In this document: piece after piece, positions 1 to 57,309 of the stretch
Layout of the letters: each line of letters begins with the position of its first letter
Numbering within the stretch: the first letter of the stretch is position 1
DNA from: an uncultured Bacteroidaceae bacterium
GTDB taxonomy: Bacteria > Bacteroidota > Bacteroidia > Bacteroidales > Bacteroidaceae
DNA length: 57,309 nt
Assembly: GCA_905235565.1 (NCBI GenBank)
Contig: CAJOLR010000030.1
Coordinates: forward strand, 1-57,309
Direction: 5' to 3'
The notes under the pieces: model-generated
Seen by the model: the letters and a program-made list of their open reading frames with translations, nothing else
Databases searched by the model: none
Told to the model about the DNA's origin: nothing
Translations under genes and position numbers: made by a program

Positions 1-238
1 CCGCAACGAGGTGGAGGCCATCTACTGCATCCGCACCGATGACGGCGTAACCATCCACGTCCGCAACAACGGCATCATCAAGATGGGTCAGGGCGGCATG
101 TATTTCCGCTGCGCTCCCAAGTTCGAAGCCCCCAAGGACAGCAAGTACGCCTGGATGAACGAGTGCCTCTTCCTCTGCCAGCCCGGTTTTGGCGGTGCCG
201 GCGGCGGCATCACCCTGGACGTCTGGAAGGTTAAGTAA
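1..238 (+). CDS. DUF3237 family protein, C-terminal part (5' end outside window)
   Basis: The reading frame is open from the first base and ends at TAA 236-238, so only about the last 78 residues are present. The visible part contains the motifs YFRCAPKFEAP and YAWMNECLFLCQPGF followed by a short strand ending LDVWKVK. This order, an aromatic-rich strand, an FR..P.FE turn and a YAW(L/M)N stretch, is what I remember of the C-terminal half of DUF3237 proteins, small beta-barrel proteins of unknown function. A signal peptide cannot be judged because the start lies outside the window. A strong terminator follows directly. Family call is from memory of the motif pattern; function is unknown. Confidence 0.6.
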   Translation, partial: RNEVEAIYCIRTDDGVTIHVRNNGIIKMGQGGMYFRCAPKFEAPKDSKYAWMNECLFLCQPGFGGAGGGITLDVWKVK

Positions 239-263
239 GAACCATCTGCACAAACAAAGAAAG

Positions 264-288
264 GGCCCCGGTTTCGGAGCCTTTTTTT
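264..288 (+). terminator. Rho-independent terminator after the DUF3237 gene
   Basis: The stem GGCCCCG / CGGAGCC with a GTTT loop (one C-A mismatch) is followed by seven T. It lies 25 bases after the stop codon. An A-rich tract on the other side means it could also stop transcription of the opposite-strand ORF6N gene that ends at 294. Confidence 0.75.
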
Positions 289-293
289 CTTAC

Positions 294-875
294 TCAAACA
301 CTCTCTGAACCGTCTCCCTTCTTACGCTTTATTGTGTGTTTTAGTTTCAGCACCGCAAAGTTCAGTTCAAACTCAGTTTCTGTCTCACTTGTAGAGAGAG
401 AATCACAAAACAAGTCCTCCATTATTTCTCCACTTTTTTGGATTAGCTTCTTTTGCTTATTAGCATCTGCTGTATTGGATAGTTCCCCCATATTTCGCGA
501 TAATTCACGCAATCGGGCGAAAGTATCTATGATTACAATAGTTGTATCTGTTGCCTTTTTTCCTTTAAGTATCGTGGCCAACATATAAATACCTCGTTCT
601 GTAAAAGCTTTATAGTTATGCTTGGAATATTTGCCCCTCCCGCCATCACTTTCTAAAGTCGAAATTTTCGACCTTAGAGATTTACTTTCTTGGTTATCTA
701 GTTCTATTAAATAACCTGGTGGAAACTTTGCGGGATTATTTTTTACCGCCTCGTTGATACGCTTAGTCTCAACCCCATAAAAATCTGCTATCGCAAAATC
801 TGGAATTACCTGCTGACCGCGAATTATCTCGATCTTATCGCGGACCTCTTCAAATGATAAAATCTTGTTTTTCAT
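294..875 (-). CDS. ORF6N domain protein (phage/mobile-element type DNA-binding)
   Basis: The 193-residue protein has an N-terminal ORF6N domain at about residues 8-95: a region reading IRGQQVIPDFAIADFYGV, then an asparagine- and arginine-containing stretch and FPPGYLIEL, then the typical YSKHNYKAFTERGIYMLATI segment. ORF6N is a KilA-N related DNA-binding domain common in phage and in accessory regions of Bacteroidetes. The C-terminal 90 residues are charged and helical (possible dimerisation). I chose ATG 873-875 because the domain starts right after it; a farther upstream in-frame start adds 12 residues that do not look like the family. It stands alone with its own flanks. Its role in this strain is unknown. 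Confidence 0.75.
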   Translation of the reverse strand: MKNKILSFEEVRDKIEIIRGQQVIPDFAIADFYGVETKRINEAVKNNPAKFPPGYLIELDNQESKSLRSKISTLESDGGRGKYSKHNYKAFTERGIYMLATILKGKKATDTTIVIIDTFARLRELSRNMGELSNTADANKQKKLIQKSGEIMEDLFCDSLSTSETETEFELNFAVLKLKHTIKRKKGDGSESV

Positions 876-920
876 TTTTAGAATAGTGTTTAGGTTAATA
901 ATATATTGCAAACAAATACG

Positions 921-966
921 AAAGGCGCTTCACTAACACCTTTATGTGTGCAGATGGAGCGCCTTT
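921..966 (-). terminator. Hairpin terminator after the DUF262-HNH gene
   Basis: AAAGGCGCT at 921-929 pairs perfectly with AGCGCCTTT at 958-966, and the loop contains a smaller ACAC/GTGT hairpin. It lies just after the stop codon of the minus-strand gene ending at 1000. The T-run after it is short, so efficiency is uncertain. Confidence 0.5.
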
Positions 967-999
967 GCGGTATTAGTACCGACAAAAATAATAAAAATA

Positions 1000-2091
1000 T
1001 CACTTACCACCTTTACGTCGGTTGCAATCGCGACAAAGCAGCTGGCAGTTCTCCGCTGTAGTTTTACCGCCTTCGTGCCAGGGCGTAATATGATCGGCCT
1101 CCATATAAGCCAAATCAAAGTGCTTATCACAATCCGGGCAAATACCTTTTTGTCGTTCATAGGCCGATAGTTTCTGAGCATCGGTAAAGGCACGTATTGA
1201 AAGATACTTTTCCTTTCCAGTCAGTATGTACGGATAGATTCCCGTCTTCTTTGTCACATCATCATCCAGAATCAATCGTTTTACTTCCGATTCTATATTG
1301 GCTGCATCAAAAACCTTATCCTTATATTGTTTGTAAAGAGGTCCCCAATCAACCCCCTTCATAATCTTCTTGCGCTCTTTGGTAGGCTTAAATGAAGATT
1401 CAATCCAGGTAATAACTGATTGAAAGAACTGCCATAATGGAGCAGCACTTGCATCATGCTGATGATTGGCCATATAAGGCTCAATATTTCCGTCCGATAT
1501 CCACGAAATCGCTGTTTCCAAATATTCTTGTCTGATAGCCGAGCCATTAAGGTAATCGGCACCTATCTTGGAGGCAGGAGCACCATTCTTGCTGAAATAG
1601 CGCTTGGCATCACTTACCCATGAACCTGCATAAACTGCATTACGGAGCTCCTGATCTGTCAGTTCCTCACCAGCGATATTGATTGTCTTGAACCATTTTA
1701 ATTTTTCGCTGTCAGTACCACTGCAGATATAAACTTGTAATTCATAATCCAAAATCTGCGCCTGTTCATCGGGCTGAAGATTATGAAAGTAACGGAAGTT
1801 GAAAGCAAAATCACCATTCACATACTGGCAGATACTGATAGTGCGTTGTTGGCCATCAATAATCTCAAAGGTCCCGTCTTCACGTGTTGCCCAATACATC
1901 ACATTCAACGGGAAGCCCTGAGTAAGAGTATCTATTACAGCATCACGCTGCTTCTCCTTATAGACAAACTCACGCTGGAATGGAGGACGCACGTCCAGCT
2001 TTCCTCCGTATGCCCTTACACCATTCTCATTGTTGTCCTCAAAACCCGTTGTCAGTTCTCGGACTGTTATTTTGTGAAGATCTATTTTCAT
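1000..2091 (-). CDS. DUF262-HNH protein (GmrSD-like nuclease, probable restriction subunit)
   Basis: The 363-residue protein joins an N-terminal DUF262 domain to a C-terminal HNH nuclease. DUF262 shows PPFQREFVY near residue 36 and the hallmark DGQQR at 79-83, the ParB/Srx-like motif that binds or hydrolyses nucleotide in GmrS-type proteins. The C-terminus has a zinc-coordinated HNH finger: CPDC at 318-321, MEADHITPWHEGG with the catalytic histidine at 334, and CRDC at 353-356. Such proteins act as modification-dependent (GmrSD, BrxU-like) or site-specific nucleases. It follows the EcoRI-type methyltransferase gene by 24 bases on the same strand, so I infer it is the nuclease partner of that enzyme. 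Whether it cuts unmodified or modified DNA cannot be told from sequence. Confidence 0.85.
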   Translation of the reverse strand: MKIDLHKITVRELTTGFEDNNENGVRAYGGKLDVRPPFQREFVYKEKQRDAVIDTLTQGFPLNVMYWATREDGTFEIIDGQQRTISICQYVNGDFAFNFRYFHNLQPDEQAQILDYELQVYICSGTDSEKLKWFKTINIAGEELTDQELRNAVYAGSWVSDAKRYFSKNGAPASKIGADYLNGSAIRQEYLETAISWISDGNIEPYMANHQHDASAAPLWQFFQSVITWIESSFKPTKERKKIMKGVDWGPLYKQYKDKVFDAANIESEVKRLILDDDVTKKTGIYPYILTGKEKYLSIRAFTDAQKLSAYERQKGICPDCDKHFDLAYMEADHITPWHEGGKTTAENCQLLCRDCNRRKGGK

Positions 2092-2115
2092 ATTGTTTTG
2101 TAATTATGCTTGTTT

Positions 2116-3159
2116 CTAATCAATTTTGTTTCCATAATCAATCTCTCCTTCAGCCACCATCCGTTGAATACTATCACATGCATATTCCTTATGTTCTAAT
2201 GAATTCTGCTTACTTCGTATTAAGATTCTAAAATATGGACATTTTCCTCCAATTGACAAATCCTTTTCATCATATCCCTTGCGAAACTTAATTATTTCAA
2301 ATTGATCAGGGTTGTATTTATCTAGAAATGTTATAGGTACACCCATAACTCCACCATAATCGAAAGGTATATCTGACACCTTATCTACATTTATTGCATC
2401 ATAGTTATCATATTTAGGATACTCTTCAGGTGAATAGCTTTTATACAATATTAATCTTTCATGTCGTTTGGCTATATCAAGATTAGTAAACCAACAAATA
2501 TTACCAAAACTACGCCACTTCTGTCCGGCCTCGTCTATCCAGAATCGGGTGCTTCTCTCCTCGTAGTAATCAGGAACCTTGAATTTTGCAAATGATAGGG
2601 TACTTCCAAGCCACAGTTTGTTATCCTTTATTAGAGAAAAAATCTCCTTATAGGTTATGGCGTTCTGATTTCCAATAATTACAAACTTCTTGTCATATTT
2701 TATTAGTTGTGCAACATACTCCCTAAACAATGAAAACGGGGGGTTGGTTACAACAATATCTGCTTGTTCCAAAAGCTCTATACATTCTTCGGAACGGAAA
2801 TCACCATCACCATTCAAATAGTTAATACCTATCTCATTGGGATCAGGTACACGATTTCCATTTTTATCTCCATAATATTCGAGCCAGATTGCCCGTTCAC
2901 TGTCATTCTGGCTGAACAAGTCACGGTTCTGGTTTTTATAACAGGTAGTAATTAGTTTCTTGAGCCCCAACCGTTCAAAGTTGTAGCTAAAATAGTGAAA
3001 AAAATTACTCACACGTGGGTCATCACAGTTACAGAGAACTGTATTTCCTTTAAAGTGATCTTTGTAGTGTTTCAGCTCATTTTCTATATCAGAAAGCTGA
3101 GTGTAGAATTCATCCTGCTTTGCCTTATTGGCAGCATGAAGACTCTTGTTTCCTGCCAT
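2116..3159 (-). CDS. EcoRI-type adenine-specific DNA methyltransferase
   Basis: The 347-residue protein carries the amino-methyltransferase motif IV NPPF at residues 139-142, preceded by ADIVVT, and an N-terminal KQDEFYTQLSDIENEL stretch that I recall from the EcoRI methylase family (M.EcoRI is about 326 residues). These enzymes transfer a methyl group from AdoMet to N6 of adenine. ATG 3157-3159 is preferred because family similarity starts there; ten more in-frame residues lie upstream inside an inverted repeat. It precedes the DUF262-HNH gene by 24 bases. A perfect 13-bp inverted repeat ends two bases before the start codon, suggesting control of expression. The gene is more AT-rich than the leu operon next door, consistent with acquisition. 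Its target need not be GAATTC; one GAATTC lies inside the gene itself at 2201. Confidence 0.85.
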   Translation of the reverse strand: MAGNKSLHAANKAKQDEFYTQLSDIENELKHYKDHFKGNTVLCNCDDPRVSNFFHYFSYNFERLGLKKLITTCYKNQNRDLFSQNDSERAIWLEYYGDKNGNRVPDPNEIGINYLNGDGDFRSEECIELLEQADIVVTNPPFSLFREYVAQLIKYDKKFVIIGNQNAITYKEIFSLIKDNKLWLGSTLSFAKFKVPDYYEERSTRFWIDEAGQKWRSFGNICWFTNLDIAKRHERLILYKSYSPEEYPKYDNYDAINVDKVSDIPFDYGGVMGVPITFLDKYNPDQFEIIKFRKGYDEKDLSIGGKCPYFRILIRSKQNSLEHKEYACDSIQRMVAEGEIDYGNKID

Positions 3160-3160
3160 C

Positions 3161-3193
3161 GTGATTGATAGTTGCGCACGAACTATCAATCAC
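3161..3193 (-). promoter_or_regulatory. Perfect 13-bp inverted repeat at the methyltransferase start
   Basis: GTGATTGATAGTT (3161-3173) and AACTATCAATCAC (3181-3193) are exact inverted copies separated by seven bases. The repeat ends two bases upstream of the ATG at 3159. As DNA it could be an operator, for instance for the divergent XRE protein. As RNA it would put the start codon at the foot of a stable hairpin. Both are inferences. Confidence 0.7.
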
Positions 3194-3202
3194 TTAACCG
3201 GA

Positions 3203-3400
3203 CAAAAAGAAAGGTGTGAGCCTTTCTATCGCATTCACGAGGAGCCTCGCATGAACCCCGTAACCACCTATAGTCCAGCCCACACCAAACGGTGTGAGCA
3301 TTAACTCTATTAGGTGGCAACGGAAGCTATTGCTCCCAGTAAATGCTCTTATTCGATTTTGTTCAAATCAAGAGTTTGCGAGGCTTTTGTTTTGAATGCG
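3203..3400 (-). ncRNA. Putative structured ncRNA with its own terminator
   Basis: Read on the minus strand, about 200 bases fold into a closed multi-branch structure. CGCATTC and its complement pair at 3394-3400/3230-3236, and a 9-bp helix pairs 3377-3385 with 3243-3251. Inside are hairpins at 3346-3374, 3322-3337 (GGGAGC/GCTTCC) and a longer arm 3311-3317/3264-3270 capped by CACACC-GTTT-GGTGTG (3281-3296). A terminator hairpin GAAAGG/CCTTTC (3209-3226) with a T5 tail follows. No ORF fits. It may be an independent small RNA (Bacteroidales-1/6S-like models should be tested) or a leader of the methyltransferase gene. The strand is chosen from the terminator tail. Confidence 0.6.
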
Positions 3401-3611
3401 AATAATAGCTAATGCTGATTAATTATGTCTTTAAATAGTCTCTCTTATGTTCCTATGTCTATTTCTTTATTTTTTCCAAGAGGTAAAAATAGCAGTTTTT
3501 TCTTCAAATGACAAGTGTCCAATAAGAGGTATTACTTTCATTATATTTAGTTTGTAAATGAAATATGTAAGAAATATATTACAATAATACATTCATAATT
3601 AATAAATACAT
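3401..3611. other. AT-rich intergenic stretch without a recognisable gene
   Basis: Between the folded RNA region and the XRE promoter there are about 210 AT-rich bases. I see no ORF that looks like a toxin or other protein and no clear promoter for the ncRNA. Two copies of AATACATT lie close to the XRE promoter. Confidence 0.5.
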
Positions 3612-3619
3612 TACATTTG
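3612..3619 (+). promoter_or_regulatory. Promoter -7 box of the XRE gene
   Basis: TACATTTG matches the Bacteroidetes consensus TAnnTTTG exactly and lies 26 bases before the ATG at 3646. The -33 box is not convincing. Confidence 0.55.
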
Positions 3620-3645
3620 CATCACAAATAATAAAGGACTAAGAT

Positions 3646-3957
3646 ATGAGTAAAATAGATATTGAGAAGTTGAAAGGGTTGAGCAATGTTTATGACTTGT
3701 TCAACCAGAAATATGGAGAAGAGGGTTCTGCTTCAAGATTGGAGTTTGAAGCTAAAGCCAAGGCATGGTATTACGCTGAGTTATTAAAAGATGAGCGTAA
3801 ACGCCAGAAAATTACCCAGCAGGAACTTGCAGATATGATTGGAAAGAAACGAGAGTACATATCGTCTTTGGAGAAAGGAAAGACCGATATGCAATTATCC
3901 ACGTTCCTTCAATTATCCTATGCATTGGGATTAAGATTCTCCTTGGTATTAGGGTAA
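3646..3957 (+). CDS. XRE/HigA-like helix-turn-helix protein, no toxin partner seen
   Basis: The 103-residue protein has a C-terminal XRE helix-turn-helix at about residues 47-100, with ITQQELADMIGKKREYISSLEKGKTD as separate recognisable helices. The N-terminal 45 residues (starting MSKIDIEKLKGL) match the long N-arm of HigA-type antitoxins that normally sit downstream of a RelE/HigB toxin. No toxin-like ORF is visible on either side, so it is either an orphan antitoxin or a stand-alone regulator. It is divergent from the methyltransferase/HNH pair, the position used by controller proteins of restriction-modification systems. That role is only inferred from position. Confidence 0.8.
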   Translation: MSKIDIEKLKGLSNVYDLFNQKYGEEGSASRLEFEAKAKAWYYAELLKDERKRQKITQQELADMIGKKREYISSLEKGKTDMQLSTFLQLSYALGLRFSLVLG

Positions 3958-3987
3958 ATCCAGCAATAAACAGTAGCTAAGCGAGCG

Positions 3988-4023
3988 AAACAGAGAGTAA
4001 TGGGCCTCCAGGACTCTCTGTTT
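3988..4023. terminator. Inverted repeat between convergent XRE and leuB genes
   Basis: AAACAGAGAGT (3988-3998) and ACTCTCTGTTT (4013-4023) are perfect 11-bp inverted copies with a 14-base loop. They lie between the stop codons of two convergent genes, so a bidirectional terminator is the simplest reading. T-tracts are only three long. Confidence 0.6.
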
Positions 4024-4030
4024 CCCCAGA

Positions 4031-5089
4031 CTATTGCAGAATGTAGTCAGCAATCCACTGGCCGACCTCGCGGGTGCCGTAAGTAGCGCCACCGGAAACC
4101 TGGATCTCCGGAGTGCGGACATTAGCATCGAGTGAGGCCTGGACGGCGCGGCGGATAATGGCGCCCTCTTCATTAAGGCCGAAGTACTCGAACATCATGG
4201 CGGCGCTCAGTATCTGGGCAATAGGATTGGCAATGTTCAGGCCCTTGCCCTGCGGCCAGGAGCCGTGAACGGGCTCAAAGACCGGAGTATGCTCACCTGT
4301 TGATGCGCTGGGCAGCAGACCCATGGAGCCGGTAATGCACGATGCCTCATCGGTCAGGATATCGCCGAATGTATTCTCGGTAACAATCACGTCAAAGAAC
4401 CGCGGCTCCTGGATCATACGCATGGAGGCGTTATCCACGAACATGAAATCGGTCGTAACCTCGGGGTACTCTTTCATCACCTCCATGGCAACGTTGCGCC
4501 ACAGACGTGAGCTGGCCAGTACATTGGCCTTATCGACCACGGTCAGGTGCTTGCGGCGTGCCAAGGCATACTTGTAGCCAACGCGAAGAATGCGCTCCAC
4601 CTCGGCGCGGCTGTACAGATTCGTATCGTATGCCTCATCGGCACCCTCTTTCTTGGGGCCGAAATACATGCCGCCGGTAAGTTCACGGATGCATATGAAA
4701 TCGGCACCACGGACAATCTCATCCTTAAGCGGTGACTTGTGCACCAGGCAGTCAAAAGTCTCTATGGGGCGGATATTGGCGTACAGTCCCAGTTTCTTGC
4801 GCATGGCCAGCAGACCCTGCTCGGGACGTACTTTCGATGTGGGGTCATTGTCATACTTGGGGTCACCCACTGCCGCAAACAGCACTGCATCACACTCCAT
4901 GCAGGTGCGGAATGTCTCCTCAGGAAACGGGTCCCCCACCTTGTCTATGGCATAGGCACCGCAAATGGCCTCACGGTACTCTACCTCATGTCCGAACTTG
5001 CGGGCCACGGCGTTTACAACCGCCACACCCTGCTCCATTATCTCGGGGCCGATACCATCGCCGGCCAATACTGCTATCTTTAGTTTCAT
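4031..5089 (-). CDS. leuB: 3-isopropylmalate dehydrogenase
   Basis: The 352-residue enzyme oxidises and decarboxylates 3-isopropylmalate to 2-oxoisocaproate with NAD+ in leucine synthesis; it can also use 3-methylmalate in the citramalate route to isoleucine. Family marks are the N-terminal [13 protein letters not shown], the substrate-binding [11 protein letters not shown], the [14 protein letters not shown] segment, VDNASMRMI and [10 protein letters not shown]. Length is normal for the family. The start overlaps the stop of the upstream leuD::cimA gene by four bases (ATGA), so translation is probably coupled. It is the last gene of the leu operon and faces the XRE gene across an inverted repeat. 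Confidence 0.96.
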
Positions 5090-7230
5090 ATCATTGTCTC
5101 TATCTTGTTCATCATCTTGACGGTTGCCTTGATTGCGGCCTCGGTCTGGTCGGCATCCAGGCCGCGGGTCTTGAATTCGGTGCCTTTAAAGTTCCATGTG
5201 ATAATGGTCTGCACAAAGGCATCGGTACGGCCGCCGGGCGGTATTGACACGGTATAGTTGCTCAAGACCGGGAACGGTTTGTCCAAGCCGGCATATATTT
5301 TGCGCAAGGCACGCACAAAGGCATCGTACTGACCGTCACCGGTGGCGGCCTCCTGATAGGGCTGTCCGTCAATCTCAATCTTTACGGTTGCCTGCGGGCG
5401 CAAGCCCTGGGTAAGGCTGAGCGAATAGTTCAGCACACGTATGCGCTGCTCCTCCTGTTCGTGGTGCAGCACATCATGCACAATGTAAGGCAGGTCATCC
5501 TGTGTTACCTGCTCCTTCTTTACACCCAGCTCGATTATGCGGTCGGTAACCTTGCGCATGGACTCCTCGTCAAGTTCAATGCCCATGGCCATAAGGTTCA
5601 TCTGGATATTGGCCTTGCCGCTGTTCTTGCCCAGGGCATACTCCCTTACACGGCCAAAGCGCTCCGGCAGCAGTGCATTGAAATAGAGGTTGTCCTTACG
5701 GTCGCCGTCGGCATGCACGCCGGCGCACTGCGTAAACACAAACTCACCCACCACAGGCATGTTGTGCGGGATATGTATGCCGCTATCCAGCTCCACCTTA
5801 CGGCTAACCTTGAACAGACAGTTCTCATTCAGCCCCGTCTCCACGTCCATCTGGTCCTTGAGCATAGCCAGCACGCTGCCTAACGGAGCGTTACCGGCCC
5901 TCTCGCCCAGACCGTTCACAGTCACGTGGACTCCCTTTACGCCGGCCTTCACAGCCGCATAGACATTGGCTACGGCCAGGTCATAGTCATTGTGTGCGTG
6001 AAAATCAAAATGTATCATGGGATAGCGCACTACCATACGGCGGCAGTACTCCAGCGTGGTATCGGGATTGAGAATACCCAGCGTATCGGGCAGCATCACA
6101 CGCTTAACGGGCATTGCAGCAAGCGCATCCATCAGGTCAAACACGTATTTGGGCGAGCGTTTCATGCCGTTGCTCCAGTCCTCAAGATAGACGTTCACCT
6201 CCATGCCGCGGCTCACTGCGTATTCCACTGTGCTACGTATATCCCGGATATGTTCATCGGCAGTCTTGCCCAACTGCGCAGTAACATGCTTGAGGCTTCC
6301 CTTGCAGAGCAGGTTCATAACGCGGCATCCGGCCTCAAGAATCCAATCCGCCGAGCGGTTCTGATCCACAAATCCCAGCACCTCAACGCGGCTCAGCATA
6401 CCGTTGCGATGCGCCCAGTCGGCAATTCCCCGCACGCAATCCTGCTCGCGGTCCGATACCATGGCCGATGCTATCTCCACACGGTCCACGTTAAGGTCCG
6501 ACAGCAAAGACTGCACAATACTCAACTTCTCCTGATTAGAGAAACTCACGCCCGATGTCTGCTCGCCGTCACGCAGCGTTGTGTCCATAATCTCTATGTA
6601 ACGGCCGCGGGAGGCACGGCTCTCGTAAGCCTCAATATCGGCCTTGCGGCTGAGCAGGTAATCAATATCGTCATAGCCGTTCAAGAGGCAGTGCTTCTTG
6701 TAGGCGTCAATCTCAAACTTCTCGCTGTGTCCCGTAGCCAGATTGGTTACGGCCTGACCATCCAGATCCACACTCACAACGGTACCCGCATCCTTCCTGA
6801 TGCTTGAGAGCAACTCATCACGAAACTTTGTGCTCACGGTAACCGGCAGTACAAAGCAGTTCAGGAGGTTGCCACGGTGTATATCGGCAAAACGGTCCGA
6901 TATCACCACCCTTATGCCGTAACCGGCAATTGCCCAAGCGGCATGCTCGCGGCTGGAGCCCGAGCCCCAGTTGGTGCCGGCCACCACTATCTCGTGGCAG
7001 CCTTTATGTGGGCGCTCGCTGTACTCGGGGCGGTTAAGCGCAAAATCCTTCACAGGCATGCCATCAGCTCCAAACCTGAGGTCATGCATGAAAGCATCGC
7101 CAAAATAACTCAGGTCACGGGTGGTGGCTGCCATATATCGGGCCGGTATTATCAGGTCCGTGTTACAGTTGTCTATATTTATGGGAATGCAGGTTGATTC
7201 CACTATGCTCATTTTCCTTTCCATAGTCAT
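5086..7230 (-). CDS. LeuD-CimA fusion: isopropylmalate isomerase small subunit joined to citramalate synthase
   Basis: The 714-residue protein is a fusion. Residues about 1-203 are Leu[37 protein letters not shown] and the normal LeuD end [10 protein letters not shown]. Residues about 210-714 are an alpha-isopropylmalate/citramalate synthase of the Leptospira CimA type: [40 protein letters not shown], the metal-binding HAHND and the [13 protein letters not shown] signature, followed by a C-terminal allosteric domain ending near PPGGRTDA. CimA condenses pyruvate and acetyl-CoA to citramalate, and LeuCD then isomerises it. There are only about seven residues of linker and no stop between the two. 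It overlaps leuC and leuB by four bases each. Assignment as CimA rather than a second IPM synthase is from remembered similarity and needs a check of the pyruvate-pocket residues. Confidence 0.9.
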
Positions 7231-8621
7231 AGCATTTTTCGGGGGTCAGTTATTACACCTGTCACGGCACTGGCGGCCACAGTGAGCGGACTGGCCAGAA
7301 CGGTTCTGGAGCCGGGTCCCTGTCGGCCCACAAAGTTGCGGTTTGAAGTGGATATGCACAACTTCCCTGCCGGAACCTTATCGGGGTTCATGGCCAGGCA
7401 GGCCGAGCATGACGGCAGGCGCAACTCAAAACCGGCCTCCTCCAGTATCTTGTCTATACCCTCCTCTATTATCTGACGGCGCACTGCCCATGATCCGGGC
7501 ACCAGCCATGCGGTTACGCCCGGAGCCTTATGCTGTCCGCGCACCACACTTGCAAAAGCTCGGAAATCCTCTATGCGGCCGTTGGTGCAGGCACCCAGGA
7601 AACACCAGTCAATGGGCGTTCCCTCCAGTTTCTGCCCGGGCTTGAACTGCATGTAGTCCAACTGAACCTTCAGCTGGTCACGCTCGGCATCAGACAATCC
7701 TTCATATACGGGAACAGTTCCGTCAACCGCAATACCTGCACCGGGATTGGTTCCGTAGGTAATGCGCGGCGCGATGTCATCGGCATAGAATGTTACCTCG
7801 CGGTCAAAACGGGCGTCGTCATCAGTGTGCAGATTTCGCCAGACAGCTACCGCACGGTCCCAATCGGCACCCTTGGGCGCATACTCGCGCCCGCGCAGCC
7901 AGCTGAACGCGGTCTCATCGGGAGCAATCAGACCGGCACGGCTGCCCATCTCTATGGACAGGTTGGACAGCGTGAGCCTGCCCTCCATGCTCATATCGCG
8001 GACAACCTGACCGGAATACTCTACAGCATACCCGGTAGCGCCCGATGTGGTCATCTGCGACATGATATACAATGCCACATCCTTGGCGGTAACACCCTTG
8101 CCCAGCTTACCTTCAATATTTATGCGCATGGTCCCCGGCTTGAACTGAAGTATGCACTCTGATGCCAGTATCTGCGCCACCTGTGATGTGCCTATACCCA
8201 TTGCCACAGCACCCAGAGCACCGTGTGTTGAGGTGTGCGAGTCGCCGCACATGATGGTCATTCCGGGCAGCGACAGGCCTTTCTCCGGGCCCACCACATG
8301 GATTATTCCGTTATCGGGAGTACCCATACCGAAGCATTTTATCCCAAACTCGCGGCAGTTACGCTCCAGCGTCTCAACCTGCTTGCGCCCCACAGGGTCT
8401 TCTATGCTGTCCTGACAGTTTGACGGCGTATTGTGGTCAGGCATAGCAAACACCTTATCGGGGCGCAGCACGCCGCAGCCCTTGTCGCGGATAGCATCAA
8501 ACGCCTGCGGGGTGGTAACCTCGTGGCAGTACAAACGGTCTATATAAAGTACGTCAGGTCCGTCGGGGACTGACTGCACCACATGGGCGCTCCATATCTT
8601 GTCAAACAGCGTCTTTCCCAT
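7227..8621 (-). CDS. leuC: 3-isopropylmalate dehydratase large subunit
   Basis: The 464-residue aconitase-family protein isomerises 2- to 3-isopropylmalate together with LeuD and carries a [4Fe-4S] cluster. It shows MPDHNTPS, the [13 protein letters not shown] motif, the cluster cysteines in LGACTNGR and [12 protein letters not shown], and the [15 protein letters not shown] end. ATG 8619-8621 is chosen over a GTG one codon upstream. The start lies inside the end of leuA (20-base overlap) and the stop overlaps the next gene by four bases. Its neighbours, with CimA fused to the small subunit, imply that the same isomerase also handles citramalate. Confidence 0.96.
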
Positions 8622-10131
8622 CACTCTCCGGTTTGAATTTGTTTATACAGTCTATATATGCCTCCACACTGGCGGTTACTATATCGGTGTCCGACCCGAA
8701 TCCGTAGTACAGATGTCCGTCATTCTCCACCTGCATGTGTACCTTACACATATCGTCCGATCCCTTGGACAGCGCCTGGATTGTCATCTCCTTAAGCGTC
8801 ATGGTGCGGCGGATTATCTGCTTGAGCGCCTTGATGGATGCATCCAGCGGTCCGTTTCCGGTTGACTGGGCACTGAATGAACGGCCATCAACGTTCAGAC
8901 GTATGGTGGCATCGGGTACCACACCTTTTCCGGTAGTCACCTCCAGCGCCTCCAGTTTTACATGACGCTTGGCGGCCACATCGGCCCCAGCCAACATCAG
9001 TATATCATCATCGGTAAGCTCCTTCTTCTTGTCGGCCAGTTTCAGGAATGCCTCATATAAGCGGTTCATTGCCACTGCATCAACCTTTACACCCAGAGCT
9101 GTGAGACGGTGTTTGAGTGCGGCGCGTCCCGAGCGGGCGGTCAGTACTATGTTGGCCTCCTCCAGGCCTATATCCTTGGGGTTGATGATCTCATACGTAC
9201 TGGTGTTTTTGAGCACTCCGTCCTGGTGTATGCCGCTGGAGTGCGCGAATGCGTTGCGGCCCACTATTGCCTTGTTGAACTGCACCGGCATACTCATGAG
9301 CGATGATACCAGACGGCTGGCGGCTGTTATGCGCCGGGTGTTGATGCCGCACTCCAGCGGTATATCATGGTGGCACTTGAGTATCATGGCAATCTCCTCG
9401 AGCGATGTATTGCCGGCCCTCTCGCCCACTCCGTTTATGGTAACTTCCACCTGACGGGCTCCGTTCAGGATTCCGCTCATGGTATTGGCGGTGGCCATCC
9501 CAAGGTCATTGTGGCAGTGCGTGGATAGTATCGCCTTACCGTTGGCAAGTCCGTCCACATGCTCCATCAGGTATTTTATCTTGGCGCCGAACTCATCGGG
9601 AAGACAGTAGCCCGTGGTATCAGGTATGTTTATTATGGTGGCGCCGGCCTTGATTGCTGCCTCGGCCACGCGTGCCAGATACTCGTTATCAGTACGGCCG
9701 GCATCCTCGGCGTAGAACTCCACTTCATCCACCTTCTTTGACACAGCGTACTTGACAGCGGCAACCGCACGCTCCAGGATCTCCTCTCTGGTGCTGTTGA
9801 ACTTATACCTAATGTGCTCGTCACTAGTGCCTATTCCTGTATGGATCCGCTTCAGCCTGGCGTAACGCAGGGCATCGGCGGCTGCGTCTATATCGGCCTC
9901 AACGGCACGGGTCAGGGCGCAGATAATAGGGTTACTCACCGCTTTTGATATTTCCACCACCGAGTTGAAATCGCCCGGGCTGCTTACCGGAAATCCGGCC
10001 TCAATCACATCCACTCCCAGCTGCTCCAGCTGGCGTGCCACCTCAATCTTCTCGATGGTGTTGAGCTGGCAGCCCGGAACCTGTTCGCCGTCCCGGAGTG
10101 TGGTGTCAAAAAAAATGATCCTGTCTGACAT
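8602..10131 (-). CDS. leuA: 2-isopropylmalate synthase
   Basis: The 509-residue protein has the DRE-TIM barrel signature [16 protein letters not shown] at the start, [14 protein letters not shown] with the metal-binding histidines, the [14 protein letters not shown] motif and the SGIHQDG segment. A C-terminal LeuA regulatory domain follows, consistent with leucine feedback. It condenses 2-oxoisovalerate with acetyl-CoA, the first committed leucine step. ATG 10129-10131 is preferred; an upstream TTG in frame would add seven non-conserved residues. It is the first gene of the operon and sits 30 bases behind an attenuator terminator. Confidence 0.96.
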
Positions 10132-10160
10132 TTTGTTTTGGTTATTATGCAAATCTAACG

Positions 10161-10195
10161 AAAAAAGCCTCTCTCACTTCTGTGAGAAAGGCTTT
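10161..10195 (-). terminator. Attenuator terminator in front of leuA
   Basis: On the minus strand a 13-bp stem (arms at 10182-10194 and 10165-10177, one G-T pair, 4-base loop) is followed by six T. It lies between the leader peptide and leuA. Its first arm contains CTTTCTCAC, which can instead pair with GTGAGAAAG at 10243-10251 in the end of the leader peptide gene. This gives two mutually exclusive structures. Confidence 0.9.
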
Positions 10196-10237
10196 ATCGC
10201 GTATTGTTAGGTTATTGTCTCAAATCATATATATGCG

Positions 10238-10306
10238 TCAGGCTTTCTCACACCGGTTGTCCGGAATGATAATAATTGATAGAATAATCAAGCCCTGCAG
10301 TCGCAT
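10238..10306 (-). CDS. leu/ile operon leader peptide (22 aa)
   Basis: A short ORF from ATG 10304-10306 to TGA 10238-10240 encodes a peptide beginning MRLQGLIILSIIIIPDN and ending RCEKA. It holds three Leu codons (CTG, TTG, CTA) and six Ile codons, including four Ile in a row. It starts about 27 bases after the predicted transcription start and is followed by a terminator 43 bases later. Its last codons contain the strand that competes with the terminator. A ribosome stalled for lack of charged Leu- or Ile-tRNA would leave this strand free and prevent termination, so leuACDB would be expressed. The mix of Leu and Ile codons fits an operon that also holds CimA. Too short for normal ORF calling. 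Confidence 0.85.
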   Translation of the reverse strand: MRLQGLIILSIIIIPDNRCEKA

Positions 10307-10339
10307 ATAATCTCTGTTTATTCTTACGTTTTGTGCGTG

Positions 10340-10370
10340 CAAAGTTATACACTCCTATCAAAATGACAAA
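10340..10370 (-). promoter_or_regulatory. Promoter of the leu operon
   Basis: On the minus strand TTTG (10367-10370) is followed after 19 bases by TAACTTTG (10340-10347), a perfect match to the Bacteroidetes -33/-7 arrangement. Transcription would start near 10333, leaving a leader of about 200 bases with the leader peptide and attenuator. Confidence 0.85.
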
Positions 10371-10427
10371 ACAATCAGCTCTTTTTTTCTAGTAACCGCA
10401 AAACTTAGGTGGGTAAGCAAAAATCGC

Positions 10428-10435
10428 TACCTTTG
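10428..10435 (+). promoter_or_regulatory. Promoter -7 box of the HPr-kinase-like gene
   Basis: TACCTTTG matches TAnnTTTG and ends nine bases before the ATG at 10445. The transcript would therefore have almost no leader, and an in-frame GTG at 10409 lies upstream of the promoter and can be discarded as start. Confidence 0.6.
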
Positions 10436-10444
10436 TTATTTGGA

Positions 10445-11299
10445 ATGAATAAGGTGTATTACATAGTTGCGGAGCATTTGTTTTGCGTAGAGGCCCAAGA
10501 GAGTGTTTTGGGACTTCTTGGCAACTATGAGCCGTTCAGGACTGAGCAGAGCAAAGATGCACTGTTCAGCCTCACAGTAACTGACGGAGGGCCGATACGC
10601 TACGTTGAGGAGCTGAACCAGGATGAGGAGGGACAGGATATTGTTTGCGGACATACCGGACTGGGAGAGCCGGTGTTTGAGTTCCGGTTTGGCGGTAAGA
10701 CTGCGGGATGGCTGGTCTGCTCGGCCGGATACCGTGAGGGTACGCTTTACCTTAGCGGATTCCAGACTAAGGCGGCTGTTGACAATGCGCTGATGATACA
10801 GTTTGCTATGGCATCGGCCACACTTGATACGGCGTTGTTTCATGCGGCGGCGGTCAGTCTGGACGGCAGGGGGTATATGTTCCTAGGCAAGAGCGGCACC
10901 GGCAAGAGTACACATGCACGGCTGTGGCTCCAGAACATACAGGGTGCTGAACTAATGAATGATGATAATCCGGCAGTTCGCGTTTTTAAAGATGGCACCG
11001 CAGTGGTCTATGGCACACCATGGAGCGGCAAGACGCCTTGCTACCGCAACATTTGCGCTCCTATTGGCGGCATTGTACTGCTCAGTCAGGCTCCATACAA
11101 CCGCATAACAAGGCTTACAGGTATAGGCGCATACGCCGCAGTGGTGCCCAGCATATCTGGCAAGCGGTGGGACAGCCGCATTGCCGACGGCCTGCATGAG
11201 ACTGAGAACGCTCTGGCCAGCAATGTGCCCGTATGGCACTTGGACTGCCTGCCCGATGCTGATGCTGCCCACCTGTGTAAAGATACTATTGCCCTATGA
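10445..11299 (+). CDS. HPr kinase-like / PEP-carboxykinase-fold ATP-binding protein
   Basis: The 284-residue protein has a P-loop FLGKSGTGKSTHARLW at about 147-162, NDDNP at 172-176 and GTPWSGKT at 190-197, the layout of HPr serine kinase/PEPCK-fold proteins. The N-terminal 130 residues are beta-rich and not recognised. Related proteins occur next to lasso-peptide and other RiPP genes, where some phosphorylate a precursor peptide. Here the gene overlaps by four bases an S26 peptidase gene, followed by a PqqD-like gene and an ABC transporter, so a role in peptide modification is inferred. The substrate is unknown. The start is set by the promoter position and by MNKVYYI fitting the fold. Confidence 0.75.
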   Translation: MNKVYYIVAEHLFCVEAQESVLGLLGNYEPFRTEQSKDALFSLTVTDGGPIRYVEELNQDEEGQDIVCGHTGLGEPVFEFRFGGKTAGWLVCSAGYREGTLYLSGFQTKAAVDNALMIQFAMASATLDTALFHAAAVSLDGRGYMFLGKSGTGKSTHARLWLQNIQGAELMNDDNPAVRVFKDGTAVVYGTPWSGKTPCYRNICAPIGGIVLLSQAPYNRITRLTGIGAYAAVVPSISGKRWDSRIADGLHETENALASNVPVWHLDCLPDADAAHLCKDTIAL

Positions 11300-11742
11300 C
11301 CGATGAGCAGATCATACAGGAGGCCGTACGTCTGGTACAGGACGGAGTAAGCGTGACATTCCCTGTCAAGGGACGCAGCATGATACCGTTCATATTCGGC
11401 GGCCGCGAAAGCGTGATACTGCAAAAAACCGGCAGCCTGCAGCGCGGCCAGGTTGTGCTTGCTCAAGTGGGTACTGACCGGTATGTGGTGCATCGGATCA
11501 TAAAGGTAGAGGCAGACCGGATAACCCTGATGGGTGACGGAAACACCTGCGGCACAGAAAGTTGCACACCGGCAAATGTGCTTGCTGTTGCCACACATGT
11601 GGTTGATGAGAAGGGACGGCGCCGCCCGCTGGATTCATTCATTCAGCTGGCCAAGGCACATATATGGTATATGATAAGACCGCTCAGAAGATATATTCTG
11701 GCTGGATTCAGACTATTAAGACCTGCAAAATATAAGATATGA
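11296..11742 (+). CDS. S24/S26-family peptidase (signal-peptidase-like)
   Basis: The 148-residue protein has the signal-peptidase box GRSMIPF with the likely nucleophile Ser28, then YVVHRI with His66 and MGDGN at 79-83. A histidine at the place where bacterial signal peptidase I has lysine is typical of the SipW/ER-type subgroup (Ser-His-Asp). There is no N-terminal membrane anchor; the C-terminal 40 residues are basic and hydrophobic (WYMIRPLRRYILAGF) and may touch the membrane. It overlaps both neighbours by four bases. In context it may trim a peptide before export by the ABC transporter. Catalysis is inferred from the motifs. Confidence 0.75.
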   Translation: MTDEQIIQEAVRLVQDGVSVTFPVKGRSMIPFIFGGRESVILQKTGSLQRGQVVLAQVGTDRYVVHRIIKVEADRITLMGDGNTCGTESCTPANVLAVATHVVDEKGRRRPLDSFIQLAKAHIWYMIRPLRRYILAGFRLLRPAKYKI

Positions 11743-12008
11743 AGATTAAGAACGGATTTGTGCTGCGCACAGTGTGCGGCGAGAACGTGATAGTGGGCGA
11801 AGGGCTTGATGCCATAAATTTTGGCCGCATGCTCAGCCTTAACGAAACCGCCGTCTGGCTATGGAAACAGGCTCAGGAGCAGAGCGATTTTACTGCCCAG
11901 AGTCTCTCGGAAGCTCTCTGTCAGGAGTATGACGTAACCCCTGAGCAGGCGCTACAAGATGTAACTGAGACAATTCAAAACTGGAAACAACTGGGAGTAA
12001 TGGAATGA
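11739..12008 (+). CDS. PqqD-like protein (RiPP recognition element)
   Basis: The 89-residue protein fits the PqqD fold: two N-terminal strands (GFVLRTVCGENVIV), the LNETAVWLWKQ helix typical of PqqD proteins, and two more helices ending NWKQLGVME. PqqD-like domains bind leader peptides of ribosomally made, modified peptides. No radical SAM enzyme, cyclase or lanthipeptide enzyme is nearby, so only the recognition, kinase, protease and export parts are seen. It is translationally coupled to both neighbours by ATGA overlaps. Confidence 0.8.
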   Translation: MKIKNGFVLRTVCGENVIVGEGLDAINFGRMLSLNETAVWLWKQAQEQSDFTAQSLSEALCQEYDVTPEQALQDVTETIQNWKQLGVME

Positions 12009-13624
12009 AGTATTCAAGCTGGATATGGCGTAACACACAAGGCATCCGCTGGAACACGGCGGTGCGCATAGTTACAGGCACTGCACAGGTGGCGCTTGGC
12101 CTGCTTATGGTATGGCTTAGCCGCCGCTTCATAGATGATACCATCCACACCGGATCGGCCCATGACGTAACCGTCATGATCATCTGGCTGGTGCTGACCG
12201 TAGTTGGCGGAGTGCTGCTGCGTCAGGTCTATTTCCTGCTCACCACCAAGGCAAGCATCCGCCAGACCAACGCCATCCGCCTGCGCATGTTCAGCGGGCT
12301 TTTCCGCCGCCAGCTATATGACGAGAAAGAGATACACTCCGGTGACATCAGTTCACGCCTTACCAAGGATATAGAGGTGGTATCAGAGACCACTACCGAT
12401 ACCCTACCCCAAATGTGCATTACCTGCATCCAGCTTATTGGTGCATTCCTGCTGCTCCATTACTTTGACCGCTGGCTAGCATGGGCTCTGCTCATAATGA
12501 CACCGCTTGCAATACTTATGGCCAAGTTCATCGGCCGTAAATTGCGTCAGATGACTCTTGACATACGCCAGGACGAGAGCCGCATCCAGATGCAGGTTCA
12601 GGAGGGCATGGAGAACAACGCCGTGCTGCGCGCCATGGGCAGCCAGGAGTGGATGACCGGCCGCCTGGACACCGCCCAGCAACAGCTTAAGGGCAACATA
12701 ATGCGCCGCACCCGCTTTACCATAATGATACGCATCATACTGGGCAGCGCTTTCGGTCTGGGTTATCTGCTGGCATTTGTCTGGGGAGGCCTGCAACTGC
12801 GCTCCGGAGCCATCACGTTCGGTATCATGACATCGTTCCTGCAGCTGGTGGGCCAGATACAGCACCCGGTGATGCAGCTACTCAACCTGGTGCCGCAGGT
12901 AATACACTCCACTGCCAGCATAGACCGTCTGCATGAACTTGAAACCCTTGCAACCGGGCCCGACACCTCAACCCTGCACCCCAACCTGAGCGGCATCCGG
13001 TTTGATAACGTAAGCTTCCGCTACGCAGGCGGTGACCGTCAGATTCTGTCAGACTTTACACATGATTTCCTGCCTGGTACCAAGACGGCACTAATGGGTG
13101 AGACCGGCATAGGCAAGACCACCCTGTTCCGCCTCATGCTGGGATTCATCGCCCCCCAGAGCGGCAGCATCAGCCTCTATGGGACGGACGGCAGCACCAT
13201 GCCTGTGGGCGCCCAGACCCGTCCCGACTTTGTGTTCGTGCCCCAGGGCAACACCCTTATGAGCGGCAGCATCCGGTTTAATATGCAGGTGGCCAACCCG
13301 GATGCATCGGACAATCAGATAAAAGAAGCCTTGCACACCGCCTGCGCTGATTTTGTAATGGAACTGCCCGACGGACTGGACACCCAGCTGGCCGAGCGCG
13401 GCAGCGGTCTGAGTGAAGGTCAGGCCCAAAGGATAGCAATAGCCCGGGGCTTGCTGCGTCCGGGCTCCATATTGCTGCTTGATGAGATTAGCTCATCATT
13501 GGACCCCGAAACCGAGTCAGAACTCTACCGCCGCCTCTTCCAGGCCCATCCCGGCAAGACTATGATCTTTATCACTCACCGCACCGCCGTCACTACGCTC
13601 TGCGACTCAACCCTCACACTCTAA
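12005..13624 (+). CDS. ABC transporter, fused permease and ATPase
   Basis: The 539-residue protein starts with a six-helix exporter-type membrane domain (about residues 15-300). A nucleotide-binding domain follows with Walker A GETGIGKTT, the signature LSEGQAQRIAIARG, Walker B ILLLDEISSSLDPE and the switch histidine in FITHR. There is no N-terminal C39 peptidase domain, which may be why a separate S26 peptidase gene is present. It is the last of four overlapping genes and probably exports the product of the cluster. The substrate is not known. A palindromic repeat starts five bases after its stop. Confidence 0.85.
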   Translation: MKYSSWIWRNTQGIRWNTAVRIVTGTAQVALGLLMVWLSRRFIDDTIHTGSAHDVTVMIIWLVLTVVGGVLLRQVYFLLTTKASIRQTNAIRLRMFSGLFRRQLYDEKEIHSGDISSRLTKDIEVVSETTTDTLPQMCITCIQLIGAFLLLHYFDRWLAWALLIMTPLAILMAKFIGRKLRQMTLDIRQDESRIQMQVQEGMENNAVLRAMGSQEWMTGRLDTAQQQLKGNIMRRTRFTIMIRIILGSAFGLGYLLAFVWGGLQLRSGAITFGIMTSFLQLVGQIQHPVMQLLNLVPQVIHSTASIDRLHELETLATGPDTSTLHPNLSGIRFDNVSFRYAGGDRQILSDFTHDFLPGTKTALMGETGIGKTTLFRLMLGFIAPQSGSISLYGTDGSTMPVGAQTRPDFVFVPQGNTLMSGSIRFNMQVANPDASDNQIKEALHTACADFVMELPDGLDTQLAERGSGLSEGQAQRIAIARGLLRPGSILLLDEISSSLDPETESELYRRLFQAHPGKTMIFITHRTAVTTLCDSTLTL

Positions 13625-13628
13625 CTAA

Positions 13629-13661
13629 AATGACACAAAGGGATCTGATTCCTGCGTCATT
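13629..13661. repeat. Palindromic repeat, copy 1 (after ABC gene)
   Basis: AATGACACA and TGCGTCATT form a 9-bp stem with one mismatch around a 15-base loop that contains GGGATCTGATTCC. It lies five bases after the stop of the ABC gene. Stem and loop resemble copy 2 at 19003 (both preceded by ACTAAAATGA) and, in the stem, the copies at 38820 and 40851. Confidence 0.6.
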
Positions 13662-13663
13662 AT

Positions 13664-13799
13664 GTTCAGTATGTTGAACGATTTTGCACAAAATATGTTC
13701 AACATATTGAACATATTATTCTAATCAAAAGCGACATAATACCAATTGTTCAGTATGTTAAACAGATTTGTTTCTAAAATGTTTTGTACATTGAACATT
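13664..13799. promoter_or_regulatory. Array of TGTTCA/TGAACA palindromes upstream of the ATPase gene
   Basis: Three palindromic sites precede the ATPase gene: GTTCA-N6-TGAAC at 13664-13679, a 24-base site with perfect 10-bp arms (ATATGTTCAA/TTGAACATAT) at 13693-13716, and GTTCAGTATGTTAAAC at 13748-13763. A half site TTGAACA lies at 13791-13797. A -7-like TATCTTTA at 13808-13815 follows. The arrangement suggests cooperative binding of a dimeric regulator. The regulator is not identified. Confidence 0.55.
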
Positions 13800-13842
13800 C
13801 TTTTGTTTATCTTTACACCCGAAAATATAATAGAGTGAGAGA

Positions 13843-15045
13843 ATGGAAGCACTGATTAGAAGACACATTAACAGAATGCAGACTGTAAAACTGGATTTTG
13901 TCAGAAGTGTAATGGAAGAAATCGACTGGAATGATCGTCTGCTGATGATTAAGGGACAAAAGGGTGTGGGAAAGACCACACTCATGACTCAACGCATTAT
14001 GCAGGTGTTTGGACCTGTTAATACCACTGAAGTGTTGTATGTCAGCTTGGATAATATCTATTTTGGTACGCACAATCTTCTGGATTTCATTGAGCAATTT
14101 CATGCGCAAGGCGGGAAATACCTGTTTCTGGACGAAGTGCATAAATACAAAGGTTGGAGTTTGGAAATCAAGAATGCGTACGATGAATTTGAAGATATGC
14201 ACTTTGTGTTGAGCGGCTCTTCTCTGGTAAACCTTAATGAAGGTCAGGCTGATTTGTCGCGCCGCTGCATTACATATACCATACAGGGACTTTCGTTCAG
14301 AGAGTATCTGAATATGTTTCATCAGATGGACTTCAAGAAGAGGTCACTTCAGGAGATCCTGACGGATGGCAATAGCCTATGTGCGCAGGTGAATGCGCAA
14401 TTACGTCCACTGCCACTTTTTTCGGAATATCTGCGTTATGGGTACTATCCGTTCCTGAAAGAGGGACAGAATAATTACTATGTACGCATAGAGAATATTG
14501 TCAATACTATCATAGAGGAGGAATTGCCTCAGTTGAGGAAACTGGATGTAGGGAATATCCGGAAGATAAAGTCACTTTTGGGAATTCTTTCATCAGGTGT
14601 TCCTTATACTGTCGACACTACAAAACTGTCATTGATGGCTCAGATTTCGAGAAATACCTTGTTGCTGTATCTGCAGAATCTCAATGAGGCTCGATTGATT
14701 CAGTTGCTCTATTCTGATATCACTAATGTGAAACGATTGCAAAAACCCGATAAGATTTATATTGAGAATACCAACATGTTGCATGCCCTCACCTCTACAC
14801 AGGTCAATGAAGGAACGGAACGCGAAGTGTTTTTCGTTAATCAGCTATCAGCAGCTCATGTGGTTGAGTATAGCAAAACATCTGCAGACTTCACTATAGA
14901 TCATCAGTTTACCATTGAGGTTGGCGGACGCTCTAAGGATGGTAAACAGATTGCGGGTGTCGCCAACAGTTTCATTGCTTCAGCTGACCAAGAATATGTA
15001 CTCGGAAACAAAATTCCCCTCTGGCTCTTTGGTTTTTTGTATTAA
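13843..15045 (+). CDS. AAA-type ATPase with DUF4143 domain
   Basis: The 400-residue protein has Walker A GQKGVGKTT at 38-46 and Walker B YLFLDEVHK at about 93-101, followed by sensor-like VLSGSS and the SFREYL segment. The C-terminal half (winged-helix-like region, then DFTIDHQFTIEVGGRSKDG) matches the DUF4143 nuclease-fold part of the Bacteroidetes AAA_14/DUF4143 family. These proteins are widespread and their function is unknown. The gene is AT-richer than the cluster upstream and has its own operator-like region and a downstream terminator, so it is a separate unit. Confidence 0.88.
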   Translation: MEALIRRHINRMQTVKLDFVRSVMEEIDWNDRLLMIKGQKGVGKTTLMTQRIMQVFGPVNTTEVLYVSLDNIYFGTHNLLDFIEQFHAQGGKYLFLDEVHKYKGWSLEIKNAYDEFEDMHFVLSGSSLVNLNEGQADLSRRCITYTIQGLSFREYLNMFHQMDFKKRSLQEILTDGNSLCAQVNAQLRPLPLFSEYLRYGYYPFLKEGQNNYYVRIENIVNTIIEEELPQLRKLDVGNIRKIKSLLGILSSGVPYTVDTTKLSLMAQISRNTLLLYLQNLNEARLIQLLYSDITNVKRLQKPDKIYIENTNMLHALTSTQVNEGTEREVFFVNQLSAAHVVEYSKTSADFTIDHQFTIEVGGRSKDGKQIAGVANSFIASADQEYVLGNKIPLWLFGFLY

Positions 15046-15101
15046 ATCACTCTGCAGGACACTGGCGCCCGCTCACTTACTACAAGGTGCTTAAGCAGCA
15101 A

Positions 15102-15134
15102 GAAGCCCAAACGGGTATTCCCCATTTGGGCCTC
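15102..15134. terminator. Hairpin terminator between ATPase and small peptide genes
   Basis: GCCCAAA-C-GGG (15105-15115) pairs with CCC-CA-TTTGGGC (15120-15131) around TATT. It sits between convergent genes ending at 15045 and 15156 and can serve both. Confidence 0.7.
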
Positions 15135-15155
15135 TTGATTAGGAATCTGTTCCAA

Positions 15156-15311
15156 TCAAGCCAGACTATCGTCTCTGCCTGACATCTGACCGGGTATCTG
15201 GCCGAATCCGCCTCCCCAGCCCGGGATTGTCCTGTCTGCACTGCCGCACAGGATACTTGTTAACTCAATTTCTATAACCTGAGTATGTGGTTTGCTATAT
15301 ATCTTTTTCAT
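15156..15311 (-). CDS. Small peptide with conserved ILCGS-type motif (51 aa)
   Basis: A 51-residue ORF starting MKKIYSKPHTQVIEIE continues to SILCGS and a glycine-rich tail with WGGGFGQ. I have seen this pattern (MKK-Y-P-V-E then I/L-L-C/A-GS) in many unannotated Bacteroidetes small ORFs, often downstream of secreted proteins. ATG 15309-15311 is chosen; a longer ORF starting at 15350 overlaps the stop of the large upstream gene. Function is unknown. A Gly-rich tail after a short conserved head could suit a processed peptide, but there is no direct evidence. Confidence 0.55.
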   Translation of the reverse strand: MKKIYSKPHTQVIEIELTSILCGSADRTIPGWGGGFGQIPGQMSGRDDSLA

Positions 15312-15346
15312 AATTATTGCTGTCATTTGATTACGGACTGTGGTTA

Positions 15347-18300
15347 TCATTCACTGATGAGCACTTTCCTGCCATCTGAGTTCAGGTACAGACCAGGAGT
15401 CAAAGGTGTGCCCTCAACCGGCTCTCCGTTTATATGGAACCAGCGCTCTATCGTTACTTCACCCGTGGCGGTGTCTATTGTACCTACTGCGGTTGTTCCG
15501 CCACCCTTGCCTGTCAGACGTACGGTTATGCGGTCCGGCATTACGTCAGACTGAACTCGTCTGGAAGGAGCCTGCAGGGCGCTGTTGCTGCCGGAGTATG
15601 TAAGATATGCACGGAACGGCTGTATGTAAGCTCCGGTAGCAGCCTTTATGAACTGGCCGGCCGTTACATCTGTCTGCCCATCGCTAGCCTTACCACCTGT
15701 GGCCGCAAATCCGAACACAGTCCCGCTGAACGGCTCTGTCCCGTAATCCAGACGGCTGTAAGTTCCGTGGAACTTCCAGTCACCACTCTCAGTTGTACCG
15801 GCTGTGACAGATGCAGGTACATTGTCTATAGTACCGCTGAATGTCACGCTTCCGTCAGCATCGGGCAGGAACAGATACGGAGTATTAGCTACAGTTTCTG
15901 TTACCATGTTAGGGGTAGCGTCAACCATTGTGGCAACCCAACCCTCACTGCTGTTGTATGTAACATCCTGGAACTCATAGACCTTGCCTCCACTGATGCT
16001 TGTCATGGGGAACGGCAGACAGATTGTCGATGCCTTACCGGCTGAGAACTGGCGGCTGAACGACACCTCCACCTGCTTGCCCTGGTATGTTGAGCAAAGG
16101 GTGCTCAGGACATTGCCTGTTGCATTCTCGTCAAGGATGATGTGCAAGCGGACTAGGTTGGCAGTGACGGTAACATTGCTGGCGGGCATGGTGAAGCTGT
16201 TGCCGTCGATAGCCGTGCCGTTCACGCTAAAGCCTTCGAGGGTATAGCCCGCAGGCACCGCGCCGGTGTAGCTGAGGGTGAGCGTCTGCCCCGCGCCGCT
16301 GTATATCTTGCCGCCGTAGCCGATGGCCGTGCTGCCGTAGGCGGTGATGCCGCTTACGTCGTAAGTGGTCTCTGTGCCGCTGAGGGAGATGCCTTCGCCC
16401 AGGGTGACGGTGCGGGCGCGGCGGGCACCGTTCTGGTCGCTGCTTAAGCTGCTGCTACCGATACCGCCGAGGCTGATGGCGGTGTAGTAGTTGTTGCTGA
16501 TGGTGCCTTCGGTTTTTTTATCACCCGCAATGCTGCCGACATACCTTGTGCCGGTGACGCTGGTGCCAATATAGAGGCAGTCCTTGAGGGTACAATTAGC
16601 CACGTCACCACCGATACCGCCGCAATCGTTACAAGTTAGGCCGTTATTTTCGATGGTTGCGGCACTGACGCAACCAGTCATCAGGGCTTCCGAGCCATAA
16701 ATATAACCCACGACGCCGCCAAATTTTTCTGCGGGACTGTTTCCGGCCCTGATGGTAACGCTGCTTTCCACGCGGCAGTTGCGCACGGTGCCCCAGTCGA
16801 TATTACCAGCGATGCCACCGACATAACGATATCCTGTGAAGGTACTGTTGGCAAGGACGACGTTCTGCACGGTGCCCTCATAGATGTAGCCGAAGAGGCC
16901 GATATACATGTCGGCGCTGGTGTCGCCCGTGCGGGTGATGGTGATGCCGCTCACGGTGTGGCCCTGCCCGTCGTAGGTGCCGCGGAAGTAAGCGTAGCCG
17001 TTTTCGCTGCTGTAGTAGCCGATTGGTGTGTAGCTGGCGTCGCATACGATGTCCTGCGTCTGAAGGAAGGTGATGCCACTGCACTCGTTACGGCTCACGT
17101 TCACGATGTTGGCCAGACGGTAGAGGTCGTTCTTGGTGGCTATCTCGTAGGTGTTGGTTGCCAATTGGTTGAAGTCGCTGAACGACCAGACGTAGGGCTC
17201 ATCAAGTGTGATGCTGAAGCTCTTGCTGACGGTACCGCTGAAGGTGTTGCCCGCTAAGTCCTTGACGGTGCCGCTCAGGGCGCTGACACTGAACGTGCCG
17301 GTAGCATCGCTGGCTATTGCTCCGCTGAAGGTGAGCACGTTCGAGCCGCTGCCCGCACAGTAGCTGAGCGTGCCCCACGTGGTGGTGAGCGTCGGCGTGC
17401 CCTCCACGGTGATTATCTCGCTGAAGGGCACGCTCACGTAGATGATGTTACCCTTCTGGTGACGTCCGCCGCTGACCTTGTAGTTGTTGAGCGCAGTGGG
17501 TGCGGTGGCATCGACCAGGCCCATACGGACGTAGAGGTCCTTGAAGCCCCAGGTGTCGTCGCCGGAGCCGGCACAGTCGAAGCGGGTTGTGATGGATGCT
17601 ACGTCGGGGTCCAGCACCACCGAACCGGTGTTGTTGTCGCGGTAGCCGCTCTTGAACTTCTGCTGCCAGAGCTTACTCTCGGCCAGAGGGAACTCGGTCC
17701 AGCTGCTGGTCTGTGATGTCCCAAACAATCCACCTGCTGCCCGGTTGGCATAGTCGAAGCGGTGGGGGAAGAACATTTTGCCCTCGCCGCTATAGACGCC
17801 GCTGCCCTCCTTGAGTTCGAAGCAGGCCTTATAGACGGAGTAGGCCGGGTCGTTCACGCTGCCGTTGGGGTCAGCACCGTCGTAGGATGCGCTTGCGGTG
17901 CCCGGAACAATCTGCACGTAATAATAGCCGTCGTTCTTCTCCTTCATAGTGAAGCATACGGTGGCGTAGATCTTATAGCCCATAGTTTTCAGACAGGCGG
18001 CTGTGGCACCCGTGCTGCTGATAAGGGTGCTGGTGCTCACGGTGGCGGCTCTCTGGCTGTAGTCGTAGCTGTCGTCGATGAGCACATAGCCTTGATACGT
18101 GCCGCTGGATTCCACTTGGCTCGTGGGCGGTGTGTAGGCTATATCGATACATTTGCCTATGCCTATCAGATTGGCGGGGTCGCCATTGAGGTACACGAAG
18201 CTGTTATTGGGGATGGCGTTGTTTACGTTGGTGCCGCTGTAGTTGAAAGGGGAGGTGGTGATTACGGTTTGGTCGCGGTGGGTGATGACGGTGCCGTCGA

Positions 18301-18658
18301 TGTCGAGCACTTCGAAGCGGTAGCTGCGCCGTGAGCCGGTCTGGTACCTGTAGATGTCGGCATCGGGATTGCCCTCCGTCACGGTGACGGTCTTGATCGT
18401 CTGTCCTGCGGCGAAGGTCAGGCTGCCGCTGACGGCGGTGAAGTGCTGCCCCTCGAGGGCCGAAAGGCTCACGGTGCGGTAATAGACCGTCTCGGCGGCG
18501 GTGTTCTCGCTTCGGGTGATGGTGAAGGTGGTGATACCAGCACTGGTGCTGCTCGTCACGGTGAACGTGTTTGCGGCCCAGGCGCTCTGCCCCGCGGCCA
18601 GTGCTGCTATCGTCAGCACCAGGGCGAGGACTCTCTTGATTTTAGTTTTTCCTTTCAT
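15347..18658 (-). CDS. Large secreted GLUG-repeat surface protein
   Basis: The 1103-residue protein begins with a Sec signal peptide (KRVLALVLTIAALAAGQSAWA). Residues about 30-130 look like a Calx-beta-type beta-sandwich. A middle region with PTALNNYKVSGG and FSEIITVEGTPTL resembles bacterial Ig-like repeats. From about 560 to 720 there are GLUG-type repeats (GLFGYIYEGTVQNV, VGGIAGNIDWGTVRNC, SIAGDKKTEG). A further Ig-like segment leads to a C-terminus ending LYLNSDGRKVLISE, similar to Bacteroidetes secretion tails. It is probably a surface adhesin or matrix protein. Base use changes: the part before 16100 resembles neighbours, while about 16100-18650 is more GC-rich and repetitive. Start overlaps the small ORF upstream by four bases. 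Confidence 0.8.
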   Translation of the reverse strand: MKGKTKIKRVLALVLTIAALAAGQSAWAANTFTVTSSTSAGITTFTITRSENTAAETVYYRTVSLSALEGQHFTAVSGSLTFAAGQTIKTVTVTEGNPDADIYRYQTGSRRSYRFEVLDIDGTVITHRDQTVITTSPFNYSGTNVNNAIPNNSFVYLNGDPANLIGIGKCIDIAYTPPTSQVESSGTYQGYVLIDDSYDYSQRAATVSTSTLISSTGATAACLKTMGYKIYATVCFTMKEKNDGYYYVQIVPGTASASYDGADPNGSVNDPAYSVYKACFELKEGSGVYSGEGKMFFPHRFDYANRAAGGLFGTSQTSSWTEFPLAESKLWQQKFKSGYRDNNTGSVVLDPDVASITTRFDCAGSGDDTWGFKDLYVRMGLVDATAPTALNNYKVSGGRHQKGNIIYVSVPFSEIITVEGTPTLTTTWGTLSYCAGSGSNVLTFSGAIASDATGTFSVSALSGTVKDLAGNTFSGTVSKSFSITLDEPYVWSFSDFNQLATNTYEIATKNDLYRLANIVNVSRNECSGITFLQTQDIVCDASYTPIGYYSSENGYAYFRGTYDGQGHTVSGITITRTGDTSADMYIGLFGYIYEGTVQNVVLANSTFTGYRYVGGIAGNIDWGTVRNCRVESSVTIRAGNSPAEKFGGVVGYIYGSEALMTGCVSAATIENNGLTCNDCGGIGGDVANCTLKDCLYIGTSVTGTRYVGSIAGDKKTEGTISNNYYTAISLGGIGSSSLSSDQNGARRARTVTLGEGISLSGTETTYDVSGITAYGSTAIGYGGKIYSGAGQTLTLSYTGAVPAGYTLEGFSVNGTAIDGNSFTMPASNVTVTANLVRLHIILDENATGNVLSTLCSTYQGKQVEVSFSRQFSAGKASTICLPFPMTSISGGKVYEFQDVTYNSSEGWVATMVDATPNMVTETVANTPYLFLPDADGSVTFSGTIDNVPASVTAGTTESGDWKFHGTYSRLDYGTEPFSGTVFGFAATGGKASDGQTDVTAGQFIKAATGAYIQPFRAYLTYSGSNSALQAPSRRVQSDVMPDRITVRLTGKGGGTTAVGTIDTATGEVTIERWFHINGEPVEGTPLTPGLYLNSDGRKVLISE

Positions 18659-18858
18659 TGCTTTATTGTTGTATTTGTTTTGCTTTTGCCGACAGGTGTC
18701 TCATTCGTGAGGGTTATATCGTGATAATCACGCCAATGATGAATGGCAGAGTACATACACCACATTATGTATGCAACGCTGGTTACTATGAGTATAGTAA
18801 GTATGATGGCAAGGACTGTCATAACAAGTAAAAAGCCCACAGTTAATACTACGGGCAA
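18655..18858 (-). CDS. Possible small membrane protein
   Basis: A 67-residue ORF has one strongly hydrophobic stretch (VLAIILTILIVTSVAYIMW) followed by a polar tail. It overlaps the start of the large surface protein by four bases, which favours a real, coupled gene. An AACTTTG box just upstream would place the transcript start near a second ATG (18820-18822), giving a 55-residue version. I do not recognise it; it may be spurious. Confidence 0.35.
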   Translation of the reverse strand: MPVVLTVGFLLVMTVLAIILTILIVTSVAYIMWCMYSAIHHWRDYHDITLTNETPVGKSKTNTTIKQ

Positions 18859-18882
18859 AGTTCGGAGGCATTGGATTAGAGC

Positions 18883-18980
18883 CTGTCAAAACGGGTAAAA
18901 AAGTCCGGGAGGTTTTGTCAAAACAGGTAAAAATCTAAGCCCGTTTGTAAAGCCTCAGTAAATTTTACACATTTTGACAG
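18883..18980. repeat. Terminal-inverted-repeat element, MITE-like (98 bp)
   Basis: The ends are inverted copies: CTGTCAAAA (18883-18891) with TTTTGACAG (18972-18980), and next to them GTAAAA (18895-18900) with TTTTAC (18963-18968), separated by an unpaired triplet. A second, direct copy of the left end (17 of 18 bases) lies at 18916-18933. No ORF is present. It resembles a small non-autonomous insertion element or remnant; no clear target duplication was found. Confidence 0.45.
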
Positions 18981-18987
18981 TGACGCA

Positions 18988-20148
18988 TCAGAGGCAAACT
19001 AAAATGATACAAAAGGGGTCTGACTCCAATTGTACTATTCCAGCTGGCGGCGGACGTTGTAGTATGATTGGCATATCGGTTACAATCTCTTCAATGGAGG
19101 CTTCGGGATGCTGGACCTTGAGACGAGCCACATGAGCCAGACGGCAACGGTTTACATATACGTAGAACCCGCCCATACGCTCGGTGATGACCTGTGACAG
19201 ATATGTGCGGTTAACGCCGCAGGCACGTGACAGGCTGGCAAGCGTAAGATGGCTGTCCAGATAAGCCTGCTCCTGCTCAACGTGGCGACGTATTATGGCG
19301 GCTATATCATCCTTACGGTCTTGTGACAGTGTCTCCTCCACCACAGGCTCTGGTTTTGGCTCACTGATTTGTGGCTCAGGCAGGTCGGGAACAGCCTCGA
19401 TATAGATTTTTCCAGACTCTATACGTTCCACATCCATGGTACGATGGGGAGCCAGGGCTCCTATCAGGAATATCAGTCCTATCACTGACAACAACAGCAC
19501 GCCTACGGAGAGAGCGGTTTTTGAGCCTATATAAGTAGTTGTCCAACTGACCACAAGATGCAATATAGGCAGCCAGATTATACCTTTGGCAAACTGGCGC
19601 GGAAAATCATCGGGATTGGAATAGTTCTCCTCCTGGAACCGGCGGATGGCGCGGGCCACCATGATAACAGCCACCACAAAGCAGCCCAGATAAATTATAG
19701 CCAGCACGCCCGATATACTGAAGAACCAATAGCAGAAACGGTCTTTTATCTGTGTTCCAGGCATTATAGTCAGTACAAAGGCTGTAATGGCCATGATACT
19801 AAACGGTATAAACAGCGCTATTACCGGGTTGCGCCACCACCCCACTTTGAGCACCTTGCCGAAATAGCCGAACAGGAGTGCCGCACAGAATAAGGGTGAA
19901 GCCAGAATCAGCATCATGCGCAGAAAAAGCACTGCATCGGTATCGGTAGGCATGAATACTATGGGACACATCAGCAGGTCTGATAAGTAGCACACCACAA
20001 CCGTCTTCCATGCCGGATAATAGTAATCGGCATGACGTGCGTAAGGTTCACATTTATGTCCCCATCTGATGGCACCGATGCACACGCTGACAGCGACATA
20101 GACCGCCACCGCCGCACTGAACATCGTATCCTCAAACGAATACATCAT
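18988..20148 (-). pseudogene. Membrane-bound AraC-type regulator, frameshifted at the C-terminus
   Basis: The 386-codon ORF encodes six or seven membrane helices (about 1-235), a proline/glutamate-rich linker and an AraC-like DNA-binding region (LTLASLSRACGVNRTYLSQVITERMGG). The second helix-turn-helix is broken. After EEIVTD the frame changes, and the expected ending QSYYNVRRQLE followed by TAG (19035-19037) is found in the next frame from 19070 on. Only four bases separate the two parts where the family has about 18, so about 14 bases seem to be missing. The ORF then runs through a palindromic repeat to 18988. Start overlaps the upstream gene by four bases. Sequencing error is possible but would need a 14-base loss. 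Confidence 0.7.
19003..19039. repeat. Palindromic repeat, copy 2 (over the AraC gene's original stop)
   Basis: AATGATACA and TGTACTATT form an imperfect stem around a loop with GGGGTCTGACTCC. The preceding bases AAACTAAAATGA and the loop resemble copy 1 at 13629. The original TAG stop of the AraC gene (19035-19037) lies inside its arm. Confidence 0.5.
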
Positions 20149-20840
20149 ATTACTTTCCTCTTGTAGCAGTCCTTCTTGTCACAGATGCCGCATGTGTACG
20201 GCAGGTAGCGCACATCGGGCCCGATACCTATTACGCCACTCACTGATTTCATGGGCAGCATAAGGCATGACTCGGTGAGTTCTATGCCACAGGGGTTCTT
20301 TTCGGGGAACAGGCTGAAAAGTTTGGGTTGCTCCGATACGTGCCAGCCGCAGTATCCGGGGCTGAACCGGTTGGTGCGCTTGAATCCGGCGGGATCAATC
20401 CCGGCCTGCAGCACCGACTCCATGTAATCGGCTACACTCTCCACTATCTGGCTGCCCACGCAGTCCATTGCGTAGGTCTGGAACATGTCGTCACGGCGCT
20501 TTACGGCATCGGACCACTGGAAATAGCCGTTGCCCACCGTTGCCACAAATACGGCGTAGCGCTGGGCTCCGCGCAGTTGGCGGCATATTATCTTGCCGGC
20601 ATCAAAGGTTACGGGACCACCCTGCCCTATCAGTGTAAGCTTGTTGTCCTCCAGGTCCAGGCTGCCATCCACCAGCACGTACTTGAACTGGGGGCGCAGG
20701 AACTGGGCGCATTCTCTAAGCAGGTACTCAACCGTACGGCGGGTCTGTTCATCAGGCTCGCTGTCCTTGTACCCCATAAAGGAATAGACCTCCTTTAAAG
20801 GAATATCAAGATTGTTCAAGTTGAGTTGCTGCCAAGCCAT
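20145..20840 (-). CDS. Methionine synthase activation-domain protein
   Basis: The 231-residue protein corresponds to the AdoMet-binding reactivation domain of B12-dependent methionine synthase (MetH), found as a separate protein in Bacteroidetes. Key segments are RRDDMFQTYAMDCVGSQIVES, RFSPGYCGWHVSEQPKLF (the AdoMet-binding RxSPGYxxW type motif) and LTESCLMLPMKSVSGV. A CGICDKKDC cluster at the C-terminus (four cysteines within 15 residues) is a small addition. It would support reductive methylation of cob(II)alamin in MetH, which lies elsewhere. It follows thrC by three bases, linking threonine and methionine branches of the aspartate family. Confidence 0.85.
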   Translation of the reverse strand: MAWQQLNLNNLDIPLKEVYSFMGYKDSEPDEQTRRTVEYLLRECAQFLRPQFKYVLVDGSLDLEDNKLTLIGQGGPVTFDAGKIICRQLRGAQRYAVFVATVGNGYFQWSDAVKRRDDMFQTYAMDCVGSQIVESVADYMESVLQAGIDPAGFKRTNRFSPGYCGWHVSEQPKLFSLFPEKNPCGIELTESCLMLPMKSVSGVIGIGPDVRYLPYTCGICDKKDCYKRKVI

Positions 20841-20843
20841 TGT

Positions 20844-22148
20844 TTACTTTGATTCGTTAAACAGGAACTGAAGGAAGTCTGCGTAGTCCTTGCTAATCTC
20901 AACACTCTGCTTGGTCCCCTTCATGAAGGCCTGCAGGCGGGCGGGAATCTCAACATCACTGCCGGTAATGGCATCGACCTTCTCCTTGAACTTGGCCGGA
21001 TGCGCGGTCTCCAGGAATACGCCGTACTCACCGGGCTGCAACTGCTCACGCAGGGCGCGATAGCCGCATGTTCCGTGCGGGTCAAGCAGGTAACCGGTAC
21101 GCTTGTAGCACTCCTTAAGCGTCTCCTTAATCTGCTCATCGGTGTAGGTTGCACCGCTAATGTGACCTGCAATATCCTTGTGTGAGCCGCCGTAAAGGGC
21201 AAGCACACGCGCAAAGTTGCTGGGATCGCCCACATCCATTGCATTGGCCAGTGTCTGGACCGATGGTTTGGGGCTGTATACTCCGGTCTGGAGATAGTTG
21301 TAGAATATGTCGTTGGCGTTGTTGGCGGCAATGAAACGCTTTACGGGCAGTCCCATGAACCAGCCGAACAGACCAGCCGTGATATTGCCGAAATTACCGC
21401 TCGGCACGCAGATTACCAGGTTATCGGCCTTACCCAAAGCCTTCATCTGTGCGTAAGCGTTGAAGTAGTAGAATGCCTGCGGCAGGAAACGGGCCACGTT
21501 GATAGAGTTGGCCGATGTCAACTTCATGCGTTGGTTGAGCTCTGCATCCATAAAGGCGTTCTTGACCAATGCCTGGCAGTCATCAAACACACCGTCAACC
21601 TCGACAGCGGTGATGTTCTTGCCCAGAGTGGTGAACTGGCACTCCTGAATGGGGCTTACCTTGCCTTTGGGATAGAGTACATACACATGTACGCCCTCCA
21701 CGCCCAGGAATCCGTTGGCAACGGCGCTTCCGGTATCGCCCGATGTAGCCACCAGCACGTTCACAAGCTGTTTTTCCTCCTTGTTGAAGTAACCCAGCAG
21801 GCGAGCCATAAAGCGTGCGCCTACATCCTTGAACGCAAGTGTGGGACCGTGGAAAAGCTCCAGTGAGTAGATATTGTCATCAACCTTGACAACGGGTGTG
21901 GGGAATGCCAGGGTGTCATAGACAATCTTCTTGAGGTCATCGGCAGGGATATCATCAGCAAAAAATGCCTTGGCAACCTCAAATGACATCTCCTGGAATG
22001 TCATCTTGTCGATGCCTTCAAAGAACTCCTTGCTCAGTTTGTTAAGACGCTCCGGCATGTAAAGGCCGCGGTCAGGTGCCAGTCCGCGAACCACCGCATC
22101 ACGCAGGGTCACGTCACTTGACTTATGGTTTGTGCTGTAGTATTTCAT
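20844..22148 (-). CDS. threonine synthase thrC: Threonine synthase
   Basis: The 434-residue PLP enzyme converts O-phosphohomoserine to threonine. It shows the N-terminal YYSTNHKSSDVTLRDAVVRG, the PLP-lysine region HGPTLAFKDVGARF, VATSGDTGSAVANGF and CVPSGNFGNITAGL. Length is typical. It overlaps apgM by four bases (ATGA), so the thrA-apgM-thrC order gives a complete route from aspartate semialdehyde onwards. No frameshift. Confidence 0.95.
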   Translation of the reverse strand: MKYYSTNHKSSDVTLRDAVVRGLAPDRGLYMPERLNKLSKEFFEGIDKMTFQEMSFEVAKAFFADDIPADDLKKIVYDTLAFPTPVVKVDDNIYSLELFHGPTLAFKDVGARFMARLLGYFNKEEKQLVNVLVATSGDTGSAVANGFLGVEGVHVYVLYPKGKVSPIQECQFTTLGKNITAVEVDGVFDDCQALVKNAFMDAELNQRMKLTSANSINVARFLPQAFYYFNAYAQMKALGKADNLVICVPSGNFGNITAGLFGWFMGLPVKRFIAANNANDIFYNYLQTGVYSPKPSVQTLANAMDVGDPSNFARVLALYGGSHKDIAGHISGATYTDEQIKETLKECYKRTGYLLDPHGTCGYRALREQLQPGEYGVFLETAHPAKFKEKVDAITGSDVEIPARLQAFMKGTKQSVEISKDYADFLQFLFNESK

Positions 22149-23359
22149 CGTAGTGATAGGAAAATCTTAGTAAATTCTGTGCCCTCAATATTACCGTAGC
22201 CGCCCTGCTTGCAACTCTCCTCGTCAAAAGCGGTAACGCCGTCCGGCTCCATCCCCGGAGCAAAGATCAGGAACGGAATGGGGTCCGATGTATGTGTGCG
22301 GTGTGCGCAGGGCGTCGGGTGGTCAGGCAGCACTGCAATTGCCACAGGCTCGCTCCACTTGGAGACCTCCTCATATATGGGACCTATCAGACGGCTGTCC
22401 AGATCCTCCACTGTGCGGTTCTTGAGGGTAAAGTTGCCCTCATGTCCGGCCTCATCGGGGGCCTCAACATGCACATATACAAAATCATCGGTCTTAAGGG
22501 CATCAATGGCAGCCTGTGCCTTACCTTCATAATTGGTATCGAACAGACCGGTGGCGCCCTCCACGTCAATCACTTTCATGCCGGCGTAGTGCCCTATTCC
22601 CTTTATAAGGTCTACGGCCGATATCACCGAACTCTTACGTATGTTGGGGTACAGCTCACTGATGGGCTGCATCGATGGGCGGTAACCGGGTGACCAGGGC
22701 CAGATGCTGTTGGCGGGGTCCTTACCCTCAGCAACACGCTTCAAATTAACAGGATGCTTGGAAAGGATATCCTGTGAGCGCAGTATCAGATCATTTAGCA
22801 GCTGTGCGGTAGGCTCAGCCTCAGGGGTTGCAGCCTTGATCATCAGATCCTTGAACGGCTGACCCGGAACATCGTGCGGCGGAGTGCAGATAAGCTCCTT
22901 GCGGCCTCCATCCACCACCAGCAGATGGCGGTACTGGATGCCGGTATGGAAATGCACCTTATCCGTGCCCAACTCCTTGTCTAAGGCCTTGATAAGCTCA
23001 TCGGCCTCGGGGGTGGTGATATGACCTGCCGAGTGGTTCTTGATAAGTCCGTTCTCTATGCAGATTATGTTGCAGCGCATGCCCATCTGTCCGGGCTTGA
23101 TATCCACGCCTATGTTGGCAGCCTCAAGCACGCCGCGGCCCTCAAATGAGCGGGTCACGTCATAGCCCATCACGGTCATGTTGGCCACCTCGCTGCCGGG
23201 GTGAAATCCGTCGGGCACGGTCTTGAGCATACCGGTACGGCCTTTGCGTGCCAGCATGTCCATATAGGGTTTGCGGGCGTTCTGGAGTATGGTCTTACCG
23301 CCAAACTCCTTTACCGGCCAATCTGCCATTCCGTCACCCAAGATGATAATGTATTTCAT
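22145..23359 (-). CDS. apgM: ApgM-type phosphoglycerate mutase homologue, proposed homoserine kinase
   Basis: The 404-residue alkaline-phosphatase superfamily protein starts IILGDGMADWP and has ADWPVKEFGGKTILQNARKP, GRGVLEAANIGV and PDEAGHEGN, plus VAIAVLPDHPTPC. This is the archaeal type, cofactor-independent phosphoglycerate mutase family. In Bacteroidetes the gene sits between thrA and thrC, as here, and has been proposed to serve as the missing homoserine kinase (ThrB role). No classical thrB is seen in the window. It overlaps thrC by four bases and follows thrA by 21. Biochemical role is inferred from operon position. Confidence 0.88.
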   Translation of the reverse strand: MKYIIILGDGMADWPVKEFGGKTILQNARKPYMDMLARKGRTGMLKTVPDGFHPGSEVANMTVMGYDVTRSFEGRGVLEAANIGVDIKPGQMGMRCNIICIENGLIKNHSAGHITTPEADELIKALDKELGTDKVHFHTGIQYRHLLVVDGGRKELICTPPHDVPGQPFKDLMIKAATPEAEPTAQLLNDLILRSQDILSKHPVNLKRVAEGKDPANSIWPWSPGYRPSMQPISELYPNIRKSSVISAVDLIKGIGHYAGMKVIDVEGATGLFDTNYEGKAQAAIDALKTDDFVYVHVEAPDEAGHEGNFTLKNRTVEDLDSRLIGPIYEEVSKWSEPVAIAVLPDHPTPCAHRTHTSDPIPFLIFAPGMEPDGVTAFDEESCKQGGYGNIEGTEFTKIFLSLR

Positions 23360-23380
23360 TTTTGGAAAAGACTGTTTAAA

Positions 23381-25807
23381 TCAGATATTAGCAATACTCA
23401 TTATGTCGGCAAAAACACCTGCGGCGGTAACCGCTGCACCGGCACCGTAGCCCTGAATCATCATGGGATACTCCTTGTAACGCTCGGTTGTGAGCAGGAT
23501 TATGTTGTTGCTGCCCTGCAGGTTGTAGAACGGGTGGTACTTGTTGACCTCGGCCAGCGAAATGCTTGCCTTGCCGTTGTCCAGACGGGCGACAAAACGC
23601 ATGCGCTTGCCCTCCTTCTCTACACGAGCACGACGCTCCTCGAATGCGGCGTCCAGCTTGGGCAGTTTCTTCCAGAACTGGTCGATAGTGCCGTCAAACA
23701 ACTCCTGCGGTATGAACAGGTCGCAATCCACATCCTTCTGCTCAATGGCGTAACCGCTCTCACGGGCCAGGATGACCAGCTTGCGCAGCACATCCTTGCC
23801 AGACAGGTCGATACGCGGATCCGGCTCGCTGTAACCCTTCTCCTTGGCCAGGCGGATGGTCTGGCTCAGAGGAATATCGGCACTCAGGGTGCTGAATATG
23901 AAGTTAAGCGTACCGCTAACCACAGCCTCGATCTTAAGGATATGGTCACCACTGTTTATCAGGTCGTTGATGGTGTTGATGACCGGCAGGCCTGCGCCCA
24001 CGTTGGTCTCAAACAGGAACTTGACACCGCGACGGCGTGCAATATGCTTGAGTTCGGCATACTTTTCATACTCCGACGATGCGGCAATCTTGTTTGCTGC
24101 CACCACCGAAATGTTATGATCCAGGAAATCACGGTAAAGTCCGGCCACATCGGCACTGGCGGTGCAATCCACAAATACCGAGTTGAATATGTTCATGCCG
24201 ATGACCTCGTCATGCAGTATCTTGGGGCTGCTTGCGGGTGCCTTCTCCAACTCCTCGCGGTAGTTGTCCAGGTTGATGCCCTCGCGGCAGAACATTGCCT
24301 TGCTGCCGCGTGCGATACCAACCACATTCAGTTTGAGGCCGCGCTCCTGCATCAGTTTCTCGCGCTGTCCGCGGATCTGCTCCAGCAGACTGCTGCCCAC
24401 GGTACCCACACCGCAAATAAAAAGGTTGAGAACCTGATACTCGGACAGGAAGAACGAGTCATGGATTACGTTGAGTGACTTGCGTAGCGAACTCTTCTGC
24501 CCCACAAATGATATGTTGGTCTCGGATGCACCCTGAGCGCAGGCAATCACGTTGATACCGTTTCGGCCCAGCACACTGAACAGTTTACCTGCAATACCCG
24601 GGCTGCGTTTCATGTTCTCACCCACAATGGCCACGGTTGCAAGGTCCATCTCGGCCGATATGGGGAAAATGGCGCCCAGCGAAATCTCCTTGCTGAACTC
24701 CCGGTTCAGGAGCTCGCACGCCAGCGCTGCATCCTCATTCTGTACACCTATTGATGTACTGTTCTCGGACGATGCCTGTGACACCAGGAACACGCTGATG
24801 CCGTTCTCGGCCAGTGTCTTGAATATGCGGTAGTTAACACCAATCACACCCACCATACCCAAGCCGCGCATGGTGATAAGGGCGGTGTTGCCTATGCTTG
24901 ATATACCCTTGATGGCCTTGGTTCCGGCGGGGAGTTCGTTCACAATCTCCGTGCCGCGGGCCGTCGGGTTGAATGTATTCTTTATCAGTATTGGGATGTT
25001 CTTCTGGCAGACCGGATAGATGGTAGGCGGATAGACCACCTTGGCGCCGAAGTTGCACAGCTCCATCGCCTCCACGTAACTCAGCTCATCGATGGTGTAT
25101 GCGGTCGATATCACGCGGGGATCGGCCGTCATGAATCCGTCCACATCGGTCCAAATCTCCAGCACGCTGGCATCCAGTGCGGCTGCCAGAAGTGATGCGG
25201 TGTAGTCCGATCCTCCTCGGCCCAGGTTGGTTATCTCACCCGTCTGGGCATCGGCCGATATGAATCCGGGGGCCAGGGCCTTGTGAGGCATATCCTTGAA
25301 TGTCTCGCGGATAAGGCGGTAGGTAAGGTCGCTGTCTATGGAATGGTTGTGGCCGTTGTGCTCGGTCTTGATAAAGTCACGCGAGTCGTAGAGCTTGATA
25401 TCATCTATGAGCTGCGCCACAATCTGTGATGACAGGCGCTCGCCGTAACTTACAATGGTATCCATGGTCTTGTCCGACAGGTCGTGCAGCAGATACAGAC
25501 CCTGCATGATCTCCTTGAGTTCACCAAAGAGCTTGCGAACCTGATTGAATGCCTTGCGGCGACGCTCGGGCGCCACCACATCATGTATCATCTGCTCATG
25601 ACGTGCCAGCATAGCCTCGGTCTCAGCCTCATACTGACGCTCGCCACGGGCTGCCATTTTGGCCGTAGCAATAAGTTTGTCAGTAATTCCGCCCAGAGCC
25701 GAAACCACTACTATCACATCATCCTGTTGTAACTCTACAATCTGTTTAAGGTTGGTGATGCTCTCCTTGGACCCCACGGACGAGCCACCGAATTTAAGTA
25801 CTTTCAC
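23381..25807 (-). CDS. thrA: Bifunctional aspartokinase / homoserine dehydrogenase
   Basis: The 808-residue protein has an aspartokinase domain (KFGGSSVGSKESI, GRGGSDYTASLLA) with two ACT domains near 310-450 and a homoserine dehydrogenase domain from about 460 (FICGVGTVGSSLLEQI, VVAANKIAAS, SGTLNFIFS, GYSEPDPRIDLSGKDV). It phosphorylates aspartate and later reduces aspartate semialdehyde, with threonine feedback expected through the ACT domains. It is first in the thr operon with a good promoter 24 bases upstream of the ATG and a very short 5' leader with no attenuator seen. Confidence 0.97.
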   Translation of the reverse strand: MKVLKFGGSSVGSKESITNLKQIVELQQDDVIVVVSALGGITDKLIATAKMAARGERQYEAETEAMLARHEQMIHDVVAPERRRKAFNQVRKLFGELKEIMQGLYLLHDLSDKTMDTIVSYGERLSSQIVAQLIDDIKLYDSRDFIKTEHNGHNHSIDSDLTYRLIRETFKDMPHKALAPGFISADAQTGEITNLGRGGSDYTASLLAAALDASVLEIWTDVDGFMTADPRVISTAYTIDELSYVEAMELCNFGAKVVYPPTIYPVCQKNIPILIKNTFNPTARGTEIVNELPAGTKAIKGISSIGNTALITMRGLGMVGVIGVNYRIFKTLAENGISVFLVSQASSENSTSIGVQNEDAALACELLNREFSKEISLGAIFPISAEMDLATVAIVGENMKRSPGIAGKLFSVLGRNGINVIACAQGASETNISFVGQKSSLRKSLNVIHDSFFLSEYQVLNLFICGVGTVGSSLLEQIRGQREKLMQERGLKLNVVGIARGSKAMFCREGINLDNYREELEKAPASSPKILHDEVIGMNIFNSVFVDCTASADVAGLYRDFLDHNISVVAANKIAASSEYEKYAELKHIARRRGVKFLFETNVGAGLPVINTINDLINSGDHILKIEAVVSGTLNFIFSTLSADIPLSQTIRLAKEKGYSEPDPRIDLSGKDVLRKLVILARESGYAIEQKDVDCDLFIPQELFDGTIDQFWKKLPKLDAAFEERRARVEKEGKRMRFVARLDNGKASISLAEVNKYHPFYNLQGSNNIILLTTERYKEYPMMIQGYGAGAAVTAAGVFADIMSIANI

Positions 25808-25830
25808 AGTAGCAACGTTTTTTCAAACTG

Positions 25831-25838
25831 CAAAAATA
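25831..25838 (-). promoter_or_regulatory. Promoter -7 box of the thr operon
   Basis: TATTTTTG on the minus strand fits TAnnTTTG and lies 23 bases before the thrA ATG. The -33 box is only a weak TTG. The leader is too short for attenuation. Confidence 0.55.
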
Positions 25839-25865
25839 CTGCTTTTCATGCAAAACTTCTGCAAT

Positions 25866-26693
25866 TTAGGGGGAGAAGTTAAGGGATATGGTCTTGCTCT
25901 CCTGCGGATCATTCATGGCCTCATACACCGCGCCTACTGCCGCGGCACCCATACCGGCCCTGTTTCCTGCCGCATTCTTGCCCAGCACATCCTGGAACGA
26001 TGCAAAACAGACAAACGGCTTGCGCTCATTTACGTAATTGAACTCTCGGTCATCCTGTTTCTGGCAGAACTGCCAGCCATCAAAATCCTTATGGGTAGCC
26101 AGATCCTCCTCCCAGGCGGTCTTGACCGCAGGCTTGAAAGTAAGCACCAGTACCTTGGTCCACCCCATCCGCAGTGACAGCTGATATGTGGTGAACGTCT
26201 TGCCAAAACGCATCTTGGCGTTCCAGAGGAAATGCGGAATGAGCCCTCGGTTTGCAGGGTCTTTTACAAAAGCCTTAAAGTATGCCGATGTCTTGATGAC
26301 CGCCTCCTCCTGTTCCGGCCGCATAGGGAATGAGTAGGTCCTGCTAATTATGGTTTCATGACCTTCTACAGCCGATGCAATAGCCCTTTCCACGGTTTGG
26401 GCATCGGTCACAAACCACTCTCCCTCCGGGTTACGGACGTGATTCCTGCGCAGTATCTTATGTATCAGATGGTCATCAAATGATGTACCGTCCTTGCGCA
26501 TTGCCGGCCGCATGAGCACAATCCTATACCTGATGCTCCCTGTCTGGTTCTGCTCCCGCACACGGGTCTCCACATCACGAGTGGTATAGCCCACCTTAAG
26601 CATTCCGTCATGAGCCGGAACACCAATATGCTCGTATGCATAAATCATAGGGGTCTCAGCGACCTTCTCCCTGAGCAAATCAGTAGCTGCCAT
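25866..26693 (-). pseudogene. GIY-YIG-type nuclease/helicase gene remnant
   Basis: The 275-residue ORF has an N-terminal T5orf172/GIY-YIG-like segment (IYAYEHIGV, LKVGYTTRDVETRVREQ) and the start of a superfamily 2 helicase (SFPMRPEQEEAV, motif I NAKMRFGKTFTTYQLS, VLVLTFKPAVKTAWEED). Intact relatives as I remember them are about 1000 residues. Here similarity breaks near FASFQDVLGKN, and the last 30 residues (EAMNDPQESKTISLN) look like a later part of such a helicase, so a large internal deletion plus loss of the 3' end is likely. ATG 26691-26693 is the first ATG in frame. It lies between the thr operon and an IS element and is probably non-functional. Confidence 0.65.
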
Positions 26694-26795
26694 ATCCTTT
26701 TTAAAGTTATGGCACGACTCTAAAAACAATAAAACTTACTGGATTCCTGCCAGATAAAGAACAATCTGTTTCTTCAGTTCAGGAATGTCCTTTTT

Positions 26796-28499
26796 CCTGT
26801 TTTCCGCAATGGGACACCCATTTCATCAGTTAGCTGAGATGATGTCGAGGAGTTCCGTGACTTCGGGCTGCTCCTTGGTGTGGAGAAGGACGGACTTTCG
26901 CTTGCCGTCGTAAGGGTTGACGTAGTTTGGTATATCTTCTCCGCCAGGAAGCGTGCTCTGTCCAGCGATATCCCGGATCCGGCGGCCTTAAGGATACGTT
27001 CCAACTCCAACATGATCGTATATGCGACGAAGCATATGCAGACGTGGGCCTCGATTCTGTTGAAGAGCCGGTGGTACATCGGGCGGATGTCCTGGTCGGT
27101 CTTGCAGAAGCGGAAGGCCCTCTCTATCATAAACAGGTATCCGTACTCCTCGATGACTCTGTTGTCTGGCAAAGAACTGTTGGTCGTGTATCCCTTGTAC
27201 CCGTCCAGTCGTTCGTCTTTTGCGACCTTATCATAGTCAATCTTGATGGTGGCATCCCCTGACATCGTGAGGAAACGGTTGTAACCTCGGTTATTCAGCT
27301 TATCCTTTGTGAGTTTGTCGCTCCTGAAGCGCTTTTCAAGCCGTTTGAGGCCTCTTTCACGGTCTGCGGCATTCTTCCTGGCCCGGGCTTCGCTCATCGT
27401 CACGACCATACGCCTGGTCTCGGTGATCTGGATGCTGGTGCTCTGCCCATTGGACAACCCCAGTCCGGCCACTCGCTCCTTGAACTCCTCGCTCTGGGAT
27501 CGTATTCTTGCTCCAAGGATATACTCGTAGCCCCCTTGCTCGAGGTCTTGAATATTCTCCTTGCTTAGGAGGCCGGCATCAGCCACGACGATGGGCTTGG
27601 GGAAGCCGAAGCGCCTTTGCAACTTCTCGATGATGGGGATCATCGTGTGACCTTCGTAGGTGTTGCCAGGATGGATTTCATAGCCGATGGGATTGCCCCC
27701 TGGGCCCACCAGAAGGCCGAGAACCACCTGCGGATTGGCATTCTTGCCATCCTTGGACCAGCCGGGAATGCGGAAATCGTCCTCGCGGGACTCGAAGTAC
27801 ATCGTGGTCGTGTCGTAGAAGACCACGGCGACAGTCCCGCCAAGGACACGCCTGGTCTGTTCGTAGGTTACCTGTTCGACATCGTGCTTGACATCGTATA
27901 ACTTCGCCTTCCGTTTGCCTTCCGGCCTCCAGCAGAGCTCGTCCAGATAACGGTATATCTTGTCCTCGTCGTAATACTTGTTCATGAAGTAAGCCATATA
28001 GCGCAGCGTCTTGAGCTTGCTCCCGGGCCTGTACAAGCGTGTCACCACAAGGCTTTTGAAGATGTCGTTGTCGGAAGTGCGGACAGCTCCGAACCCGATC
28101 TTGTCGAACAGGCGACCATAAACGAGGTCCGGCCCCACCAGCCGCAACTGGTCCTGGCCGATACCTGCCATGATGGCATCGTACTCGGCGGCGCCGTCGG
28201 GCGCAAACAGGGCCTCACCAAACTCGTGCTCGTCCGCCCACTGGCGGGCCTTCTGCTCAAGTTTGACAAGAACGCCTTCGTCACGGCTACTACCGAAGGA
28301 CTTCTGGACACGATACTTGCCGTCAACCTTGGAGATAACCTGTACGGATGTGGTCCCACTCCTGTTATGCTTACGCCGGACAAACATGATACTAAGGTAG
28401 CGATTTGTCGCGGGACACCCAAATTCAGAAAACAATCAGCCTCTCACGGTGCTGTAGGGCCGATTTCATTCAAAGAACTGAAAATGTGCGGAAAACAGG
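26796..28499 (-). mobile_element. IS1634-type insertion sequence
   Basis: The element of about 1.7 kb contains one transposase gene and is bounded by inverted copies of a 12-base end: CCTGTTTTCCGC at 26796-26807 and GCGGAAAACAGG at 28488-28499. A second copy of the right end lies directly outside at 28503-28514. GGGACACCC also occurs just inside both ends (26811 and 28413). No target duplication was found. Family assignment comes from the transposase. Confidence 0.7.
26826..28387 (-). pseudogene. IS1634-family transposase with C-terminal frameshift
   Basis: The transposase starts at ATG 28385-28387 (MFVRRKHNRSGTTSVQV). It shows a DDE layout: FYDTTTMYFES, VVADAGLLS and the IERAFRFCKTDQDIRPMYH segment, with GYKGYTTN before it, all typical of IS1634-type (IS4 group) transposases of about 550 residues. 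After AEKIYQ the original frame (YVNPYDGKRKSVLLHTKEQ, ending with TGA 26826-26828) is found one base off. A run of three A (minus strand, near 26926) has probably lost one base. The shifted frame runs on to 26774, past the element's end. The catalytic core is intact; only about 37 terminal residues change, so activity is uncertain. Confidence 0.8.
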
Positions 28500-28515
28500 T
28501 GTGCGGAAAACAGGA

Positions 28516-28901
28516 GATGAGTCAAACTTTAGTCGAAGTTAAAGTTTCATTTAGTCGAACTATAAGACGAAAATAGACAAAATATGTTAGGGACTGTCGC
28601 GAAAAAGAGAAAGTCCCTATATAGCAAATGCTATGTTAGTATGTCTTTACAATATCAATTCTGTTCCGATACTGTACTGCGACTATACTACAAAAAAACA
28701 ATAGATGTCACCAAATGGTCAAAATTACACTCCGCCAAAGTGTCCCACACTCGCCCCCGCCAGAGCCCCCTCCCGGCCCGATGCACGTGGGACACACATC
28801 CCCGTCAGATGAGCCCATTTGTTGCAAAGACTGAAACGGCGGTGATAAATGCAAGTACCGCCGTCATAAAAACTCAATCGCCACTCGCTATGGCAAGAAA
28901 G
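28516..28901. other. Non-coding stretch with several hairpins
   Basis: No credible gene is seen; a 131-codon plus-strand ORF from 28584 has no family features. The stretch holds a direct repeat of TTTAGTCGAA (28528, 28550), a hairpin TAGGGACT/AGTCCCTA (28588-28619), a 9-bp inverted repeat GTGTCCCAC/GTGGGACAC (28740-28748 and 28787-28795) around a C-rich spacer, and ACGGCGGT/ACCGCCGT (28836-28864). The last may end transcription of the lipoprotein gene at 28902. It looks like a scar of past insertions. Confidence 0.5.
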
Positions 28902-29753
28902 TCAATAGTTGAATCTGAACTCGTCAATATAGAGAGCCGAACCGTCACCACCGGTAAAAAAATCGCCAAGTACACTTGATGCAGCTACTATTACCACGTA
29001 CTTGGGAGTCCTGTCATTGCGGTATTCTATATCTATGACAAACTTCTCATAGTCATTCATATAATGGTCAAAAGCCACCCTGCCATATCCTATTATGCCC
29101 GGATCGTTGTCGGTATCCAGGAACTGGCTTTTACCTGAATCTACTATAAACTGCCCGTCCCAGTCGGCCAGGACCACAAAAATGTGCCCGGTGTCAGTTT
29201 CACCCTTCTTGTTTTCATATGGAGATTTGGTCACATCAATCTTTACGGGACGGTAGCAGGCATAACCCTCAAGTGACTTGGGACGTCCGCTGAATGGTAT
29301 GCCCCATTTAAGCGATGCATTCAAGGTTGAAAGGTTTATATCGCCCATCTGTCCTGTAAACAGAGTGCCTGATGCAAGTTTTTTGATAAGAACCAGATTT
29401 ATCAGTCTGGACTGAATCTTAGCTGCACTTTTACCGGATCCTTTCACCGCCACGAACTCCGTTTCAGGCACGCATGTGGGTTTTCCCAGCCCTGATGTAG
29501 TCTTGTTGGGTGAACTCCAGACCGAACGCTCCTCCTGGCTGGCTTCACTCCAGTAACACACATAGGCACTTCCATCCTTACTCCAGTCATCAAAAGACAT
29601 ATTGTACAATTGTCCGGATTCAGTCACCCTTGATACCGAAGACGTATCAGAAGGGTTTTGCGGCTGCTCATCATCAGTCATGTAAATATCATTATTCCAC
29701 TCACCGCAGGAATATAGTGTTGCAATAAGCAACGGCAAGAAAAATCTTTTCAT
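28902..29753 (-). CDS. PCMD-domain lipoprotein
   Basis: The 283-residue protein has a lipoprotein signal peptide (LPLLIATLYSCG, lipobox cysteine at 16). The body has N-terminal WSKDGSAYVCYWSEAS, GKPTCVPETEFVAVKGSG and the end DFFTGGDGSALYIDEFRFNY, the pattern of the putative carbohydrate metabolism domain (PCMD) found in Bacteroidetes surface lipoproteins. It follows the barrel protein by two bases and may be displayed at the cell surface with it. Ligand unknown. Confidence 0.8.
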   Translation of the reverse strand: MKRFFLPLLIATLYSCGEWNNDIYMTDDEQPQNPSDTSSVSRVTESGQLYNMSFDDWSKDGSAYVCYWSEASQEERSVWSSPNKTTSGLGKPTCVPETEFVAVKGSGKSAAKIQSRLINLVLIKKLASGTLFTGQMGDINLSTLNASLKWGIPFSGRPKSLEGYACYRPVKIDVTKSPYENKKGETDTGHIFVVLADWDGQFIVDSGKSQFLDTDNDPGIIGYGRVAFDHYMNDYEKFVIDIEYRNDRTPKYVVIVAASSVLGDFFTGGDGSALYIDEFRFNY

Positions 29754-29755
29754 AA

Positions 29756-30487
29756 TCAGAAATGATATACAATACCGGTCTTAAGTGCCGTTAGAGACGG
29801 TTTGAAACGCACAAAACAATGCCCAATCATAGAATCGCCCGTATCTGTCCCGCTCCCGTCCTGCCAGTTATAACCTATTTCAAACAGGGCCAACGAAAAC
29901 TCAAAAGATATGTTTTGTGTAGCAAATGCACTAATACCGGGATATAATCCTAACATCACTCTGCCCAGATCACTATATGTACCCTCTTTCCTGTCATCGG
30001 CCATCTTGTAGCTCTTGAAATAACCCGTTCGTCCAGACAGACGCCCCTCGGCAAACATTGCAATGATATTTCCTTTAAAAAGAGGCAGATACTGTCTCAT
30101 GGAAACTGAACCGCTCAGTGCCTGACGGAACAGATGACGGTCTGACTCATTGTTACCGAAAAAATCTATAGAGTCAACTGCGGCACGCGTATCGGCATAA
30201 CCAAACGCAACGCCCAGGGAGAGATTGTCTTTAACGAACCATGAACCAGAAGCCGATATGTCAAAATTATTCACATAGCCATCCAGCCCGGAAATAATGT
30301 TGAAAAAATCTGCCCCTTCATCACCGCCGGCGCCCCAATGCTCCCATCCAAAGTGCATACCGGCCGATCTGGTCCCTTTCTCTATAAAAACAGCCTTAGG
30401 ATTACTCATGCCCCGCCCCTGCGCAGACATACTACAGCAAATGCCCCAAAGCATAATCCAAATGACAAACAGTATTTTTCTTATCAT
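29756..30487 (-). CDS. Outer-membrane beta-barrel protein
   Basis: The 243-residue protein has a signal peptide (ILFVIWIMLWGICCSMSAQ), then alternating strands such as SAGMHFGWEHWG, NFDISASGSWFVKDNLSLGVAFGYAD, and a final strand ending in phenylalanine (TGIVYHF), the usual outer-membrane insertion signal. Size suggests an 8- to 10-strand barrel. ATG 30485-30487 is used; the codon before it is GTG. It follows radA by 18 bases and precedes the PCMD lipoprotein by two bases. Confidence 0.75.
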   Translation of the reverse strand: MIRKILFVIWIMLWGICCSMSAQGRGMSNPKAVFIEKGTRSAGMHFGWEHWGAGGDEGADFFNIISGLDGYVNNFDISASGSWFVKDNLSLGVAFGYADTRAAVDSIDFFGNNESDRHLFRQALSGSVSMRQYLPLFKGNIIAMFAEGRLSGRTGYFKSYKMADDRKEGTYSDLGRVMLGLYPGISAFATQNISFEFSLALFEIGYNWQDGSGTDTGDSMIGHCFVRFKPSLTALKTGIVYHF

Positions 30488-30505
30488 CACAATTTTACAA
30501 TTATT

Positions 30506-31912
30506 CTAACCGAAAAGATGCCTGAAAGCCTCCTCCACCTTGGTAACAGGAATAAGGCCGATGCCTAACTGGCGGTTTTCAAGACCATGCATGTTACTCT
30601 TGGGGATTATAATACGCTCAAAGCCCAGCTTGGCAGCCTCCGATATGCGCTGCTCTATACGGCTTACGGGACGAATCTCGCCCGACAGGCCAACTTCGCC
30701 CGTCATGCAGACTGTGCGGTCAACTGCAATGTCTAAACTGCTGGACAGGATGGCGCTGATTACGGCCAGGTCTATTGCGGGGTCACTCACCTTGAGTCCG
30801 CCGGCTATGTTCAGGAACACATCCTTCTGACCCAACTTAAAGCCCACACGTTTCTCCAGTACGGCCAGCAGCATGTTCATGCGTCGCACGTCAAATCCTA
30901 TGGCACTGCGCTGCGGTGTTCCGTAAACGGCGGTGCTGGCTAATGCCTGGACCTCAATCAGGAACGGACGCACACCCTCAATGGTGCAGGCTATCGATAC
31001 GCCGCTCATGCCCTGGTGGCTGTCGGTAAGCAATAGTTCGCTGGGGTTGCTCACTTGCCTCAGGCCTGTCTCCTGCATCTCATATATTCCAAGTTCGGCA
31101 GTGCTGCCAAACCTATTCTTGAAGGGCCTGAGTATGCGGTACAGGTAGTGCTGATCGCCCTCAAACTGCAGCACCGCATCCACTATATGCTCCAGAATCT
31201 TGGGGCCGGCAATCGATCCGTCCTTTGTGATATGGCCGATAAGCAATACCGGAGTTCCGCTCTCCTTGGCAAACTTGAGCAGCGATGCGGCACACTCCCG
31301 CACCTGCGTAATGCTTCCGGCCGATGAATCCACGTACTCGCTGCTTATGGTCTGTATGGAGTCTATCACCAGCAGTTGGGGCTGGACGGCTTTTATCTGT
31401 TCGTAAATCTTTTCAAGTGATGTCTCACACAGAATAAGCAGGTTGTCACTCAACTGATTGCCGCCGGGCGCAGTAGCCAGGCGCCGGGCGCGCATCTTAA
31501 TCTGGCGGGCACTCTCCTCGCCCGATACGTACAGCACCTTAAGGTCCTCAAGGCGCATCACGGTCTGCAGCGTCAGGGTGGATTTGCCTATTCCGGGCTC
31601 GCCTCCCAGCAGCACTATCGAACCCTGCACCAATCCGCCTCCAAGAACGCGGTTCAGTTCCTCATCGTGCATATCGATGCGGGGCTCCATGGTGCTGTCA
31701 ATCTCGCTCAGCGTATGCGGACGGCTCTCATCGGCCTTACCTGTTGCGCTCTTGCGTGCGGCGGCGGTCACGGTCTGAGCGGTGGGTGCCTTTACGGTCA
31801 TCTCCTTCATGGTGTTCCACATGCCGCACGACGGGCACTTGCCGCTCCACTTGGGCGAGTCAAAGCCGCACTCGGAGCATACAAAAACGGTCTTATCCTT
31901 GATTGATGCCAT
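30506..31912 (-). CDS. radA: DNA repair protein RadA
   Basis: The 468-residue protein has an N-terminal four-cysteine zinc finger (CSECGFDSPKWSGKCPSCG), a RecA-like ATPase with Walker A GGEPGIGKST and VLYVSGEES, the RadA-specific KNRFG motif and a C-terminal Lon-protease-like domain. RadA promotes branch migration in recombination. Length is standard. It is followed by the barrel protein gene and preceded by pnuC (three bases), so it is part of a mixed operon. Confidence 0.97.
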   Translation of the reverse strand: MASIKDKTVFVCSECGFDSPKWSGKCPSCGMWNTMKEMTVKAPTAQTVTAAARKSATGKADESRPHTLSEIDSTMEPRIDMHDEELNRVLGGGLVQGSIVLLGGEPGIGKSTLTLQTVMRLEDLKVLYVSGEESARQIKMRARRLATAPGGNQLSDNLLILCETSLEKIYEQIKAVQPQLLVIDSIQTISSEYVDSSAGSITQVRECAASLLKFAKESGTPVLLIGHITKDGSIAGPKILEHIVDAVLQFEGDQHYLYRILRPFKNRFGSTAELGIYEMQETGLRQVSNPSELLLTDSHQGMSGVSIACTIEGVRPFLIEVQALASTAVYGTPQRSAIGFDVRRMNMLLAVLEKRVGFKLGQKDVFLNIAGGLKVSDPAIDLAVISAILSSSLDIAVDRTVCMTGEVGLSGEIRPVSRIEQRISEAAKLGFERIIIPKSNMHGLENRQLGIGLIPVTKVEEAFRHLFG

Positions 31913-31915
31913 ACG

Positions 31916-32602
31916 CTATGACTTTTTTGACATTTTGCTCCACCACACTATTCCGTAGATGGAGTTCATCATGTAGAACACATACTGAACCACCATGATG
32001 GGCGCAAACTGTACGCCGCGGGTGGCCGCAATGGCCCACATCACCAGGTTGGCGCCGTTCACCACTATCCACATGAACCACTGCTCGATGAATGCAAAAG
32101 TGAGCAGGAACTGGGCGCCCACGGCCACGGTCATAGCCAGCGCATCGGACACGGGTTGAGGGTCATCGGTCTTGAGTAACAGGCGGCTTATGCCCCATAC
32201 TGCGGCAGTGCTGAGAACTATCAGCAATGCTCTCTGCGGCCAGGTCATCCAGCGGGTCCTGATGCCTTCGCTGCCGCCGCCCAGCGCACGTTTGCGCCAC
32301 TGGGCCCAGCCCACGAACTGCATCGGCACATTATAGAGCAGGAACAGCGCAGCGTTGGCGTAGAGTCCGCTCTTGAGAGCCATATATCCCTGTATGCAAG
32401 AACCTAAAAATCCGAACAGGAAATTCAGCACGCTGCCCTTGACGCCGAATATCACGCACAGAACACTGCACGTTCCGGCAATAAAACTAAGCACATTGAA
32501 ATCACCTCTGAGTACACTCACCGCCACGCTCACCGTCATGAATCCCAGTATCAGAAACCAGTCCCACCACGTGAACCCTGGTATTTCTATCTTCTTACTC
32601 AT
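31916..32602 (-). CDS. pnuC: Nicotinamide riboside transporter PnuC
   Basis: The 228-residue membrane protein has about seven helices and the PnuC marks FGFLGSCIQGYMAL, YNVPMQFVGWAQWR and WFMWIVVNGANLVMWA. It imports nicotinamide riboside (or a related vitamin such as thiamine in PnuT relatives) for cofactor synthesis. ATG 32600-32602 (MSKKIEIPGFTWWDW) is chosen over upstream in-frame starts that extend into the DUF2461 gene. No riboswitch is visible, so the substrate is not certain. Confidence 0.88.
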   Translation of the reverse strand: MSKKIEIPGFTWWDWFLILGFMTVSVAVSVLRGDFNVLSFIAGTCSVLCVIFGVKGSVLNFLFGFLGSCIQGYMALKSGLYANAALFLLYNVPMQFVGWAQWRKRALGGGSEGIRTRWMTWPQRALLIVLSTAAVWGISRLLLKTDDPQPVSDALAMTVAVGAQFLLTFAFIEQWFMWIVVNGANLVMWAIAATRGVQFAPIMVVQYVFYMMNSIYGIVWWSKMSKKS

Positions 32603-32612
32603 GTCTGCAAAA

Positions 32613-33295
32613 TTAATCATTATTCCCCTTGGACCAGGTGACAGCACGGTTTATGAAATCCAGGAAGGGCTTGGTGGTATTGAAGAGGGCTGCCACACGC
32701 TGTGCCAGATCGGGTGCAAGTATAAACTCCTCGTTTGGTGTATAGGTCAGACAGAAACGTTTTAGACGGTAAAAGTCCGAATCGGGGGTATCGGTGGGGA
32801 ATCCGGCCGGCACTTTCTTGAGCGCACCCTCCATGTCCAGTTCAAAGCCGGGAGCAGCCTTGGCAAGGATCTTGCGGAACCCGCCGTCACTCATCTCAAT
32901 GTCCTCACGCAGTATGGCCAGGACCTTGGGATCACACCAGTAGTCACCAGCAGCCAGCATGTGGGTTCCCTCCCAACTGTCACTGGCCGATGCGCTCACC
33001 TGGAAATAGTATCCGCTGTAGCCTGATTTCTTGCCGCCCGGGCAGATATACACGCCCATATGCGTCTTGTACGGGGACTTATCGGCCGAAAACCTTACGT
33101 CGCGGTATATGCGGTAGGTTATGTCGTTAAGCTGGACGTCACCTATAGCCGGGTCAAACTTGCGGATATCGGCCAACAGTTCAAGGGCAAAGGCATCGAA
33201 CCGCTCCTTAACCCTCTTGTACTCATCCTTGTGCTCCATGAACCAGCTGCGCTCATTGTTGCAGCTGAGCCTAGGAAATCCAGTATCTCTTTCAT
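32613..33295 (-). CDS. DUF2461 family protein, apparent frameshift near the start
   Basis: The 200-odd residue protein shows the DUF2461 pattern: WFMEHKDEYKRVKERFD, YRIYRDVRFSADKSPYKTHMG, GYYFQVS and the end TWSKG. Function is unknown. The expected start, ATG 33293-33295 encoding MKEILDFL, is out of frame with the rest by one base; the break lies near 33270-33273 (CTAGGC). Translation could instead begin at ATG 33237-33239 (MEHKDEY), which would remove about 20 residues. A sequencing error cannot be excluded. It leads the pnuC-radA operon. Confidence 0.75.
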
Positions 33296-33305
33296 GATGA
33301 CAAAT

Positions 33306-33336
33306 ATAGCACAAAAGGACCGTTTCCCTGTGCTAT
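33306..33336. repeat. Palindromic repeat, copy 3 (between divergent genes)
   Basis: ATAGCACA (33306-33313) and TGTGCTAT (33329-33336) form a perfect 8-bp stem around a 15-base loop with GACCGTTTCCC. It is followed by a T-run and a -7 box. The stem differs from other copies (GACACA) but remains self-complementary. Placed upstream of the FAD gene, it is not a simple terminator. Confidence 0.65.
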
Positions 33337-33342
33337 TTTTTG

Positions 33343-33350
33343 TACTTTCG
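33343..33350 (+). promoter_or_regulatory. Promoter -7 box of the FAD dehydrogenase gene
   Basis: TACTTTCG is a one-base variant of TAnnTTTG and ends ten bases before the ATG at 33361. The -33 region falls on GTTTC inside palindromic copy 3. Confidence 0.5.
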
Positions 33351-33360
33351 CGGTTGATTT

Positions 33361-34929
33361 ATGATTAAGGAAATACAACTCAGGGTTGAGCCGCAGTTTG
33401 CGTATAACGAACAGGTGCTCAAGGAGACTGTTTCACGGCAGTGCGGGCTTGATTTGCGCACCATTACCGCTGTGCATACACTCAAGAGGAGCATCGACGC
33501 CCGCCAGCGCACCATATTCGTAAACCTGACCCTGAGGGTATTCATAAACGAGCAGCCTCCCAAGGACGAGTTTACCCGCATAGACTATAAGCCCGTTGAC
33601 GGCAAGTCCACCGTGGTTGTGGTCGGCGCCGGCCCCGGCGGACTCTTTGCAGCACTGCGCCTTATAGAGTTAGGACTGCGCCCCATAGTGCTGGAGCGCG
33701 GCAAGAACGTGCATGACCGCAAGATTGATATTGCCGCCATAAGCCGCACGCATAAGGTGAACCCTGAGTCAAACTACAGCTTTGGCGAGGGCGGCGCAGG
33801 AGCCTACTCCGACGGCAAGCTCTACACCCGGAGCAAGAAACGCGGCAGCACAGACCGCATCCTGAACATATTCTGCCAGCACGGCGCAAGTCCTGCAATA
33901 TTGTCCGATGCACACCCGCACATAGGCACCGACCGCCTGCCCCGCGTGATAGAGAACATACGCGGCACCATTTTAAGATGCGGTGGCGAGGTCCATTTTG
34001 AGACCCTCATGACCAGTTTCATTCTGCAGGGCAACCGGGTAATAGGTGTCAATGCCATACACGCCGGCAGTCAGTGCCAATTCATGGGCCCGGTAATACT
34101 GGCCACCGGCCACAGCGCCCGCGATGTATATCGCTACATGGCGGGCTCTCACTTTACCATTGAGGCCAAGGCTCTGGCAGTAGGATGCCGTCTGGAACAT
34201 CCTTCGCAACTTATAGACAGCATACAATACCATAACCGCAACGGCCGCGGCAAATATCTGCCCGCAGCCGAGTACAGTTTTGTAACCCAGGTGGATGGCC
34301 GCGGAGTCTATAGCTTCTGCATGTGCCCGGGCGGATTCGTGGTGCCGGCAGCATCGGGCCCGCAGCAGATTGTGGTCAACGGCATGTCGCCGTCGGGCCG
34401 TAACTCCCGCTGGAGCAACTCCGGAATGGTGGTTGAGACCCGCATAGAGGATGTGGCCAAGACCGATGCCGATATGCACGACCCGCTCCTTATGATGCGG
34501 TTCCAGGAGCAGCTGGAACATGACTGCTGGCAGGCCGGCAACATGCGTCAGACCGCACCCGCCCAGCGAATGGCCGACTTTGTGAACCGCCGCCTGAGCT
34601 ATGACCTGCCAGAGAGCTCCTACTCTCCCGGACTCATATCATCGCCCCTGCATTTCTGGATGCCGGAGTTCATAACCAGCCGTCTAAAGCAGGGATTCCT
34701 GCAATTCGGCAAGAGCTCTCACGAATTCCTTACCAACGATGCCGTAATGATTGCAGTCGAGACCCGCACATCATCGCCAGTACGCATCCCGCGTGACAAT
34801 GACACCCTGCAGCACATCGGACTGGAAGGCCTCTTCCCCTGCGGCGAAGGAGCCGGTTACGCCGGTGGCATAGTCTCCTCAGCCATTGACGGCGAACGCT
34901 GCGCCGAAGCGGTAGCTCAATCACAATAA
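33361..34929 (+). CDS. FAD-dependent dehydrogenase (COG2509 type)
   Basis: The 522-residue protein has a 75-residue N-terminal domain, then the dinucleotide-binding motif VVVVGAGPGGLFAALRL, LERGKNVHDR, SFGEGGAGAYSDGKLYTR, ATGHSARDVY and the end GLFPCGEGAGYAGGIVSSAIDGER. This matches a conserved, poorly characterised group of FAD dehydrogenases of about 520 residues. Electron donor and acceptor are unknown. Monocistronic, with its own promoter (33343) and terminator (34991). Confidence 0.88.
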   Translation: MIKEIQLRVEPQFAYNEQVLKETVSRQCGLDLRTITAVHTLKRSIDARQRTIFVNLTLRVFINEQPPKDEFTRIDYKPVDGKSTVVVVGAGPGGLFAALRLIELGLRPIVLERGKNVHDRKIDIAAISRTHKVNPESNYSFGEGGAGAYSDGKLYTRSKKRGSTDRILNIFCQHGASPAILSDAHPHIGTDRLPRVIENIRGTILRCGGEVHFETLMTSFILQGNRVIGVNAIHAGSQCQFMGPVILATGHSARDVYRYMAGSHFTIEAKALAVGCRLEHPSQLIDSIQYHNRNGRGKYLPAAEYSFVTQVDGRGVYSFCMCPGGFVVPAASGPQQIVVNGMSPSGRNSRWSNSGMVVETRIEDVAKTDADMHDPLLMMRFQEQLEHDCWQAGNMRQTAPAQRMADFVNRRLSYDLPESSYSPGLISSPLHFWMPEFITSRLKQGFLQFGKSSHEFLTNDAVMIAVETRTSSPVRIPRDNDTLQHIGLEGLFPCGEGAGYAGGIVSSAIDGERCAEAVAQSQ

Positions 34930-34946
34930 TATCAGTTCCCTGTGAT
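34920..34946. repeat. Palindromic repeat, copy 4 (over the FAD gene stop)
   Basis: ATCACA (34920-34925) and TGTGAT (34941-34946) form a 6-bp stem around a 15-base loop ending GTTCCC. Loop length and ending match copy 3. The TAA stop of the FAD gene (34927-34929) is inside. This is the weakest member of the family. Confidence 0.4.
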
Positions 34947-34990
34947 ATCAGATACTACAACAACGACCGAATAAAGCTGAGATTAAAAGG

Positions 34991-35019
34991 AAAGAGCCCG
35001 GTGCAATACCGAACTCTTT
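34991..35019 (+). terminator. Hairpin terminator after the FAD gene
   Basis: AAAGAG/CTCTTT and CGGT/ACCG form a stem with a GCAAT loop. It lies about 60 bases after the stop; only a short T-tract is present. Confidence 0.5.
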
Positions 35020-35154
35020 ACCAGATAAATGTTTAATTAATCGTCCAACTTTTGGGGTTCACTTCAAAACGATACTTTTGTGCTGTTCACCACACCGGGC
35101 ACGCGTTTCACCACATATTGTATTTTGCGTACCCACGCATACGCGCGTAAGGGG

Positions 35155-35162
35155 TACTTTTG
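35155..35162 (+). promoter_or_regulatory. Promoter -7 box of the SDR-aldehyde dehydrogenase operon
   Basis: TACTTTTG fits TAnnTTTG and lies 24 bases before the ATG at 35187. The preceding CACGCATACGCGCGT is rich in alternating purine-pyrimidine. No good -33 box. Confidence 0.55.
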
Positions 35163-35186
35163 CTGCGTTATTATTGAAATGAAACA

Positions 35187-35996
35187 ATGAAATTCAAAGG
35201 TGCAAATGTGCTTATCACCGGTGGAGCATCGGGCATAGGCAGGATAATGGGCCGCATGGCTCTTGAAAAGGGTGCAAGAAAGCTTATAATATGGGATATC
35301 AACGCCCAGAACATAGAACTCGTAAAGAGTGAGTTGGCAGCAAAAGGCTCAGTTTACGGCTACAAGGTGGATGTATCGGACAAGTCATCTATTCAGGAGG
35401 CCTATTCCGCCACAGTGAAGGAGTGCGGCCCGGTGGATATTCTGATTCAGTGTGCAGGCATAGTGACCAGTAACGCCACTTTTGACAAGCTCACCACCCC
35501 TGATATTGAGCGCACTATGATGATCAACGCCATTGCGCCCATGAACGTAGCGCACGTTATATTGCCCGATATGATAGCACGTAACGAAGGTCATGTGTGC
35601 AATATCGCATCGGCCGCAGGCATGCTCTCCATGCCCAAGATGAGTGTCTATGCCGCAAGCAAATGGAGCGTGATAGGCTGGTCCGATTCAGTCCGCATTG
35701 AGCTGCACGACATGAAGTCAAAGGTCCGGTTCACCACCGTTGCCCCCTACTTCATCAACACGGGAATGTTTGACGGCGTATCATCGCCCATTTTCCCCAT
35801 ACTTGACCCCGAAAACACCGCCCGCAAGATTGTCCGTTCAATTGAAAAGAACAAGGATTTCCGCGGCATACCGTTCGGATTCCATTTCATAAGATTCTGG
35901 CAAGCTTTGCTGCCTGTATGCTTGTTTGATTTTGTTTTTGGCACTATCTTTGGAATCTATCACACAATGGATCACTTTACCGGAAGGAAAAAATGA
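35187..35996 (+). CDS. Short-chain dehydrogenase/reductase
   Basis: The 269-residue protein is a classical SDR: cofactor motif TGGASGIG at 11-18, the acidic residue in IIWDIN pointing to NAD(H), QCAGIV (NAG-like), and the catalytic YAASK. The C-terminus is hydrophobic (FVFGTIFGIYHTMDHF) and may anchor the protein to the membrane, as in the retinol/long-chain alcohol dehydrogenase group. It overlaps the aldehyde dehydrogenase gene by four bases. Together they would oxidise an alcohol to an acid, or the reverse, perhaps on a lipid substrate. Substrate is inferred only. Confidence 0.85.
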   Translation: MKFKGANVLITGGASGIGRIMGRMALEKGARKLIIWDINAQNIELVKSELAAKGSVYGYKVDVSDKSSIQEAYSATVKECGPVDILIQCAGIVTSNATFDKLTTPDIERTMMINAIAPMNVAHVILPDMIARNEGHVCNIASAAGMLSMPKMSVYAASKWSVIGWSDSVRIELHDMKSKVRFTTVAPYFINTGMFDGVSSPIFPILDPENTARKIVRSIEKNKDFRGIPFGFHFIRFWQALLPVCLFDFVFGTIFGIYHTMDHFTGRKK

Positions 35997-37390
35997 CAAT
36001 AGATAACACCCCGCAAGAGAGGATTGAGGCTATAATCGCTTCACAGAAAGAGTATTTCAAGACTGGAGCCACACTTGATGTGGAGTTCCGCAAGGAGCAG
36101 TTGCGAAAGCTGGAACAGGCCATGCAGGAATTTGAAAAGCCGTTGGCCGATGCACTCTGGACAGACCTGCACAAATCCTTCCAGGAGGCTTACCTGACTG
36201 AGATTGGGCTTGTCAAGGCAGAGATACGCGAGCACCTTAAATGTGTAAGCCGATGGGCTCGTCGCAAACGGGTTCACACACCTCTAACCCTCTTTCCATC
36301 ACGCTCATTCATAGTCAAGGAGCCTTTAGGGTGTGCACTGATCGTATCGCCATGGAACTACCCCGTTCAGTTACTGCTCAATCCGCTGATAGGTGCAATA
36401 TCTGCGGGTTGCACAGCCATACTCAAACCCTCCCCCTACGTTCCTAACGTATCAGGCGTATTGGAAGAGCTCATACGTACCGCGTTCCCCGAGAACTACA
36501 TTGCCGTGGTTCAAGGCAACCGTGAAGTAAACAAGACGCTCTTTAACAGCCGCTTTGACTTGTTATTCTTTACCGGCAGCCCCGCTCTGGGCCGACAGGT
36601 AATGGCTGCGGCGGCACAGCACCTCACTCCTGTAGTTCTGGAACTTGGCGGCAAGAGCCCATGCATAATTGACAGCACCGCCAACATCAAGCTTGCAGCC
36701 CGACGTGTAGCCTGGGGCAAGACCCTCAACGCCGGCCAGACCTGCATAGCTCCCGACTACATCCTTATCCATGAGGATGTAAAGGAGGCCTTCATCAAAC
36801 AGTTTGCCACACAAGTCAAACGCCTGCACGGCAAAGAGATAAAGGAGTCCGGCCACTTTGTACGTCTGGTAACTGACAAGGCTTTTGAGCGCGTCAGGAG
36901 TTACCTCCAGGACGGCGACATAGTATATGGAGGCCGCACTGACAGCAGCACCCGATTCATCGAGCCCACCCTGCTGGACAACGTGAGCCCCGATGCGCCT
37001 GTCATGACCGATGAGATTTTCGGCCCCATATTCCCCATGATTACCATCAGCCCCCGGAACGGCAGTTTCAAGGATCAGGTGGCAGAGTTCATCACCAGCA
37101 GGGAGAAGCCTCTGGCATTCTACTACTTTGGCTCTGAGTCCGATGGCTGGGACCTGATACGCCGCACATCATCGGGCGGAGGCTGCATAAACGACACCAT
37201 CATGCACATAGCCAACAGTAACGTACCGTTTGGCGGCGTCGGTAACTCGGGCATGGGTCACTATCACGGCAAACTGAGTTTTGACGCGTTCACCCACGAG
37301 CGCTCCATTATCAAAGCGCCCACCTGGATAGATTTGCCCTTCCGCTACATGCCCTACAAATTCTTTGCAATCATCAAGCGGATGATGTGA
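35993..37390 (+). CDS. Aldehyde dehydrogenase, ALDH3-like
   Basis: The 465-residue protein has VSPWNYPVQLLLNPL, FTGSPALGRQV, the catalytic glutamate in LELGGKSP, the catalytic cysteine in NAGQTCIAPDY and EIFGPIFPMI. Length and the hydrophobic C-terminal tail resemble class 3 (fatty) aldehyde dehydrogenases. It oxidises an aldehyde with NAD(P)+. It is coupled to the SDR gene by an ATGA overlap, suggesting consecutive reactions on one, possibly lipophilic, substrate. Confidence 0.9.
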   Translation: MTIDNTPQERIEAIIASQKEYFKTGATLDVEFRKEQLRKLEQAMQEFEKPLADALWTDLHKSFQEAYLTEIGLVKAEIREHLKCVSRWARRKRVHTPLTLFPSRSFIVKEPLGCALIVSPWNYPVQLLLNPLIGAISAGCTAILKPSPYVPNVSGVLEELIRTAFPENYIAVVQGNREVNKTLFNSRFDLLFFTGSPALGRQVMAAAAQHLTPVVLELGGKSPCIIDSTANIKLAARRVAWGKTLNAGQTCIAPDYILIHEDVKEAFIKQFATQVKRLHGKEIKESGHFVRLVTDKAFERVRSYLQDGDIVYGGRTDSSTRFIEPTLLDNVSPDAPVMTDEIFGPIFPMITISPRNGSFKDQVAEFITSREKPLAFYYFGSESDGWDLIRRTSSGGGCINDTIMHIANSNVPFGGVGNSGMGHYHGKLSFDAFTHERSIIKAPTWIDLPFRYMPYKFFAIIKRMM

Positions 37391-37539
37391 TAGCATAAAT
37401 TGTACTGCATCCCAGTGTGCTGATTCACCCCAATTGGGGTATTGCTACGCCATTAAGATTACTGTTCCTTTGCGGTGTTCATGTATTGTAGAAATGTTAC
37501 ATGGACACCTTTTTTATTTTTAAACAAAATACAACTGTT

Positions 37540-37731
37540 ATGAAGAGAACTTTTTATCTGATGGCCTGCACTCTGATAGGAGTATTGTCGGCCGCCTCAT
37601 GTGACGGAATAGAAGACCTGTTAAACAGCGATTGGTTTAGGACACAAAAATATCGTTTCCCTGTCTCATCGGTAATGAGACAGGGAAACGATACTTTTAT
37701 GCTATTTTTACTAACTTTGCGGTCACTATGA
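37540..37731 (+). CDS. Small lipoprotein whose C-terminus is encoded by a palindromic repeat
   Basis: The 63-residue ORF has a clear lipoprotein signal (LMACTLIGVLSAASCDG) and a short acidic stretch. From about residue 37 the coding sequence runs through a perfect 19-bp inverted repeat and then overlaps the mrp start by four bases. An in-frame upstream ATG at 37501 is less likely. It may be the 5' remnant of a longer lipoprotein gene cut by the repeat, or a real small gene. Not recognised. Confidence 0.45.
   Translation: MKRTFYLMACTLIGVLSAASCDGIEDLLNSDWFRTQKYRFPVSSVMRQGNDTFMLFLLTLRSL
37651..37693. repeat. Palindromic repeat, copy 5 (perfect 19-bp inverted repeat)
   Basis: Arms 37651-37669 and 37675-37693 are exact inverted copies (core GTTTCCCTGTCTCAT) with a 5-base loop; after one mismatch AAAA/TTTT extend the stem. 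The core resembles the right half of copies 3, 4 and 6. It lies just upstream of the mrp promoter. Confidence 0.8.
37712..37719 (+). promoter_or_regulatory. Promoter -7 box of mrp
   Basis: TAACTTTG is a perfect -7 box ending eight bases before the mrp ATG (37728), so the transcript should be nearly leaderless. The preceding GCTATTTTT resembles the sequence behind copy 3. Confidence 0.6.
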
Positions 37732-38831
37732 CACTCTATCCCAATCTGATAAAAGAGGCCTTGCAGACCGTGCGCTATCCCGGTTCCGGCAAGGACATCA
37801 TCTCCATGGAGATGCTTGAGGACGATATCCGCATTGACGGAAACTCAGTATCGTTCTCACTCATTTTTGAGAAACCCACTGATCCGTTCATCAAGTCAAT
37901 AGTAAAGTCGGCCGAGACCGCAATCAAGCTCAAGGCCGGTCAGGACGTACAGGTACAAGTAAAGGTAAAGACCCGCCAGGCACCGCGTCCCGAAGACCCC
38001 GAGCTGTTGCCAGATGTAAAGAACATAATAGCCGTAGCATCCGGCAAGGGCGGTGTAGGTAAGTCAACCGTAGCCGCCAACCTGGCCGTAGCTCTGGCCG
38101 GCATAGGCTACAAGGTTGGTCTGCTTGATGCCGATATCTTCGGCCCCTCAATGCCCAAGATGTTTGGTACAGAGGGCGCACGCCCGTATGCCGAAAACAA
38201 GAATGGACGAGACCTGATAATTCCGGTTGAGCAATACGGAATCAAACTGCTCTCAATAGGTTACTTTGTTGACCCCGAGCAGGCTGTACTGTGGCGCGGC
38301 GCAATGGCCAGCAACGCACTCAAACAGCTCATTGCCGATGCCGATTGGGGGGAGCTGGACTATTTTATCATTGATATGCCTCCCGGCACAAGCGATATTC
38401 ACCTGACTCTGGTGCAGACTCTTGGCATAACCGGCGCCGTAGTGGTAAGCACCCCGCAGGAGGTTGCCCTGGCCGATGCCCGCAAGGGAATAGATATGTT
38501 CCGTAACGAGAAGGTAAACGTACCTGTACTTGGGTTGGTTGAGAATATGGCGTGGTTTACTCCCGCCGAACTGCCGCAAAGCAAGTATTACCTGTTCGGG
38601 AAGGAGGGATGCAAGCGTCTGGCTCAAGAACTGAAGGTACCTCTGCTGGGACAGATTCCAATCGTACAGAGCATCTGCGAGGGCGGCGACAACGGCACTC
38701 CCGTAGCACTGAATCCCGACACCATAACCGGTCTGGCATTCCGCGAACTGGCGCAGGCAGTAGCCATAGCCACCGATGCCCGCAATCACCAGTTACCGCC
38801 TACTGCAGCAGTAAACACAGTAGCACAATAG
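37728..38831 (+). CDS. Mrp/ApbC-type iron-sulfur cluster carrier ATPase
   Basis: The 367-residue protein has an N-terminal MIP18/DUF59-like domain (about 1-80) and a P-loop ATPase with deviant Walker A ASGKGGVGKST, LLDADIFGPSMP, IIDMPPGTSDIHL and the Mrp segment IPIVQSICEGGD. Mrp proteins carry [4Fe-4S] clusters to apo-proteins. I do not see the CxxC pair present in many Mrp proteins, which seems usual in Bacteroidetes relatives. The last three codons and stop lie within a 31-bp palindrome shared with the convergent kinase gene. Confidence 0.93.
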   Translation: MTLYPNLIKEALQTVRYPGSGKDIISMEMLEDDIRIDGNSVSFSLIFEKPTDPFIKSIVKSAETAIKLKAGQDVQVQVKVKTRQAPRPEDPELLPDVKNIIAVASGKGGVGKSTVAANLAVALAGIGYKVGLLDADIFGPSMPKMFGTEGARPYAENKNGRDLIIPVEQYGIKLLSIGYFVDPEQAVLWRGAMASNALKQLIADADWGELDYFIIDMPPGTSDIHLTLVQTLGITGAVVVSTPQEVALADARKGIDMFRNEKVNVPVLGLVENMAWFTPAELPQSKYYLFGKEGCKRLAQELKVPLLGQIPIVQSICEGGDNGTPVALNPDTITGLAFRELAQAVAIATDARNHQLPPTAAVNTVAQ

Positions 38832-38886
38832 GAACGTATCCCTGTGTCATTGTCGATGACACAGGGATACGTTCCTATTGTGCTAC
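38820..38886. repeat. Palindromic repeat, copy 6 (perfect 31-bp inverted repeat over two stop codons)
   Basis: Arms 38820-38850 and 38856-38886 are exact inverted copies around a 5-base loop (TGTCG). The core CCCTGTGTCAT relates it to the other copies. It contains the TAG of mrp (38829-38831) and the TAG of the convergent kinase (38875-38877), so both proteins end in VAQ. It probably also acts as a bidirectional terminator, though T-runs are lacking. Confidence 0.9.
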
Positions 38887-40830
38887 GGGCGGAACTACCG
38901 GAACTTCAAAAACGAATCTGGCACCTCCAGCGGTGTATGAAGTGTCAAGATAGACATTGGCACCCAACAGTGTGGCAATCTCACGGCAGATACTCAGGCC
39001 CAGTCCCGTACCCTGAACAAAACTGTTCAGCTTGGTAAAACGGTCAAATATTGCCTCAGCCTGATCAGCCGGGACACCCGGACCGGTATCAGTGATACGA
39101 AACGTCACATAACCTGGTTTGGCCGTAAGCGAACTGGCCAGCACAATCCGCCCTTCCAAGGTATGCTTGCAGGCGTTTGTCAGCAGATTGATAAGGATCT
39201 GCTGGACACGCTGCGGGTCTGTACGGAAAGTAAACGGTTCTTCCGATTCAGGCTCATATAGCATCTGTACTCCAGGATGCAAACGGTGCTCAGAGCTGGT
39301 AATGGCAGCATGGCATATATAATGGACTTCACCCTCATCGTATGTTATCTTGTATTGGCCGTTGTCCATATCTGATGTATTCAATATGTCCTCAAGCAGC
39401 ATTATCAGAATCTTGGTGTTGTTCATTATGTGATTGGAAAACTCCTGCTTTTCCTCCGGTGAGAGCGCATCATCAGGAAGTGACAGCAACTGTGAGAAAC
39501 CAACGATTGCATTGAGCGGAGTGCGCACCTCATGACTCATATTCTGTACGAAACGGGTCTTGGCGGCATTGGCAATCTCGGCCTTGCGGTTAGCCTCGGT
39601 CAGCTCATCTATCATCTTTTGGTCGCGCTGCCTGCGACGCTGCAAGCTGACAACCTGAAAGTATGCAAAAACCAGTAACCCCAGCAACACTGCCGTCACC
39701 ACAATAGTCAAGGTAAATGTTTTACGTTCCAACTCCTGGGATTTCTCTGCCAGATCCGCCGTTAGGATATTATTGCCCATCTTTGCATCAAGTTCGGCCA
39801 GGTTGAGTTGATTGAAATGGGCATACATTCGTTCCATTACTATCATCAGATGTTTTTCCATTCTCAGGGCAGCCTTCTCATAGCCGTAAATCTCGGCCAT
39901 ATTGACCACGAACTTCATCTCACGCGTCGAGGAAAGGGTTTCTAAACCATCAAGTTCCTTTTCATCAATCACCCCTTCAATAATATCATCTATCAGATGG
40001 AACAATTTATCACCGGTAGGTGTGACTATCCGGAACTGTCTTTCATTAAGGCAGTAATCCCTCAGTTCAACGTATTTGCTTTGGTCTTTCTCCAAAGCGG
40101 CTATAACAGCCCTATAATAATTACAGCGCAGTGTATCAAAATACGCCTTTGACACTTTATAAGCCATGTCTATGCATATTTTCATGGAATCGCTATTGAC
40201 AGGATAGGTGTCAGCCAGGTCGCAGTACGAGCGGCATAACGACTGACGTGTCACCGTAGGGTTGGTACTGGCATTATAAACTTCAATGGATTGCAGAATG
40301 TATTTCTTGGCCGATACATAGTCATTCATAGCAAGATACAAGCTCACAAGATATCGGGAACTGCTCCATATTCCATATTCATCGGACTGCTCTATGGCGA
40401 TTGCCTGTGCCTCCTGCAACAGTTCTAACGCGGTATTTGCCCTCCCGGAATTATAATAGTAGTTCTGCACCAGGTCATAACCATAGTAGAAATACTGCTT
40501 GTAATCCAACGACACGGATTTGGTCTTAAGTTCCTCAAAAGCCTTGAGAATCCTGGTCTCGTCCTTTACTGTACTGCGTATAACATGTTTAAGCTGTTCC
40601 ACATAGAACAATACCTGCGCTTTATTATCACCCTTGGCCAATGCTATCTGCAATAGCGAATCATTCACCAGGTTGAACTGCTCGTCCGATACCACTCCGG
40701 CAAGCGATTCGGCCTGCTGGAACAACCTGTAGCAATCATCATCAATCAGATATGCATTATTCTGGGCCGATGTATTTACGGCAGTTAAAAGCAGCAACAT
40801 CGCCAGGAAATATTTGAACAGTCCTTTCAT
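38875..40830 (-). CDS. Sensor histidine kinase with TPR-like periplasmic domain
   Basis: The 651-residue protein has a signal peptide (FLAMLLLLTAVNTSAQ), a helical TPR-like sensor region to about residue 370, one membrane helix (LTIVVTAVLLGLLVFAYF), a short coiled coil, then HisKA with phospho-acceptor in NMSHEVRTPLNAIVG and HATPase_c with N-box NLLTNACKH, DTGPGV and GTGLGLSI. No receiver or regulator domain and no response regulator gene is adjacent, so its partner is elsewhere. ATG 40828-40830 is chosen; an earlier in-frame ATG lies within a palindrome and upstream of the predicted promoter. Signal unknown. Confidence 0.88.
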   Translation of the reverse strand: MKGLFKYFLAMLLLLTAVNTSAQNNAYLIDDDCYRLFQQAESLAGVVSDEQFNLVNDSLLQIALAKGDNKAQVLFYVEQLKHVIRSTVKDETRILKAFEELKTKSVSLDYKQYFYYGYDLVQNYYYNSGRANTALELLQEAQAIAIEQSDEYGIWSSSRYLVSLYLAMNDYVSAKKYILQSIEVYNASTNPTVTRQSLCRSYCDLADTYPVNSDSMKICIDMAYKVSKAYFDTLRCNYYRAVIAALEKDQSKYVELRDYCLNERQFRIVTPTGDKLFHLIDDIIEGVIDEKELDGLETLSSTREMKFVVNMAEIYGYEKAALRMEKHLMIVMERMYAHFNQLNLAELDAKMGNNILTADLAEKSQELERKTFTLTIVVTAVLLGLLVFAYFQVVSLQRRRQRDQKMIDELTEANRKAEIANAAKTRFVQNMSHEVRTPLNAIVGFSQLLSLPDDALSPEEKQEFSNHIMNNTKILIMLLEDILNTSDMDNGQYKITYDEGEVHYICHAAITSSEHRLHPGVQMLYEPESEEPFTFRTDPQRVQQILINLLTNACKHTLEGRIVLASSLTAKPGYVTFRITDTGPGVPADQAEAIFDRFTKLNSFVQGTGLGLSICREIATLLGANVYLDTSYTAGGARFVFEVPVVPPVAQ

Positions 40831-40837
40831 AATGCCG

Positions 40838-40845
40838 TAAATGTA
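40838..40845 (-). promoter_or_regulatory. Possible -7 box of the sensor kinase gene
   Basis: TACATTTA on the minus strand is one base off TAnnTTTG and ends seven bases before the ATG. The sequence from the palindrome arm to this box matches that of the FAD gene at 20 of 25 positions. Confidence 0.4.
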
Positions 40846-40850
40846 CAAAA

Positions 40851-40885
40851 AATGACACAAAAGAAACAGTTCCTTCTGTGTCATT
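40851..40885. repeat. Palindromic repeat, copy 7 (upstream of the sensor kinase)
   Basis: AATGACACA (40851-40859) and TGTGTCATT (40877-40885) form a perfect 9-bp stem around a 17-base loop AAAGAAACAGTTCCTTC. The kinase gene is therefore flanked by family members at both ends (here and 38820). Confidence 0.75.
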
Positions 40886-40906
40886 TTTATTAAAACGCTA
40901 TTTTTT

Positions 40907-41069
40907 CTTAGAATCTGTTTAAATTTTTTCCATGAAGAAGATTATTGGCTCTATTTTTCTCTGTTTTTATCGTTTTGAGGGAATAATGGAGGTCCATTTT
41001 GACTGAGGAACGATGAAAACAGAGGGAAAAAGAGGCGGTAAGAAATTTATGGAAATAAACAGATTCTTA
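40907..41069. mobile_element. MITE-like element with terminal inverted repeats
   Basis: GAATCTGTTTA (40911-40921) and TAAACAGATTC (41056-41066) are perfect inverted ends, flanked on both sides by TTA (40908-40910 and 41067-41069), a likely 3-bp target duplication. Inside, a further long imperfect inverted repeat (CTGTTTTTATCGTT against AACGATGAAAACAG) surrounds a central AATGGAGGTCCATT. There is no ORF. A TNA-type duplication would fit a non-autonomous IS5-group element. The right-hand TTA is the stop codon of cysK. Confidence 0.7.
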
Positions 41070-42008
41070 TTCTGCCGAGAAAAGAGGAGTTGAAAGGTAA
41101 CGTTCACCCGTATCTGGCAGCAGGACGAATACATTCTTGCCGGCAAACTCCGGACGAGATGCAACCACGCTTGCTGCGTATGCGGCTGCACCGCTTGATA
41201 TACCTACCAGCAGGCCTTCCTCCTTGGCAAGGGCACGTGCAGTCTCGAAAGCGTTGTCATTGCTTACGGGCAGTATCTCATCAACGATGCTGCGGTTAAA
41301 GTTATCGGGAACAAAACCGGCACCGATACCCTGAATCTTATGCGGACCGCTGGGATTACCGCTCAGTACGGCCGATGACTCGGGCTCAACTGCAATGATA
41401 CGTGCACCAGGGAAAGCCTCCTTGATGGCGATGGCCGATCCGCTAACGGTACCGCCTGTACCTACACCGGCAATGAAAGCGTCAATCTGGATTCCGGCAG
41501 CCTTGGCATCGGCCACAAGCTCCTTACCGGTAGTTTTGGCATGAATCTCAGGGTTGCTGGGGTTGGTGAACTGCTGCAGAATCACTGCACCCGGAGTAGC
41601 GTCACGCAGTTCCTCAGCCTTGGCAATGGCACCCTTCATACCGTTTGCGCCCGGAGTTAGTACAATCTCTGTGCCATAAGCGACAGCCAGCTTGCGGCGC
41701 TCAATGCTCATGGTCTCGGGCATTGTGAGAATTACCTTATAACCTTTTACTGCGCCTACCAGTGACAGACCTACGCCTGTGTTGCCCGATGTGGGCTCAA
41801 TGATTGTACCACCCTTCTTAAGGATGCCCTTCTTTTCGGCATCCTCAATCATAGCCAGAGCAATACGGTCCTTGACCGATCCGCCCGGATTGAAGAACTC
41901 AACCTTGGCCACAATGTTTGATTTGATGCCGCGGTTGGCAGTGAATGTTTTAAGGCTGACTGTCGGAGTCTTACCGATAAGTTCAGTGATAGAGTTGTAA
42001 ATTGCCAT
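41067..42008 (-). CDS. cysK: Cysteine synthase A (O-acetylserine sulfhydrylase)
   Basis: The 313-residue PLP enzyme makes cysteine from O-acetylserine and sulfide. It shows the PLP lysine in NPGGSVKDRIA, the substrate loop PTSGNTGVGL, the phosphate-binding GVGTGGT and VGISSGAAA. Length is standard. The stop codon TAA coincides with the target duplication of the MITE-like element, so the insertion apparently left the coding region intact. Promoter at 42049. Confidence 0.96.
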   Translation of the reverse strand: MAIYNSITELIGKTPTVSLKTFTANRGIKSNIVAKVEFFNPGGSVKDRIALAMIEDAEKKGILKKGGTIIEPTSGNTGVGLSLVGAVKGYKVILTMPETMSIERRKLAVAYGTEIVLTPGANGMKGAIAKAEELRDATPGAVILQQFTNPSNPEIHAKTTGKELVADAKAAGIQIDAFIAGVGTGGTVSGSAIAIKEAFPGARIIAVEPESSAVLSGNPSGPHKIQGIGAGFVPDNFNRSIVDEILPVSNDNAFETARALAKEEGLLVGISSGAAAYAASVVASRPEFAGKNVFVLLPDTGERYLSTPLFSAE

Positions 42009-42048
42009 AATTGTATGTATTTGTTGTTGTCGTTTCCTTTATCTGGTG

Positions 42049-42056
42049 CAAAGTTA
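42049..42056 (-). promoter_or_regulatory. Promoter -7 box of cysK
   Basis: TAACTTTG on the minus strand is a perfect -7 box; CTTG about 20 bases upstream can serve as -33. The predicted start lies about 35 bases before the ATG. The remaining spacer up to trmB (to 42161) shows nothing else. Confidence 0.65.
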
Positions 42057-42161
42057 CCTCCGCCCGAAACAGTCAACAAGAAAAACCCAAAATCAGGAAA
42101 ACCATTCTAAAAACAATCAAAATCGCAGTCAATATATTCCAGCGAGCACCATTCTATTGCG

Positions 42162-42920
42162 CTATTTCCCAACTTGCAGAGTACTCCTCTTTGTACGCCC
42201 GTAACTTCTATAATCGTCCAATTCTATTTCAATGTCCGGCTCAGAAAGCGCCCCGTCGGCCGGCAGGTTAAAGACAATATATTTGATGCTCTTGCCGCGC
42301 TCCAGCCACTGCTGCTCATAGTGAGTCTTGATGGACAGGATGTGGTCAGCATCGCCGCTGGCATAGAGGTCATCGGTCCGGAACTCCACCGGCAGGCGGT
42401 TATGGTCCACCATCGCGCACGTATATGTATATAGGAAGTTACTGTCGGTCTTGAGGTGTATTTTACCGCCAGGTTTCAAAATCCTGCGGTAACGCTCCAT
42501 AAAGAAAGTCGATGTAAGACGCTTGGTAGCCTTCTTCATCTGAGGATCAGGGAAAGTAATCCATATCTCACTCACCTCACCCAGAGCAAAGAACCGGTCA
42601 ATAAGCTCAATCACAGTGCGCAGGAACGCAACGTTATTCATGCCAGCCTCAAGTGACAGCCTGGCTCCGGTCCACATTCGGGCGCCCTTGATGTCAACGC
42701 CGATGAAATTCCTGTCGGGGAACAGACCGGCCAGCCCAACGGTATACTCTCCGTGACCGCAGCCCAACTCCAGAACTATAGGCCCGTCATTATGAAAAAA
42801 GGAGCTGTTCCAGCAGCCCCTCATCTCAAATGGGACATCCTCACGGAACGAGCCCTGAGGCTCGAACACATGCGGATATGTCCGCATATCGGCAAACTTA
42901 GCCAGTTTACCCTTTCCCAT
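42162..42920 (-). CDS. trmB: tRNA (guanine-N7-)-methyltransferase
   Basis: The 252-residue AdoMet enzyme methylates G46 of tRNA. It has [17 protein letters not shown] (AdoMet motif I), [27 protein letters not shown] with the catalytic region, and [10 protein letters not shown]. The N-terminal 45 residues precede the core as in other Bacteroidetes TrmB. The C-terminus ([10 protein letters not shown]) is normal. It lies one base after ilvE on the same strand, so the two are probably co-transcribed. Confidence 0.93.
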
Positions 42921-42921
42921 A

Positions 42922-43941
42922 TCAGATATCCAGAACGGTTACCCAGCCGTGAGTATCGGGAGCGTCGCCATACTGGATGGCACGCAGCTGATGGTACAGG
43001 CCTGTAAGTACAGGACCCGGCTTGCCGTCACCGATAACGTAAGACTTGCCCAGCTCTATGTCATCGATGCGTGAGATAGGTGATATGACGGCTGCAGTAC
43101 CGCAGGCACCGGCCTCACTCATCTCATTCAGTTCCTCCAGAGGAACCTGACGCTGCTCAATGGTCATGCCGTTGTCCTTGGCCAGCTGCTGCAGGCTCTT
43201 GTTGGTGATAGAGGGCAGGATTGACTCTGACTTGGGAGTGATATAACTGTTGCCCTTTATGCCGATAAAGTTGGCTGCGCCGCACTCATCGATATATTTC
43301 TTCTCCTTGGCATCCAGATAGAACTCGCTGCCGTAACCCTTCTCATGGGCGATGTTGTGGGCAAACAGGCTGGCAGCATAGTTACCGCCAACCTTGTACT
43401 TACCCATACCCAGAGGCGCCGAACGGTCGTATGAACGTACCAAAGCGTATGCATTGGCCTGGAAACCGCCCTTGAAGTACGGACCTACAGGCATTACGAA
43501 AATCAGGAACAGATACTCCCTGGCCGGTTTTACACCAATCTCAGCACCGGTACCCACCAGCAGAGGACGGATATAGAGAGATGCGCCGCTCTCATATGGG
43601 GGAATGAACTCCTTGTTGAGTTCAACAACGCGCTTAACCATCTTGCAGAATGTCTCGGTAGGAAGCTCCGGCATCATTGTGGCGCGGCAAGTGCTCTGCA
43701 TACGCTCGGCGTTGGCCTCCATACGGAATATGCGCACCTTGCCATCCTTGCCGCGAAATGCCTTAAGGCCTTCAAAGGCCTCCTGTCCGTAGTGCATACA
43801 GGTTGCGGCAATGTGCATAGGTACATACTCGGAGTCAGACTCCTCTATCTCACCCCATTTTCCGTCTTTATACCAGATTCTCAGGTTCCAGTTGGTCTTC
43901 ATGTAACCGAACGACAGATTGGACCAGTCAAGTTCTTTCAT
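42922..43941 (-). CDS. ilvE: Branched-chain amino acid aminotransferase
   Basis: The 339-residue fold-type IV PLP enzyme transaminates leucine, isoleucine and valine. It shows [44 protein letters not shown] and the class-IV signature with [18 protein letters not shown], all typical of the longer, eukaryote-like BCAT group. It complements the leu operon earlier in the window, which supplies the 2-oxo acids. A -7-like TAATTTCG (43964-43971) is upstream. Confidence 0.95.
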
Positions 43942-44014
43942 AGCAGTATTGTTTAATCTTCCGCGAAATTACAAAAAATGATATCTTATTGTCCGGCTAT
44001 AGACGTAAATAAAC

Positions 44015-44022
44015 TAAATTTG
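44015..44022 (+). promoter_or_regulatory. Promoter -7 box of the DUF5715 gene
   Basis: TAAATTTG fits TAnnTTTG exactly and ends eight bases before the ATG at 44031, predicting a leaderless or nearly leaderless transcript. It is divergent from the ilvE promoter. Confidence 0.6.
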
Positions 44023-44030
44023 TAACCAAT

Positions 44031-45179
44031 ATGGAAAATAAGGAGACAAACAGTGCCGGCAACGGCCGCATAGAAGGCAAGATAAGGACTATCAGGTTCA
44101 TACTGCTCTCCACAGTAATCTATTTCATATCCGATGCTATAGGCCGATGGTTCCTTCCTGCCCAGGATCCGGTCCCAGGCATGTACTCCATTCTTATCTG
44201 GTTGCTTTGCTTCATTACCGGAGCCTTGCAGTTCTTCTTTTGGCGAAAGATCAGCCTTAAATGGCTCAGATGGACTGTTGCCATAGCCTATATCATCGTT
44301 TTCGCAATATTGCTTGGCTGGGGCGGATTCTACGGATATGGCGGATCATCACTCATAGGATTCAAGTTCTCGGTAACCATAATGCCGGTCTGGGGGTTTC
44401 TGATAGAGGCCACATTCACGTCATTCCTGCGCTGGTACGGCAATCTCATCAAACTGATATTTCACCTGGAATCCATAAACAGCATAGTGTTCATGCTCTT
44501 TATGCTTATTCCTGTTGCCATTACAATACTATTGTTCACAGGAGGCTACAAACTGTCTGGATCACTTTCACAAAAGGGGGCCGACATACAGCAATACATA
44601 GATGAGGGCGAGGTAAACCATAATACCGATCACCGCGAGCCGGTACGCCAGTATGACCGTCTGTTCAACGACCTTAACGAGACACAACTGGAAGCTGCCC
44701 GCCTCAACGGACTAAAAGAACCAATAACCACAGAGCAGGCCAAGACAGACCGTCATCTCCAGCTGATTGGGCCAAACCAGTACTACGATGTAGAGAAACT
44801 TACCCATTCTGTTCCCTACCTTGTACCAAAGGCAGCCAAACTGCTGGAGGATATGGGCAAGGCATTCCAGGATTCCCTGTTTAACCGCGGTTACAACCGT
44901 GGGCACCGCTTTACAGTAACGAGCGTGTTACGCACCGAGGAGAACGTGCGTCAGCTACGCAAGACCAACGTAAACTCTACCGAGAACTCCTGCCACTGCT
45001 ACGGCACCACATTTGACATATCTTACTTTACATACTCCACACCCGATGTAGGCAAAGTGGCATCGGTAGACAAGATGCGCCAGATTCTCTATCAGGTGGC
45101 ATATGATATGCAGAGACAGGCCCGCTGCTACGTAAAATACGAAAAACAGCAGACCTGCCTTCACATTACCGTAAGATGA
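44031..45179 (+). CDS. Membrane protein with DUF5715 (peptidase-M15-like) C-terminal domain
   Basis: The 382-residue protein has about five membrane helices in the first 180 residues (FILLSTVIYFISDAIG, MYSILIWLLCFITGALQFFF, VAIAYIIVFAILLGWGG, SIVFMLFMLIPVAITILLF), a charged linker, and a C-terminal domain with FTVTSVLRTEENVRQLRK, SCHCYGTTFDISY and QTCLHITVR. The latter is the pattern of DUF5715, related to D,D-carboxypeptidase/M15 folds; the SxHxxGxxFD-like segment and the final H resemble metal-binding positions. I infer a role at the cell wall. The usual relatives I recall are secreted rather than fused to a multi-helix region. Confidence 0.7.
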   Translation: MENKETNSAGNGRIEGKIRTIRFILLSTVIYFISDAIGRWFLPAQDPVPGMYSILIWLLCFITGALQFFFWRKISLKWLRWTVAIAYIIVFAILLGWGGFYGYGGSSLIGFKFSVTIMPVWGFLIEATFTSFLRWYGNLIKLIFHLESINSIVFMLFMLIPVAITILLFTGGYKLSGSLSQKGADIQQYIDEGEVNHNTDHREPVRQYDRLFNDLNETQLEAARLNGLKEPITTEQAKTDRHLQLIGPNQYYDVEKLTHSVPYLVPKAAKLLEDMGKAFQDSLFNRGYNRGHRFTVTSVLRTEENVRQLRKTNVNSTENSCHCYGTTFDISYFTYSTPDVGKVASVDKMRQILYQVAYDMQRQARCYVKYEKQQTCLHITVR

Positions 45180-45194
45180 CTATCGGCTGTTGGC

Positions 45195-46157
45195 TTAATC
45201 ACCACCAAGGACGTAAGAATCGGTCCCGGACCAATCCTGTTCAACCTGAAGCCCGCCAAATCCGATATTTGTATATTCCAGGACTCCACCTGCAAAAAAC
45301 TCTCCCGTGCATTCTGTGATTCTGTTTCTGGTTACCGGGACATCAGACAGCACTCTCTCCTTGACCGCATTTCCGTAGGTATCTATAGCGGTAACGGTTA
45401 TCTCCAACTGAGACAGGTTCCTTACACCGTTTTTCTCTTCATAACGCGGGAATGTAAACACCTCAAATACCTTTGATGAATGGTCTGTCACTACAAATGA
45501 TTCCTTCTGATTACTCTTGGTTGTACCCTCAAGCGTAAACGGATTCACAGCCGCACTGCCTCCCTTGTAGGCAAACTGCAGTTCACATACCTGATCGGGA
45601 ATCTGCGAATCTGCCATATTAAGTCTGAACATGGCTGTGGCACGTACAAGCGGGACATTGATTGTCCCTGTCTGCTGAGTGACATTTATATCACCTGCCC
45701 AACAGAATGTGTCAGTGGTCTTAAGCAGAGTGTTACTGCTGAAAGCGATTGACTCCGGATTGGTCATGGTAGGATTCTTGTCTCCATTATGGGCAACGAC
45801 GACAATCCTGTGTGTTCCAACTGTCAGATTCTGTGATACGGTTCCGAAAGAGGGATCGTCACGGGTCTGGTTAATCTGGATCTTGTCAAAAGATTCCCCC
45901 TCACACGGATAGATGCAGATACTGAGACTGGAACAGACCTGTCCCACATCAACCATTGCTCTGGTCTGCGCATAATCAACGCTGCCAAGATTGTTTACAC
46001 AGATTGTAACCGGAACTTTGTCCCTCTCATCCGGATCCGTAATATCATGGATCCTGGCATGGCAGGATGCCATCAGCAAAGGAATAAGCATAAAACCCAG
46101 TGAATTAACTCGTGTCTTCTTCAGGGCTGAAGACTGCCTCATGGTCTTTTGTTTCAT
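45195..46157 (-). CDS. FimB/Mfa2-like fimbrial lipoprotein
   Basis: The 320-residue protein has a lipoprotein signal (GFMLIPLLMASCHA, lipobox Cys at 32) and two beta domains with VGTHRIVVVAHNGDK, TQQTGTINVPLVRATAMFRLN and QLEITVTAIDTYGN. This is the layout of FimB/Mfa2 anchor or minor subunits of type V fimbriae in Bacteroidetes. No FimA/Mfa1 major subunit gene is next to it, so it may serve a distant locus or act alone. A second in-frame ATG (46142) would shorten the leader by five residues. Confidence 0.75.
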   Translation of the reverse strand: MKQKTMRQSSALKKTRVNSLGFMLIPLLMASCHARIHDITDPDERDKVPVTICVNNLGSVDYAQTRAMVDVGQVCSSLSICIYPCEGESFDKIQINQTRDDPSFGTVSQNLTVGTHRIVVVAHNGDKNPTMTNPESIAFSSNTLLKTTDTFCWAGDINVTQQTGTINVPLVRATAMFRLNMADSQIPDQVCELQFAYKGGSAAVNPFTLEGTTKSNQKESFVVTDHSSKVFEVFTFPRYEEKNGVRNLSQLEITVTAIDTYGNAVKERVLSDVPVTRNRITECTGEFFAGGVLEYTNIGFGGLQVEQDWSGTDSYVLGGD

Positions 46158-46250
46158 AGCTTAAAAGATTTAAATTGGTTATTAGATGCATACAAAACCG
46201 TATACATTGCAATTTTAGCGCTTTTTTCAGATACTTACAATTCCGGCAAC

Positions 46251-46280
46251 AAAAAAAAAGAGGCCCGAAGGCCTCTTTTT
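46251..46280. terminator. Terminator after the GH43 gene
   Basis: AAAAAGAGGCC and GGCCTCTTTTT pair perfectly around CGAA, with A and T runs on both sides. It is placed 20 bases beyond the stop of the minus-strand GH43 gene and separates it from the fimbrial gene. Confidence 0.9.
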
Positions 46281-46299
46281 ATCATGAGATCCGATCAGA

Positions 46300-47751
46300 T
46301 CAATACTGACGGAAGTTCCACTTGCAGTTTACATCGTTGAAATCGAACTTGCCGAGTGAAGCGTTTGAGTCACCTACAGAGATAAGGCAAACCTTCTCAT
46401 CAGTACCGGGAACGGCCTTGGGGCAGATACGGTATGTGCCGTCTGTAAGCTGGTCAATGCTCCAGAGCTGCTCGGCTGCGCCTGTAAACTCAGGAACAGT
46501 GGTAAGCTCCTTGCCTGCAACAGCGGCCAGGGCACGGTTGGTACCGGCAATGAGAATCTTGTAGTACGGAGTTCCAAGTGTACCCTCCTCTACGGGAACA
46601 AGTTCCCACTTCTGGTTGGGACGGAACTGGTAGTCTATAACGCGTACATCAATGTTGCCGGTGGGCCAGCCACCTATTACATCCTCCAGCTTCTGGAAAG
46701 CCACTACAGTGTTAGGCTGATTGCCGCCACCACCGAACATTCCGCGACCACCGCCCAGACGAACGTACTCGGTAGCAATCTCAAGGGCATAACCACGACG
46801 CTCTGACTCAATCTCATATACACCGGGTTTTACGTTGTAACCAGCCTCAGGCCAGCCGTTACGCCATACGATAGGCAGGATAGCCAGGGTGCTGCGGCCA
46901 CTCTGATAGTAGTCAGCCTCCCAGTGGAATGACATCTTCTCAACGCCTTCCTCAATGATTGTGCGGCCAAAGTGACCTGCGCCGGTATAACCGTCACGGC
47001 AGCCTATAACCATCTTACCGCCACCCTCAACCATATCACGGCCTACGTTGTCAATGAACGGGCCTGTGGGGCTCTTGGAACGGCCGCAGATAATGTTATA
47101 AGTTGAGTTCACACCATCGCAGCAGGTACCGTGAGTACCCAGCAGATAATAGTAGCCATCGTGATAGATCATTGTGGTTGCCTCGCAGTCAACGGCAATG
47201 TTTATATCCTCACCGAAGCTCTCAAGACGTGCACCGGTCTGAGGATCAAGCTCACACATACGGATGAATCCAAAGTATGTACCGAATGTAACGAACAGAC
47301 GGCCTTCGGGAGTAAGGATAAGACCTGCATCAATAGCATCGCAGTCCTCATCATTATCAGAATGTGCTACAGTAGTGCGCTCTGCAGCTGCAGGAAAACC
47401 GTAGTCGGGAGATGAGGGATCAAGAGTCTTGCCCCAGCAGGTAACGATAGTACCTCCGTGACCGCCTCCCAGTCCACCACCGGTGGTTGAATAAGCAAGA
47501 AGGTAACGGTCACCTATCTTAAGCATATCAGGAGCTGCACCTACGTTAGGAATACGCTCACCGCTGGTCCATACCCAACCGTCTTCCGAAACAAGGCCCG
47601 AACCGCCTGTTCCCCAAGTGTAATACTTTCCATTGCACTCTGCAATCGTAGCAGGATCATGGATGAACGGAGCACCGATCTGAGCCATAACGGCCTCAGA
47701 CATTGAGACTGAAACAAGGGCTACCAAGCCCATCTGAAATATCTTTTTCAT
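46300..47751 (-). CDS. Glycoside hydrolase family 43, secreted
   Basis: The 483-residue protein has a signal peptide (MGLVALVSVSMSEAVMAQ) and a five-bladed-propeller GH43 core: the base aspartate in FIHDPATIAECNGKYYTW, a second acid in AIDAGLILTPEGRL and the acid glutamate in DCEATTMIYHDGYYYLLGTHG. The last 150 residues (WELVPVEEG, YKILIAGTNRALAAVAG, LWSIDQLTDGTYRICP) look like a ricin-type beta-trefoil carbohydrate-binding domain. GH43 enzymes remove arabinose or xylose from arabinoxylan or arabinan. A short glycine-rich loop (GGGRGMFGGGGNQP) interrupts it. It follows the lipoprotein gene by 14 bases. Confidence 0.85.
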   Translation of the reverse strand: MKKIFQMGLVALVSVSMSEAVMAQIGAPFIHDPATIAECNGKYYTWGTGGSGLVSEDGWVWTSGERIPNVGAAPDMLKIGDRYLLAYSTTGGGLGGGHGGTIVTCWGKTLDPSSPDYGFPAAAERTTVAHSDNDEDCDAIDAGLILTPEGRLFVTFGTYFGFIRMCELDPQTGARLESFGEDINIAVDCEATTMIYHDGYYYLLGTHGTCCDGVNSTYNIICGRSKSPTGPFIDNVGRDMVEGGGKMVIGCRDGYTGAGHFGRTIIEEGVEKMSFHWEADYYQSGRSTLAILPIVWRNGWPEAGYNVKPGVYEIESERRGYALEIATEYVRLGGGRGMFGGGGNQPNTVVAFQKLEDVIGGWPTGNIDVRVIDYQFRPNQKWELVPVEEGTLGTPYYKILIAGTNRALAAVAGKELTTVPEFTGAAEQLWSIDQLTDGTYRICPKAVPGTDEKVCLISVGDSNASLGKFDFNDVNCKWNFRQY

Positions 47752-47765
47752 ATTCTGATCCTTTT

Positions 47766-48653
47766 TTATTTGTTGGTGATGGTGTAGTTCTTAAGAATTG
47801 TGCCATCTTCATTGTAGAAACGAACGCACATATCACTCATACCCGGACCGTTGATGACAGCACCGCGTACAATGTTCTTACCCTTCTTGAGAGTAATTCG
47901 CTTTGACATACCGTCATCGGCAACCATACGGCGGTCAGCCTGAAGTGTCAGGACCTTCTCACCATTAACCCACCAGATTGATGAAGCGTTTGTACCGGCA
48001 GCCAGACGTACGACCATGTCCTGTTCGCAGTTGATTACTGTAAATGCGTTAAAAATAAGGCCATAGCGCTTCTGGCCGTTTGATGTACCCTGAGCAAAAC
48101 GGATAAGCTTGATGTTGAACAGCTTGCTGTCAACTGAATGCCATTCAAGTGTATCCTTGACGGTAGCAGGAGCTTCAGGAGCTGCCTGTGCACCGGCTGC
48201 GGGTCTGCCGCCTCCAAAACCACCGCGGCCACCTGCACGGGGAGCCTCGGACTCAACGATAACCTTATCGCCGGCCTTGGGCAGGGCGTTGATATCGGCT
48301 GTGAACTGACCGGGGAAATACTCTTTGGTCAACTCAGCCAGGATATAGCTGTCTGTAAATACGGTATTACCGCTGTTGGGTTTGTTGATGGGCTCGATGA
48401 TTGTCCATCTGCGGATAAAGCCCTTATCATCCGGCTTGGCTGGAGCTGCGTCAGGCTTGATCTCATTGAAATACTGATCAAATGCAACATTTCTGTTGGC
48501 TCTACGCTGAGGATCGATTGACTCGCTGGCAACCTGCGGTTCAGCTTCAGATCCTCCGGCAGGCTGCTGCTCGACTACTTTCTTGTTAGAGCCGCAAGCA
48601 ACCAGAACGGCAGTCAAACCGACCGCCAGGATAGTTTTGAAATTTCTGTTCAT
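47766..48653 (-). CDS. Lipoprotein of unknown function in the xylan cluster
   Basis: The 295-residue protein has a lipoprotein signal (ILAVGLTAVLVACGSNKK, Cys at 20). The first part is polar; residues about 70-150 hold WTIIEPINKPNSGNTVF and YFPGQFTADINALPKAGDKV, followed by a Gly/Ala/Pro-rich insertion and a beta-rich C-terminus (SIWWVNGEKVLTLQADRR, RITLKKGKNIVRGAVINGPG) resembling the galactose-binding-like modules that precede some esterases. I do not recognise a catalytic site. Same strand and 14 bases from the GH43 gene, so co-transcription is likely. Confidence 0.7.
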   Translation of the reverse strand: MNRNFKTILAVGLTAVLVACGSNKKVVEQQPAGGSEAEPQVASESIDPQRRANRNVAFDQYFNEIKPDAAPAKPDDKGFIRRWTIIEPINKPNSGNTVFTDSYILAELTKEYFPGQFTADINALPKAGDKVIVESEAPRAGGRGGFGGGRPAAGAQAAPEAPATVKDTLEWHSVDSKLFNIKLIRFAQGTSNGQKRYGLIFNAFTVINCEQDMVVRLAAGTNASSIWWVNGEKVLTLQADRRMVADDGMSKRITLKKGKNIVRGAVINGPGMSDMCVRFYNEDGTILKNYTITNK

Positions 48654-48772
48654 AGTGAACTTTGGATAAAATTAGGTTTATAATTGATAATAATATTCGT
48701 CAGAATACAATTTGATGCGCTAAGTTACAACAAATAGTTAAAAATACATATCCGCGTGGACTAAATTGAACA

Positions 48773-48810
48773 AAAAAACAACCGGCTCATATGCCGAACC
48801 GGTTGTTTTT
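48773..48810 (-). terminator. Terminator after the anchored esterase gene
   Basis: AACAACCGG and CCGGTTGTT pair around a loop with CATATG; A and T runs flank both sides. It ends the minus-strand transcript of the esterase ending at 48837. Confidence 0.85.
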
Positions 48811-48836
48811 GGAATTTTGAGTCTCAGAGAGACTGA

Positions 48837-50213
<1,377 letters not shown>

Positions 50214-50231
50214 TTAAAATAGGTTTGTTGA

Positions 50232-51470
50232 TCATTTGAAGCAGAGCTGTACAAACTGGTACAGGCTGCGGCGCCATGTGTGCCACTCGTGAGCGGTACC
50301 CTCGGAAATGTAACCTGTAGCGTTGATGCCAGCCTTCTTGAGGTTCTCGGCAGCCTCCATCACGCCCATGTTCTCCTTACCGCCACAGCTCATGAACAGA
50401 GCCTTGTTGGTCTCCTTGTAGCCCTCGGCACCCTCAATATCCTGCAGAGAGATGGTACCCCCGCTGAACATACCTACGTATGCAAATACCTTAGGATTGG
50501 CAAGAGTCACTGAACGTGTGGTCATACCACCCATTGACAGACCGGCCATAGCGCGGTGCTGAGGATCGGCAATTACACGGTAGTTCTTCTCAACCATGGG
50601 GATGATATCCTTGATCAGGACATCACCGAATGCGCCGCCCATCATGAAGCCGCCGCCGAATCCGCCACGACGCTGACCGCCCTGGGGAGCCTGGCCCTGT
50701 GCATCAGCTGATGGACCGCCGGGGCGCTGACCGCCGAATCCGCCCATGCCGCCGCCCTGCTGGCCGGCCGGCTGTGCATCGAGGCAATCGATAACGATGA
50801 TGAAAGGAACAGCCTTCTTCTGGGCAATCAGGTTATCCATGATCTGAGCGGTATGACCCTGCTCTGCCCAACCGTGTTCGTTCTCACCCATACCGTGCAT
50901 AAGGTACAGAACGGGGAATTTCTTGGTGGTGTTGGTGTAATATTCATTGGGGAAATAGATGTAGCAGTGACGCATCTTCTCTGTAACTGACGAGTAGTAA
51001 TAAACCTCATTCATCGTACCCTGCGGCACGTTCTTTACCTGCCAGAAATCCTGGTCGTCGGAGGGAACCTCGATTCCGCTGCCCCAACGGCTTGCGCCAT
51101 AGTAGTAGAGGCTTCCCGGATCGGGCACGCTGGCACCGTCAATGTTCAACTGATAGTAGTGGAAACCGGGATCCTGAGGAGCCGAAGTGCCGGTCCATAC
51201 ACCATTCTCGTTCTTGGTCATTGAATAGATCTTGCCGTCAATATCCAGACCTACAGATGTTGCGTTGGGGGCCGAAATCTGGGCACGGACCATACGCTGA
51301 GAGTTTACCATAGGATACTGGTGGTTGCTCTGGTTGTTCATTGCGGGCTTGAAGTCCTCAGTTACATTCTCGGTTACTGAAGGAACTGTGGGATTACCGC
51401 CGCCACGGCCGAACTGAGCATACGCTGACACTGTAGCAAGTGCCATAAGTGAAAGGATAATTTTCTTCAT
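50232..51470 (-). CDS. CE1-type esterase, secreted (paralogue of the next gene)
   Basis: The 412-residue protein begins MKKIILSLMALATVSAYAQ (signal peptide), followed by a glycine-rich stretch, an early-set/CBM48-like domain (MVRAQISAPNATSVGLDI) and a feruloyl-esterase-like domain with YLMHGMGENEHGW, the nucleophile in [11 protein letters not shown] and GTAHEWHTWRR. It also carries a Gly/Gln-rich insertion (GGMGGFGGQRPGG). A longer ORF upstream to 51644 overlaps the promoter and is rejected. It is clearly paralogous to the gene at 48837, suggesting tandem duplication with later gain or loss of the anchor. Confidence 0.88.
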   Translation of the reverse strand: MKKIILSLMALATVSAYAQFGRGGGNPTVPSVTENVTEDFKPAMNNQSNHQYPMVNSQRMVRAQISAPNATSVGLDIDGKIYSMTKNENGVWTGTSAPQDPGFHYYQLNIDGASVPDPGSLYYYGASRWGSGIEVPSDDQDFWQVKNVPQGTMNEVYYYSSVTEKMRHCYIYFPNEYYTNTTKKFPVLYLMHGMGENEHGWAEQGHTAQIMDNLIAQKKAVPFIIVIDCLDAQPAGQQGGGMGGFGGQRPGGPSADAQGQAPQGGQRRGGFGGGFMMGGAFGDVLIKDIIPMVEKNYRVIADPQHRAMAGLSMGGMTTRSVTLANPKVFAYVGMFSGGTISLQDIEGAEGYKETNKALFMSCGGKENMGVMEAAENLKKAGINATGYISEGTAHEWHTWRRSLYQFVQLCFK

Positions 51471-51506
51471 ATTATTTTTATGTTTAAATGTTATATTATT
51501 GAAATG

Positions 51507-51536
51507 CAAACTTAACAATAAAAAAATATTTTCAAA
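51507..51536 (-). promoter_or_regulatory. Promoter of the esterase genes
   Basis: On the minus strand TTTG (51533-51536) and, 18 bases later, TAAGTTTG (51507-51514) match the -33/-7 pattern. The leader to the ATG at 51470 is about 30 bases. Confidence 0.7.
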
Positions 51537-51547
51537 CTCCATTTGCA

Positions 51548-51580
51548 CAAAAAAAGCGGGAAGGCATTTCACCTTCCCGC
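51548..51580 (-). terminator. Terminator after the xylanase gene
   Basis: GCGGGAAGG and CCTTCCCGC pair perfectly around seven bases, followed on the minus strand by seven T. Confidence 0.92.
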
Positions 51581-51603
51581 AATAACTGGAATTATAAGCC
51601 CTG

Positions 51604-52755
51604 TCATTTCCTGAAATTCTTCTTGGCAAGGGCAGCCTTATCATCAGCAGCCTTGTTGGCGGCCTTCTTTACGGACTTGGCGGCGGCATCCTTCTCCTTC
51701 TGGGTGGGAGTGAAGTCTACTATCTTGTAATACACATCCTTGGGATTGGCGTCACGGTCAAACAGCAGAGGATAGTTTGATACGCCTACCCATGAATCGG
51801 CATCGGTCACATTCCAGAAAGTAACCACGTCAATGACATCGGCATGACGGCGAAGTATCTCAAAGAAACCTGTGTACTTGTCCTCAAACATTTTCTTCCT
51901 TTCGGGAGTGAGTTCCTCACCCTGACGGTTCATGTTGAGCTGACCACCCATCTCACGGTTCAGGCGGATGTCAAGCTCGGTAAACTGGATATGGTCAACT
52001 ATCTCCGAATACTTCTCGATTGCAGCCTCAATATCCTCCAGCGAAGGTTCATATACATTGAAATGTCCCTGCATGCCTATTCCGTCTATAGGTACACCGG
52101 CCTCCTTCATCTCCTTTACCATGTTGTAGATCTTGTCGCGCTTGGCAGGAACTGCGGCATTATAGTCATTGTAGAACAGCAGGGCGTTGGGATCGGCCTC
52201 ATGTGCAAACTCAAAAGCCTTACGGATGAACTCGTCGCCACCGGCTATCTGTTTCCACTGTGAATTGCGCAGAGGATCTGAACCACCATCCGAGACAGCT
52301 TCGTTCACCACATCCCAGCAATAGACGATGTCACCGTAACGCTGCATGACTGTGGTGATGTGGGTCTTCATCCTTGCATAAAGTTCCTCCTTGGAAGCCT
52401 GACCTCCGTTGGCGCCCTGGAACATCCACTGGCCCACCTGACTGTGCCATGCAAGGCAGTGACCGCGTAGCTTGATACCGTTCTCACGGCAGAAATCAGC
52501 TATGGCATCGGCATTCCTGAAATTCCACTGGCCTTCCTGAGGCTGGACCGACTGAGGTTTGAAATCGTTCTCGGCAGTGATACTGTTGTAATTGTTCTTG
52601 ATGATAGCTACATGCCTGTCATTACCCAGGTTTCTCATATTGACGGCAACACCGACCGAGAAATAATCCTTGTAAGCATCCTTCAGGCCCTGAGCCTGAA
52701 CACCTGCGCCCATGGCTATGGCCACTGCGCATAATACGGTCTTGAATAATCTCAT
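51604..52755 (-). CDS. Endo-1,4-beta-xylanase, GH10
   Basis: The 383-residue enzyme has a signal peptide (LFKTVLCAVAIAMGAGVQAQ) and a complete GH10 barrel: RGHCLAWHSQVGQWMF, the acid/base glutamate in WDVVNEAVSDGG, YNDYNA and the nucleophile in QFTELDIRLN, then VVTFWNVTDADSW. The C-terminal 40 residues are Lys/Ala-rich, possibly a surface- or wall-interacting tail. It cuts the xylan backbone; the neighbouring esterases and GH43 remove side groups. ATG 52753-52755 is used. Promoter at 52795. Confidence 0.95.
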   Translation of the reverse strand: MRLFKTVLCAVAIAMGAGVQAQGLKDAYKDYFSVGVAVNMRNLGNDRHVAIIKNNYNSITAENDFKPQSVQPQEGQWNFRNADAIADFCRENGIKLRGHCLAWHSQVGQWMFQGANGGQASKEELYARMKTHITTVMQRYGDIVYCWDVVNEAVSDGGSDPLRNSQWKQIAGGDEFIRKAFEFAHEADPNALLFYNDYNAAVPAKRDKIYNMVKEMKEAGVPIDGIGMQGHFNVYEPSLEDIEAAIEKYSEIVDHIQFTELDIRLNREMGGQLNMNRQGEELTPERKKMFEDKYTGFFEILRRHADVIDVVTFWNVTDADSWVGVSNYPLLFDRDANPKDVYYKIVDFTPTQKEKDAAAKSVKKAANKAADDKAALAKKNFRK

Positions 52756-52794
52756 TTCTATAAGTTTGGTTAGTATGTTGGCTTGATTGGAATG

Positions 52795-52802
52795 CAAATA
52801 TA
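52795..52802 (-). promoter_or_regulatory. Promoter -7 box of the xylanase gene
   Basis: TATATTTG on the minus strand fits TAnnTTTG and precedes the ATG by 39 bases. A TTG about 22 bases upstream may be the -33 element. Confidence 0.6.
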
Positions 52803-52823
52803 ATAACTAAATGCAAAATAACG

Positions 52824-53006
52824 TCAATCTTCGGCTTCAAGGATCTTCTTTATCTCCTCATCGGTCTTGTAGAGCTTGTCCTTGCAGAACTTAATCAACT
52901 CACGCGCCTCCTTAAGGCTCTCGCCTATCTGGTCTATGTCCATCTTGTTCTCCTCAATCCTGGAAACTGTCTCCTCCAGGCGTTTCATTGCTTCTTCGTA
53001 TTTCAT
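52824..53006 (-). CDS. xseB: Exodeoxyribonuclease VII small subunit
   Basis: The 60-residue protein MKYEEAMKRLEETVSRIEE with the later LKEARELIKFCKDKL is a typical XseB, a helical hairpin that binds XseA. Length is at the short end of the family, usual for Bacteroidetes. It follows xseA by 24 bases. Confidence 0.93.
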   Translation of the reverse strand: MKYEEAMKRLEETVSRIEENKMDIDQIGESLKEARELIKFCKDKLYKTDEEIKKILEAED

Positions 53007-53030
53007 TATGATTGGTATTCAGGTTTGTAA

Positions 53031-54260
53031 TCATATTATCTCACTCTCCACACTTCCGTCGGCAAACACCGTAGTAATCCTGTCGCCCCTTTTGAGGTCC
53101 GATGCCCCTTTCACCACATGGCCGTTGCATCTGGTCAGCGTATACCCACGCTCCAGTATCCTTATCGGATCGGATGAATTCACCCCTTTCTCCAACAACT
53201 CAAGTCTATGAAGATTCGACGTGATCAGACTATTCAGTCCGGTCACTGCCCGGTTCCACATATTCTCAAGCATCTGTTCCCGCCTGACCCTGACCACGGC
53301 AAACAGAGACGGCAGTTTCTGTGTCATCCTCTCTATCCGCAGTTTCTCCAGGTTCATACGTTCTGAAACCGATTCACCCATACGTCTGGTAAGAGTCTCC
53401 AGTATTGATGCCGCATCAAAGACCTTACTGATAATGAATTCCGCTGCAGCCGTTGGAGTCTTGACCTTGGTGTGAGCCACCACATCGGCCACAGTGTCAT
53501 CACGATCATGTCCGATTCCGGTTATTACCGGAAGCGGGAAATTGGCAATGTTGAATGCCAGATTGTATGAGTCAAAACAACTCAGTTCGCTTACTGCTCC
53601 TCCACCTCTTATTATAATTACCGCATCAAACTTATCCCTCTCGGCTGCCACGGCATCCAGAGCGGCTATTACGCTGCGTTCCACATCATCCCCCTGCATG
53701 GTTGCCTGAAACAGCTTTACATAGAACCTGAATCCGTAGACATTGCCGGCCAGCTGGTTGCAGAAATCACCGTATCCGGCAGCAGTTGCCGACGAAATGA
53801 CTGCAATCCTCTGCGGCAGGAGAGGTATTTCAAGTTCACGGTTCAGCCCTATGACGCCGTCACGTGCCAACTGTTCCAGTATCTCCTTCCGGCGGCGGGC
53901 CATATCACCCACGGTATATGTGGGATCAATATCCTGTACCACAAGTGAGTAGCCGTAAACCTCATGGAAGGAGACCGTAACCTGAAGCAGGACTTTCATT
54001 CCCACCTTAAGTGTCTCACCTGTCTCTGCTTCAAAAAATGGTTTTATCCTGAGCCAGGTGTTACGCCATACATTTGCCTTGGCTTTAGCCAGGAATGTGC
54101 GCCCCGTGGGATCTTTCTGTACCAGTTCAAGGTAGCAGTGTCCCTGACCTGACGGGCTGATGCCGCTGATTTCGGCCTGAACCCAATAAGCGTCGGGCAT
54201 CTCAAACTGGAGCGTGCTCCTGACACGTCCGTTTAGTTCGAGTAACGTAACAGTCTCCAT
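53031..54260 (-). CDS. xseA: Exodeoxyribonuclease VII large subunit
   Basis: The 409-residue protein has an N-terminal OB-fold (YWVQAEISGISPSGQGHCYLELV) and the catalytic domain with IAVISSATAAGYGDFCNQL, IIRGGGAVSELSCFDSYNLA and ITGIGHDRDDTVADVVAHTKVKTPT (read in parts). A coiled-coil C-terminus binds XseB, and ERGYTLTRCNG closes the protein. It degrades single-stranded DNA from both ends. It is part of an operon from the MATE gene to xseB. Confidence 0.96.
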   Translation of the reverse strand: METVTLLELNGRVRSTLQFEMPDAYWVQAEISGISPSGQGHCYLELVQKDPTGRTFLAKAKANVWRNTWLRIKPFFEAETGETLKVGMKVLLQVTVSFHEVYGYSLVVQDIDPTYTVGDMARRRKEILEQLARDGVIGLNRELEIPLLPQRIAVISSATAAGYGDFCNQLAGNVYGFRFYVKLFQATMQGDDVERSVIAALDAVAAERDKFDAVIIIRGGGAVSELSCFDSYNLAFNIANFPLPVITGIGHDRDDTVADVVAHTKVKTPTAAAEFIISKVFDAASILETLTRRMGESVSERMNLEKLRIERMTQKLPSLFAVVRVRREQMLENMWNRAVTGLNSLITSNLHRLELLEKGVNSSDPIRILERGYTLTRCNGHVVKGASDLKRGDRITTVFADGSVESEII

Positions 54261-54274
54261 AGTATCAAACAGTA

Positions 54275-54778
54275 TCAGAATTTGTTTTCACGTTTTATCT
54301 CAAGCACCTCAAGGTTACGGAAAGACTTGCCTTCGACCTCCAGACGGACCAGGGTCCGAACCTGCTGCCACCCCTGCAGACCGGCAGCTCCGGGATTGAT
54401 GAAGAGCATGTTGAACTTCTTGTCGTGCATCACCTTGAGTATGTGTGAATGTCCGCACACAAAAAGGTCCGGAGTTTCCTTAAGCAGCTGTTCGCGTGCC
54501 GAACTCTCATAATGGTCGGGCGTACCGCCGATGTGTTTTATCATTATATTGGCATCTTCCACCCTGAAACGATATATCTCCGTTGTAAAACGGCGGACGT
54601 CCTGCCCGTCACAGTTACCGTAAACGGCACGGAGGGTAGCCAGCTGCGAGAGCTTTTCAAGGATCTCGTACGATCCCACATCACCGGCATGCCAAATCTC
54701 GTCACATCCTTTCAGGAAAGTGGCGTATCGGTCATCCCAATAGGCGTGGGTATCGGAGAGTATTCCTATACGTTTCAT
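54275..54778 (-). CDS. YfcE-type metallophosphoesterase
   Basis: The 167-residue protein has the calcineurin-like motifs ILSDTHAYWD, WHAGDVGSYE, VYGNCDG and FVCGHSH, with the metal ligands Asp, His, Asp, Asn and His. It belongs to the small YfcE/MJ0936 phosphodiesterase group. Substrate unknown. Start overlaps the cytidylate-kinase-like gene by four bases. Confidence 0.9.
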   Translation of the reverse strand: MKRIGILSDTHAYWDDRYATFLKGCDEIWHAGDVGSYEILEKLSQLATLRAVYGNCDGQDVRRFTTEIYRFRVEDANIMIKHIGGTPDHYESSAREQLLKETPDLFVCGHSHILKVMHDKKFNMLFINPGAAGLQGWQQVRTLVRLEVEGKSFRNLEVLEIKRENKF

Positions 54779-55398
54779 ATTCCCAGTCGTTCTTTAGCCA
54801 GAGCTACTATCATGTCGGCACACTTGTCATACCCGAATGTGGTGCTGTTAAGACAGATGTCATAATTGGAGGGGTCACCCCATGTGCGGCCGGTAAAATA
54901 GTTGTAATAGGATGAACGCTTGCGGTCTATATCCTCAATGAACGAAAGCGCCTTGGATTGTGTCATACCATCCCCTGCATGACGGCATACACGGTCAATA
55001 CGGTCATCGGTATCGGCCGCAATGAATACGTTCAGCATGCGGTCACTGTCCCGCAGCACATAATCCGAACAACGGCCGATGAACACGCAATCCTCCTGTT
55101 CATGAATGTGCCTGATGGCTTCGCTCTGCATCTTGAATATGGATTCGTTGCTCAGGTAATTGTTTGAAATGCCGTTGATGCCCAGATGTCCCATAAAGAG
55201 CGAGCGCAGACCTTTGCGGGTCTTCTCCTCATCGGCCTGGTCAAAGAACTTCTCGCTGAAACCGGTATTCTGGGCTGCCTTCTTGAGCAGGTCCCTGTCA
55301 TATACCCTGACACCCAGTCTTTCAGCAACAACAGCTGCTACGTTACGGCCTCCGCTACAGAACTTGCGGCCAATGCATATACAGAAGTGCTTGTCCAT
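54775..55398 (-). CDS. Cytidylate kinase-like protein
   Basis: The 207-residue protein matches the cytidylate kinase-like family (Cytidylate_kin2): CIGRKFCSGGRNVAAVVAERLGV with an unusual P-loop, YDRDLLKKAAQ, CVFIGRCSDYVLRD and IDRKRSSYYNYFTGRTWGD. True Cmk lies elsewhere as a rule; this family's substrate is unproven. ATG 55396-55398 is preferred to GTG two codons upstream. It starts two bases after the MATE gene ends. Confidence 0.85.
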   Translation of the reverse strand: MDKHFCICIGRKFCSGGRNVAAVVAERLGVRVYDRDLLKKAAQNTGFSEKFFDQADEEKTRKGLRSLFMGHLGINGISNNYLSNESIFKMQSEAIRHIHEQEDCVFIGRCSDYVLRDSDRMLNVFIAADTDDRIDRVCRHAGDGMTQSKALSFIEDIDRKRSSYYNYFTGRTWGDPSNYDICLNSTTFGYDKCADMIVALAKERLGI

Positions 55399-55400
55399 AA

Positions 55401-56750
55401 TCACACCATTTTTTTGAATTTCCTTACTTGAGGGATAAGAAGCGAGAATCCCAATATGACAGAGAGTATATCCGATGCCGGCATACTGTACCAGATACCG
55501 TCGATACCGTAATAACGCGGTAATATGACAAGGAACGGGATAAGCAGCAGCAACTGGCGGGAGAGCGACATAAGTATGGATTTTCCCGGCATACCTATGC
55601 TCTGGAAAAAGTTTCCTATAACCATCTGGGATCCTATCAGCGGAAAGAACATGAAGTTTATCCTCATTCCGTTATGGGTAATGGCAGTCAGTTCGGGATC
55701 ATCGGTGAATATGCGTATGCACAAGTCCGGCATGAACTCGCCGACGGCAAATCCCACTGTCGTGACGCAAGTGCCGAAGAGCATGGTCAGTTTAAGCACC
55801 CTGAGAACCCTGTCCATCTGGCGTGCTCCGTAGTTGTAACCGGCTATAGGCTGCATGGCCTGATTGAAACCCATGACCATCATCACCACCATGAATCCTA
55901 TACTGTTGATTATGCTGTAAGCACCGATGGCCACGTCACTTCCGTACTTGAGCAGACCGCGGTTTATGAGCAGTACCACAAAGCAGGCTGCCGCGTTCAT
56001 GAGGCATGGAGAGAGCCCGATGGTGAGCATGTTCCTGACCAGATTCCAGCGCAGGCGGTATGTGCCGCGCTTTAGATGTATCAGTTCACTCTTGTCCGAC
56101 AGTTGGAAACACTGCCAGGTAAAAGCCAGTACCTGTGATATTACAGTGGCAATGGCGGCACCTCTTATTCCCCAATGGAACTTCATGATAAACAGGTAAT
56201 CCAGAAGAGTGTTCAGCAACACTGTCCCGATTGTCGCCATCATGGCCTTGTTGGGATGTCCGGCAGCCCTCAGTATGCAGTTGATGCCAAGATACAGATG
56301 AGTGAACGCATTGCCGGCCAGTATTATCACCATATACTCGCGGGCATAGCCGATGGTAACACCGGTGGCACCGAAAAGCGTCAGGATGGGATTGATGAAA
56401 ATCAGAGACAACGCTCCGAAGAGCAATCCTATCAGTATATTGAGCGTCACCGAGTTACCCAGCAGCATCTGGGCGCTATCATGGTCCTTCTGTCCCAGCT
56501 TGAGCGAAATCATGGTTCCGGAACCCACGCCCACCATCGATCCCAATGCAGCCGACAGATTCATCAAGGGAAAAGTCACTGCCAGGCCGGACAGGGCCAT
56601 CGGACCCACTCCGTGACCGATGAACGCACGGTCCACTATATTGTAGAGGGACGATGCCAACATTGCTATCATGGCAGGTACAGCATACCTAATAAGCAGT
56701 TTCCCGATTTTCTCCGTTCCCAGTTCCTGGGGTGTTTTCAATTCTGACAT
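55401..56750 (-). CDS. MATE family efflux transporter
   Basis: The 449-residue protein has twelve predicted helices and MATE marks: LIRYAVPAMIAMLASSLYNIVDRAFIGHG, NLSAALGSMVGVGSGTMISLKLG, YNYGARQMDRVLRVL (given in parts). It exports cationic compounds using Na+ or H+. ATG 56748-56750 fits the family start and the promoter. First gene of the operon with the kinase-like, phosphoesterase and xseAB genes. Confidence 0.93.
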   Translation of the reverse strand: MSELKTPQELGTEKIGKLLIRYAVPAMIAMLASSLYNIVDRAFIGHGVGPMALSGLAVTFPLMNLSAALGSMVGVGSGTMISLKLGQKDHDSAQMLLGNSVTLNILIGLLFGALSLIFINPILTLFGATGVTIGYAREYMVIILAGNAFTHLYLGINCILRAAGHPNKAMMATIGTVLLNTLLDYLFIMKFHWGIRGAAIATVISQVLAFTWQCFQLSDKSELIHLKRGTYRLRWNLVRNMLTIGLSPCLMNAAACFVVLLINRGLLKYGSDVAIGAYSIINSIGFMVVMMVMGFNQAMQPIAGYNYGARQMDRVLRVLKLTMLFGTCVTTVGFAVGEFMPDLCIRIFTDDPELTAITHNGMRINFMFFPLIGSQMVIGNFFQSIGMPGKSILMSLSRQLLLLIPFLVILPRYYGIDGIWYSMPASDILSVILGFSLLIPQVRKFKKMV

Positions 56751-56769
56751 TTTAAACCTGTTTACAATG

Positions 56770-56777
56770 CAAATATA
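56770..56777 (-). promoter_or_regulatory. Promoter -7 box of the MATE-xseB operon
   Basis: TATATTTG on the minus strand fits TAnnTTTG and ends 19 bases before the ATG. The region to 56918 also must hold the divergent promoter of the next gene, which I could not place with confidence. Confidence 0.6.
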
Positions 56778-56918
56778 CAATATTTCCCACTACCCGTCCT
56801 TATGTCAAATGCCAAAAACTCTTAACTATTTTTTCAGGGCAGATTAAACTTTCGGCGTTTTTTGATATCTTATTGAAGCGAACAGAAAAAATTTGTCTAA
56901 CCCAAATAACAAATCAAA

Positions 56919-57309
56919 ATGAAGAAGATTTTATTCGCAGTTGCAGCTCTGTTTATTTCAACTATGAGCTTTGCACAGGGATTCGGCGGCGGCTTCGGCG
57001 GCGGCCAGGGTATGAATATGAACCCTGAAGATATGGCCAAGCGTCAGGCTGACCGTCTGCAGGAGCAGCTCCAGCTCACCAAGGTTCAGTATGATTCAAT
57101 CTACAACTACTATCTTGCCAGCAGCAAGGAGCAGGCAGCCCGCCGTGAGCAGATGCAGAACGGTGGCGGTCAGCCCGCACAGCAGGATATGGAGGCTCTG
57201 AGAGAGCAGATGCAGAAGCAGCGTGAGGCTCAGGAGAAGAAGATCAAGTCTTTCCTGAATGATGACCAGAAGAAGAAATACGACGAGATGCAGGAGCAGC
57301 GTCGTCAGG
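56919..57309 (+). CDS. Small periplasmic DUF4890/Spy-like protein, start only (3' end outside window)
   Basis: The visible 130 residues start with a signal peptide (MKKILFAVAALFISTMSFAQ), a glycine-rich stretch (GFGGGFGGGQG) and a long charged helical region: NPEDMAKRQADRLQEQL, LTKVQYDSIYNYYL and LNDDQKKKYDEMQEQ. This resembles Bacteroidetes DUF4890 and, in spacing of the LTxxQ and LNDxQ repeats, Spy/CpxP-type chaperones. The frame is open to the window end. Function inferred only from resemblance. Confidence 0.7.
   Translation, partial: MKKILFAVAALFISTMSFAQGFGGGFGGGQGMNMNPEDMAKRQADRLQEQLQLTKVQYDSIYNYYLASSKEQAARREQMQNGGGQPAQQDMEALREQMQKQREAQEKKIKSFLNDDQKKKYDEMQEQRRQ

Follow-up and report, generated by a model that had tools for sequence, protein, structure and literature searches.

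We found that the leuA-leuC-leuD/cimA-leuB operon of an uncultured Bacteroidaceae bacterium is very probably controlled by a ribosome-mediated transcription attenuator working as an OR gate for leucine and isoleucine, a reading to which we assign a probability of about 0.88. That the attenuator is real and conserved, and that it senses leucine and isoleucine, is very probable. Its parts, their conservation and the codon bias can be shown in the sequences of the window (the whole 57,309-nucleotide stretch of DNA that was analysed) and of its relatives, and conservation in relatives is the main evidence for the device.

Parts of the leader and the operon behind it

On the minus strand, the sequence reads as a putative promoter, TTTG-N19-TAACTTTG (10340..10370), with TTTG at 10370-10367, a spacer of 19 nt and TAACTTTG at 10347-10340; from its consensus we take it to be of the Bacteroidetes -33/-7 type. 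Downstream lies a leader ORF of 22 codons, MRLQGLIILSIIIIPDNRCEKA followed by a stop codon (10238..10306, minus), with counterparts in 47 of 80 relatives. It holds three Leu codons (CTG, TTG and CTA) and six Ile codons, with Leu at codons 3, 6 and 9 and Ile at codons 7, 8 and 11-14. The end of the ORF carries strand 2, the predicted antiterminator arm TGTGAGAAAG (10243..10252, minus), which is complementary to 10190-10181: GTGAGAAAG at 10251-10243 matches CTTTCTCAC at 10190-10182, and a further U-A pair extends the strand to 10252-10243. Strand 3 (10181..10195, minus; core CCTTTCTCAC) is the first arm of the terminator and is common to the antiterminator. The intrinsic terminator, a 3:4 hairpin plus U-run (10161..10195, minus), was found both by folding and by a terminator scan, and its pairs change in relatives; the hairpin (10195-10164) has 14 pairs, six of them G-C, and the terminator ends about 30 nt upstream of leuA.

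Additionally, the minimum free energy fold of the window and a consensus of nine sequences place a 1:2 hairpin (10248..10269, minus) that takes in the last Ile codons together with the beginning of strand 2 and is invariant within the nine-sequence consensus of the window's clade. The minimum free energy fold also contains an outer pairing of ATGCG (10306-10302) with CGCAT (10237-10233), spanning 10233..10306 (minus), which would shut off the leader start codon; it recurs in nine close relatives, where it is invariant and hence gives no covariation signal.

These findings reproduce base for base the leader parts that the preliminary description had placed at 10370-10161 on the minus strand, with correct coordinates. 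The leader with three Leu and six Ile codons and the 9-base strand at 10243-10251 complementary to the first terminator arm are exact in the sequence, and the terminator just ahead of leuA is as strong as claimed, with its 14 pairs and first rank within 20 kb. The terminator and the antiterminator had both been recognised, but the third alternative, the 1:2 hairpin at 10269-10248, had been overlooked.

We next give the window statistics. Folding of the leader RNA yielded -48.1 kcal/mol (z -5.9) and the 2:3 duplex -15.6 kcal/mol (z -4.4), values equalled by 0 of 200 shuffles in either case. The piece 10270-10178, cut ahead of the second terminator arm, adopted the 2:3 antiterminator (z -3.3, equalled by 1 of 200 shuffles). 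At the codon frequency of leuA, at least nine Ile/Leu among 21 leader codons would be expected with P 0.0024. The terminator ranks first among 17 terminator-like sites in 20 kb; since shuffled sequence also yields 17.2 such sites, its rank alone is noteworthy.

The genes of the leuACDB operon named earlier were borne out, but their order is really leuA, leuC, a fusion of leuD with a citramalate-synthase-like part, and leuB. On the minus strand, leuA (2-isopropylmalate synthase, 8602..10131) matches NCBIfam TIGR00973, leuC (7227..8624) TIGR00170 and leuB (4031..5089) TIGR00169, while the in-frame fusion (5086..7230) matches TIGR00171 at 10-196, each over its cut-off. For the C-terminal part of the fusion, the best match is the Leptospira CimA model NF042433, with 626 bits against a cut-off of 950. 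Directly contiguous LeuD and citramalate-synthase-like matches were also seen in L004, L005, L007 and L009. Five proteins of the source genome (91% complete) match PF00291: two are a cysteine-synthase piece and a threonine-synthase-like protein by best NCBIfam match, both below cut-off, and three were named by eye as CysK, TrpB and threonine synthase. Given that no recognisable threonine deaminase is among these five proteins of the 91% complete genome, citramalate is likely its route to isoleucine. Ahead of ilvD in the same genome no leader was seen by eye, and a TAACTTTG box lies about 66 nt upstream of the ilvD ATG. A divergent ORF (10409-11299, plus) begins close to the leu promoter, so that both would share a short regulatory region.

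From this arrangement we infer actual termination, the sensing of both amino acids and a role for the 1:2 hairpin as follows. Transcription would start just downstream of 10340, and a ribosome would translate the 22-codon leader behind RNA polymerase. With charged Leu-tRNA and Ile-tRNA plentiful, the ribosome would reach the stop codon and cover strand 2, and the terminator would form before leuA. A stall at any of the Leu codons (3, 6, 9) or Ile codons (7, 8, 11-14) would leave strand 2 free to pair with strand 3, and transcription would continue into the operon. The OR gate would suit an operon that helps to make both products, leucine through leuABCD and isoleucine through citramalate synthase. 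Until the ribosome arrives, strand 2 may be held by the 1:2 hairpin, which covers the last Ile codons.

Conservation and covariation among relatives

As relatives we took the best 80 leuA loci from a scan of GTDB species genomes, which are the nearest ones and not a sample. A mechanical upstream search for the terminator core and a leader yielded 39 relatives, and eight with the core or U-run outside the mechanical rule were added by eye; promoter box, leader and terminator stand in the same order in 47 of these 80 nearest relatives. Of the 41 sequences examined that contain the terminator core, 40 have a TAnnTTTG box 60-220 nt upstream of the core; the one lacking the box (L033) was not retained as an attenuator. 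Such a device is absent from 33 of the 80 relatives, two of which have less than 202 nt upstream; 18 of the 33 have instead a TAnnTTTG box starting 16-69 nt upstream of leuA, which points to a promoter without attenuation.

The terminator core CCTTTCTCAC is strikingly similar across relatives, which fits a strand having two partners. Strand 2 is GGAAGTGA in most relatives, where it can pair with the loop side of arm 3, CTCACTTCC; the nine sequences of the window's clade have GTGAGAAAG instead, which can pair with the stem side. The register of the antiterminator is shifted between clades with the layout kept.

As a control, the same mechanical leader search was run upstream of 385 other ORFs, including ones that are not operon heads, in the order-wide loci described below. 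Of the 385, 9 passed, compared with 50 of 80 leu/ilv operon heads, and a stricter rule left 1 of 385 versus 37 of 80. Among ORFs having any terminator plus a short ORF, 9 of 39 controls passed compared with 50 of 53 leu/ilv heads, the 53 being counted by hand.

We tested the pairings in the 39 relatives outside the window's clade against 500 shuffles, which ignore kinship. Changes on both sides occur in 7 of 12 terminator pairs, and on each of five measures the terminator scores above every one of the 500 shuffles. For the antiterminator, 93.2% of cells are paired versus 90.9% in shuffles, none of which reached as high a value. Its columns are nearly invariant, with two pairs showing two-sided change in two sequences each (one such change occurs in L045 and L080), and its pair types are not in excess over the shuffles. 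A version of the antiterminator extended with AAGG received weaker support than the core and was set aside. Covariation, which the preliminary description had proposed to look for in both structures, is thus present in the terminator, whereas the antiterminator is paired in relatives but hardly varies. The attenuation logic it had outlined agrees with the recurrence of the same parts in relatives, and the exclusive pairings, the codon bias and the ribosome geometry all fit. Neither finding that would have told against it, leader codons that are not conserved or a competing pairing missing from relatives, was made.

RNAalifold, without prior input, proposed a third helix, between the last Ile-Arg-Leu codons and the start of strand 2. 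This 1:2 helix has 86.3% of cells paired in the 39 relatives. Its covariation score of 0.337 and its 20 two-sided cells lie above all 500 shuffles and all slid versions, with kinship uncontrolled, and its count of pairs with two-sided change does not lie above all of them. The window has a hairpin at the same place (10269-10248), which would complete the classical set of 1:2, 2:3 and 3:4. In many leaders the Ile run is followed by CGA, a rare Arg codon (alignment A1, columns 67-69); it sits in the 1:2 helix, where its role may be pairing, slow decoding, or both.

Leader codons and the amino acids probably sensed

Ile and Leu account for 407 of the 1157 codons in 48 leaders (9 of 21 in the window) versus 15.4% in leuA genes, so that an alignment bears out the predicted conservation of Leu/Ile codons. 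Codon choice within these 48 leaders is equally distinct from that of leuA genes: CTA makes up 53 of 166 Leu codons (0.32 versus 0.02), ATT 189 of 241 Ile codons (0.78 versus 0.31) and CGA 48 of 99 Arg codons (versus 0.05).

To model the position of the ribosome, we left out of the fold, in each of the 48 leaders, everything as far as 12 nt beyond the first A-site base, folded the rest up to arm 3 and read out the expected pairs of arm 3 (strand 3) with RNA upstream of it. The mean was 12.2 pairs with the ribosome stalled at Ile/Leu codons versus 3.3 at the stop codon; the Ile/Leu stall paired the antiterminator more than the stop-codon ribosome did in 48 of 48 leaders, which are kin and not independent. 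The ribosome-free model gave 9.4 upstream pairs for strand 3, so equilibrium folding does not predict termination without translation, and that idea was dropped as unsupported; the same result tempers the covariation evidence for the 1:2 helix as a protector. Relative to the geometric limit at which the ribosome hides strand 2, 390 Ile/Leu codons lie before and 17 after, versus 351 and 399 for other codons, and antiterminator pairing drops just beyond the Ile/Leu run. In 47 of 48 leaders a distance of 0-1 codons separates the limit from the nearest Ile/Leu codon ahead of it, a proximity that is weak alone because the Ile/Leu density of 390/741 gives about three quarters by chance. Order-wide leaders from other families, picked by their Ile+Leu+Val share and with L242 and L258 dropped beforehand, have Ile/Leu/Val at 444 of the 849 codons ahead of the limit and at 34 of the 238 beyond it, and at the stop codon pairing fell below half of the plateau in 41 of 48. 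By computation only, stalling would leave strand 2 free and finishing the leader would hide it.

The preliminary description had tied dual Leu/Ile sensing to the citramalate synthase of the operon. In a first set of leu operons, at least three Ile codons occur in 55 of 57 operons with cimA versus 0 of 8 without, and cimA is absent from the fetched operons of leu leaders with 0-2 Ile codons. A kinship-blind Fisher test of this association (P about 1e-8) was set aside, since the eight cimA-less genomes form one clade and thus represent one event, and leu loci were therefore read more widely in the order. For the order-wide set, one leu locus each was taken from 80 genomes, out of the 93 in the order that matched the model; of these loci, 30 without a leader, 11 with ilv in the operon and 4 more with cimA unknown were left out of the test and 35 kept. 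In the joined sets, a mechanical count gave at least three Ile codons in 80 of 83 leaders with cimA versus 4 of 15 without; the duplicates L029/L211 and L063/L215 are counted twice in these numbers, which without them become 53 of 55 (first set) and 78 of 81 (joined). Reading of the four cimA-less exceptions showed that L242 was a wrong frame chosen mechanically (Ile is missing from MNTTLLSLSLTSGLTLSK, the ORF that follows the promoter box) and L258 a gene-end terminator, while L291 and L298 are real, with 4-5 Ile codons in the leaders of cimA-less operons. Among the roughly six lineages that lack cimA and have a real leader, four show 0-2 Ile codons by our reading. No more than four changes are forced by firm branches; the four independent pairs on these branches split into 2.2 as expected, 0 against and 1.8 undecided, which is not significant. 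The link with citramalate synthase therefore gains from the cimA-Ile association and from the missing threonine deaminase, but is weakened by two counterexample lineages and few independent events.

These same limits feed an alternative on which the attenuator is the same and senses leucine only, the Ile codons being incidental and retained on account of RNA pairing or a high AT content. E. coli leuL is not known to sense any amino acid but leucine; L291 and L298 keep their Ile codons without cimA, and the association comes down to about six lineages. We nevertheless consider leucine-only sensing unlikely, given that Ile is the commonest leader codon and its run lies nearest the geometric limit, that four cimA-less lineages have leaders with 0-2 Ile codons, and that the leader Ile codons are biased to ATT. 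The window leader, unlike leuL, has more Ile than Leu codons.

A covariance model was built from 43 leaders and gave a match at E up to 1e-4 in 94 of the 201 genomes of the family. Of 40 lower-scoring matches that were read, 36 are directly followed by a leu or ilv gene, and the matches include attenuators ahead of ilvD (Ile, Leu and Val codons), ilvB and trpB. The 24 ilvD leaders have 3-6 Val codons each, with VVV in 21, compared with a mean of 1.0 Val and no VVV in 101 leu leaders. Outside Bacteroidaceae, five of nine ilvD-headed leaders have at least three Val codons and two have none. Val codons are thus carried by ilvD leaders in Bacteroidaceae, and less regularly elsewhere. Weak phylum-wide matches of covariance model R1 (85 of 296 genomes, E up to 0.01) were not counted, because most score below 45 bits and many of the 29 loci read resemble plain terminators.

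Other roles for the leader, known systems and a possible wider family

Could the leader transcript be mainly a small trans-acting RNA or peptide, with leuA transcribed from its own promoter? A promoter, a short ORF and a strong terminator would yield a discrete RNA of about 170 nt, and trans roles have been published for the Sinorhizobium trp leader peptide (PMC7298713). A TAnnTTTG box also lies between the terminator and leuA (10157-10150, minus), and its use would let transcription bypass the attenuator. Yet no TTTG is found 18-22 nt upstream of this box in the window sequence, and the device precedes leuA, ilvD or ilvB in many lineages, with codons that tend to track the operon, which makes a principal role in trans very improbable.

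No Rfam family reached its gathering score in the window, including the covariance models of Leu_leader (RF00512), Bacteroid-trp (RF01692) and the T-box (RF00230), and matches below threshold were at chance level; as a positive control, the trpB leaders L177 and L182 match RF01692. An RNA that binds a metabolite or a tRNA, such as a riboswitch or T-box, or else a leader bound by protein, would also be a structured leader ahead of a biosynthesis operon. Such a reading is hardly credible when no gathering-score match supports it, either in the window or in the leaders searched at 17 further loci (leu, ilv, thr, Ile and Met/Cys), and when what is conserved is an ORF with alternating pairings.

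The attenuator reading finds its closest parallel in E. coli leuL (RF00512), which shares the leader peptide, the rare Leu codon CTA, the leuA operon as target and the 1:2, 2:3 and 3:4 pairings, as predicted for the window, although the window has no match to the Rfam model. E. coli ilv leaders resemble the window leader in combining several branched-chain amino acids; they differ in that the window's leu leader has no Val codon, Val-bearing leaders preceding ilvD in relatives. The likeness to Bacteroid-trp (RF01692) drawn earlier holds for the layout, that is for leader peptide and terminator within the same phylum, but not for the Rfam model: the window differs in amino acids and terminator sequence, while the two trpB leaders caught by our leu model are RF01692 matches.

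Among the matches listed in a literature search, no title or abstract names a leucine/isoleucine attenuator in Bacteroidota. As Vitreschak et al. (2004) reportedly mention Bacteroidetes/Chlorobi attenuators, we do not claim a wholly unreported attenuator. Its kind is already known, and the interest lies in its lineage, in a register shift specific to the clade and in leader codons that partly match the operon content; the attenuator would also be a test system for one leader sensing several amino acids.

In Flavobacterium psychrophilum, the transcriptome gave clues for leader-peptide attenuation upstream of amino-acid operons (PMC9723704), and Bacteroides thetaiotaomicron has leader-peptide-like sORFs in long 5' UTRs (PMC7366714); the available portions of these two texts name no leucine or isoleucine attenuator. 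An Rfam-based survey listed two RNA regulogs for Bacteroidaceae and proposed that amino-acid leader attenuators may originate in gammaproteobacteria, with very few transfers (PMC3766115). From the conserved set of different build in Bacteroidales, ribosome-mediated attenuation would seem to be common in amino-acid control there as well.

We lean slightly towards a broader reading, in which Bacteroidota carry a wide attenuator family, mostly unmatched by Rfam, whose leader codons are rewritten as genes enter or leave the operon. The codon sets would be Leu for leuACDB, Leu and Ile with cimA, Ile, Leu and Val for ilvDBHC, and elsewhere Thr/Ile, Trp or Met/Cys, a scheme that we hold with the same slight preference. 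The odds of codon rewriting are lowered by the ilvD-headed leaders outside Bacteroidaceae, where five of nine have at least three Val codons and two none. If true, the codon set could predict the amino acids served by an operon, such as through the citramalate route to isoleucine, and leader codons would be a clue to citramalate-derived isoleucine from sequence only.

Several further loci were observed along the way. In L209 (G324), a cimA-ilvD-ilvB-ilvC-leuA cluster has cimA at its head with its own leader, MITSNLILVGIILLVLVE. Upstream of ilvD in one ilv-leu operon, L262 has two attenuator-like units in tandem, whose Ile/Leu/Val leaders are MRNLNNIILSIIIILVVVIP and MNTTLIIIVVVIILILIRT. Between them, L093 and L101 (both minus) carry a Thr/Ile leader, MTINNTIITTIITTGIKDGGR, ahead of an aspartokinase-like gene, as well as two Ile-rich leaders ahead of a branched-chain-aminotransferase-like gene, both genes being named by eye. 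In addition, Met/Cys-rich leaders plus a terminator precede O-acetylhomoserine-sulfhydrylase-like genes in L088, L111 and L112, which belong to other lineages of the phylum. From its sequence this looks like a methionine/cysteine attenuator, on which our literature search found no paper. The leaders lie near 1501-1612 in L088 (minus; downstream gene over the TIGR01326 cut-off), near 1501-1600 in L111 and near 1501-1606 in L112 (minus), the downstream genes of the latter two being named by eye. An MMxMCMMMCCxC-like core with zero mismatches occurs in 3 of 395 phylum genomes, namely these three.
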